A stretch of 35,962 nt of DNA from an uncultured Ectothiorhodospiraceae bacterium (GTDB lineage Bacteria; Pseudomonadota; Gammaproteobacteria; Nitrococcales; Halorhodospiraceae): positions 1 through 35,962 of the forward strand of contig CAJXLI010000009.1 in NCBI GenBank assembly GCA_913055575.1, given 5' to 3'. A model generated the notes under the pieces. The model did not search any database, had not been told where the DNA came from, and was given only the letters and a program-made list of their open reading frames with translations. Positions 1 to 35,962 of the stretch are shown in pieces (the stretch's first letter is position 1; every line of letters begins with the position of its first letter). The position numbers were made by a program, and so were the translations under genes.

Positions 1-28
1 CAGAAGGTCCGAGCGGCGGCGATCGGGG

Positions 29-208
29 TCAGGCAACCCCCCTGATTACGTCCAGACGAGTTGTGGGGAGTCGCCAGCCTGCGGCCTGCGCTTGGTTAAG
101 GGCCAGCAGGATATTTTCGATGCGCTCAATGTCCTGCGGCGGCAGCTTGCTCCGGTCCCCTTTCTCAAACAGCAGGCGTAGCCCCTTATGTCGGAAATTT
201 TGGATCAT
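29..208 (-). pseudogene. truncated HigB/RelE-like toxin
   Basis: A 59-codon reading frame starts at the ATG complementary to 206-208. Its first 39 or so residues (MIQNFRHKGLRLLFEKGD..., then PPQDIERIENILLALNQA) match the N-terminal helix region of the HigB family of RelE-fold mRNA interferases, which usually begin with a M-I-x-F-R-H-K-G-L motif. Full-length family members have about 92 residues and continue with a DLPGxRLHPLKGD...GNWRI core. Here the sequence turns into an unrelated tail (GWRLPTTRLDVIRGVA) and stops, so the catalytic core is missing and no toxin activity is expected. No HigA-like antitoxin follows before the window edge. There is no Shine-Dalgarno before the ATG. The family assignment comes from recalled consensus, not a search. 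Confidence 0.6.
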
Positions 209-374
209 AAATCACAATAACATGCCTAGCACCACTAGGCAACACCACGAGTCTCGGATGTAGAATACCCCTTAGATCGGTCTCGTCGACGAAGCGCTCC
301 GCCTCTTCATCGGTGCGAAGTCTGGGATGTGGACACATCTCCAATGGACACCCGCTTTGAAGGGGTGTAGCCAT
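186..374 (-). pseudogene. CopG/BrnA-like antitoxin remnant
   Basis: A 62-residue frame carries the stretch PHPRLRTDEEAERFVDETDL at about residues 16-35. This resembles the conserved segment of small CopG/BrnA-type antitoxins (typically LPKxxTDEEAERFVEEADL...YDLS). After DL the likeness ends and the frame reads through AT-rich intergenic sequence into the start of the HigB-like fragment, overlapping it by 23 bases. It is probably a decayed antitoxin whose 3' part was lost. It could equally be a chance frame, since only about 20 residues support it. Confidence 0.3.
224..240. promoter_or_regulatory. palindrome upstream of higB-like start, possible TA operator
   Basis: GCCTAG (224-229) and CTAGGC (235-240) form a perfect 6-base inverted repeat around a 5-base spacer, 15 bases upstream of the truncated HigB-like start. 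HigBA modules are normally autoregulated by the antitoxin binding an inverted repeat at the promoter, so this may be the relic operator. The surrounding 30 bases are clearly more AT-rich than neighbouring DNA. Confidence 0.35.
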
Positions 375-395
375 GCCTCGGCATGGATGACCACA

Positions 396-827
396 CTAGT
401 TGGTGGGTTCTGCAGACGCGGGTGCAGCCGCTAGCCGCTCGATCCGCCGGCAGGCGGCGCGGCATACCGGTACATAGGCGAGCGCCCACCTCGGCAGCTC
501 GAAGACCACCCGGCCACCTCCGCCTGGAAGGGGGTCGACCCGGTGGCCGGTGGCCGGGAAGCCGCCGACATGCCAACACCAGCGCCTCCCGGGGTCGAAG
601 GCCGTGATCCGGTAGGCGAGGTGGAGGCCGATGCCGGTGACGGTAACTGATCCGGTGCTCTCCGGGCCGATGTACCGCGTCGGCGACGCCACGGCACGGA
701 TGCTCGGCCCCCAGTCCGGCCACTGCCGGGTATCGGTGAGGATAGCCCAGAGGCGCTCCGGCGCCGCCGGGGTGTCGAGGCCGACCTCGAGTCCTTTGTG
801 GGCGGGGCGTGCGGGCGTTTCGGGCAT
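396..827 (-). CDS. SRPBCC-family (START-like) protein
   Basis: The product is 143 residues from the ATG at 825-827. The N-terminal part (about residues 10-45) has the SRPBCC/polyketide-cyclase pattern: an opening beta strand (GLEVGLDTPAAPERLWAILTD) and then W-x-D-W-G-P, followed by alternating strands and the FDPGRRWCWHVGG segment typical of small lipid- or ligand-binding START-like domains. No catalytic residue can be assigned, so the ligand is unknown. The start lies 16 bases after the yjbQ stop on the same strand, suggesting one transcript. Longer starts upstream would overlap yjbQ heavily and give unnatural Ser/Pro/Arg-rich sequence, so the MPETPARP start is preferred. Confidence 0.75.
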   Translation of the reverse strand: MPETPARPAHKGLEVGLDTPAAPERLWAILTDTRQWPDWGPSIRAVASPTRYIGPESTGSVTVTGIGLHLAYRITAFDPGRRWCWHVGGFPATGHRVDPLPGGGGRVVFELPRWALAYVPVCRAACRRIERLAAAPASAEPTN

Positions 828-843
828 GGGCCCTCCGCGCGAG

Positions 844-1251
844 CTAGTGGGTCTCGAGGAACGTGCAAAGGACGCGCCGCTCGCGGCGCGGCCCGTCGAA
901 ATCGCACAGGAAGATCCCCTGCCAGGTGGAGAGGCCGAGGCGGCCGTCGAGCACGGGGATGCTCTCGCTAGGGCCGACGATGCCGGCCTTGAGGTGGGCA
1001 TCACCGTTACCGTCCTGGGCGTCGTGCTCCCAGACCCCGCGCGGGATCAGCTGCTGGAGCAGGTGGGCAGCGTCGCGGGGGACACTCTCGTCCCAGTTTT
1101 CCTGGATCATGAGGGCAGCGGTCGCCCCCTGGACGTAGAGGGCGGCCAGGCCGTCCTGGATACCGCAGTCGCGCACGGCGCGCTCGACCGCTTCGGTGAT
1201 GTCCACGAGCGCCTCGCGCTGGTGGGTCGGGACTCGGAGGGTCTCGCGCAA
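844..1251 (-). CDS. YjbQ family protein (UPF0047)
   Basis: The product is a 135-residue protein of the YjbQ/UPF0047 family, small trimeric proteins reported to have weak thiamine-phosphate synthase activity; the cellular role is uncertain. Family hallmarks visible are the ITEAVERAV segment near residue 19, the GLAALYVQGATAAL strand (the family usually has H-x-T-A-x-L here), the NGDAHLKAGIVGPSESIPV segment at about 81-101 containing the conserved putative-ligand His, and the LGLSTWQGIFLCDFDGPRRERRV end. The start is a TTG (complement of 1249-1251) with GGAGG about 8 bases upstream; no better ATG is available. It is divergent from the neighbouring phosphodiesterase gene and leads an apparent two-gene unit with the SRPBCC gene. 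Confidence 0.88.
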   Translation of the reverse strand: MRETLRVPTHQREALVDITEAVERAVRDCGIQDGLAALYVQGATAALMIQENWDESVPRDAAHLLQQLIPRGVWEHDAQDGNGDAHLKAGIVGPSESIPVLDGRLGLSTWQGIFLCDFDGPRRERRVLCTFLETH

Positions 1252-1418
1252 GCCGTATCCTCCCTATTGTTGCCCCTGGCACTTATCTTGGCATCCATCG
1301 GTCCGCGGCGTCGCGGTAGCGGGAAGGGTATGACCGTTGCCGGGCCGGGAGGGATGGCGCGTCGCAGCGGTGTCCAGGTGTGTCGCTGCGCCCCCTGGGG
1401 CGCTAGCATGGGCGAGCT

Positions 1419-2204
1419 ATGTGCAGCAGGGCCCGTATCCTCCTCCACCTGAGCGATATTCACCTGGCCAGCGGGCCGGCATGGCGCCATCACGGCGTGG
1501 ATCCCCAGGCCCGCTTGACGCAGGTGCTCGGGCAGGCCCGGCAGGGCCCCCGGCCGGACCTGGTCCTGGTCACCGGCGACATCGCCCACGACGAGGGCGC
1601 CGCGGTCTATCAGCGGTTTCGGCGCGAGATCCGCACCCTGGGTGCGCCCGTCCAGGTCCTGCCCGGTAACCACGATGTGCCGGCGGCCTTCACCGAGGCC
1701 TATCCGGCAGCGGACGGGGCGGTGGGCTTCGCCGCCGAGCGCTGGGTCGGGCCGTGGCGGGTGCTGAGCCTGGACAGCCAGATCCCCGGCGAGGTCCCGG
1801 GGCGGCTGGGGGACGAGCAGCTGCGCTGGCTGGAGGCGGCGCTGGCTGCGGCGCCTCGGGCCCCGACGCTCGTGGCGCTCCACCACGCGCCGGTGGCGAT
1901 CGGTACGCCCTGGCTGGATGCCCACCGCGTAGCGGATGGTACGGCGCTGCTGGCCTGCCTGGAGCGTAATCCCCAGGTCCGGGCGGTGCTCTTCGGCCAC
2001 GTCCACCAGGCGGTGGATAGGGCCACCGAGGCCGGCATCCGGCTGCTCGCCACGCCGGCCGTCACCGTGCAGTTCCAGCCGGGTTCCCAGCGCTTCGCTG
2101 TGGCGGCGGATGAGCCGCCGGCGCTGCGCTGGCTGACCCTGGAGACGGACGGTGCCATCGAGACCGTGCTCCAGCAGCCTGCCGGTGAGGGAGGAAGGGC
2201 CTGA
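1419..2204 (+). CDS. cpdA: CpdA-like 3',5'-cyclic-AMP phosphodiesterase (metallophosphoesterase)
   Basis: The product is 261 residues, close to the usual 270-280 for CpdA, which hydrolyses cAMP to AMP in the cytoplasm with a di-metal centre. The five metallophosphoesterase blocks are present: LSDIHL (D13, H15), VTGDIAHD (D54), LPGNHDV (N84, H85, D86), ALHHAPV near residue 155, and FGHVHQA near residue 195. The GDxVHD and GNHD arrangement is that of class III cyclic nucleotide phosphodiesterases. The ATG at 1419 is preceded by only a weak GGGCGAG. It stands alone on the plus strand, divergent from yjbQ, and a GC-rich hairpin follows it. Substrate specificity is by family resemblance only. Confidence 0.85.
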   Translation: MCSRARILLHLSDIHLASGPAWRHHGVDPQARLTQVLGQARQGPRPDLVLVTGDIAHDEGAAVYQRFRREIRTLGAPVQVLPGNHDVPAAFTEAYPAADGAVGFAAERWVGPWRVLSLDSQIPGEVPGRLGDEQLRWLEAALAAAPRAPTLVALHHAPVAIGTPWLDAHRVADGTALLACLERNPQVRAVLFGHVHQAVDRATEAGIRLLATPAVTVQFQPGSQRFAVAADEPPALRWLTLETDGAIETVLQQPAGEGGRA

Positions 2205-2243
2205 GGCCGGGCCCTGAGCGTGGCCCTCGCGCCGATGAGAGGG

Positions 2244-2266
2244 GCCGCCCCCATCCTCGGGGCGGC
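2244..2266. terminator. GC-rich hairpin between convergent genes
   Basis: GCCGCCCC (2244-2251) pairs perfectly with GGGGCGGC (2259-2266) around a 7-base loop. It lies between the convergent cpdA and yccA-type genes and could stop transcription from both sides. There is no T-run on either strand, so it is not a canonical intrinsic terminator. Confidence 0.4.
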
Positions 2267-2308
2267 GATTCCGGCAGGATCCGGGCGCCCTCTCGGTCGG
2301 TGGCGGGT

Positions 2309-2992
2309 CTACTCGTTGGCCAGCCCCAGCAGCTGCAGGAGGCTGAGGAAGAGGTTGTAGATGGCGACGTAGAGGGTGATGGTCGCCATGATGTAGTTAT
2401 CCTCGCCGCCGTTGACCATCTCGCTGGTCTGGTAGAGGATCAGCCCGCTCATCAGGAGCATGAACATCACGCTCACCGCCAGGGAGAGCCCCGGCATCTG
2501 CAGGAAGATCCCGGCCAGGCTGGCAAGGAAGGCCACCAGGATGCCGGCGAAGAGGAAGCCGCGCAGGAAGCTGAAATCCCGCTGGCTGATCAGGGCGTAG
2601 GCCGACAGGCTGACGAAGATCGCAGCGGTGCCGCCGAAGGCCGTCATGACGGTCTGCCCGCCGTTGGGCAGGCCCAGGTAGGCGTTGACGATGGGGCCCA
2701 GCGTGTAGCCCATGAAGCCCGTCAGGGCGAAGATCGAGACCAGCCCCCAGGCGCTGTTGCGCAGGTACTGCGTCAGGAACAGCAGCCCGAAGTAGCCGCC
2801 GAGGGTCAGCAGGACGCCCGGGTACGGCGCGTTCGTGACCACCGCCACACTGGCAGTGACCGCGCTGAACGCCAGGGTCATGGATAGCAGGATGTAGGTG
2901 TTGCGGATGAGGCGGTTGGCCGCCACCCCCCGGGTGCCGCCGGCGTCGTCGGCCATCGCCGTCGCCCGGTTATCGGTGTAGCGCTCGGACAT
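2309..2992 (-). CDS. Bax inhibitor-1/YccA family integral membrane protein
   Basis: The product is 227 residues with seven hydrophobic segments between about residues 30 and 222, matching the usual 220-235 length and seven-helix fold of the BI-1 (TMBIM) family. Bacterial members include YccA, an FtsH modulator, and YbhL; some act as pH-sensitive calcium leak channels. Typical features are the N-terminal NRLIRNTYILLSMTLAFSA segment, the GFMGYTLGPIVNAYL loop, and the C-terminal VNGGEDNYIMATITLYVAIYNLFLSLLQLL helix with conserved acidic residues. The ATG is preceded by GAGGGGA. The gene is divergent from thrH. The exact paralogue (YccA versus YbhL) cannot be told from sequence alone. Confidence 0.93.
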   Translation of the reverse strand: MSERYTDNRATAMADDAGGTRGVAANRLIRNTYILLSMTLAFSAVTASVAVVTNAPYPGVLLTLGGYFGLLFLTQYLRNSAWGLVSIFALTGFMGYTLGPIVNAYLGLPNGGQTVMTAFGGTAAIFVSLSAYALISQRDFSFLRGFLFAGILVAFLASLAGIFLQMPGLSLAVSVMFMLLMSGLILYQTSEMVNGGEDNYIMATITLYVAIYNLFLSLLQLLGLANE

Positions 2993-3205
2993 GGGGTGTC
3001 CCCTCCTCGTTCGGTTCCAAGTGCTTTTCCGCCGTGAGTGCGGGTTGGCGCCTATTATCGACGTTCCGTCGGGCCGACGCTACATTTATCGGCGGCAACC
3101 GGGCCCCTCCGCTTGCGCTGGGCGGCCAGAATGACTAGATTGAGCGCGCTGTCGTGCCGAGCCCCAGGGCCGGTTCTCGGGTACGCTCGCCGGGAGGGAA
3201 ATCGC

Positions 3206-3814
3206 TTGAACATCGTCTGTCTCGACCTTGAGGGGGTGCTGGTTCCGGAGATCTGGATCAACCTGGCCGATCTCACCGGTATCGAGGCCTTCCGTGCCAC
3301 GACCCGGGATGTCTCCGACTACCACGAGCTGATGGGCATGCGCTTGGCCGACATGGACAGGCACGGGCTGGGCCTCGCCGACATCCAGTCTGTGGTGGCC
3401 CGGCTCGAGCCGCTGCCCGGCGCGCGCGAGTTCCTCGACGGGCTACGGGCCCACTACCAGGTCATCATCCTCTCCGATACCTTCTACGAGTTCGCGCGGC
3501 CGCTGATGGCGCAGCTGGGATGGCCGACGCTGTTCTGCCACAGCCTGGAGGTCACGGAGAGCGGGCGTATCGCCGATTTCTATATCCGCCTCGAGGACCA
3601 CAAGCGCAAGGCGGTGGAGGCGCTTCGCGGATTGAATTTCCGAGTGGTTGCCGCCGGCGACTCCTACAACGATACGCGCATGCTGGGCGCGGCCCACCGG
3701 GGCATCTTCTTCGGCCCACCTCCGGAGATCGCAGCGCAATTCCCGCAGTTCGCCGTCACGCACGACTATAGCGCGCTGCGCCAGGCGGTAGACGAGGCCT
3801 TCGCGGCCGACTGA
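3206..3814 (+). CDS. thrH: ThrH: bifunctional phosphoserine phosphatase/homoserine phosphotransferase
   Basis: The product is a 202-residue HAD-superfamily enzyme closely resembling Pseudomonas ThrH (about 205 residues), which dephosphorylates phosphoserine and can pass the phosphoryl group to homoserine. The nucleophile motif is near the start (CLDLEGVLVPEIW, D7 and E9), motif II is VIILSDTFYEF near residue 90, and the metal-binding motif is AAGDSYNDTRML near residue 150. The start is a TTG at 3206-3208 preceded by GGGAGGG; any earlier in-frame start would add an Arg/Pro-rich leader not seen in the family. The YfcE-type gene follows 31 bases downstream with a GGGAG site, so the two are probably cotranscribed. 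Role: serine/threonine metabolism. Confidence 0.93.
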   Translation: MNIVCLDLEGVLVPEIWINLADLTGIEAFRATTRDVSDYHELMGMRLADMDRHGLGLADIQSVVARLEPLPGAREFLDGLRAHYQVIILSDTFYEFARPLMAQLGWPTLFCHSLEVTESGRIADFYIRLEDHKRKAVEALRGLNFRVVAAGDSYNDTRMLGAAHRGIFFGPPPEIAAQFPQFAVTHDYSALRQAVDEAFAAD

Positions 3815-3845
3815 AGCGCCATCGCTTGCGTCAGGGAGAGGCCCT

Positions 3846-4382
3846 ATGCGAGTAGGTATCATCGCCGATACCCACGGCTTCCTCGATCCCCGCATCGCTG
3901 AGTACATCGCCGATTGCGATCTGGCGGTGCACGCCGGCGATGTCGGAGGTGCCGATGTGCTGTGCGCCATGCAGCCCCGCGAGGAGGTCGTCGCCGTGCG
4001 CGGTAACGTCGATGGCCCGGAGACCTGGCCGGATCAGGAGCTCCACATGCTGGAGCATCTCCCGCGCCACTCCGTGCTCGATCTCCCCGGCGGGCAGCTG
4101 GCGGTGGTCCACGGCGATGGCTACGAGCCGGCCGCCCGTCGCCACGAGCAGCTCCGTGCCGAATTCCCACGGACACGGGGGATCGCCTGCGGCCACAGCC
4201 ACCAGCTGATCGTCGATGATGACGCCGAGCCGTGGGTCCTCAATCCCGGTGCTGCCGGTCGGGTCCGCGTCCACGACGGGCCGTCGCTGCTCCTGCTCGA
4301 CTGCGACGAGGCGTGCTGGTCCGTCGAGTCGGTGCAGCTGCCGCCGCGCAAGTACCGGGCTATCAGCAGCCATGAGGAATAG
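3846..4382 (+). CDS. YfcE/MJ0936-type metallophosphoesterase
   Basis: The product is 178 residues, the usual size of the YfcE/MJ0936 group of small di-metal phosphodiesterases. Metal ligands are visible in IADTHG (D8, H10), HAGDVGG (D32), VRGNVD (N54), VVHGDGY near residue 92 and ACGHSHQ near residue 118, followed by the typical LNPGAAGR. Family members hydrolyse model phosphodiesters in vitro and the natural substrate is usually unknown. It starts at an ATG 31 bases after thrH with a GGGAG site and ends 9 bases before the GTG of hrpA, so thrH, this gene, hrpA and tmcA may form one transcription unit. Confidence 0.88.
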   Translation: MRVGIIADTHGFLDPRIAEYIADCDLAVHAGDVGGADVLCAMQPREEVVAVRGNVDGPETWPDQELHMLEHLPRHSVLDLPGGQLAVVHGDGYEPAARRHEQLRAEFPRTRGIACGHSHQLIVDDDAEPWVLNPGAAGRVRVHDGPSLLLLDCDEACWSVESVQLPPRKYRAISSHEE

Positions 4383-4391
4383 TCGCCACCT

Positions 4392-7300
4392 GTGAGCGGT
4401 GTGCCGCGCCAGCTTCGGGACCTGCGTGGGCGTATCGAGGGGGCCTACGGCCCCCGCCGGGCAGAGCTGCGCCGCCGCCTGGCGGGTCTGGAGCGCCGTG
4501 CCCGGCAGGGCAAGCCGTTCGATCGCGGCCTGTCGCGGCTGGAGCAGGATCTCGCCGCGGCCGAGGCGGAGGTGGCCCGGCGCCGTGAGCAGCCGCTGCC
4601 CCTCGACTACGATCCCGACCTGCCGGTGGTCCAGCGCCGCGAGGCGCTCCAGGCGGCCATCCGCGACCACCAGGTCGTGGTGGTCTGCGGTGCCACCGGG
4701 TCCGGCAAGTCCACCCAGCTGCCCCAGATGTGCCTGGAGCTGGGCCTGGGCACCCGGGGGCTGATCGGCCACACCCAGCCGCGGCGCATCGCCGCTCGGT
4801 CTCTAGCCGAGCGCCTGGCCGAGGAGACCGGCACCGAGGTTGGCGGTGCCATCGGCTACAAGGTGCGCTTTACCGACCAGGTCAGCGACGATAGCCGGGT
4901 GAAGCTGCTCACCGACGGCATGCTCCTCGCCGAGATCCAGTCGGATCGCCACCTCGATGCCTACGACACGATCATCATCGACGAGGCCCACGAGCGGAGC
5001 CTCAACATCGACTTCATCCTCGGCTACCTCAAGCGGCTGCTGCCGCGCCGGCCGGATCTGAAGGTCATCGTCACCTCGGCGACCATCGATCCGGAGCGCT
5101 TCGCCGAGCACTTCGACGGCGCGCCGATCCTGGAGGTCTCCGGGCGCACCTACCCGGTGGAGGTCCGCTACTGTCCCTACGAGGATCGCGCGGACGCCGA
5201 CCAGCCCCGGGCGGTTGCCGATGCGGTCCACGAGCTTGCCCGGGAAGGCCGCGGCGATACCCTGGTCTTCCTCGCCGGCGAGCGGGAGATCCGTGAGGCC
5301 GCCGAGGCCTTGCGTAAGGACCCGCCGCGGGATACGGAGATCCTGCCGCTCTACGCGCGGCTCTCCAGCGCTGAGCAGCAGCGCGTCTTCCACCCCGGTG
5401 GCGGCCGCCGGCGGGTGGTGCTCGCCACCAACGTCGCCGAGACCTCGTTGACCGTGCCCGGGATCCGCTACGTGGTGGATACGGGCCGCGCCCGTATCAG
5501 CCGCTACAGCCACCGCACTAAGGTCTCGCGGCTGCCGGTCGAGCCCATCGCCCAGGCCTCGGCGGACCAGCGCGCCGGGCGCTGCGGCCGCGAGGCGCCG
5601 GGCATCTGCATCCGCCTCTACAGCGAGGCGGACTACGAGAGCCGGCCCCGGTTCACCGATCCGGAGATCCTGCGCACCAATCTCGCCGGTGTCATCCTGC
5701 AGATGAAGGCCATGGGCCTCGGCGAGATCGAGCGCTTCCCCTTCGTCGAGCCGCCGGATCGACGCTACATCAACGACGCCCTGCGCCTGCTCTTCGAGCT
5801 CGGCGCGGTGGACGAGCGCCGCGAGCTCACCCCGCTCGGTGGGCAGCTGTCCCGTATCCCCGCCGATCCGCGCATCGGCCGCATGCTCCTCGCCGCCCGC
5901 GAGGAGGGGGTGGAGCGCGAGGTGCTGATCATCGCCGCGGCGCTGTCCATCCAGGACCCGCGCGAGCGGCCCATGGAGGCGCAGGAGGCCGCCGACCGGG
6001 CCCATGCCCGCTGGCACGACCCGAAGAGCGACTTCGTCGCCCTCCTGCGCCTGTGGGACGACTACCAGGCCCAGCGCCGCTCCCTGTCCCGGCGCAAGCT
6101 CCACCAGTGGTGCCGGGAGCACTTCCTCGCCCCGCAGCGCATGCGCGAGTGGGCAGATATCCGCCGGCAGTTCGCCGAGATGCTCCAGGAGGCGGCCGAG
6201 GGCAAGCGCGGCAAGGCCGGCCAGGTACGGCACCCGGCGGGGCAGGGCGGTGATGCCGCCGCTGGCGCGACCGCCGCTGGCGCGGGCGGCGAGGCGCCGG
6301 AGGTCCCCTACGAGGCCGTCCACCGCGCCCTGCTGACCGGCCTGCTCAGCCAGGTGGCCGTGCGGTACGAGGACCGGACCTATCTCGGCGCCCGGGGGGT
6401 GAAGCTGCAGATCTTCCCCGGCTCGGGGCTGGCGAGGCGTAGGCCGAAGTGGCTGGTCGCCGCCGAGCTGGTGGAGACGAGCCGGCTCTTTGCCCGGACG
6501 GTGGCCGAGGTCCGCCCGGAGTGGGTGGAGCGGCTCGCCGGCCACCTGGTCTCGCGCAGCTACGGCGAGCCGCGCTGGGAGAAGCGTGCCGGGCGGGTCG
6601 TCGCCGAGGAGCAGGTCAGCCTCTTCGGCCTGACCCTGGTCGCCGGGCGCAAGGTCGACTACGGCCGCATCGACCCCGACGAGGCGCGCCGCATCTTCAT
6701 CCGCGACGGCCTGGTCGCCGGCGAGATCCGCACCCGCGGGGAGTTCCTGGCGCACAACCTGGCGCTGGTGGACGAGGTGGAGCGCCTCGAGGCCAAGGCC
6801 CGCCGGCGCGACGTGCTGGCGGACGAGGAGCAGCTGGCCGCCTTCTACGAGGCGCGCATCCCCTCGGATATCAGCGATGCCGCCGCCTTCGAGCGCTGGC
6901 GCAAGCGCGCGGAGCGGAAGGATCCGCACCGCCTGTACATGACCCGTGAGGCGCTGATGCGCCGGGCAGCGGGCGATATCTCGGCCGAGCAGTACCCGGA
7001 CCGGCTCACCGTCGCCGGCGTGGAGCTGGCCCTGGAGTACCACCTGGAGCCGGGCAGCGAGCGCGACGGCGTTACCGCCGTGATCCCGGCGGCAGCCCTC
7101 AAGCAGCTCCCGCCGGAGCCGTTCGAGTGGCTGGTCCCGGGGCTGCGCCACGAGAAGGTCACCGCCCTGATCCGCGGCCTCCCCAAGGCGCTGCGCAAGC
7201 ACTTCGTCCCGGCGCCGGATTTTGCCCAGGCCGTGCTCGAGGCGGTCCCCCACGGCGAGGGCGCGCTCACCGATGCCGTGGCCCGCCACCTGCAACGGAT

Positions 7301-8366
7301 TACCGGGGTGGAGCTGCCCCCAGGGGCGCTGGAGGCGGTCCCGCTGCCGGAGCATCTGCGCATGGCCTTCCGGGTGGTGGACCGCGAGGGCTGCACCTTG
7401 CAGCAGGGGCGCGACCTGCAGGCCCTGCAGCAGGGATTGAGCGAGGCGGCGAGCGCGGAGTTCGCCGCCGCCGGCGGCACAGCCGGGCCCGAACCGGAGG
7501 CCGGCTGGCACCGGTCGGGCATCACCGGCTGGGATTTCGGCGAGCTGCCGGCCTCCGTGGTCCTGGAGGAGGGCGGGGTGCGTTTCCAGGGGTATCCGGC
7601 GCTGCGCGACGAGGGCGACTCGGTGACCCGGCTGCTCCTCGACACCCCCGACGCCGCAGAGGCCGAGACCCACGCCGGCGTCCGGAGGCTGCTCATGCTG
7701 GCGCTGCCGCAGCAGGTACGCGCCCTGCACAAGCTCGACGAGCTCAAGGCCTTGCGCCTGAAGTACCGCGGCCTGGGCAGCGACGACGAGCTGCGGGAGG
7801 CGGTAGTACGTGCTGCCTTCGACCGCTGCTTCCTCAGCGACGGCCTGCCGCGGGATGCGGAGGCCTTCGAGGCCTGCCTGGCCGCTGGCCGGGGGGAGCT
7901 GGTGCCCACGGCGCAGGCGCTGTGCCGCGCCCTCGAGGAGGTGCTCAGCCGCTACCAGGCGCTGCGCAAGTCGCTGAAGCGGCTCAACAGCCCGGCGTTG
8001 CTCGAGAGCCTGCAGGATGTCGAGGAGCACCTGAGCAGCCTGGTCTATCCGGGCTTCCTGGAGGCGCTGCCCGCGGACCGGCTCGATGAGCTGCCGCGCT
8101 ACCTCCGCGGCCTCGAGCGCCGGGTCGAGAAGCTGGAGCGCGATCCCAGCAAGGACCGCGCCCCGTTGCGCGCCGTCCGCCCCTGGCAAGAGCGCATCCA
8201 CGAGCGATTGGCGGCGCGCGCCGACAAGCGCAGCCCGGACCCGGCCCTGGAGCGGCTGCGCTGGTTGCTCGAGGAGTACCGGATCTCGCTCTTCGCCCAG
8301 GAGATCGGCGCCCGGGAGAAGGTCTCGGAGAAACGCCTCCAGGAGCTCTGGCGGGAGGTGGCGTGA
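4392..8366 (+). CDS. hrpA: ATP-dependent RNA helicase HrpA
   Basis: The product is 1,324 residues, matching the roughly 1,300-residue HrpA family of DEAH-box RNA helicases. E. coli HrpA acts in mRNA processing and rescue of stalled ribosomes. The helicase core is N-terminal: Walker A GATGSGKST (100-108), QPRRIAARS, DEAH (197-200), SAT near residue 234, and motif VI QRAGRCGR near residue 395. HA2 and OB-fold regions follow, and the long C-terminal DUF3418 module occupies roughly the last 600 residues. A Gly/Ala-rich insert (about residues 603-637, AGATAAGAGG) is probably a flexible linker. The start is GTG at 4392. Its stop overlaps the GTG start of tmcA by 4 bases, so the two are translationally coupled. 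Confidence 0.97.
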   Translation: MSGVPRQLRDLRGRIEGAYGPRRAELRRRLAGLERRARQGKPFDRGLSRLEQDLAAAEAEVARRREQPLPLDYDPDLPVVQRREALQAAIRDHQVVVVCGATGSGKSTQLPQMCLELGLGTRGLIGHTQPRRIAARSLAERLAEETGTEVGGAIGYKVRFTDQVSDDSRVKLLTDGMLLAEIQSDRHLDAYDTIIIDEAHERSLNIDFILGYLKRLLPRRPDLKVIVTSATIDPERFAEHFDGAPILEVSGRTYPVEVRYCPYEDRADADQPRAVADAVHELAREGRGDTLVFLAGEREIREAAEALRKDPPRDTEILPLYARLSSAEQQRVFHPGGGRRRVVLATNVAETSLTVPGIRYVVDTGRARISRYSHRTKVSRLPVEPIAQASADQRAGRCGREAPGICIRLYSEADYESRPRFTDPEILRTNLAGVILQMKAMGLGEIERFPFVEPPDRRYINDALRLLFELGAVDERRELTPLGGQLSRIPADPRIGRMLLAAREEGVEREVLIIAAALSIQDPRERPMEAQEAADRAHARWHDPKSDFVALLRLWDDYQAQRRSLSRRKLHQWCREHFLAPQRMREWADIRRQFAEMLQEAAEGKRGKAGQVRHPAGQGGDAAAGATAAGAGGEAPEVPYEAVHRALLTGLLSQVAVRYEDRTYLGARGVKLQIFPGSGLARRRPKWLVAAELVETSRLFARTVAEVRPEWVERLAGHLVSRSYGEPRWEKRAGRVVAEEQVSLFGLTLVAGRKVDYGRIDPDEARRIFIRDGLVAGEIRTRGEFLAHNLALVDEVERLEAKARRRDVLADEEQLAAFYEARIPSDISDAAAFERWRKRAERKDPHRLYMTREALMRRAAGDISAEQYPDRLTVAGVELALEYHLEPGSERDGVTAVIPAAALKQLPPEPFEWLVPGLRHEKVTALIRGLPKALRKHFVPAPDFAQAVLEAVPHGEGALTDAVARHLQRITGVELPPGALEAVPLPEHLRMAFRVVDREGCTLQQGRDLQALQQGLSEAASAEFAAAGGTAGPEPEAGWHRSGITGWDFGELPASVVLEEGGVRFQGYPALRDEGDSVTRLLLDTPDAAEAETHAGVRRLLMLALPQQVRALHKLDELKALRLKYRGLGSDDELREAVVRAAFDRCFLSDGLPRDAEAFEACLAAGRGELVPTAQALCRALEEVLSRYQALRKSLKRLNSPALLESLQDVEEHLSSLVYPGFLEALPADRLDELPRYLRGLERRVEKLERDPSKDRAPLRAVRPWQERIHERLAARADKRSPDPALERLRWLLEEYRISLFAQEIGAREKVSEKRLQELWREVA

Positions 8367-10453
8367 CCCGGCGGACCGTGGTGCTCGAGGGCCCGGCGCC
8401 GTGGGCCCGGGCCACCGCGGCCGGGCAGCTGCCGGCCGGGAGCCGGGTGCGCTGGATCGGTGATCCGCCCGCGGAGATCGATCCCGGCGTGGCCTGCTGC
8501 CCGGCGCAGGACTTCCGCCGCGTGCTGGGCACCACCGTGGATATCCTGGTCTTCGATGCCCACGCCGGCCTGGACGCCGACGCCCTGGGAGCGGTGGCCG
8601 GCTCGGTGCGCGGTGGCGGGGTGCTGGTGCTGCTCACCCCGGCCTGGCCGGCCTGGCCCGCCGCTCCCGATCCCGCCCTCGAGCGCCTGATCCCCGCCGG
8701 GCACGGGCGCGACGAGGCCGGGACCCGTTTCCTGGAGCGGCTGATCGCGACCCTGGCGCAGGAGCCGAGCGTGGCCCGCTACGGGCCGGCGGATCCGCTG
8801 CCGGATCTGGTCCCCGCCGCCCCCATCCGCCGTGAGGCGGAGGACACGTACGGCTGCCTGAGCGCCGACCAGCGCGCCGCGGTGCAGGCGGTGATGCGCG
8901 TGGTTACGGGCCACCGCCGCCGCCCGGCGGTGCTCACGGCCGACCGCGGGCGGGGCAAGTCCGCCGCCCTCGGGATCGCCATCGGTGAGCTGCTACAGGC
9001 GCAGCGGGTGCGGCGGGTCGTGGTCACCGCGCCCTCCCTGCACGCCGTGGAGGCGCTGCTCGGCCACGCCGCCGAGCGCTGCGCCGGTCGAGTGGTCAGG
9101 CGCCGCGGCGTCCAGTGCGCTGCCGGCGAGGTGGTCTACCGCGACCCCGAGGCGCTGCTCGACCAGCCGGAGGGCGGCGACCTCATGGTGGTGGACGAGG
9201 CCGCTGGCCTGCCGGTGGGGCTGCTCACCGAGCTGCTGCGCACCACCTCGCGGATCGCCTTCGCCACCACCGTCCACGGCTACGAGGGCAGTGGCCGCGG
9301 CTTCGACCTGCGCTTCCGTGCCGTGCTGGATGCCGAGACGCCGCAGTGGCAGGCGGTACGCATGGAGACCCCGATCCGCTGGGCTGCGGACGACCCCATG
9401 GAGGCGTGGCTCAGCCGCGTGCTCTGCCTCGATGCCGAGCCGGCGGCGCTGACGGAGCCGGGATCGGGACCGGTGACGGTGGCGCCGGCCGGCCGGGACG
9501 AGCTGGCCGGCGACGAGACGCGGCTGCGTCAGGCCTTCGGGCTGCTGGTGGCTGCCCACTACCGTACCCGCCCCTTCGATCTGCACCAGCTCCTGGATGC
9601 CCCGCGCCGGCACCTGCTCCTCGCCGAGCAGGACGGCGCCGTGGTCGGGGTGGCCCTCGCTGCCGAGGAGGGCGGCCTGGATGCGGCTACGGCCCACGAG
9701 GTCTGGGCCGAGCGCCGCCGGCCTCACGGCCACTTGCTGCCCCAGGCCCTGGCCACCCACGCCGGGCTGGAGGCGGCGCCTACCGCATGGGCCCTGCGCA
9801 TCCAGCGCATCGCCGTCCATCCCGCGTTGCGTCGGCGGGGCATCGGTGCCCGGCTGGTAGGCGCGGTGGCGGATCGGGGGCGCCATCTCGGCTATACCCT
9901 GGTCGGCACCAGCTTCGGGGCCACGACCGAGCTCCTCGCCTTCTGGCGGGCCTGCGGGCTGGCCACCGTGGCCCTGGGCGCCCGCCGCGATGCCGCCAGC
10001 GGCGAGCATTCGGCGCTGATGGCGCGGGGGCTGGATGACCGAGGGGCAGCGTGGGTCCGCGAGGCCGGGGAGCGCCTGGGCCACAGCGCGCCGGCCTTGC
10101 TCGCCGAGCCGCTGGGCCGGCTGGAGCCCGCGGTCGCCCTGGCTGCTGTGCGTGCCGCCGAGACAGCGCCGCCGCCGGTGCTGGCCGCGTGGCAGCGCCG
10201 CGAGCTGAGCGGCTTCGCCCACACCCTGCGCGGCTACGCGGCGGCGCTGCCGGCCCTGCGGGCGCTCGCCGAGCACCTGCTGGTGGATGAGCGGCTCGCC
10301 CGGGGCCGGATGGCCGAGCGCGAGGCGGCGTTCCTCGCCAAGGTCCTGCAGCAGCGCAACTGGGCGCGGACCGCGGAGCGGCTCGGGGTAGCGGGCCGGC
10401 GGCCGGCCATGGCCGCGCTCCGCGAGGCGGTGGCCGATGCGCTGGCCGAATAG
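8363..10453 (+). CDS. tmcA: tRNA(Met) cytidine acetyltransferase TmcA
   Basis: The product is 696 residues (E. coli TmcA has 671). TmcA uses acetyl-CoA and ATP to form N4-acetylcytidine at the wobble position of elongator tRNA-Met. Order of domains: an N-terminal domain, an RNA-helicase-like ATPase with Walker A LTADRGRGKSAALG (191-204) and a Walker B-like LMVVDEAAGLPV near residue 280, a GNAT acetyltransferase domain with the acetyl-CoA site IQRIAVHPALRRRGIGARLV near residue 483, and a C-terminal tRNA-binding tail. The GTG start overlaps the hrpA stop in a GTGA. The helicase-like domain inside TmcA is its own and is not donated by HrpA. Confidence 0.96.
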   Translation: MTRRTVVLEGPAPWARATAAGQLPAGSRVRWIGDPPAEIDPGVACCPAQDFRRVLGTTVDILVFDAHAGLDADALGAVAGSVRGGGVLVLLTPAWPAWPAAPDPALERLIPAGHGRDEAGTRFLERLIATLAQEPSVARYGPADPLPDLVPAAPIRREAEDTYGCLSADQRAAVQAVMRVVTGHRRRPAVLTADRGRGKSAALGIAIGELLQAQRVRRVVVTAPSLHAVEALLGHAAERCAGRVVRRRGVQCAAGEVVYRDPEALLDQPEGGDLMVVDEAAGLPVGLLTELLRTTSRIAFATTVHGYEGSGRGFDLRFRAVLDAETPQWQAVRMETPIRWAADDPMEAWLSRVLCLDAEPAALTEPGSGPVTVAPAGRDELAGDETRLRQAFGLLVAAHYRTRPFDLHQLLDAPRRHLLLAEQDGAVVGVALAAEEGGLDAATAHEVWAERRRPHGHLLPQALATHAGLEAAPTAWALRIQRIAVHPALRRRGIGARLVGAVADRGRHLGYTLVGTSFGATTELLAFWRACGLATVALGARRDAASGEHSALMARGLDDRGAAWVREAGERLGHSAPALLAEPLGRLEPAVALAAVRAAETAPPPVLAAWQRRELSGFAHTLRGYAAALPALRALAEHLLVDERLARGRMAEREAAFLAKVLQQRNWARTAERLGVAGRRPAMAALREAVADALAE

Positions 10454-10480
10454 TCTGGCTTGGCTGGCGGCGCCGCACCT

Positions 10481-11074
10481 ATGACCGGGGGCGAGGACCG
10501 CCGGGCGCCCTGGGAGGCCCGCTGGCGGGAGGGCCGTACCGGCTGGGACCGTGGCGGGGTGAACCCGGCCTTGACGGCCTGGCTCGAGGCCGGGGCCATC
10601 CCCGGACGGAACGTCCTGGTCCCCGGCGCCGGGCGGGGCTACGAGGTCGAGGCCCTCGCCCGGCACGGCTACGCGGTCACGGCGGTGGATATCGCCGCCG
10701 AGGCGTGCCGGAGCCTGCAGGAGGGCCTGGCGGAGGACGGGGTCGAGGCCCGGGTCGTCCAGGCGGATCTGCTGAGCTGGCAACCGGAGAGCCGGTTCGA
10801 CGCGGTCTACGAGCAGACCTGCCTGTGCGCCCTGGATCCCGCTGATTGGCCGGCCTACGAGCAGCGCCTGTACAGCTGGCTGCGCCCGGGGGGCGCGCTC
10901 CTGGCCCTGTTCATGCAGACCGGGCAGGAGGGCGGGCCGCCCTTCCACTGCGACGTGGCGGCCATGGCGGCGCTGTTCCCGTCGGCTCGTTGGCGATGGC
11001 CCGACGAGCCGCCAGCGGACTGGCCGCATCCGGGCGGCCGCCGGGAGGCGGGCGTGCGGCTGATACGCCGCTAG
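10481..11074 (+). CDS. thiopurine methyltransferase (TPMT)-family SAM-dependent methyltransferase
   Basis: The product is a class I SAM methyltransferase of about 197 residues. It opens with W-x-x-R-W-x-E-G-R-T-G-W-D and GVNPALTAWL, the pattern of the TPMT family (E-x-x-I-G-W-H...NP-L). SAM motif I is VLVPGAGRGYE near residue 43 and the second acidic residue is in AVTAVDIAAEA. YEQTCLCAL and GALLALFMQTG follow, as in bacterial TPMT-like and halide/thiol methyltransferases. The natural substrate is unknown. The ATG at 10481 is preferred; an in-frame TTG at 10460 would add seven residues but has no ribosome site. It follows tmcA by 27 bases and is convergent with the next gene. Confidence 0.85.
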   Translation: MTGGEDRRAPWEARWREGRTGWDRGGVNPALTAWLEAGAIPGRNVLVPGAGRGYEVEALARHGYAVTAVDIAAEACRSLQEGLAEDGVEARVVQADLLSWQPESRFDAVYEQTCLCALDPADWPAYEQRLYSWLRPGGALLALFMQTGQEGGPPFHCDVAAMAALFPSARWRWPDEPPADWPHPGGRREAGVRLIRR

Positions 11075-11088
11075 TGGGGCGGTGGCGC

Positions 11089-12483
11089 TCAGCCTCGCGG
11101 CAGGTCAGGGGCCGGGGCCCGCGGCCCGAGCTGCTTGCGTGCCGATTGCAGGGCGCTGCGCACCCCCTCCTCCAGGGTGGGGTGGTAGTAGGGCATCTGC
11201 AGCAGCTCGTCCACGGTGGCCCCCTGCTGGATCGACCACGCCAGCAGATGGGCCAGGTGCTCGCCCTGGGGCGCGGCCAGCTCGGCGCCCAGCAGCTGCC
11301 CGCTCGCCGCGTCCGCGTAGACGTGCAGGCGCCCCTCGGCCTCGCCCTCGAGCCGGGCGCGGCCCTGCTTGCCGAAATCGAAGTGCCCGGCCACCCAGCC
11401 GGTCTCCGGGAGCGCGTCGTAGCCCCGGCCGACGCGAGCGGTGTTGGGGGCGGTGAACACGATCTCCAGCGGCGTGCGCCGGCCCAGGGGCTGGGTCGCA
11501 GGCTGCAGGGCGTGGTAGGCGGCCAGGCGCCCCTCGTCGGCTGCCTCGTGCATCAGCGGACGCTGGGCAGCGACGTCGCCGGCGAGGTAGATCGGCAGTG
11601 CCCCCAGCCGGAGGCTCTGCGGGTCGAGCGACGGCTGGCCGTCGGCGTCCAGGGCCCCTTCGAGGGCCTCCAGGCCGAGGCCGTCGAGGTTGGGGCGGCG
11701 GCCCGTGGCGGCCAGGACCCACTCGACATCGGTGTGCTCTGCGCCGGCGTGGATGCGCACGCCCTCGGCTCCGAGGTCCTCGAGCTCCACGGCGGCGCCG
11801 GTGTGGAGGTGCATCTCCCGGCCCAGGACGTCGCGCAGGGCCGTGTTGACCCCCGGGTCGCCGATGCCGGCGATCCGCTCGCCGCGGTGGAAGCCGTGGA
11901 CCTCGACGCCTAGCTGGGCCATGCCCTGGCCGAGCTCCACGCCGATGGGGCCGAGGCCGATGACGGCCACCCGCCGGCCGAGCCGCTCCAGCTCGAAGAA
12001 GGTATCCGAGGTCGCGATCCGATCGCCGAGCGTCTGCCACGGTGCCGGGATCACCGGCCGGGTGCCGGTGGCGATGATGGTGGCCTCGGCCTCGATGCGC
12101 TCGCCGCCGACCTCGACGGTCTGGGCGTCGAGAAAGCGCGGCCAGCCCTGGATGAAGCGCTCGCCGAGCTGCCGGGCCTGCCGGGCGGGGGCGGCGGCGA
12201 GCTGGTCGCGGTGGGCCCGGACGTGGCGCATGACGGCTGCGTCGTCGATGCCTACGGCGTCAGCGCCGGCCAGCCCGGCAGCCGCTAGATCGGGTAGGCG
12301 GTGGGCGCGGTGGGCTACGGCGAGCAGGGCCTTGGAGGGCATGCAGCCGACGCGGGCGCAGGTGGTGCCCAGCGGGCCCGGGTCCACCAGGGTGACATCG
12401 TCGGTCCAGCGCTGCGCCTCGCCGACGGCGGTGAGCCCGGCAGTGCCGGCGCCGAGGACGAGCAGTCGGGTCCGTCGCGCCAT
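11089..12483 (-). CDS. class I pyridine nucleotide-disulfide oxidoreductase (Lpd/MerA-like)
   Basis: The product is a 464-residue flavoprotein. It has an FAD-binding GAGTAG (11-16), the redox-active pair C42/C47 in TCARVGCMPSK, an NAD(P) site VIGLGPIGVE near residue 178, the ATGRRPN stretch, a second FAD contact YLAGDV, and the C-terminal dimerisation domain with the catalytic HPTxxE (YYHPTLEEG near 440). This is the dihydrolipoyl dehydrogenase/mercuric reductase architecture without an N-terminal lipoyl or metal-binding domain. No 2-oxoacid dehydrogenase genes lie nearby, so a role in pyruvate dehydrogenase is unlikely; it may be a soluble thiol or metal reductase. It is divergent from a metal permease, which fits a metal or redox stress role, but that is inference. 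Confidence 0.85.
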   Translation of the reverse strand: MARRTRLLVLGAGTAGLTAVGEAQRWTDDVTLVDPGPLGTTCARVGCMPSKALLAVAHRAHRLPDLAAAGLAGADAVGIDDAAVMRHVRAHRDQLAAAPARQARQLGERFIQGWPRFLDAQTVEVGGERIEAEATIIATGTRPVIPAPWQTLGDRIATSDTFFELERLGRRVAVIGLGPIGVELGQGMAQLGVEVHGFHRGERIAGIGDPGVNTALRDVLGREMHLHTGAAVELEDLGAEGVRIHAGAEHTDVEWVLAATGRRPNLDGLGLEALEGALDADGQPSLDPQSLRLGALPIYLAGDVAAQRPLMHEAADEGRLAAYHALQPATQPLGRRTPLEIVFTAPNTARVGRGYDALPETGWVAGHFDFGKQGRARLEGEAEGRLHVYADAASGQLLGAELAAPQGEHLAHLLAWSIQQGATVDELLQMPYYHPTLEEGVRSALQSARKQLGPRAPAPDLPRG

Positions 12484-12649
12484 GGCTGCTCCTTCAGAAC
12501 GCCTTGAGGGAGGGCGGCAATCCTAATACGTATAGGCGCCCGTGGATACGGGGCGGCCCGATCTGGGCCATGCGCGCAGCCGGCCCTTCGAAACCCCTCG
12601 GCGAACGGGCATCATGGTGGGACCGAGCCGAGCCGACAGGTAGCACGGT

Positions 12650-13795
12650 ATGTTCTCGACGATCCTGGAATGGGGAATCAGGTGGGGGCAGAGCGTCCTC
12701 GATGTGACCGTCTCAGTGGCCCCGTGGCTGCTGCTCGGCCTGGTCGTGGCCGCCGCGGTTCGCCTGCTGATCCCCGACACCCGCCTGCAGCAGTGGCTCG
12801 GCGGCAGTGGCCTGGCGCCTGTGGCCCGGGCGGCGGTCGTGGGTGCGCCGCTGCCGCTGTGCTCTTGCGGCACCATCCCGACAGCGCTCTCCCTGCATCG
12901 CGGCGGGGCCTCCCGGGGCGCCTCGACGGCCTTCCTCGTGGGTACGCCGGGTATCGGCATCGACTCGGTGGTCCTGACCTGGGTCCTCATGGGGCCGTTC
13001 TTGACCGTCGCACGCGTCGCCGGGGCCGTGGTGACCGCCTTGGCTACGGGCCTGGCTGTGGGCCGATTCGCGGAATCTCCGGCATCGCCGGCGGCAGCCT
13101 CCTCGAGCGCTGCAGGGCAGGCGTGCTGCAGCGCCAGCGCTTGCAGCAGCGGCATGGATGGCGATACCGAGGAGGGCGCCGGGGAGGCTACCGCACCCGC
13201 GCGGCTAGCCGGGATCGCTACACGCCTGAGCCGGCAGATCCTCGAGCTGACCGACGATATCGGCACCTGGCTGCTCGTCGGCCTGGCCCTGGCCGGTACG
13301 CTGACCGCCTTCGTCTCCCCGGGGGCGGTAGCCGCCTGGGGGGGCGGGCTGTCGACCATGATCGCCCTGGCGCTGGTCGGCATCCCCCTCTACATCTGCG
13401 CTACAGCGGCCACGCCGCTGGCGGCGGCCATGCTGATCGCCGGGGTCTCGCCGGGCGCGGTCCTGGTCTTCCTGATCGCCGGACCGGTAACCAGCCTGGC
13501 CACGCTGATGGTCCTGCGCCGCGAGATGGGGAGCCGTGCGGTCGCGGTCTACTTGACGAGCGTCCTGGCCTGCGCGCTCGCCGTGGGGATCCTGGTGGAC
13601 GGCGCCGCGGCCCTGAGCGGCTACGATCCGGCCGCGCTGACCGGGGCCGCACGGGCGGTCTGGCCCGACTGGGTGGATCGGGCTGCGGCCGGCGTCATGC
13701 TGGTGCTCATCGTCGTCCCGGCGCGGCGCGCGGTGCGGCGCAGTGCACGCTGGGCCTGGGATGTGGCGTGGGGCGGCCGCCGTGTCTGGCTATAG
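12650..13795 (+). CDS. SO_0444-type Cu/Zn efflux permease (DUF318/YraQ family)
   Basis: The product is a 381-residue polytopic inner-membrane protein of the DUF318/YraQ permease family. Two homologous membrane halves are seen: residues about 15-140, holding the conserved LPLCSCGTIPTALSL motif (C71, C73) and GTPGIGIDS, and about 205-350, holding PLYICATAATPLAAAML. A cytoplasmic loop between them is Cys-rich (C159, C160, C165), as in SO_0444-type transporters, where such cysteines probably bind metal. The start is ATG at 12650. No ArsR-type regulator, often linked to this family, is nearby. The 166-base region shared with the divergent flavoprotein gene contains a short ATACGTAT palindrome at about 12528-12535. 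Substrate is by family resemblance. Confidence 0.82.
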   Translation: MFSTILEWGIRWGQSVLDVTVSVAPWLLLGLVVAAAVRLLIPDTRLQQWLGGSGLAPVARAAVVGAPLPLCSCGTIPTALSLHRGGASRGASTAFLVGTPGIGIDSVVLTWVLMGPFLTVARVAGAVVTALATGLAVGRFAESPASPAAASSSAAGQACCSASACSSGMDGDTEEGAGEATAPARLAGIATRLSRQILELTDDIGTWLLVGLALAGTLTAFVSPGAVAAWGGGLSTMIALALVGIPLYICATAATPLAAAMLIAGVSPGAVLVFLIAGPVTSLATLMVLRREMGSRAVAVYLTSVLACALAVGILVDGAAALSGYDPAALTGAARAVWPDWVDRAAAGVMLVLIVVPARRAVRRSARWAWDVAWGGRRVWL

Positions 13796-13811
13796 GCAGT
13801 GGTGAGGGTGT

Positions 13812-13832
13812 GCCCCCGGGACCCCCGGGGGC
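13812..13832. terminator. hairpin between convergent permease and msrA
   Basis: GCCCCCGGG (13812-13820) and CCCGGGGGC (13824-13832) form a perfect 9-base stem with a 3-base loop between two convergent genes. No T-run follows on either strand. A bidirectional terminator is likely from position and stability. Confidence 0.5.
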
Positions 13833-13850
13833 CCGGAGCGGGGGCGGACG

Positions 13851-14390
13851 CTAGGCCGCGAAGAGGTGGGGGAAGCGCTCCCGGGCCCGGGCGATCTTGG
13901 GCGCGATCATGGCCCGGCAGTAGGGGGCGTCCGGGGCGGCGTCGTAGAAGCGCTGGTGCTCCGCCTCTGCCGGGTAGAAGGCCGTGAGCGGGACCACCTC
14001 CGTCGTCACCGGCCCGTCAAGGCCGCCGGTGTCCGCCAGCTCGGCGATGACGGCCTCCGCGGTCCGGCGCTGCTCATTATCGGCGTAGAGGATGATGGAG
14101 CGGTACTGCGGGCCTACGTCCGGGCCCTGGCGGTTGTGCTGGGTGGGGTCGTGGATGGTGAAGAAGAGTTCCAGGAGCTCACGGTAGCTGATCCGCTCCG
14201 GATCGTAGCGGACCTGCACCACCTCGGCGTGGCCGGTCTTGCCGGTGCAGACCTGCCGATAGCTCGGGTTGGCCGTCGAGCCTCCGGCGTATCCGGAGAT
14301 CGCCTCCGAGACGCCCGCAAGCTGCTGGAAGACCCCCTCGAGGCACCAGAAGCAGCCGCCCCCCAGGGTCGCTGTCCGAGGCTCCGCCAT
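13851..14390 (-). CDS. msrA: peptide-methionine (S)-S-oxide reductase MsrA
   Basis: The product is 179 residues, the usual size for MsrA, which reduces the S-epimer of methionine sulfoxide in proteins and so repairs oxidative damage. The active site is GGGCFWCLEGVF, with nucleophilic C13 and C16. Other hallmarks are GYAGG, YRQVCTGKTGHAEVVQV, FFTIHDPTQHNRQGPDVGPQYRS and a C-terminal YC pair (DAPYCRAMIAPK) that could supply a resolving Cys. The ATG complementary to 14388-14390 is preceded by GGGGAGGAGCACG, a strong ribosome site. The gene is convergent with the permease and divergent from the thioesterase pair. No msrB is seen nearby. Confidence 0.96.
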   Translation of the reverse strand: MAEPRTATLGGGCFWCLEGVFQQLAGVSEAISGYAGGSTANPSYRQVCTGKTGHAEVVQVRYDPERISYRELLELFFTIHDPTQHNRQGPDVGPQYRSIILYADNEQRRTAEAVIAELADTGGLDGPVTTEVVPLTAFYPAEAEHQRFYDAAPDAPYCRAMIAPKIARARERFPHLFAA

Positions 14391-14560
14391 CGTGCTCCTC
14401 CCCCTTTGGATCGGGTAAGCGCTCCCCCATTGTGGACTGTTCCCTGTCGCAGGTGCGAGCTGTGGGCGCTGCCGCCGTCCGTTCGGCGTGCGCCGAGGTG
14501 AGGATCGGCTGGACGGCTCCGCTTGATCTGTGTCGATGCGCTCGTAGACTGGTCGAGTCA

Positions 14561-14596
14561 TTCGCAGAAGGTGATGCTGGCGTCACCCTCTGCGAA
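14561..14596 (+). promoter_or_regulatory. long hairpin in the leader of the thioesterase pair
   Basis: A 16-base arm (14561-14576) and its near-complement (14581-14596) flank the 4-base loop CTGG. Read as plus-strand RNA, 15 of 16 positions can pair (one G-U), with a single A-C mismatch. It ends 30 bases before the ATG at 14627 and has no T-run, so a 5'-leader regulatory or RNA-stabilising role is more likely than termination. No known riboswitch family is recognised. Confidence 0.4.
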
Positions 14597-14626
14597 GCCC
14601 AGCCGGTAAGCAACGCACGGAGCGTC

Positions 14627-15085
14627 ATGCACACGCAAGCGCCGGAATCGGCCGGGCCAGGCATCGAGCGCGCCCGGTACCTCTTCGAGACGTCCCCCCA
14701 CGGGCGGCTTATTGGCCTGGAGCTGGTGGAGATTGCTGCGGACGAGATCGTTACCCGGGTCCCGTACCGCGAGGAGCTGATCGGCAACCCGGAGACCGGC
14801 CACATCCACGGCGGCGTCATCACCACGCTCATCGACCAGAGCTGCGGGGCGGCGGTGCTGATGCGCACCGGCGCGGAGGAGCGGGTCGTCACCCTGGATC
14901 TGCGGGTGGACCACCTGCGCCCGGCGGAGCCGGGCCGGGACGTCTACGCCCGCTGCCAGTGCTACCGCCTGGCCGAGGAGGTGGCCTTCGCCCGCGCTTC
15001 CGCCTACGAGATCGATGCCGGGGAGCCGTTCGCAACCAGCATGAGCACGTTCATGCGCTTGCGTGAAGGAGGGGGACGTGGCTGA
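14627..15085 (+). CDS. PaaI-type hotdog thioesterase (first of tandem pair)
   Basis: The product is 152 residues, a PaaI/YbgC-like hotdog-fold acyl-CoA thioesterase. The family motif is HIHGGVITTLIDQSCGAAV near residue 56, with the HGG turn and the Asp in the central helix that polarises the attacking water. VTLDLRVDHLRPA follows, giving the strand that lines the acyl-CoA site. PaaI-group enzymes hydrolyse aryl- or acyl-CoA thioesters; the substrate here is unknown. The ATG at 14627 is chosen because the domain begins soon after (IERARYLFETSPHGRLIGLEL); upstream in-frame sequence is unlike the family and covers the leader hairpin. It overlaps the next thioesterase by 8 bases. Confidence 0.88.
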   Translation: MHTQAPESAGPGIERARYLFETSPHGRLIGLELVEIAADEIVTRVPYREELIGNPETGHIHGGVITTLIDQSCGAAVLMRTGAEERVVTLDLRVDHLRPAEPGRDVYARCQCYRLAEEVAFARASAYEIDAGEPFATSMSTFMRLREGGGRG

Positions 15086-15539
15086 GCTGCTCGAGCAGGT
15101 CCGTGCGGCCCGTGAGGCCGGGGACTACCAGCGCCTGACCGACCTGGTGCCCTACGCCCGGCTCCTCGGCATGCGCCTGGAGCCCTGCCGAGCGCAGGGC
15201 GGCCTCTGCATCCGGATGCCGTACCGCGAGGACCTTATCGGCCGCCCGGGCAGCGGCTCCCTGCACGGCGGGGTTCTCGGGGCGTTCCTCGAGCACGCCG
15301 CCATCATGCAGATCCTGTGGCACGCCGAGAGCTGCTGCCTGCCCCGGATCGTCAACTTCCACGTCGACTACCTGCGCCGTGCAGGGGAGGCGGAGACCCA
15401 CGCGACGGTGGAGATCCGCCGCCAAGGCCGCCGCGTTGCCAACGTCCACGCCAGCGCCTGGCAGAGCGATCCGGACCGCCCGGTGGCCGCGGCCCGGGGC
15501 CATTTCCTGCTGGCACCGCCGGAGGGGGTATCCCCATGA
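15078..15539 (+). CDS. PaaI-type hotdog thioesterase (second of tandem pair)
   Basis: The product is 153 residues of the same fold as the gene before it, with which it shares the layout L-G-M-x-L...MPYREDLIG...SLHGGVLGAFLEHAAI, then RIVNFHVDYLRRA. The HGG motif is kept, but the usual Asp/Glu position in the helix reads E-H-A. The two probably work as a heteromeric or complementary pair after a duplication. The start is GTG at 15078, five bases after AAGGAGGGGG; a GTG at 15063 lies upstream of that site and is less likely. Its stop overlaps the ATG of the peptidase gene (ATGA), so three genes are translationally coupled. Confidence 0.82.
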   Translation: MAELLEQVRAAREAGDYQRLTDLVPYARLLGMRLEPCRAQGGLCIRMPYREDLIGRPGSGSLHGGVLGAFLEHAAIMQILWHAESCCLPRIVNFHVDYLRRAGEAETHATVEIRRQGRRVANVHASAWQSDPDRPVAAARGHFLLAPPEGVSP

Positions 15540-17623
15540 GCGAGCATGCACCGCAACCCCCGCGAGCGGCCGAGGCCCCGGTGGCCGAGGAGCGCTTCGG
15601 CGTCCGCCTGACGGATCCGTACGCCTGGCTGCGCGATCCCGACTGGCGGGCGGCCATGCTCGATCCCGGGCGGCTGCAGGCCCCCATCCGCGAGCACCTG
15701 GAGGCGGAGAACGCCTACGCCGAGGCCGTCCTGGAGCCGGTGCGCGACCTGCGCCACCGGCTGTTCGAGGAGCTGCGCGCGCGCATCAAGGAGGACGATG
15801 CCTCCGTCCCCGAGCCAGACGGGCCCTACGCGTACTACGTGCGCTTCCGCGAGGGAGGGCAGCACCCCGTGGTCTGCCGATGCCCGCGGGACGGGGGCGG
15901 GGCGGAGCAGGTCCTGCTCGACGGCGATGCCCTCGCGGCCGGCGAGGCCTACTTCGATCTCGGCGACTGGGCGCATAGCGACGACCACCGCTACCTCGCC
16001 TACGCCGTGGATACCAGCGGCGCCGAGGCGTACACCATCCGCTTACGCGACCTGGCGAGCGGCTTGGAGCTGCCGGACCGGCTGGAGCAGGCCCGCGGCG
16101 ACTTCGTCTGGGCCACCGACGGCGGCACGCTGCTCTACACCACGCTCGACGAGGAGCACAGGCCGCGCTGGGTCTACCGCCACCGGCTAGGGGACGATCC
16201 GGCAGCGGATACGTTGGTCTACGAGGAGACCGATCCGGGCTTCTTCGTCGGCCTCGACCGTACCGAGAGCCGGCGCTTCCTGCTCATCGAGACCCACGAC
16301 CACACGACCTCGGAGGTCCACGCCGGCCCGGCCGAGGATCCGGCGGCCGGCTTCCGCTGCCTGATGCCGCGCGAGCGCGGCGTGGAGTACGAGGTCACCG
16401 ACAACGGCGGCGAGTGGCTGATCCGGACCAACCGCGAGGCGGAGGACTTCCGCATCGTCCGGGCGCCGCTGGAGCGCCCCGAGCCGGCGCAGTTCCAGGA
16501 GCTGATCCCGCACCGCCCCGGGGTGCTGATCCACGCTATGCACCTCTTCCGGGGCTACCTGGTGCGGCTGGAATCCGAGGATGCCCTGCCGCGGATCGTC
16601 ATCCGGCGGCTGGCGGACGGTACCGAGCACACCGTCGCCTTCGAGGAGGAGGCGTACGCCCTGGGTATCGCCGGCGGGCTGGAGTACGACACCACCACGC
16701 TGCGCTTCAGCTACGCCTCACTGACGACCCCGGAGCGGGTCTACGACTACGACATGGAGAGCCGGACCCGGCTGCTGCGCAAGGAGCAGGAGATCCCCAG
16801 CGGCCACGATCCGTCGGCCTACGTCGCGCGGCGTATCCACGCCACGGCGCCGGACGGCGAGCGGGTGCCGATCTCGCTCCTCTACCGCGCGGATCAGCCC
16901 CCGGGGCAGGAGACGCCGGTGCTCCTCAGCGGCTACGGCGCCTACGGCATCAGCCAGCCGGCGGCCTTCTCGCCGCACCGGCTGTCGCTGGTCGATCGAG
17001 GCTTCGCGTTCGCCATCGCCCACGTGCGTGGCGGCACGGAGCGGGGCTACCGCTGGTACGAGGCGGGCAAGCTGGAGCGCAAGCCCAACACCTTCAGCGA
17101 TTACATCGCCTGCGCCGAGCACCTGATCGACGCCGGCTACACCGGCCCCGGGCGCATCATCGTCCACGGCGGCTCGGCCGGCGGCATGCTGGTCGGGGCA
17201 GTGCTCAACCAGCGCCCGGCGTACTTCGGGGCAGCGGTGGCGGATGTCCCCTTCGTGGACGTGCTCAACACCATGAGCGATCCGACGCTGCCGCTGACAC
17301 CGCCCGAGTGGCCGGAGTGGGGCAACCCCATCGAGGACGAGCAGGCCTTCCGTACCATCCTCGGCTACTCGCCCTACGAGAACGTCCGCCGCCAGGCCTA
17401 TCCGCCGATCCTGGTCACCGCGGGGGTCTCTGACCCGCGTGTGACCTACTGGGAGCCGGCGAAGTGGGTGGCCCGGCTGCGGGCGCTGAAGACCGACGAC
17501 AGCCCGCTGCTGCTGAAGACCAACATGAGCGCCGGCCACGCCGGGCCCGGCGGGCGTTTCGACTTCCTCAAGGAGGTGGCCCTGCGCTTCGCCTTCGTGC
17601 TCTGGGTCTTCGGCAGGGCGTGA
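15536..17623 (+). CDS. ptrB: prolyl oligopeptidase family serine peptidase (oligopeptidase B-like)
   Basis: The product is 695 residues, as expected for oligopeptidase B (about 690), a cytosolic S9A peptidase that cleaves short peptides after basic residues. The N-terminal beta-propeller spans about residues 70-410, and the C-terminal alpha/beta hydrolase domain has the catalytic triad S547 (VHGGSAGGML), D633 (TAGVSDPRVTYWEPAKW) and H668 (MSAGHAGPGGRF). LSGYGAYGIS and HVRGGTERGYRWYEAGK are family signatures. The start ATG at 15536 overlaps the thioesterase stop and follows a GGAGGGGG site. The link with thioesterases has no obvious metabolic meaning. A perfect hairpin lies 15 bases after its stop. 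Confidence 0.92.
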   Translation: MSEHAPQPPRAAEAPVAEERFGVRLTDPYAWLRDPDWRAAMLDPGRLQAPIREHLEAENAYAEAVLEPVRDLRHRLFEELRARIKEDDASVPEPDGPYAYYVRFREGGQHPVVCRCPRDGGGAEQVLLDGDALAAGEAYFDLGDWAHSDDHRYLAYAVDTSGAEAYTIRLRDLASGLELPDRLEQARGDFVWATDGGTLLYTTLDEEHRPRWVYRHRLGDDPAADTLVYEETDPGFFVGLDRTESRRFLLIETHDHTTSEVHAGPAEDPAAGFRCLMPRERGVEYEVTDNGGEWLIRTNREAEDFRIVRAPLERPEPAQFQELIPHRPGVLIHAMHLFRGYLVRLESEDALPRIVIRRLADGTEHTVAFEEEAYALGIAGGLEYDTTTLRFSYASLTTPERVYDYDMESRTRLLRKEQEIPSGHDPSAYVARRIHATAPDGERVPISLLYRADQPPGQETPVLLSGYGAYGISQPAAFSPHRLSLVDRGFAFAIAHVRGGTERGYRWYEAGKLERKPNTFSDYIACAEHLIDAGYTGPGRIIVHGGSAGGMLVGAVLNQRPAYFGAAVADVPFVDVLNTMSDPTLPLTPPEWPEWGNPIEDEQAFRTILGYSPYENVRRQAYPPILVTAGVSDPRVTYWEPAKWVARLRALKTDDSPLLLKTNMSAGHAGPGGRFDFLKEVALRFAFVLWVFGRA

Positions 17624-17638
17624 CGCCCCTCGTCGCGG

Positions 17639-17664
17639 GCCTGCAGCCGGCTAGGGCTGCAGGC
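17639..17664. terminator. perfect hairpin between ptrB and ccmI
   Basis: GCCTGCAGCC (17639-17648) and GGCTGCAGGC (17655-17664) make a perfect 10-base stem with a 6-base loop, ending 2 bases from the ccmI stop. It separates two convergent operons and probably terminates both. It lacks a T-run. Confidence 0.55.
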
Positions 17665-17666
17665 GC

Positions 17667-18572
17667 CTAGCCCTCGCCGTCAGGCAGCTGCTCAAGGTTG
17701 GCCCGGATCGTCTCGGCCTCTTCGGAGTCCGCCGGGACGGCGTCGAGCAGCTTCTCCCAGTGCCTACGGGCCTCACCGTAATTCGACGCGTTGTAGGCAG
17801 CGGTACCGGCGAGCCAGAGGGCGCGGACGTTATCCGGATCGAGCTCCAGGGCCCGTTCCAGGTAGTCCTCCGGCTTGCCCTGCAGGTTGCCGGTGTTGGC
17901 CGCGAGGATATCGGCGTACTGGGCGAGCAGGTTGGGGTCGTCGTCGGCGCCCAGCTCGAAGGCCCGCTCGAAGGCGTTCTGCGCCTTCTGCAGGTTCTCC
18001 AGCTGGAGCATGGTGCGGCCGTAGAGCACCCAGCCTCTCGGATCGCCCGGGTTCTGCTCCAGCCGCTGGCGCAGCTGCTCGGCGAGGGCCTGGATCTCGG
18101 ACTGATCGTGCTGCTGGGGCATGCCCGGAGCGCTCTGCTGCTCCCGCTCCGGGGCCTGGGGCGTACGGCTCTCGGTGAAGGCGCGCTGGTCGCCGATGGA
18201 GCTGTAGATGGTGAGCGCCACCAGGGGAACAGCTACGGCGCTCACCGCCGCGGCGGTAATGACCACGCCGGGCCGGCCCCGCGGGGCGGCCTCGGCGGTC
18301 GCTGCCGTCGCCCCTTCCGGGTCTACGGCGCCGGTCTGGAGCAGGTCCCGGTCGAGCTCGGCGACGGCGGCGTCAAACTGCTCGCGGGTCAGGGTGCCGT
18401 TCTCCAGGTCCTGCTCGAGCTCGCGGATGCGATCCTCGTGGATGGAGACGTTGGCCTGCTGCCGCGACGGGGACCGGCTGCGGCCGGTAGCGTCGCGTAG
18501 TACCGGGTACAGCACGAAGAACAACGCGATAATGCTGAAGACCAGCACGGTCCCCATGAATGGCGCACTCAT
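17667..18572 (-). CDS. ccmI: cytochrome c biogenesis protein CcmI
   Basis: The product is 301 residues. CcmI is the apocytochrome c chaperone of the System I heme lyase module. It holds unfolded c-type cytochromes in the periplasm for CcmF/H. Two membrane helices are seen (about residues 4-22 and 95-115) bracketing a cytoplasmic loop with a leucine-zipper-like coiled coil (IHEDRIRELEQDLENGTLTREQ). The periplasmic C-terminal half has TPR-like repeats (GWVLYGRTMLQLENLQKAQNAFERAFEL; NVRALWLAGTAAYNASNYGEA). The ATG complementary to 18570-18572 follows the ccmH stop by 16 bases. It is the last gene of the ccm operon, followed by the hairpin shared with ptrB. Confidence 0.9.
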   Translation of the reverse strand: MSAPFMGTVLVFSIIALFFVLYPVLRDATGRSRSPSRQQANVSIHEDRIRELEQDLENGTLTREQFDAAVAELDRDLLQTGAVDPEGATAATAEAAPRGRPGVVITAAAVSAVAVPLVALTIYSSIGDQRAFTESRTPQAPEREQQSAPGMPQQHDQSEIQALAEQLRQRLEQNPGDPRGWVLYGRTMLQLENLQKAQNAFERAFELGADDDPNLLAQYADILAANTGNLQGKPEDYLERALELDPDNVRALWLAGTAAYNASNYGEARRHWEKLLDAVPADSEEAETIRANLEQLPDGEG

Positions 18573-18588
18573 CGATGATCCCCTTGTC

Positions 18589-19119
18589 CTAGTCGCCGCG
18601 CCGCAAGCGCTCCAGCGCCCGCCGCTCGGATTCACTCAGCTCGGTCTCGGTCGCCACCTGCTTCCGGCGGCGGACGACCTGGAGCCACGCCACGCCGCCG
18701 ATGACCAGCAGCAGGAAGGGACTGACCCAGAGCAGGGCCGTGTTCAGCTGCAGAGGCGGGTTGTAGCGGACGTAGTCGCCGTAGCGTGAGGTCATGAACT
18801 GGATGATCTCGTCCTCGCTGGCCCCGTTGCGCGTCATCTCGTAGACGCGGCTACGCATGTCCGCGGCCAGCTCCGCCCGCGACTCGTAGATGGTCTCGGT
18901 CTGGCAGACGGTGCAGCGCAGCTTCTGGATCAGGCTGTAGTACTGCTCCTCCTGCGCCTCGTTGTCGAACTCCAGGGGCTGGCCGATGGAGATGCCCGCC
19001 ATCGGTCCCGTGAGGTCCACCCCGAGCATCAGCACCAGTGCTGCCAGCAGGGCACGGAGGCGCGCAAGGCGCCGGGTCGGCCCCTGCTGTGCAGTAGTGG
19101 GGTCCTGTCCTAAGTGCAT
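18589..19119 (-). CDS. ccmH: cytochrome c-type biogenesis protein CcmH
   Basis: The product is 176 residues. CcmH is a membrane-anchored periplasmic thioredox protein that reduces the CXXCH cysteines of apocytochromes before heme attachment. An N-terminal hydrophobic stretch (about residues 20-40) serves as signal or anchor, the active motif LRCTVCQTETI follows (C69, C72; the family usually reads LRCxVCQ), then RSRVYEM...FMTSRYGDYVRYNPP, and a C-terminal membrane helix (LLWVSPFLLLVIGGVAWLQV). The ATG at 19117-19119 (complement) is preceded by GGAG. The longer upstream frame is Arg-rich and unlike the family. With no ccmG in the operon, this may be the only thioredox factor encoded here. Confidence 0.92.
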   Translation of the reverse strand: MHLGQDPTTAQQGPTRRLARLRALLAALVLMLGVDLTGPMAGISIGQPLEFDNEAQEEQYYSLIQKLRCTVCQTETIYESRAELAADMRSRVYEMTRNGASEDEIIQFMTSRYGDYVRYNPPLQLNTALLWVSPFLLLVIGGVAWLQVVRRRKQVATETELSESERRALERLRRGD

Positions 19120-19270
19120 GACCGCTCCGTCTCCCGTTACTCGATCAACCGCAGGGTGTCGCCTCGCTCGATCGCGGCGTACGGCGGCCCTCCGGATGGT
19201 GGCCTTGGGCTGCGCCTTCCCGGGCATCGAGCCGCGGATCCTCGGAGACGGTTATCAGGCCCTGTCCGCA

Positions 19271-21295
19271 TCAAGCTCGGCCCTCCGCTGCGGGCCGCTG
19301 CTGCGTGGTGGCGCTGCCGCCGCTGTCCGGGGGCTCCGGGGCCGCCCGCCGATGGCGGGCCGCGCGGTAGCGGCGGTCGGCTGCGGCGAGGAAGCCGCCG
19401 AGGGCCATGAGCACGCAGCCTGTCCACATCCAGAACATGTAGGGCTTGTAGTAGAGCCGCATCGTCCAGGTGCCGCTATCCAGGCTGTCCCCCAGGGAGA
19501 CGTAGACATCGCGGCCGATGCTGCGGTTCAGCGAGGCCTGGTGCATCGGCATCCGTGGCTGCGAGTCGTAGCGCCGCTTCTGCGGCTGCAGCACGTCGAT
19601 GAGCTCGCCGTCCTGGTTGCGCAGCTCGAGGGTAGCCTGCTTGGCCTCGTAGTTCGGGCCCTGAATCGTCGAGCTGTCGACCATCCGGAACTGGTAGCCG
19701 GCGGCGGTGGCGGTCTCGCCCGGCGCCAGGCGGACGTCCTCCTCGATCTCGTAGGTGCTGACCACGGCGATGGCCATCGCCACCAGCGCAAAGCCGCTAT
19801 GCGCCAGGTGCATGCCGAGGAAGCTCGGCTGCAGCGCCGCCTGCAGCGCCTTGCCGAGGCCCTGCGAGCGGCGGCGCCGGAAGCGGCGCACGAAGTCCGC
19901 GGCGGTCGTGAGCAGGATCCAGGCCACCAGCGCCAGGCCGAAGGCCGTCAGGGGGTTCCAGACGCCCATGGCCAGCGGCCAGACGCCGCCCAGGAGCGCG
20001 CTGACCAGCAGGATCCAGCGCAGCTGCCGGTAGGTCTCCGCCGGATGGGCCTGCTTCCAGGAGACCTGCGTCCCGACGCCGATGAGGAACAGCAGCGGCA
20101 GCATCAGCGGCATGAAGATCGCGTCGAAGTAGGGCGGCCCTACCGAGATCTTGCCGACGCCCAGCGCGTCCACGGCCAGCGGGTAGAGGGTGCCGATCAG
20201 CACCGCGGCGCAGGCGACGACCAGGAGCACGTTGTTGGCCAGCAAGATCGACTCGCGGGAGTACCAGCCGAAGGCTCCGCCGAGCCCCACCTTGGGTGCA
20301 CGCCAGGCGTAGAGCGCCAGCGACCCGAGCAGCGTGACCGCCAGGATGGTCAGCAGGAAGACGCCCCGGTCGGGGTCGGTGGCGAAGGCGTGGACGGAGG
20401 TGAGCACGCCGGAGCGGACCAGGAAGCCGCCCAGGACCGTGAGGGCGAAGCTCACGATGGCGAGCATCACGGTCCAGACCTTGAAGCCGCCGCGCTTCTC
20501 CGTCACCGCCAGGGAGTGGACCAGGGCGGTAGCCGTCAACCACGGGATCAGGGAGGCGTTCTCCACCGGGTCCCAGGCCCACCAGCCGCCCCAGCCGAGC
20601 TCGTAGTAGGACCACCAGGAGCCGAGGCCGATGCCCAGGGTCAGGATGCCCCAGGCCACCGTGGTCCAGGGCCGCGACCAGCGCGCCCACGCCGCATCGA
20701 GCCGCCCGCCGATGAGCGCCGCGATGGCGAAGGCGAAGGCCACGGTCAGCCCGGTGTAGCCGATGAACAGCAGCGGCGGGTGGATGATCATCCCCGGGTC
20801 CTGGAGCAGGGGGTTGAGGTCGGTCCCCCGCGTCGGCGCCGGGAAGATGCGCGTGAAGGGATTGGAGGTGAGCGCGGTGAAGGCGATGAACACCGTCGAG
20901 ACCATCCCCAGGACGGCCAGCACCCGGGCGAGCATCTCCCGCGGCAGGGTGCGGTTGAACGTCGCCACGGCCAGGGTCCACAGGCTCAGGACGACCACCC
21001 AGAAGAGCACGGAGCCCTCGTGGCCGCCCCAGACGCCGGTGATCCGGTAGATCAGCGGCAGCGCCTCGGAGGAGTTCTCCGCCACGTAGCGTACCGAGAA
21101 GTCATTGCCGATGAACAGCCACGTCAGGATGGCGTAGGCGATCAGCAGGAACACCGCCTGGCCGGCGGCGAGGGAGCGGCCGGCGTCCATCAGCCGGGCA
21201 TCCCCTGCCGCCGTGCCGATCAGCGGCAGGATGGCCTGCACCGCGGCCAGGCAAAGCGCGGTAATCAGGGCGAAGTTGCCGAGCTCACCAAGCAT
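19271..21295 (-). CDS. ccmF: cytochrome c heme lyase subunit CcmF
   Basis: The product is 674 residues, the usual 640-680 for CcmF, the large multi-spanning protein that takes heme from holo-CcmE and joins it to apocytochrome c. The tryptophan-rich WWD signature is at about residues 234-250 (GWGGWWAWDPVENASLIPWL). Flanking conserved histidines are in GVWGGHEGSVLFW and in the C-terminal half. About 14 hydrophobic segments are seen, and the large periplasmic loop near residues 530-620 precedes a last membrane helix (YMFWMWTGCVLMALGGFLAA). The ATG is 2 bases after the ccmE stop. The stop is followed by about 150 bases without the expected ccmG. Confidence 0.96.
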   Translation of the reverse strand: MLGELGNFALITALCLAAVQAILPLIGTAAGDARLMDAGRSLAAGQAVFLLIAYAILTWLFIGNDFSVRYVAENSSEALPLIYRITGVWGGHEGSVLFWVVVLSLWTLAVATFNRTLPREMLARVLAVLGMVSTVFIAFTALTSNPFTRIFPAPTRGTDLNPLLQDPGMIIHPPLLFIGYTGLTVAFAFAIAALIGGRLDAAWARWSRPWTTVAWGILTLGIGLGSWWSYYELGWGGWWAWDPVENASLIPWLTATALVHSLAVTEKRGGFKVWTVMLAIVSFALTVLGGFLVRSGVLTSVHAFATDPDRGVFLLTILAVTLLGSLALYAWRAPKVGLGGAFGWYSRESILLANNVLLVVACAAVLIGTLYPLAVDALGVGKISVGPPYFDAIFMPLMLPLLFLIGVGTQVSWKQAHPAETYRQLRWILLVSALLGGVWPLAMGVWNPLTAFGLALVAWILLTTAADFVRRFRRRRSQGLGKALQAALQPSFLGMHLAHSGFALVAMAIAVVSTYEIEEDVRLAPGETATAAGYQFRMVDSSTIQGPNYEAKQATLELRNQDGELIDVLQPQKRRYDSQPRMPMHQASLNRSIGRDVYVSLGDSLDSGTWTMRLYYKPYMFWMWTGCVLMALGGFLAAADRRYRAARHRRAAPEPPDSGGSATTQQRPAAEGRA

Positions 21296-21297
21296 GC

Positions 21298-21747
21298 TCA
21301 GTAGTCCCCGATATCCTCGGCGGAGCCCTCCGCCTGCTCGATGGCCTCCTTGGCCGCCGTCGGCATGTACTCCGCGTCGTGGCGGGCCATGACGTTATCC
21401 GCCTGGAACACGCCCTCCGGGCTGATCCGGCCCTCGACGACCACGCCCTGCCCCTCACTGAACAGGTCCGGCAGGATCCCCTCGAAGGAGACCGGTACGC
21501 TCGACTCGGTGTCGGTAACCCGGAAGGTCACCTTGGTGGAGTCCTCGACCCGCTCGACGGAGCCCTCCTCGACGAGGCCGCCGATACGGAAGTGCCGGTC
21601 CGGCACCTCGCTCTTGGCCTGGACCTCCGAGGGCGTGATGAAGAAGGTCATGTTGTCGCGGAAGGCGTTGAGCACGAGGGCCGTGGCGACGCTGACGCCG
21701 GCCAGCACCCCGAGCACTAGGAACAGGCGTTGGTGTCGCTTCTTCAT
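21298..21747 (-). CDS. ccmE: heme chaperone CcmE
   Basis: The product is 149 residues. CcmE is the periplasmic membrane-anchored chaperone that carries heme covalently on a histidine. The N-terminal anchor is residues 8-27. An OB-fold core follows (FRIGGLVEEGSV, TFRVTD, VSFEGILPDLFSEGQGVVVEGR), and then the heme-binding motif MARHDAEYMP with H123 and Y127. The start ATG lies just after the ccmD stop (ccmD 21751-21945) with a GGGAG site inside the ccmD end. The acidic C-terminal tail (EQAEGSAEDIGDY) is consistent with a halophile. Confidence 0.96.
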   Translation of the reverse strand: MKKRHQRLFLVLGVLAGVSVATALVLNAFRDNMTFFITPSEVQAKSEVPDRHFRIGGLVEEGSVERVEDSTKVTFRVTDTESSVPVSFEGILPDLFSEGQGVVVEGRISPEGVFQADNVMARHDAEYMPTAAKEAIEQAEGSAEDIGDY

Positions 21748-21750
21748 CGC

Positions 21751-21945
21751 TCACTCTCCCTGGTTGTGCGCGGCCGCCGCAGACCGGCGACGCGATTGCC
21801 TCTGGAGCCTCGCCCGCACCTGTCGGCGCCGGCGGGCGAGCAGGAGCCCCTCGAGCAGCAGGCCCAGTGCGACCATGCCGAAGGCGCCCCAGACGTACGG
21901 GGCGTATCCGCCCATGGCCAGGAAATCGCCGATCCCGTCCCACAT
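21751..21945 (-). CDS. ccmD: heme exporter protein CcmD
   Basis: The product is 64 residues, a small single-span subunit of the CcmABCD complex that helps release holo-CcmE. It shows the usual layout: an aromatic N-terminus (MGGYAPYVWGAF), one membrane helix (about residues 17-37) and a basic cytoplasmic tail (ARRRRQVRARLQRQSRRR). Its ATG overlaps the ccmC stop (ATGA), indicating translational coupling. Assignment rests on position and pattern because the family is short and variable. Confidence 0.88.
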   Translation of the reverse strand: MWDGIGDFLAMGGYAPYVWGAFGMVALGLLLEGLLLARRRRQVRARLQRQSRRRSAAAAHNQGE

Positions 21946-22769
21946 CAGGCCTCTCCCTCCGGCCCCAGGGGCTGTTGATCAAGTGCGGTGTCGGCCGCCG
22001 CCCGTTGCCGCTGATCCCGCGTCAGGCGCCCGACGGCTGCCGCCTGGGCCCACTCCGTGCGGGGCTCGCGGCTCAGGGCCTCGACCTGCGCCCGGCGCAG
22101 CACGACGGCGCCGGCGTAGATCCAGAACGCCGCGATCATCAGCAGCAGCGCGGCGACCATGGAGTCGGCCATGCTCGGCCCGTCTGAGCGCATCACCGAG
22201 ACCCCCTGGTGCAGGTTGTACCACCATTCTACCGAGAAGTAGATGATAGGGACATTGACGGCGCCGACGATCGCCAGCAACGAGGCGGCCCGCCCGCCTT
22301 TCTCCCGGTCGTCCGAGGCGGCGTGCAGGGCCATGTAGCCGAGGAAGAGGAACAGCAGGATCAGCGTCGAGGTCAGCCGCGCGTCCCAGACCCAGAAGGT
22401 GCCCCAGGTCGGCGCGCCCCATAGCGCCCCCGTCCACAGGCTCAGGAAGGTCATCAGGGCCCCCGTGGGGGCGATGGCGCGGGCCATGATATCGGCCATC
22501 TTGATCCGCCAGACCAGGAAGATCGCGCCGTAGACGGCCAGCAGCAGGTACAGGAGCATCCCCATCCACGCGGTGGGGACGTGGATGAACAGGATCCGGT
22601 ACGCGTCGCCCTGCTGGTGGTCGGGAGGCGCCACGAAAAACCCCATGTAGAGCCCCGCGATGGCGCACAGGGCGGCGGCCGGCCACAGCCACGGCACCAG
22701 CCGCTGGGCCAGGGCGTAGAAGCTCGCCGGCGCGGTGAATTTCAGCCAGGGGATGGATCGACCCTTCAT
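21945..22769 (-). CDS. ccmC: heme exporter/CcmE heme-loading protein CcmC
   Basis: The product is 274 residues with six membrane helices. CcmC presents heme to CcmE. The WWD-type signature is WGAPTWGTFWVWDARLTSTLILLFL at about residues 118-142, with conserved histidines in FIHVPTAWM and in the VEWWYNLHQG loop. The C-terminal cytoplasmic tail of about 45 residues beyond helix six is longer than usual and rich in Ala, Gln and Arg. The start is about 83 bases after the ccmB stop, the largest gap in the operon apart from the site of the missing ccmG. Confidence 0.95.
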   Translation of the reverse strand: MKGRSIPWLKFTAPASFYALAQRLVPWLWPAAALCAIAGLYMGFFVAPPDHQQGDAYRILFIHVPTAWMGMLLYLLLAVYGAIFLVWRIKMADIMARAIAPTGALMTFLSLWTGALWGAPTWGTFWVWDARLTSTLILLFLFLGYMALHAASDDREKGGRAASLLAIVGAVNVPIIYFSVEWWYNLHQGVSVMRSDGPSMADSMVAALLLMIAAFWIYAGAVVLRRAQVEALSREPRTEWAQAAAVGRLTRDQRQRAAADTALDQQPLGPEGEA

Positions 22770-22852
22770 GCGCTTACCCCGTTGTTCTCATGAGAGCGGA
22801 GCTGCCGCCCTTCGACGCGGTGGCCCCCCGTCGGGTTCCTGGAGCGCGGCAC

Positions 22853-23521
22853 TCAATCCAGTGTAATCCGCAGCGCCCCGGCGATGGCCAGCGGCAGCAG
22901 GGGCAGGGCGACGGCCAGCAGGGCGCCGAGCAGCGACAGGTGGGCCTGGTAGGGCGCCGCGAACATCGCCTCGTTCACCGCCCCCGCCCCGAGGATCAGA
23001 ACCGGGACGTAGAGCGGCAGGATGAGCAGCGCCATCAGCGCGCCCCCGCCGCGGACGCCGAGGGTCATCGCCGCCCCGACGGCGCCGAGCAGGCTCAGGA
23101 TCGGCGTCCCGAGGAGCAGGGACGCCGCCAGGACGGCCAGCTCGATGCCCTGCAGCCCCAGGGAGTAGCCGAGCGCCGGGGAGAGGATCACCAGGGGCAG
23201 CCCCAGCGACAGCCAGTGGGCGATCACCTTGGCCAGGGCGGTCAGCGCCAGCGGCTGCGGCGCCAGGGCCAGCTGCTCCAGGGTACCGTCGCGCCAGTCG
23301 TCGGCGAAGAGCCGATCCAGCGAGATCAGGCTCGCCAGCGCCGCCGCCACCCAGACCGCGCCGGGGGCGATGGTGCGCAGCTTCTCGGGCTCGGGGCCGA
23401 TGGCCAGCGGGAACAGGGTGATGACGATGACGAAGAAGGCGACGACGGTGAGCACGTCTTGCCGGCGCGTGACGATCAGCGAGATGTCGCGCTGCAGGAG
23501 GGTCCACAGGGGGCGCATCAT
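22853..23521 (-). CDS. ccmB: heme exporter ABC permease CcmB
   Basis: The product is 222 residues, the usual CcmB length, with six hydrophobic helices. It opens with WTLLQRDISLIVTRRQDVLTVVAFF, and the cytoplasmic loop LFADDWRDGTLEQLALAP is the conserved coupling segment that contacts the CcmA ATPase. CcmAB uses ATP to free heme-loaded CcmE from CcmC. The ATG start lies 7 bases after the ccmA stop, so the two are cotranscribed. No abnormality is seen. Confidence 0.95.
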   Translation of the reverse strand: MMRPLWTLLQRDISLIVTRRQDVLTVVAFFVIVITLFPLAIGPEPEKLRTIAPGAVWVAAALASLISLDRLFADDWRDGTLEQLALAPQPLALTALAKVIAHWLSLGLPLVILSPALGYSLGLQGIELAVLAASLLLGTPILSLLGAVGAAMTLGVRGGGALMALLILPLYVPVLILGAGAVNEAMFAAPYQAHLSLLGALLAVALPLLPLAIAGALRITLD

Positions 23522-23528
23522 AGGGCTA

Positions 23529-24212
23529 TCAGTCCAGGTCGAGGATGCGCGGCTCGGGTAGGCCGTCGATGGATTGGTGGCTGGTGGTCACCACCAGCCC
23601 CCCGTGCTGCAGGTGCTCGGCGATGCGCTCGAAGAGCCACGCCACGGCGCGCTGATCCAGGGCGGTGAGCGGCTCGTCGAGGATCCACAGCGTGGCCGGG
23701 GAGATCAGCAGCCGGGCGAGCGCGGTGCGGCGGCGCTGGCCCTGGGAGAGGTAGCGTGCCGGGATGTCCTCGCAGCCGCCCAGGCCGGCCCGCTCCAGGG
23801 CGTCGAGCTGCGCGTCGAGGGCGCCTCCCTCGCCGCGCAGGCCCTGGTGGATCTGCAGGTTCTCCAGCGGCGTCAGCTCATCCTTCACCGCGTCCCGGTG
23901 GCCGATGTAGAGCATCCGCTGCTGCGCGCGCTCGTCCATCCGGCGTATATCCTGGCCCAGCCAGCGCACCTGGCCCCGGGCAGGCTCGCTCAGGCCGCAG
24001 AGGGTGCGCAGCAGCGTCGTCTTGCCGCTGCCGTTGCGGCCCCGGACCAGGAGCAGCTCGCCGGCGCCGAGGGAGAAGCCGGCGCCCTCGAACAGGGGCA
24101 GCTCGCCACGGCGGCAGGCGAGCTGCTCGGCCTCGAGCGCTGCCCCCGCCACGCCCTGGTCCCGGGCTCCGGCGCGAGCCGGCTTCGGCTGGTCGCTGCT
24201 CAGCGCGTCCAT
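23529..24212 (-). CDS. ccmA: heme exporter ATP-binding protein CcmA
   Basis: The product is 227 residues, an ABC ATPase of the CcmA type. It has Walker A GRNGSGKTT (58-66), the Q-loop region, signature YLSQGQRRRTALARLL near residue 153, Walker B LWILDEPLTALD near residue 171, and the switch His in VTTSHQSI. The roughly 25-residue N-terminal extension (MDALSSDQPKPARAGARDQG) is longer than in E. coli CcmA, so a later start is possible. It is the first ccm gene and lies after the hip terminator, so it probably has its own promoter, about 24,213-24,257. Confidence 0.93.
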   Translation of the reverse strand: MDALSSDQPKPARAGARDQGVAGAALEAEQLACRRGELPLFEGAGFSLGAGELLLVRGRNGSGKTTLLRTLCGLSEPARGQVRWLGQDIRRMDERAQQRMLYIGHRDAVKDELTPLENLQIHQGLRGEGGALDAQLDALERAGLGGCEDIPARYLSQGQRRRTALARLLISPATLWILDEPLTALDQRAVAWLFERIAEHLQHGGLVVTTSHQSIDGLPEPRILDLD

Positions 24213-24257
24213 CGCTCGTCAGTACCTGCGGTTGTGCTGACGCGTGGGGTAGGGGAT

Positions 24258-24285
24258 AAAAAAGGGAGCGCCCGTGGGCGCCCCC
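24258..24285 (-). terminator. intrinsic terminator of hip
   Basis: On the minus strand a stem of GGGGGCGCCC and GGGCGCTCCC with a 2-base loop (one G-T pair) is followed directly by six Ts. This is a canonical rho-independent terminator about 40 bases after the HiPIP stop, and it separates hip from the ccm operon. Confidence 0.85.
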
Positions 24286-24326
24286 TCGGATCCAGGTGAT
24301 CGGATCCTTCGTCCATCGGCCGTCGC

Positions 24327-24674
24327 TCAGGCGGCCGGGGCGTAGACCGAGCACCAGCCGTTGGCGTTGACCAGGACGTCGCTGAAGCTCGGGTGCATGC
24401 AGTAGCCCCAGTCGCCATCCACGTTATCGACCCAGAACTGGCAGCTAGAGCACTGCTGCCCTTCCTGGTAGCGGCTGTGATCCGTCGTCGTGTGGTCGTT
24501 GACGTAGTTGTGGGCGTGGCCGTTCTCGGCGTGCGGCCAGTCCGCCGCGCCCTCCGGCACGCTCTGCGCCTTGGCGGTGCGCTGCGTCAGGAGCGTGGCC
24601 AGCGGGATGGAAGCCACGGCCATGGCGCCAGTCTTCAGGAACTTGCGCCGGCCATTGTCGATCGGGTTGCTCAT
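24327..24674 (-). CDS. hip: high-potential iron-sulfur protein (HiPIP), Tat-exported
   Basis: The product is a 115-residue precursor. HiPIPs are small periplasmic 4Fe-4S proteins that carry electrons, often from the cytochrome bc1 complex to the photosynthetic reaction centre. A twin-arginine signal (R9-R10, RRKFLK, then a hydrophobic stretch) ends with AKA near residue 36. The mature part of about 79 residues has the four cluster ligands C75, C78, C92 and C108 (CSSC, GYC, GWC) and ends in GWCSVYAPA, like Halorhodospira HiPIP. It is rich in Asp, Glu and His, which fits a halophile. The ribosome site is AGGAGGACAAGGC before the ATG, and its terminator follows. Confidence 0.97.
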   Translation of the reverse strand: MSNPIDNGRRKFLKTGAMAVASIPLATLLTQRTAKAQSVPEGAADWPHAENGHAHNYVNDHTTTDHSRYQEGQQCSSCQFWVDNVDGDWGYCMHPSFSDVLVNANGWCSVYAPAA

Positions 24675-24818
24675 GCCTTGTCCTCCTTGCCTTTATTCGT
24701 TAGGACACATCATTGTGACACGATGGTAACCGAAATGGTTCCCCTGCCATCCGGGCGCTGCGGCAGCAGGCCACAGCCATGCAGGCGAGTAGTTGGCACC
24801 GTATCACGAAGGTTATAA

Positions 24819-26642
24819 ATGTACGCGTCCATCCCAGGGCCGATAAAGGAGCCGACACTGAGACGTCCCTCGAGCCTGCTGCGACTGCTCCGGCTGCTGG
24901 CGCCCTACCGCTGGCGGCTCGCCGTGGCGGCCGTGGCGCTGGTCATCGCTGCCGGCGGGGTGCTGGCCATCGGCCAGGGGCTACGGCTGGTGATCGACCA
25001 CGGCTTCGCCGACGGCGAGGCGCAAACGCTCGACCGCGCGTTGCTGGCGACCCTGGTCGTGGTCCTGCTCCTCGCGACGGCCTCGGCTACCCGCTACTAC
25101 CTGATCACCTGGATCGGCGAGCGCCTGGCCGCCGATCTGCGCACGCTCGTCTTCCACCGCCTGCTGCGCCTGGAGCCGGATTTCTTCGAGCGCAACGGCG
25201 CGGGCGAGATCCAGTCCCGCCTGACCGCGGACACCACCGTCCTGCAGAACCTGTTCGGCTCGACGCTGTCCATCGCCCTGCGCAATGCCATGACCTTCAC
25301 CGGGGCGCTGGTACTGCTCTTCGTCACCAGCCCGCGGCTGGCCACCCTGGTGGTGGTCGGCATCCCCCTGATCCTGCTGCCCATCCTCGGCTTCGGCCGC
25401 CGTGTCCGCCACCTGTCACGCGATAGCCAGGGTCGGGTCGCGGACCTGGCCAGCTTCGCCGGCGAGTCGCTGCACGCCATCCGTACCGTGCAAGCCTTCG
25501 GCCGGGAGCGCGAGGACGGCCGCCGCTACGCCGAGCGGGTGGAGGAGGCGTTCGCCACCGCTGTCCGCCGGACCTGGCAGCGCGCGTGGCTGACCGGGGT
25601 GGCGCTGCTCTGCGTGTTCGCCGCGGTGGGCGTTGTCCTCTGGCAGGGCGGGCACGACGTGCTCGCCGGGCGCCTGAGCCCGGGGGAGCTGTCGGCCTTC
25701 GTCTTCTACGCGGTGCTCGCCGCCGGCTCCGTGGCGGCCATGGCCGAGGTGGCCGGCGAGGTCATGCGGGCGATCGGGGCCACGGACCGGATCTTCGAGC
25801 TCATCGACGCCGAGCCCCGGATCCGGGCGCCCGAGCGCCCGGCGGCGCTGCCGGAGCCACCACGCGGCGAGATCGCCTTCGAGGGGGTGACCTTCGCCTA
25901 CGCGGCGCGGCCCGAGCAGCCGGCGCTGCGCGATGTGAGCCTGGTTGCCCGGCCCGGGGAGCGGGTCGCCCTGGTGGGGCCCTCCGGGGCCGGCAAGAGC
26001 ACCCTGCTGCAGCTGCTGCTGCGCTTCCACGACCCGGATGCCGGCGTGGTGCGCCTCGACGGGATCGACCTGCGCGATCTGGATCCGGCGCAGCTGCGCG
26101 GCTGCACCGGGCTGGTCTCCCAGGAGCCGGTGCTCTTCACCGGCACCGCCGCCGACAATATCCGCTACGGCTGCCCCGAGGCCGGCGAAGAGGCCATCCG
26201 CGCCGCGGCCCGCGACGCCAACGCCCTCGGCTTCCTCGAGGAGCTGCCCGACGGGCTCGATACCGAGCTCGGCCCGGGCGGCGTGCAGCTCTCGGGTGGG
26301 CAGCGCCAGCGGATCGCCATCGCCCGCGCGATCCTGCGCGATCCGGTGGTGCTGCTGCTCGATGAGGCGACCAGCGCCCTCGACGCCGAGAGCGAGCGGG
26401 CGGTGCAGCAGGCCCTGGAGCGGCTCATGGTCGGGCGCACCACGCTGGTCATCGCCCACCGGCTGGCCACGGTGGCGGGCGCTGACCGGATCGTGGTCCT
26501 CGAGCGGGGCCGGGTGGAGGCGCAGGGCACCCACGCCCAGCTCCAGGAGTGCAGCCCGCTGTACCGGCGCTTCTGCGCCCTGCAGCTCGAGCCGGCCGGT
26601 GGGGAGACCCTGGGGGAGGCGGCCGCTGGCGTGTCACAATGA
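24819..26642 (+). CDS. ABC exporter, fused permease and ATPase (MsbA-like)
   Basis: The product is 607 residues, a half-size type IV ABC exporter that acts as a homodimer. A six-helix membrane domain occupies about residues 20-320 and a nucleotide-binding domain the rest: Walker A GPSGAGKST at about 387-395, signature LSGGQRQR at 491-498, Walker B VVLLLDEATSALD, and the H-loop IAHRL. The substrate (lipid, drug or peptide) cannot be inferred. The ATG at 24819 has a poor ribosome site, while AAAGGAG stands 6 bases before an in-frame CTG at 24858, a possible true start that would drop 13 residues. Its stop overlaps the moaE ATG. Confidence 0.9.
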   Translation: MYASIPGPIKEPTLRRPSSLLRLLRLLAPYRWRLAVAAVALVIAAGGVLAIGQGLRLVIDHGFADGEAQTLDRALLATLVVVLLLATASATRYYLITWIGERLAADLRTLVFHRLLRLEPDFFERNGAGEIQSRLTADTTVLQNLFGSTLSIALRNAMTFTGALVLLFVTSPRLATLVVVGIPLILLPILGFGRRVRHLSRDSQGRVADLASFAGESLHAIRTVQAFGREREDGRRYAERVEEAFATAVRRTWQRAWLTGVALLCVFAAVGVVLWQGGHDVLAGRLSPGELSAFVFYAVLAAGSVAAMAEVAGEVMRAIGATDRIFELIDAEPRIRAPERPAALPEPPRGEIAFEGVTFAYAARPEQPALRDVSLVARPGERVALVGPSGAGKSTLLQLLLRFHDPDAGVVRLDGIDLRDLDPAQLRGCTGLVSQEPVLFTGTAADNIRYGCPEAGEEAIRAAARDANALGFLEELPDGLDTELGPGGVQLSGGQRQRIAIARAILRDPVVLLLDEATSALDAESERAVQQALERLMVGRTTLVIAHRLATVAGADRIVVLERGRVEAQGTHAQLQECSPLYRRFCALQLEPAGGETLGEAAAGVSQ

Positions 26643-27088
26643 CGCACATGCCCAGGGAGCAGGCCGTGGAGCACGTTACCGAGGGGCCCATCCCGCTGGA
26701 GGCCCTGCTCGCCGAGACCGCCGACCCGGCCGCCGGTGCGCTGGTAGTCTTCGGCGGCACGGTGCGCGATCACCACGAGGGGCGCCGGGTGGCGGCGATC
26801 GCCTACTCGGCCTACCGGCCCCTGGCCGAGCGCGTGCTCGCCGAGCTGGAGGCCGAGCTCCGCGAGCGCTTCGGGGTGCAGGCGTGCCGCATCGTCCACC
26901 GGGTCGGTGAGCTGGCCGTAGGCGAGGAGAGTGTCGTGGTGGTGGTGCGGGCCGCGCACCGGGCCGAGGCGTTCGACGCCGGGCGCTACGCCATCGACGC
27001 GGTCAAGCAGCGGGCCCCCTTCTGGAAGGAGGAGCACTACGACGACGGCAGCCGCGCCTACCACGACGGCGTGCCGCTGTCGCCGTAG
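26639..27088 (+). CDS. moaE: molybdopterin synthase catalytic subunit MoaE
   Basis: The product is 149 residues, as usual for MoaE, the large subunit of molybdopterin synthase, which transfers sulfur from the MoaD thiocarboxylate to precursor Z. Visible hallmarks are FGGTVRDHHEGRRVAAIAYSAY near residue 41, CRIVHRVGELAVGEESVVVVV, HRAEAFDAGRYAIDAVKQRAPFWKEE with the active-site lysines, and the aromatic-rich end. The ATG at 26639 overlaps the ABC transporter stop (ATGA); a second ATG three codons on is possible. No moaD or other moa/moe gene is nearby, so MoaD must be encoded elsewhere. Confidence 0.93.
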   Translation: MTHMPREQAVEHVTEGPIPLEALLAETADPAAGALVVFGGTVRDHHEGRRVAAIAYSAYRPLAERVLAELEAELRERFGVQACRIVHRVGELAVGEESVVVVVRAAHRAEAFDAGRYAIDAVKQRAPFWKEEHYDDGSRAYHDGVPLSP

Positions 27089-27140
27089 CTGCCAGGGGCG
27101 GCTAGTCGAGTCGACGAGGACAGGCTTGAGGGAGGCGCGA

Positions 27141-28232
27141 ATGACTGAGGTGACCCGCGAGGCAGTGGAACAGGCCCTGCGCGGGGTCGAGGACCCCTAT
27201 CTGAGGCAGGATCCGGTCTCCGCCGGCTGTATCCGGGATATCCGTATCGACGGGGATCAGGTGGCCGTGGACGTAGCCCTCGGCTACCCGGCCGGCGAGC
27301 ACCGCGAGGCGCTCGGTGAGCAGCTGCGCCAGGCCGCCGAGGGCGTGGCCGGTGTCGCCTCGGCGGCGGTCTCGGTGGCCACGCAGATCGAGAGCCACGC
27401 CGTGCAGCCGGGGCTCAAGCCCCACGAGCAGATCAAGAACGTCATCGCCGTCGCCTCCGGCAAGGGCGGCGTGGGCAAGTCCACCGTCGCCGCCAATCTC
27501 GCCCTGGCCCTGCAGGGCGACGGCGCCCGGGTCGGGGTCCTCGACGCCGACATCTACGGCCCGAGCCAGCCCCGCATGCTCGGCGTCCGCGGCCAGCCGG
27601 AGTCCCCGGACGGCAAGCACATGCAGCCCCTCGTCGGCCACGGCATCCAGGTCATGTCCGCCGGCTTCCTCGTCGACGAGGAGACGCCGATGATCTGGCG
27701 CGGCCCGATGGTGACCCAGGCCCTGCAGCAGCTGGTCAACGAGACCCAGTGGGAGGCCATCGACTACCTCGTCGTCGACCTGCCGCCGGGGACCGGCGAT
27801 ATCCAGCTGACCCTGGCGCAGAAGGTCCCGGTCAGCGGCGGGGTGATCGTGACCACGCCGCAGGACATCGCCCTGCTCGACGCGCGCAAGGGGCTGCGCA
27901 TGTTCGAGAAGGTCGACGTCTCGGTGCTCGGCATCGTCGAGAACATGAGCACGCACATCTGCTCCAACTGCGGCCACGAGGAGCATATCTTCGGTAGCGG
28001 CGGCGGCGAGGCCATGGCGCGGCAGTTCGGGCTGAACCTGCTCGGCTCCCTGCCGCTGGATATCACCATCCGCGAGCAGGCGGATAGCGGCTCGCCGACG
28101 GTCATCGCCGACCCGCAGGGGCGGATCGCCGCCGATTACCGAGATATGGCCCGCAACGTGGCCGCGCAGCTGTCGCTGCGCGAGTGCGGTACGGGCAGCG
28201 CCTTCCCCAATATCTCCGTCGGCGGGTCCTGA
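27141..28232 (+). CDS. apbC: Mrp/ApbC-type Fe-S cluster carrier ATPase
   Basis: The product is 363 residues, the standard Mrp/ApbC length. These P-loop ATPases bind and deliver 4Fe-4S clusters to apoproteins. The N-terminal DUF59/MIP18-like domain (residues 5-85) has GCIRDIRIDG. The deviant Walker A SGKGGVGKST is at 106-115, DLPPGTGD at about 213-220, and the cluster-bridging C274-x-x-C277 in THICSNCGHEE. The ATG at 27141 follows GAGGGAGG. It begins 52 bases after moaE. A local need for Fe-S proteins is clear (HiPIP, molybdoenzymes), but a specific client is not shown. Confidence 0.95.
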   Translation: MTEVTREAVEQALRGVEDPYLRQDPVSAGCIRDIRIDGDQVAVDVALGYPAGEHREALGEQLRQAAEGVAGVASAAVSVATQIESHAVQPGLKPHEQIKNVIAVASGKGGVGKSTVAANLALALQGDGARVGVLDADIYGPSQPRMLGVRGQPESPDGKHMQPLVGHGIQVMSAGFLVDEETPMIWRGPMVTQALQQLVNETQWEAIDYLVVDLPPGTGDIQLTLAQKVPVSGGVIVTTPQDIALLDARKGLRMFEKVDVSVLGIVENMSTHICSNCGHEEHIFGSGGGEAMARQFGLNLLGSLPLDITIREQADSGSPTVIADPQGRIAADYRDMARNVAAQLSLRECGTGSAFPNISVGGS

Positions 28233-28287
28233 GCCCCGTGCGCGCCGCTAGCGCCCGGGGACGTGCATCGACGCAGGAGGCAGGGGC

Positions 28288-28851
28288 GTGATCCTGGAGC
28301 TGTCGCTGGCCGCCCTCACGATCCTGGTCGTGGTCCTGCTCACGGGGTATACCGCTCGTACGGGGATCGCGCCGGTGCCGACCTCGCGTCCCGGGCGGGA
28401 GCTGGTGCTCGCCTCGTTGCCGGAGGTCGGCGGCGGCACCATCGTCGAGGCCGGCTCCGGGTGGGGCGGCCTGGCGGTGCGCATCGCCCGGGCGCACCCG
28501 CGGGCGCGGGTGATCGGCTACGAGCTGTCGCCGCTGCCCTGGCTGTTCGCCAGCCTACGGCGCTGGATCGGATTCACGCTCAACGTCCGCTTCTACCGCC
28601 GGGATCTGCTCCGGGTCTCGTTCCAGGAGGTGGACGTCGTGGTCTGCTACCTCCACGCCGAGGCCGTCGAGGCGCTGGAGCCGAAGCTGCGCGCCGAGCT
28701 GCCCAGTGGGGCCGTGCTGGTAAGCAACACCTTCCCGATCCCCGGGTGGCGGCCGAGCGAGGTACGCCAGCCGCAGGTGCGCTTCGACGCGCCGGTCTAC
28801 ATCTACCGTATCCCCGAGGCCTATAGCGGCCAGGCCGAGGAGGGTGGCTAA
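28288..28851 (+). CDS. membrane-anchored class I SAM-dependent methyltransferase
   Basis: The product is 187 residues. An N-terminal hydrophobic helix (about residues 2-20) suggests an inner-membrane anchor with the catalytic domain in the cytoplasm. SAM motif I is IVEAGSGWGGLAVRIA near residue 52, the second acidic residue is in RVIGYELSPLPW, and the VDVVVCYLHAEAVE and GAVLVSNTFPIPGW segments follow the usual order. The domain is short, without an obvious substrate-recognition insert, so the target is unknown. The start is GTG at 28288, after AGGAGG. It is the last intact gene before the mobile-element region. Confidence 0.8.
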   Translation: MILELSLAALTILVVVLLTGYTARTGIAPVPTSRPGRELVLASLPEVGGGTIVEAGSGWGGLAVRIARAHPRARVIGYELSPLPWLFASLRRWIGFTLNVRFYRRDLLRVSFQEVDVVVCYLHAEAVEALEPKLRAELPSGAVLVSNTFPIPGWRPSEVRQPQVRFDAPVYIYRIPEAYSGQAEEGG

Positions 28852-29091
28852 CCCGCAGAGCGGTACCTCTCATCGCGCTGTTGTCGCGCTGCAGCGTACG
28901 GAGCGGATACTAGACGCGGCGCGAATCGCGCGGATCCGCCAGGTGCTCGGTCAGCCAGGAGATGAGCCCGGTCTGCTCCAGGGCCTCGCGCTGGAGGGAG
29001 ACGCCCGTGTCGGCGCTCCACCGCTCTGGGCAGTCTCGGCGTGAAGGGCCTTGTTGAACGAGGGCCGGAAGAGCGGTAGCGTTTCCCCCAT
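28852..29091 (-). pseudogene. IS1380-family transposase remnant (N-terminal part)
   Basis: From the ATG complementary to 29089-29091 the frame reads MGETLPLFRPSFNKALHAET, the opening typical of IS1380-family DDE transposases. The likeness then moves to another frame (GVSLQREALEQTGLISWLTEHLADPRDSRR, then YPLRTL), so at least one frameshift is present, and the remaining 350 or so residues are missing. The fragment abuts the stop of the methyltransferase gene. It accounts for most of the 343-base stretch without an intact gene between 28,852 and 29,194; nothing else is recognised there. Confidence 0.6.
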
Positions 29092-29194
29092 GGTAGGGCG
29101 TTTCCTTCTAAGGTCATGGGCTCTAATCCCTTGATGATGAAGGGGTAATGCCACACCAATCTCTTTGCCTGCCTGCCGTGGATGGTCTGGGGCC

Positions 29195-30868
29195 ATGGGT
29201 TACCGAAATCGGAAAGGCCGAATCGCTCTAGGGGGACTCCTCATGGTCGCGGTACCGGCTGTTGGGAGTGCCGCGGAACCCTCTGCCTCGGTCGAGACGG
29301 ACGAGGAGCCGTCCTGGCCGATCCAAGAAGTCGTCGTCTACAACGGGAACCAGGCCCAGGTGACCCGGACGCGGACGCTCGAGCTGGCGGCAGACAGCAA
29401 CCGCGCCCTGAGCATCGCCGATCTCCCCGGCAAGATCGTCCGGGGGTCCTTGACCGCCCGGGTGCAGGGCGAGGATGTCCGCCTTCAAGGCGTCACCACG
29501 GAGCGTCAGCAGCGCCAACGGCAACAGCCGGAGCGCGCCCAGGCGTTGCGCGACGAGATCGATCAGCTGGAACAGCGCCGTGCTCGGCTGCGCAACCGCC
29601 AATCGGCAGCCCAAAAGCGGCTGGCCTTCCTCGATGAGCTGGCCAAGTTGCCGGAAGAAGCCAGTGAATCGCTCCTCCAGGAGGTGGCGTTCAGCGACTT
29701 CGGGGCGTTTCTGCAGTGGCTTGAGGACGACGGGATCGAGGTCCGGGATCGGATCGACAGCCTGCAAGGCAAGCTTGAGGGTGTCGAGGAGCGACTCGCG
29801 GACTTGCGCCAAGCGCTTGAACAGCTAGGTGAGTCGTCCGGTACGAGCGTAGCGGCCCATCTCCAGCTCCAGGCGCAGCGTGCCACCCAGGCCACGGTAA
29901 CGCTCTCTTATCGGATCCAGGGCGCGCGGTGGCAGCCTGTCTATACGGCCCGGCTCGATACCGAGGCGGAAACGGTGCGGCTCGAGCGCTCGGTGCAGGT
30001 CCGCCAACGGACAGGAGAGCCCTGGGAGCAGGTAACGCTGCGCCTGGCGACGGGCCGTCCTGCCATCCGTCCGCCTTCCCCCCTGGAGACGTGGTGGGTG
30101 CAGCTACAAACGGATGGCCCGAAGCCGCGCACGAGCGCCGGGGCGGTCCAGGAGCTTGGCCAGGCACAGCGCTCCGCAGGCGGGCAGCACGCTGAGGCGG
30201 ATGCAGCCTCCTCGCGCTCCCCCGTACAGGAGCAAGACACCGGGTTTACCACGACCTACGAGATCGATCACCCGGTCTCCCTGCCGGCCAACAATGAGCC
30301 GCGCACCTACCAGATGGCGGCGCGCACCCTCGAGGCGACGCTCCAGGCTCGAGTGATCCCGCAAAAGCGCCAGCGAGGCTGGCTGTACGCCCAGCTCCAT
30401 TGGCCCGGCGAGAATCCGCTTCCGGCCGGCACCCTCACGCGCTACCGGGATGGCACCTACATCGGCAAGGACCATCTGGCCGTGTGGAGTCCGGAGACGC
30501 GCCGGACGCTCAATTTCGGCGTCGACCAGCGGCTGGATGTCACCTACCACGCCACCCGCGATCAGCAGGGCCAGAGTGGCTGGTTCGGGGATGACCAGCG
30601 CCTTGAGCGCCGCTATGAGCTGAGCCTGCACAACCAGCACCGCGAGGGGAGCTTGCCGGTCCAGATCCGCTATCGCATCCCCACCTCTCGGAACGAAGAG
30701 CTCCGCGTCGAGCCGGCCCCCGGGATGGCGGAACCGGATGAGCGCCAGGTGGACGGCAAGAAAGGGGTATGGGCCTGGAATCGGGAGCTGAGTGCCGGTG
30801 AGCACCAGCAGCTCGAGCTCGGGTTCGATCTCATCTCGTCCCAGGATGTCCCTGTCCAGGGGCTTTGA
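29195..30868 (+). CDS. secreted DUF4139 (mucoidy inhibitor MuiA-like) protein
   Basis: The product is 557 residues. An N-terminal signal peptide (about residues 1-27: RKGRIALGGLLMVAVPAVGSAAEP) directs export. A DUF4140-like N-terminal domain (VVVYNGNQAQVTRTRTLEL, then a DLPGKI segment) is followed by a long coiled coil (about residues 100-220, rich in Gln, Arg, Glu and Leu), and then the DUF4139 beta-rich domain (TVTLSYRIQGARWQPVYTARLD ... VTLRLATGRP ... WAWNRELSAGEHQQLELGFDL). The family is named after a gene that inhibits mucoidy; its biochemical role is not known. The start ATG at 29195 is chosen because it gives a clean signal peptide. The 3' end is intact although mobile debris begins right after the stop. 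Confidence 0.88.
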   Translation: MGYRNRKGRIALGGLLMVAVPAVGSAAEPSASVETDEEPSWPIQEVVVYNGNQAQVTRTRTLELAADSNRALSIADLPGKIVRGSLTARVQGEDVRLQGVTTERQQRQRQQPERAQALRDEIDQLEQRRARLRNRQSAAQKRLAFLDELAKLPEEASESLLQEVAFSDFGAFLQWLEDDGIEVRDRIDSLQGKLEGVEERLADLRQALEQLGESSGTSVAAHLQLQAQRATQATVTLSYRIQGARWQPVYTARLDTEAETVRLERSVQVRQRTGEPWEQVTLRLATGRPAIRPPSPLETWWVQLQTDGPKPRTSAGAVQELGQAQRSAGGQHAEADAASSRSPVQEQDTGFTTTYEIDHPVSLPANNEPRTYQMAARTLEATLQARVIPQKRQRGWLYAQLHWPGENPLPAGTLTRYRDGTYIGKDHLAVWSPETRRTLNFGVDQRLDVTYHATRDQQGQSGWFGDDQRLERRYELSLHNQHREGSLPVQIRYRIPTSRNEELRVEPAPGMAEPDERQVDGKKGVWAWNRELSAGEHQQLELGFDLISSQDVPVQGL

Positions 30869-30983
30869 TAACCGGGTGTCTCCTTGAGGGTGTGGCCGTC
30901 GTAGGGAGACTGTGGAGCATCGTCCGGCAGCCGACGACGAAGCGCTAGCGGTTGGTCACCACCGCTACGGAGACCTTTCTGTT
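30869..30983 (-). pseudogene. short IS5-like transposase remnant
   Basis: On the minus strand the frame reads ...LPDDAPQSPYDGHTLKETPGY, resembling the conserved NPYDGHTL block of many IS5-family transposases. Only about 20 residues are recognisable and the flanking frame is degenerate. It lies directly between the DUF4139 stop and the antitoxin gene. The call rests on one motif. Confidence 0.35.
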
Positions 30984-31364
30984 TCAGCTGTCCACAGGCT
31001 GATCCGATTTTGTCCGGGGCATCTGCTTGTCCATGTCCCTGGCGCATCGCGCCCGGATTTTGCGGCGAGATGACACGTCGAGCCGGACCTCTACGTCATC
31101 GTCAAGCGCATGAAGCATACGGATGAGGCGATCGAGCGTGAAGCGGCCGTAACTGGCGTTGCGCATGCGGGAGAAATCGGCCGCGGCGAATCCTGTCTGC
31201 TGGCCAGCCACGCGGGTTGAAAGTGCCCGGTCGTCTAGGATGCCGATGATGCGGGCGGCGAGAAGGTCCTTGGCCTGACGGATATCGGCGTCAGAATAGT
31301 CGAGATCCTGCCATACATTCCCGCTTCCCCGGATAAGCTCCATGTCGTCATTGTTGTCGTTCAT
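30984..31364 (-). CDS. XRE-family HTH antitoxin (HigA-like)
   Basis: The product is 126 residues. The core (MELIRGSGNVWQDLDYSDADIRQAKDLLAARIIGILDDRALSTRVAGQQTGFAAADFSRMRNASYGRFTLDRLIRMLHALDDDVEV) is the pattern of XRE-type antitoxins paired with gp49-like RelE toxins: a helix-turn-helix in about residues 45-80. Family members usually end near residue 95-100; here a basic tail of about 25 residues (SRRKIRARCARDMDKQMPRTKSDQPVDS) is added, perhaps by fusion to the adjacent IS debris. The ATG overlaps the toxin stop by 4 bases and follows AAAGGAG. It should neutralise the toxin and repress the shared promoter. Confidence 0.85.
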   Translation of the reverse strand: MNDNNDDMELIRGSGNVWQDLDYSDADIRQAKDLLAARIIGILDDRALSTRVAGQQTGFAAADFSRMRNASYGRFTLDRLIRMLHALDDDVEVRLDVSSRRKIRARCARDMDKQMPRTKSDQPVDS

Positions 31365-31660
31365 TTGAGTTGCTCCTTTAGTCGCTTCAGGCGGTCCCGG
31401 ATCACTTTGATATCTTGCTTGGGCGTTGCGATGCTGGTCTTTGACTTCTTTTGGAACGCATGGATAACCCAGATGTCCTCGTCGATTTGCACTGCGTAGA
31501 CCACACGATAGGCGTTTTTCTTGTGCCGCACTGCGATTTCGAAGACGCCGCTGCCAAGCCCTTTCATTGGCTTCGCGATATCGGCGGTCTGGCCTTCGGC
31601 TGCGATATTCAGTGCCCGGAGGACCTGTTCCTGCGCACCTACCCCTCGGCGGCATCCCAC
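31361..31660 (-). CDS. RelE/gp49-like type II toxin
   Basis: The product is 99 residues from a GTG at 31658-31660 (complement). The conserved part (KPMKGLGSGVFEIAVRHKKNAYRVVYAVQIDEDIWVIHAFQKKSKTSIATPKQDIKVIRDRLKRL) is that of HigB2/gp49-like RelE-fold mRNA interferases. The family usually has an N-terminal W-x-G-S...L-x-x-F-P helix; here the first 30 or so residues (GCRRGVGAQEQVLRALNIAAEG) are a poor match, so the true start or the integrity of the N-terminus is uncertain. A stop codon lies about 20 codons upstream in this frame and no better start is seen. It overlaps the antitoxin start. Toxin-first gene order is typical of HigBA systems. Confidence 0.75.
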   Translation of the reverse strand: MGCRRGVGAQEQVLRALNIAAEGQTADIAKPMKGLGSGVFEIAVRHKKNAYRVVYAVQIDEDIWVIHAFQKKSKTSIATPKQDIKVIRDRLKRLKEQLK

Positions 31661-31827
31661 TGCCCGCTTGGCGTCGACTGCGGGGACATCGGCTGCGGTT
31701 TTGGGGGATCAACCGATTCCGCTGGACGCGGCGGGTTCTGTCCGCCCTTGTTCACCTTACCTTCCTGGAAAGGCGGTGTGGGTGGGTGAGAGGGCTGGTT
31801 ACCTCTCGAATCATCTCTTCGTGTCAT
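31639..31827 (-). CDS. small proline-rich leader ORF upstream of toxin
   Basis: A 62-codon frame with a good ribosome site (GGAGAAGGGAG just before the ATG) precedes the toxin gene and overlaps its GTG start by 22 bases. The product is rich in Pro, Gln, Ser and Gly (SHPPTPPFQEGKVNKGGQNPPRP, with PPKPQP further on), has no membrane segment, and is not recognised. A TATAAA box (complement of 31848-31853) lies about 20 bases upstream, so transcription of the whole cassette may begin here. It may be a leader that couples translation to the toxin, or a decayed N-terminal coding region of the toxin frame. Protein status is uncertain. Confidence 0.4.
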   Translation of the reverse strand: MTRRDDSRGNQPSHPPTPPFQEGKVNKGGQNPPRPAESVDPPKPQPMSPQSTPSGQWDAAEG

Positions 31828-31864
31828 CTCCCTTCTCCTGCTTCCGGTTTATAGGGAAATTCTA

Positions 31865-31893
31865 TCAGAAAATTGTGTTTTGGACCTCGCCCG
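31865..31893 (-). pseudogene. 3' tail of IS3-family transposase remnant, separated by IS insertion
   Basis: Joined across the IS4-family element at the 9-base duplication, this tail completes the reading RTPGEV-QNTIF-stop of the IS3-type OrfB remnant at 33375-33571. The stop codon is complementary to 31865-31867. Confidence 0.55.
31885..31893. repeat. target-site duplication, left copy (9 bp)
   Basis: CCTCGCCCG directly abuts the left inverted repeat and is repeated exactly at 33375-33383 beyond the right one. The bases outside the repeats differ (A versus G), so the duplication is exactly 9 bases, the length typical of IS50/Tn5-type IS4 elements. Confidence 0.9.
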
Positions 31894-33374
31894 CATCCCC
31901 TTACACACATCTCAGTTGCCCTGAGCCTGCTTGGCGTACTTGAATCCGTCGGCGAAGTCCATGACACGCAGCAGCCCCCGCCAGATCGTCTTGACGCCGG
32001 GCTCGCCGTCGCCCTTGCGCCCGAGAAAGCCTCCGAGCCCGGCGATCAGGCGTAGGACGTCATTGAGTCTGGGTGGCGAGTCCGGGACTGGCTTCTTGGC
32101 CAGCAGATAGGCGGCCTGCCACTCCTCGGGCTCGAGCATCAGATCGGCCTGGAGGTCCGGCACTTGGCGGCCGAGGCGCATGAGCCGATCGATGCGCCAG
32201 CTGATGATCAGGAACAGCACCAGGGCGCGCTCCAGGCGCTCGATAGGGCCCAGCTGCAGCGCCTCGACCTGGCAGGCCTGCTTGAACACGCCGAAGAGCA
32301 TCTCGATCTCCCAGCGGGCCCGATACCACTCGATCAGCTCTGCCGCCTGCTCCAGGGTCTCGACAGGGCGGTTGGTCAGCAGGCGCCACTCGATCGGCTC
32401 GACCCCCTGCGGCGCACCGATCTCGGTCGCGATCAGGCACGTCGCTTCGACCTCGCCGCCCTGGCGGTCCGAGAGCGCCACGCGCTGGGCATGGATCTGC
32501 TGATGGACTGGGCGCGCCCGGCGCCGCCGTCCCGCCGGGAGCGTGAAATGCAGCTCGCCCAGCGCAGGCGTCTCGCGAACCGAACTCCACAGCTTCTGGC
32601 CGTTGGGCAACGCCCGGTTATGCTGGGCCCGCAGCAGCCAGTCCACGGGGGTGCCCCGATCCCGGGCACCGATCATGAGATCGAGGATGTCGGCCTCTCG
32701 ATCGGCGAGGTAGACCATCTGCGTCTCGGGCAAGTCGGGGGCCAGCTCCGCGAGACGCGCGTAGCCTTCCTTCCAGCGCTCGCTCTCCTTGACCCCGGGG
32801 CGGCTACCATCCGCCTCTTTCGGCTCCCGGGCCCACATCCAGGCATCGAGCACGCCCAGCGGCTCACGCTCCGGCGTCACCGCATAGGTGGGGTGGACAT
32901 ACATCCCACGCTGAGCCTCGTAGCTCAGCGGCCCCAGGCCCTCGCTCTGCCGGCCGTTGAAGTTCAGCTCGGTGGTGTCCTGCAGGCACAGCACCACCGG
33001 ATGGGTCGCCATGCGCTGCTGCGTGCGCTGGCGGTGCGGCTCGAGCAGATCCTGCTCATCGTAGCCCTCGCCGCGGAGCAGGCGGTAGGCGGCATGGGTC
33101 TCCGACCAGCCCTCGCAGGCCTGCGGGATGCTCGCCGTCGGGTTATCACCAAGGCGCTCGACGAGCTGGATCAACCGCCGATTCCGGCGCTGATCGCCCA
33201 GGTCCACCTCTTCGAGCTCAAGCTCTGCCCAGCTCATCGCCGCCTCCACGTCCCATGGCCAAGAAAGGCGCCATGTTGCCATAAGCGGGCGCGACAGCGG
33301 CCTCATCAGCCCGGGAAAAGCAGCAGCTCAGCGGTCAGTCACTGGCTACTGGCCGAGATGTGTGTAAGGGGATG
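31894..33374 (-). mobile_element. complete IS4-family (IS50/Tn5-like) insertion sequence
   Basis: The element is 1,481 bases. It is bounded by perfect 20-base terminal inverted repeats, 31894-31913 (begins CATCCCCTTACA) and 33355-33374, and flanked by the 9-base duplication CCTCGCCCG. It encodes one DDE transposase on the minus strand whose stop codon lies partly inside the left repeat. Size, duplication length and the transposase YREK motif all point to the IS50 subgroup of IS4. Perfect ends and duplication suggest a recent or still active copy. Confidence 0.93.
31912..33237 (-). CDS. IS4-family (IS50/Tn5-like) transposase
   Basis: The product is 441 residues from the ATG complementary to 33235-33237, chosen because GGAGG stands 5 bases upstream; in-frame ATGs up to 33306 are possible. 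The N-terminus (SWAELELEEVDLGDQRRNRRLIQLVERLGDNPTASIPQACEGWSETHAAYRLL) is the Tn5-type DNA-binding region. Catalytic residues are D87 (LQDTTELNF), D179 (YLADREADI) and E312 within the exact Y-2-R-3-E-6-K signature Y305/R308/E312/K319. Tn5 transposase has 476 residues. It cuts and pastes the element using the inverted repeats at each end. No frameshift or internal stop is present, so it should be functional. Confidence 0.95.
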   Translation of the reverse strand: MSWAELELEEVDLGDQRRNRRLIQLVERLGDNPTASIPQACEGWSETHAAYRLLRGEGYDEQDLLEPHRQRTQQRMATHPVVLCLQDTTELNFNGRQSEGLGPLSYEAQRGMYVHPTYAVTPEREPLGVLDAWMWAREPKEADGSRPGVKESERWKEGYARLAELAPDLPETQMVYLADREADILDLMIGARDRGTPVDWLLRAQHNRALPNGQKLWSSVRETPALGELHFTLPAGRRRRARPVHQQIHAQRVALSDRQGGEVEATCLIATEIGAPQGVEPIEWRLLTNRPVETLEQAAELIEWYRARWEIEMLFGVFKQACQVEALQLGPIERLERALVLFLIISWRIDRLMRLGRQVPDLQADLMLEPEEWQAAYLLAKKPVPDSPPRLNDVLRLIAGLGGFLGRKGDGEPGVKTIWRGLLRVMDFADGFKYAKQAQGN

Positions 33375-33383
33375 CCTCGCCCG
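33375..33383. repeat. target-site duplication, right copy (9 bp)
   Basis: This is the second exact copy of CCTCGCCCG, directly outside the right inverted repeat of the IS4-family element. Confidence 0.9.
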
Positions 33384-33571
33384 GGGTTCGCTGGTCAAGG
33401 GCGCTGTGCGGGCGCTCCTCTTTGTCGAAGCGGGAGTGCCGGCTAGCCTAGCTTCCAGCTCGGTGGGGTTTCGTCCTTACCTCGCAGGTAGAGGTCCTCG
33501 TACTTCATGGTTCGCCACAGTCGCTCCACCACTTCATCGCAGGCCAGCGCCCGATGGTCGAGCGCGCTCAG
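33375..33571 (-). pseudogene. IS3-family OrfB transposase remnant (C-terminal part), target of the IS4 insertion
   Basis: On the minus strand one frame reads ALACDEVVERLWRTMKYEDLYLRG, the ERLWRTxKYE block near the C-terminus of IS3-group integrases, and runs to a stop after WKLG. A second frame then reads SRFDKEERPHSALDQRTPGEV, the usual end (FYNxERPHxxLxxRTPxEV). At least one frameshift and one stop codon separate them. The reading continues past the IS4-family element at 31865-31893 after removal of one 9-base duplication. The catalytic N-terminal two thirds are missing. Confidence 0.75.
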
Positions 33572-33588
33572 CTACAGCGCTCGCTGAT

Positions 33589-34125
33589 TCAGGTGGATGA
33601 GGGCGGCTGCGCCTCAGATCCCGGAACCAGCGGGGGTTGCTCCGGCTCACCGGGCGTATCCGCTGTAGTAGCCGGGTCAGCGTCGGGCAGCGATTGGGCG
33701 CGGATGAGCTCGGCAACGGCCTTGAGGGGCTGGCTCGCGTGGACCGCCCGTGACTGCTCGAGCCGCGCCCGGGCCTTGCCCCGGGCGAAGCGCTGAACCG
33801 AGAGCTCGTGACGGGCCTGGCGCCGCACGTCCGCGCGCTCGACCAGGCTCGCGTGGCGCTCCAGGGGGGTGCCGCTCAGCAGGGCGAGCGCGATCGCCAC
33901 GCCCGTGTCCGGGGGCGCCTTCTCCGAGGGGGCGGTCAGCGCCTCGAGCTCGGCATCGAGCAACAGCAGGGATCGCGCCAGCGGGGCCCCCGAACGCTCC
34001 GCGCTGTCCCGGGACCGATCGGCGAGGGGGCCGAGCAGGGGCGCACAAGCGGCGCCGAGCACGGCGACCCCGGACGTAGATGCGGGGAGGCTCTCGACGA
34101 TCGCCAGCGCGACCTGGGGCGCCAT
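33589..34125 (-). CDS. hypothetical protein, Ala-rich helical
   Basis: The product is 178 residues from the ATG complementary to 34123-34125. It is not recognised. The first 40 residues are hydrophobic to mildly so (VALAIVESLPASTSGVAVLGAACAPLLGPLAD) but are interrupted by polar residues, so a membrane span is doubtful. The middle (LARSLLLLDAELEALTAPSEKAPPDTGVAIALALLSGTPLERHASLVERADVRRQARHELSVQRFARGKARARLEQS) looks like amphipathic helices, and the C-terminal 40 residues are Pro/Thr-rich and disordered-looking. Ribosome site is weak. In-frame codons extend upstream about 11 residues to a stop (SGEPGAPRSWV), so it may be the 3' part of a longer broken gene. It lies between the IS3 remnant and the plasmid-like genes. 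Confidence 0.45.
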   Translation of the reverse strand: MAPQVALAIVESLPASTSGVAVLGAACAPLLGPLADRSRDSAERSGAPLARSLLLLDAELEALTAPSEKAPPDTGVAIALALLSGTPLERHASLVERADVRRQARHELSVQRFARGKARARLEQSRAVHASQPLKAVAELIRAQSLPDADPATTADTPGEPEQPPLVPGSEAQPPSST

Positions 34126-34332
34126 GACCCAGCTGCGCGGTGCGCCGGGCTCGCCGCTCTATTTGAGAAAATCTCCAAAACGACGGGATTTGTCGCGATG
34201 ATCTCTTACGGTATTGATCTGGGAGCCTGGACGTAGTATCCCTCAGGTCTCCCCCCGATCACGGTAGCCTGAAATCCGGCGCTATCGAAATCTGTGTGGG
34301 TGACGACCTCATCAGGTCAGGTCGCGGCGGCC
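34126..34332. other. intergenic stretch without recognised gene
   Basis: No reading frame of interest is seen in these 207 bases. A short inverted repeat GACCT/AGGTC lies at about 34301-34314. The DNA replaces the downstream part of the repA stub, so a rearrangement breakpoint lies at or near 34,333-34,350. Confidence 0.4.
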
Positions 34333-34440
34333 CTACATGTTGTGCGATCCGGCCATGTCGTCACGGGGAGCCGCGTCGAGCACATCCGCGATGAATAGGT
34401 CCCCCTGGGGGTGTCGGACGGGACGCAGATGATTGGTCAT
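34333..34440 (-). pseudogene. N-terminal stub of RPA-type plasmid replication initiator
   Basis: A 35-codon frame reads MTNHLRPVRHPQGDLFIADV, then LDAAPRDDMAGSHNM and a stop. The DLFxxDxxDAAPxDDMA segment is the conserved start of replication initiator protein A (RPA family), which normally continues with SMEHPxFxL and runs for 280 or more residues. Here the likeness ends after DDMA, where the DNA changes. It is therefore a truncated repA, pointing to plasmid origin of this segment. It follows the tiny membrane gene by 9 bases on the same strand. Confidence 0.65.
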
Positions 34441-34449
34441 CACGCCGAC

Positions 34450-34557
34450 TCAGCTGCGCCGCTTGCGCTCGCGGTCCTGGTGCTCCCAGCGCAGGACCAG
34501 CCACGCTGACAGCCCCATGCCCACGGCGATCACGGCCATCACGATATAGGGGGTCAT
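34450..34557 (-). CDS. 35-residue single-span membrane protein
   Basis: The product is MTPYIVMAVIAVGMGLSAWL followed by VLRWEHQDRERKRRS. One membrane helix (residues 3-23) is followed by a strongly basic cytoplasmic tail, so an N-out orientation is likely. Its ATG overlaps the stop of the preceding gene (ATGA), and AGGAGGAAGAG stands just upstream inside that gene, so it is translationally coupled. It is not assigned to a family. Its size and layout resemble small accessory proteins found beside plasmid replication genes, but this is impression only. Confidence 0.65.
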   Translation of the reverse strand: MTPYIVMAVIAVGMGLSAWLVLRWEHQDRERKRRS

Positions 34558-34742
34558 GGCTCTTCCTCCTCGCGTCGATGGATAGCGTAGCCAACTAGGT
34601 TCGCCGCTATGCCAAGTACAGCGGCGGCGATAGTCGCTGCGCCGGGCACGCGGTCCTCCAGGAATCCGCCCACCAGGCCTGCCACGATAGCGGCGACCCC
34701 GACCCGGCGGAAGTCTTCGGCAATGGCCTCGCCCGGCCTCAT
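34554..34742 (-). CDS. 62-residue two-span membrane protein
   Basis: The product has 62 residues: an amphipathic start (MRPGEAIAEDFRRVG), a first membrane helix (about residues 15-28, VAAIVAGLVGGFL), a short DRVPG turn, a second helix (about 34-52, AATIAAAVLGIAANLVGYA) and a charged tail (IHRREEEEP). Its ATG overlaps the stop of the 48-residue gene before it and follows AGGAGG. Its own stop overlaps the next ATG. The family is not recognised. The tight coupling to a second tiny membrane protein suggests they act together at the inner membrane. Confidence 0.7.
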   Translation of the reverse strand: MRPGEAIAEDFRRVGVAAIVAGLVGGFLEDRVPGAATIAAAVLGIAANLVGYAIHRREEEEP

Positions 34743-34885
34743 ACAGCCTCCTGCTGGGGGCTGCGCTGTCTAGCATCCAACTCCCACCGGGCCACGCCGA
34801 AACCCTGGAGCCAAGCCGACAATGTATCCAGGCTCTTCCAGGTCCGCCGGTGGTGGCGCTGGGAGGCCACCACTTTCTCTTTCAT
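34739..34885 (-). CDS. 48-residue basic protein, first gene of plasmid-like micro-operon
   Basis: The product begins MKEKVVASQRHHRRTWKSLD and continues TLSAWLQGFGVARWELDARQRSPQQEAV. It is basic at the N-terminus with a WKSLDTLSAWLQ helix and a GVARWELDAR strand, a compact soluble layout. It starts at the ATG complementary to 34883-34885 after AGGGG, and its stop overlaps the start of the 62-residue membrane protein gene. Function is unknown. The frame stays open upstream (RHPIAQQG), so the real gene could be longer and cut by the adjoining transposase remnant. Confidence 0.5.
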   Translation of the reverse strand: MKEKVVASQRHHRRTWKSLDTLSAWLQGFGVARWELDARQRSPQQEAV

Positions 34886-34895
34886 CCCCTGTTGT

Positions 34896-34979
34896 GCGAT
34901 AGGGTGACGCCGGCAGATGGCTGATCTCGCCGCAGACCCGGTAGCTGACGGTGATCAGATTGCGCGTGGTGTGAAAGCC
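34896..34979 (-). pseudogene. possible C-terminal fragment of ISL3-type transposase
   Basis: The minus-strand frame reads GFHTTRNLITVSYRVCGEIS and HLPASPYR, resembling the C-terminal end of ISL3-family transposases (RGF/RGY...NFIxxxYxxxGxLxHLP). It lies 32 bases beyond the N-terminal ISL3 fragment but in another frame, so the central catalytic part of the gene, about 300 codons, seems to have been deleted. Based on recalled pattern only. Confidence 0.4.
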
Positions 34980-35011
34980 TCGGGGCGGTTCACCTGGTGC
35001 GCTGACAGGTG

Positions 35012-35185
35012 TCATGGACGCGGTGGTCCCTCGGCGCCGCAGGCCGGGCAGGCGAGGCGGCTGCCGCTGGCGAAGGTGATATCGAAGTCGATGCACTTGG
35101 CCTCGGCATCGAAGCGGATATCGCTGACTTCCCAGGGCGCGCTCAGGCCCAGCGCGGCGGTGAACAGGGCGTGGTCCGTACTCAT
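35012..35185 (-). pseudogene. N-terminal fragment of ISL3-family transposase
   Basis: A 57-residue frame begins MSTDHALFTAALGLSAPWEV and holds DIRFDAEAKCIDFDITFASGSRLACPACGAEG. This is the start of ISL3-family transposases, including the first Cys pair (CPAC) of their N-terminal zinc finger. The rest of the zinc finger, the helix-turn-helix and the DDE domain are missing; the frame ends in PPRP and a stop. The ATG at 35183-35185 (complement) follows CGAGGAGACGCCTCG, a plausible ribosome site. The 35186-35308 stretch upstream holds nothing else recognised. Confidence 0.65.
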
Positions 35186-35308
35186 CGAGGCGTCTCCTCG
35201 GCAGGTCAAGCTCGCCCCAACATAGGGGGTCCAGGCGCCAGCTCGCTACCCCCCGCGCAACCGTCTGCCACCCACACGGATCGCGAAAGGGCCACGAGGA
35301 CTGAAACA

Positions 35309-35392
35309 ATGGAAGAGGGGAGCGGGAACGGCGAGGTCGCCATCTACCAAACCGCGCCGCAGTGCTCCGCCTATAGCCGCACAGCGGCTTAG
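35309..35392 (+). pseudogene. N-terminal stub of RhuM-family (virulence/Fic-associated) gene
   Basis: The frame MEEGSGNGEVAIYQTAPQCS runs 27 codons to a stop. The NGEVxxYQT segment matches the conserved start of RhuM-family proteins, which normally continue (E-D-G-x-x-x-I-E-V-R...WLxQxQMAELF) for 300 residues. The likeness ends just before the first hairpin of the IS200/IS605-type element, so the gene was probably cut by that insertion. The ribosome site is CGAGGA, 13 bases upstream. Confidence 0.45.
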
Positions 35393-35427
35393 GGGGTGGT
35401 GAAGCGGCGCATGGCGCGCAGCGCCAT
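35375..35427. repeat. two hairpins at one end of the IS200/IS605-type element
   Basis: AGCCGC-ACA-GCGGCT (35375-35389) and ATGGCGC-GCA-GCGCCAT (35411-35427) are perfect stems with 3-base loops. They lie just past the tnpA stop. IS200/IS605 elements have no inverted terminal repeats; instead, subterminal imperfect palindromes are bound as single-stranded hairpins by the Y1 transposase. One or both of these are the likely end structure. Confidence 0.6.
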
Positions 35428-35843
35428 CACTCCGGCGTTTCCTGTTGTTCGATGTACTGTTTCAGTACTGAAAGCGGCGCACCGCCGACGGTGATGATGC
35501 AGTAGCTGCGAGACCAGAACACCGGCTTGCGCCAGTAGTAGCGTTTCAGGTGCTCCCCGTACTCCTTGCGGATCAGGCGGGAGGTTACGGTCTTGAGATT
35601 GTTCACGAACGCGGAGGGTGCCGTGCGCGGCGTCAGCTCCAAGAGCAGATGCACATGATCCGGCTCACCGTTGAACTCCAGCACCTCCCCCTCCCACTTC
35701 TCGGTCGTCGCCCGAGCGATCGCCTCCAGCCGGAGAAGCATCGGTTTCGTGATGCACTTCCGGCGGTACTTGGTTACGAGAACCAAATGGTACTGGAGCC
35801 GATATGTGCAGTGATAGAGGCGTTTTAGAGGTTGCGTATCCAT
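35427..35843 (-). CDS. tnpA: IS200/IS605 family transposase TnpA (Y1 HUH)
   Basis: The product is 138 residues, the usual size of TnpA, which moves the element as single-stranded DNA. The HUH motif is H63-V-H65 (PDHVHLLLEL) and the nucleophile is most likely Y130 in LKQYIEQQ. RLQYHLVLVTKYRRKCI at the start and YYWRKPVFWSRSYCIITVGG are family hallmarks. The ATG complementary to 35841-35843 is preferred over an earlier in-frame ATG at 35885, which would overlap tnpB. It is divergent from tnpB, as in IS605-type elements, with 22 bases between the two starts. Intact. Confidence 0.95.
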   Translation of the reverse strand: MDTQPLKRLYHCTYRLQYHLVLVTKYRRKCITKPMLLRLEAIARATTEKWEGEVLEFNGEPDHVHLLLELTPRTAPSAFVNNLKTVTSRLIRKEYGEHLKRYYWRKPVFWSRSYCIITVGGAPLSVLKQYIEQQETPE

Positions 35844-35865
35844 AACAACCAAGCATACTGGTACT

Positions 35866-35962
35866 ATGGTCCAGCGCAAGGTCAACTATCGGCTTTACCC
35901 CACAGCGGCCCAGCTTTCCGCCCTGGAGCACCAGCGCTGGGTCCACTGCCTGCTGTGGAACG
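35866..35962 (+). CDS. tnpB: TnpB (OrfB) of the IS605-type element, 5' part only
   Basis: The frame begins MVQRKVNYRLYPTAAQLSAL and continues EHQRWVHCLLWN to the window end, 32 codons. The KxxYRLYPTxxQ start is that of TnpB, the RNA-guided DNA nuclease (relative of Cas12) that helps IS200/IS605 elements persist. The RuvC-like domain and zinc finger lie outside the window. If the element is complete, its omega RNA would come from the 3' part of tnpB, also outside. Confidence 0.85.
   Translation, partial: MVQRKVNYRLYPTAAQLSALEHQRWVHCLLWN

Follow-up and report, generated by a model that had tools for sequence, protein, structure and literature searches.

The two inner genes of a small plasmid fragment, lodged in a transposon remnant, were found to form an intact copy of a mobile module of two genes that occurs in scattered Proteobacteria. 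The module consists of a gene for a two-span membrane protein (gene A) and, directly downstream, one for a single-span membrane protein with a basic C-terminus (gene B). The copy in the window (the whole stretch of 35,962 nucleotides that was analyzed) is a stranded one, a mere pointer that led to the pair family. As an overall reading, a plasmid relic carrying a portable two-gene membrane complex, with stability or competition of mobile elements as its likeliest role, is given a probability of about one half.

A plasmid fragment in an ISL3-type transposon remnant

A fragment with the order ParC-like gene tail, 62-aa gene, 35-aa gene and repA start has gone into an ISL3-type transposon remnant (Table 1), whose terminal inverted repeats were located at window positions 35293 and 34278. 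Elsewhere in the genome, a sister copy (G000:C43:1109-1512) is 86-97% identical to the remnant in three blocks and lacks 34349-34889; it gives a partial match, below the cut-off, to the NCBIfam model transpos_ISL3 (NF033550). Eight further genomes of the genus were searched, and seven of them had related remnant sequence. At the junction, the empty site was read as single-copy ATCGCACAACA in this sister copy and in genomes G006 and G007, while in G002, G004 and G005 both flanking query segments were adjacent, i.e. without the insert. As the sister and related sites are empty, the insert is the derived state. In the window it is bracketed by two perfect copies of an 11-mer (plus-strand TGTTGTGCGAT), so that it resembles an insertion that duplicated 11 bp of its target, yet without terminal inverted repeats. 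The likeness to ISL3 family transposases lies in the remnant and its terminal inverted repeats, whereas the window element differs in being non-autonomous, internally deleted and loaded with a plasmid insert. Other mobile-element genes in the window are an apparently intact Tn5-type transposase of 464 aa (31912-33306) and, at 35427-35962, an IS200-type TnpA (Y1_Tnp, E 5e-41) divergent from an apparent TnpB gene start that runs off the contig end.

Table 1. Features of the insert and of the surrounding transposon remnant in the window.
Feature	Position	Strand	Evidence or remark
ISL3-type transposon remnant holding the insert	34278..35293	-	ends GGCCCTTTCGCGATCCGTGTGGGTGGC and GGCGCTATCGAAATCTGTGTGGGTGAC; sister copy, related copies
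Plasmid DNA insert, 541 bp	34349..34889	-	missing from sister copies
11-bp direct repeat TGTTGTGCGAT, one insert end	34338..34348		single copy in empty sites
11-bp direct repeat TGTTGTGCGAT, other insert end	34890..34900		single copy in empty sites
First 30 codons of RPA-type repA, MTNHLRPVRHPQGDLFIADVLDAAPRDDMA	34351..34440	-	cut by insert end
35-aa single-span membrane protein, basic C-terminus (gene B)	34450..34557	-	intact; partner ORF in relatives, topology
62-aa two-span membrane protein (gene A of the conserved pair)	34554..34742	-	intact; profile relatives, AlphaFold2 hairpin
48-aa ORF (ParC-like gene tail)	34739..34885	-	5' end lost at insert junction
ISL3 transposase N-terminal remnant	35012..35185	-	ORF list, sister-copy comparison

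On sequence grounds, the 48-aa ORF is the 5'-truncated C-terminal half of a ParC-family plasmid partition-associated gene, and not the complete gene for which it had been taken. It aligns with positions 37-79 of the 80 in NF041544, the ParC family known from Xanthomonas and Comamonas plasmids (E 1e-4, 21.9 bits against a cut-off of 95), and differs from that family in lacking the N-terminal half, in scoring below the cut-off and in having no ParA gene nearby; with no full-length match over the curated cut-off, it is classed as a ParC-like gene fragment. No par genes (parA/parB) were recognized among the ORFs near the insert. Plasmid homologs of the ORF are 86-104 aa long, apart from two cases that are longer fusion proteins. 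In a Salmonella plasmid, a ParC-like domain forms a fusion protein with an antitoxin, and a Klebsiella plasmid has a comparable arrangement; in L027:3884-4324 and L133:2884-3324, a ParC-like (NF041544) domain is joined to a PaaA2/RelB-type antitoxin, with a RelE toxin encoded directly downstream, the family scan covering L027 only. ParC-like proteins look toxin-antitoxin-linked.

At the other end, the repA stub shares 70% identity over 30 residues with RepA of Acidithiobacillus ferriphilus pYL1 (E 6e-6; tblastn, best plasmid match), which confirms its plasmid origin. The likeness to the RPA-type replication initiator protein A is confined to these 30 N-terminal residues, whereas the remainder of the protein is missing; with an incomplete initiator domain and 30 codons left, the stub falls short of a complete RPA-type RepA. 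A PF04796 search of the order gave no match, and neither did the controls of the same search. Being cut at both ends, the segment as a trio of genes is a relic, i.e. a doubly truncated plasmid fragment.

The preliminary description had proposed a dedicated complex of three proteins, perhaps an undescribed system acting in plasmid maintenance, partition to the membrane or host defence. The trio was rejected as a system, as its first gene is a truncated ParC-like one and scans around the other module loci detected no ParC-like ORF; partition to the membrane found no support either. What survives of the undescribed system is a translationally coupled, unnamed membrane pair made up of the second and third genes, and not the trio or an intact locus, as the insert is doubly truncated.

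The two genes in the window

The layout of the locus had been described correctly. The three tiny ORFs of 48, 62 and 35 aa are joined by exact ATGA overlaps at 34739-34742 (48-aa and 62-aa ORFs) and 34554-34557 (62-aa and 35-aa ORFs), and the ribosome sites claimed for both membrane genes are present as AGGAGG, 4 nt ahead of the 62-aa start and 7 nt ahead of the 35-aa start. No sigma-70-like promoter was found across 34200-35400. A two-span and a one-span membrane protein were likewise borne out, by modelling and topology prediction, respectively: the 62-aa product was modelled as a two-helix hairpin (AlphaFold2, single chain, mean pLDDT 86), while the 35-aa product has one hydrophobic span followed by six K/R residues. 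Residues 8-15 of the 62-aa protein, AEDFRRVG, fit an [ED][ED]xR[KR]-like segment found before the first span. Out of 222 window ORFs of 50 aa or more, only the 62-aa ORF itself has a small membrane ORF just downstream.

Conservation of the pair

Relatives were found by means of the 62-aa sequence or its profile alone, and the downstream partner was inspected afterwards. With the window sequence alone, the first relatives were retrieved at E 4e-7; the match of the window to the family profile (E 2e-17) is not independent, since the window sequence is among the 17 profile rows. Alignment A4, which contains a consensus row and rows with altered residues, served as a search guide, and no claim is based on it. 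Weak profile matches within long ORFs (G354, G310 and G267) were discarded as chance before the partner search. In a gammaproteobacterial sample, 18 out of 369 genomes matched at E 0.01, or about 16 when matches inside long ORFs are left aside, and in a second sample the gene A profile was found in only one other genome of 349.

A gene B partner, 33-45 aa long and with a single span, lies directly downstream in all of the 24 distinct gene A loci checked, while such a neighbor follows 8 of the 1073 other ORFs in the same loci. The loci are those of the window, G074, G097, G100 (a weak profile match, E 0.006), G125, G137, G141, G173, G227, G236, G237, G274 (two), G333, G371, G376, G397, G714, the Gammapro13 MAG, P. 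oryzihabitans, Pollutimonas bauzanensis, the IncA/IncC plasmids, pUM505 and a P. luteola plasmid, and they include same-genus pairs (G227 with G333; G097 with G237). The partner starts from -19 to about +30 nt from the gene A stop, a range that takes in the ATGA overlap of the window pair. In gene B proteins the side C-terminal to the span is the more basic one (22 of 22 tested), and gene A proteins have a basic N-terminal segment (18 of 18 tested). In 8 of 23 loci, gene B is followed by an intrinsic terminator within 110 nt, compared to 4.1% of random positions, which suggests that the pair often makes up a complete transcription unit.

Purifying selection acts on both genes, with dN/dS of about 0.1-0.15. 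The values for gene A are 0.09 (G333/G227) and 0.15 (G097/G237, stop codon skipped), and those for gene B are 0.11 and 0.12. The skipped stop is codon 18 of gene A in G237 (L117), an in-frame TAA, and gene B is intact there; the site is purL-linked and shared with G097. Like the relic structure of the window locus, the conserved pairing, the selection and the mobility are observed features.

Genomic context

As had been suggested for a plasmid search, the second and third genes of the window have co-occurring homologs on plasmids. With gene A of P. oryzihabitans as query, 428 plasmid records were found at the search threshold, 406 of them typed as conjugative; most of these matches are weak (E 0.01-0.05), and five records were inspected. 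On IncA/IncC plasmids the order is a Toprim primase, a small ORF, a 79-aa "permease" (WP_233904152), a 38-aa hypothetical protein (WP_000338626) and a terminator. These two proteins are the same pair, with the segment GEDLRKV in the two-span protein and about 40% identity to the P. oryzihabitans query, and the records give no function for them. The basic-tailed single-span protein begins 10 nt downstream, so that there is a gap here, whereas the window genes overlap, and the IncA/IncC pair is downstream of the primase, while that of the window is upstream of repA.

The pair likewise follows a Toprim primase in G371, and it lies directly upstream of STY4534/DUF3577 in the Gammapro13 MAG, G074 and pUM505. 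Chromosomal copies adjoin purL, rppH and lgt, pdxB, pgpA or brkB; the purL and brkB neighbors were confirmed by family scans, the others recognized from sequence. Co-occurrence with an RPA-type repA, which the preliminary description had proposed to check, was seen in the window only, its place being taken elsewhere by the Toprim primase, STY4534/DUF3577 or unrelated chromosomal genes. In G274, a gene for a CCDC90-like (PF07798) coiled coil follows the pair at a distance of about 200 bp (L110:5970-6344), and an ORF resembling it, without a Pfam match, was seen in P. oryzihabitans (L097:8509-8826).

Searches against known families

Genes A and B form a conserved pair that is unnamed in the libraries searched. 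No family in Pfam, NCBIfam, PHROGs, PADLOC or the PDB sequences consistently matches the pair, and this includes known toxin-antitoxin families (Pfam, NCBIfam, PHROGs and PADLOC). PADLOC gave no match for the window proteins and a weak one (E 0.008) for a single relative. A profile search against PDB sequences had no match, and a Foldseek search of the hairpin against the PDB returned unspecific helical matches (best E 1.4). Scattered weak Pfam matches to phage coat or holin families occurred, each in single members, and these candidates were rejected; the inovirus coat family Phage_Coat_B, for example, reached 16.0 bits against a gathering threshold of 23.5 in one of 17 family members, and no phage genes were recognized around it. 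Viral contigs yielded no relatives of the pair. The tblastn searches of plasmids and phages with the 62-aa sequence or a consensus were blank, which reflects a problem of sensitivity or low-complexity filtering, as the P. oryzihabitans query found 428 plasmids. Literature searches turned up no description of the pair.

Possible role of the pair

In the proposed mechanism, gene A encodes a helical hairpin, whose two ends are predicted to be cytoplasmic and whose first span is preceded by a conserved EDLRKIG-like segment, and gene B a single span whose basic tail is predicted to be cytoplasmic. Overlap or near-overlap of the two genes would couple their translation. Since the two are a coupled membrane pair of fixed topology, kept together everywhere, one small complex is most likely, and we infer that the proteins would form a heteromeric complex of small size in the inner membrane. 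Carriage by IncA/IncC plasmids, ICEs and solitary chromosomal operons points to a portable accessory unit rather than a subunit of a fixed machine. The likeliest specific role would then be in the stability or competition of mobile elements, as an addiction-like or protective membrane pair.

Within this reading, a stability (toxin-antitoxin-like) role is our leading specific guess, which is suggested by the toxin-antitoxin pairs found beside the ParC-like gene or rep/repA in several small plasmids and by the ParC-antitoxin fusion. CcdAB or RelBE fill the slot flanked by the ParC-like gene and rep in Aeromonas plasmids, and BrnTA is located directly upstream of repA in pYL1. Like the window pair, these are two-gene units in the corresponding slot; unlike it, they are not all-membrane pairs, and there is no sequence similarity. 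This slot argument is based on few plasmid types, and the IncA/IncC plasmids and G371 speak against it, as they hold the pair in a syntenic backbone by the primase and not in a variable slot. Also against a stability role, the pair is without a DNA-binding antitoxin-like component.

A membrane toxin-antitoxin system in the strict sense, where one small protein damages the membrane and the other neutralizes it, so that plasmids and ICEs are stabilized, is a rather doubtful explanation. The coupled two-gene layout, the mobile and solitary distribution, the use of the slot by CcdAB, RelBE and BrnTA elsewhere and a HigA-like gene adjoining the module in G173 are in keeping with it, and gene B is like type I toxins in size and layout. 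The broken gene A next to an intact gene B in G237, however, speaks against gene B as a toxin neutralized by gene A, which would leave gene A as the toxin; moreover, there is no autoregulator, and purifying selection is compatible with any function. More plausible, if still tentative, is a small membrane complex or regulator of housekeeping type, akin to CydX, AcrZ or MgrB, which would tune a host membrane protein while its carriage on mobile elements is incidental. This would agree with the small size, the uniform topology, the strongly conserved pairing and the many solitary chromosomal copies, but the chromosomal neighbors are inconsistent, and given its sparse presence, in about 16 of 369 genomes and one other of 349, the pair cannot serve a universal host protein.

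Protection of the resident element from competitors, by entry or surface exclusion or by phage defence at the membrane, seems improbable. Conjugative plasmids and ICEs do carry the pair, and its membrane location would fit, but no PADLOC model matches it and solitary chromosomal copies exist. For the IncC copy an exclusion role is unlikely, because eexC and sfx jointly account for the whole exclusion phenotype of the IncC plasmid pVCR94 (PMC11493245). A chance set of ORFs without function, lastly, has hardly any probability left. The window copy is a relic without a recognized promoter and its 48-aa ORF is a gene fragment, and this explanation still holds for the trio as a unit; for the pair it is refuted by its retention in 24 of 24 relatives and by the dN/dS of both genes.

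A portable membrane pair of stability or competition might even represent a new class, namely an all-membrane system of two proteins, a two-span hairpin and a single-span basic peptide, but we consider this unlikely. If true, IncA/IncC plasmids, ICEs and small replicons would disperse such a class, which would also sit parked at unrelated sites in proteobacterial chromosomes, and it would have gone unnoticed because the products of both genes are shorter than about 85 residues.

IncA/IncC multidrug-resistance plasmids and pUM505-type Pseudomonas elements carry the pair, with one gene annotated there as "permease" or "hypothetical", and the pair could uncover a stability, competition or envelope function on plasmids of clinical importance. 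With both partners kept in every locus checked across plasmids, ICEs and chromosomes, it lends itself to inexpensive tests by deletion and expression.

On pUM505 (NC_016138; L122:6001-6177) and other P. aeruginosa plasmids, the 58-aa gene A is called "OXA-573 beta-lactamase, 100% identity" by RGI (PLSDB). The ORF so called on pUM505 is a two-span membrane protein, and reports of OXA-573 in P. aeruginosa (e.g. PMC10338846) may rest on an RGI artefact.
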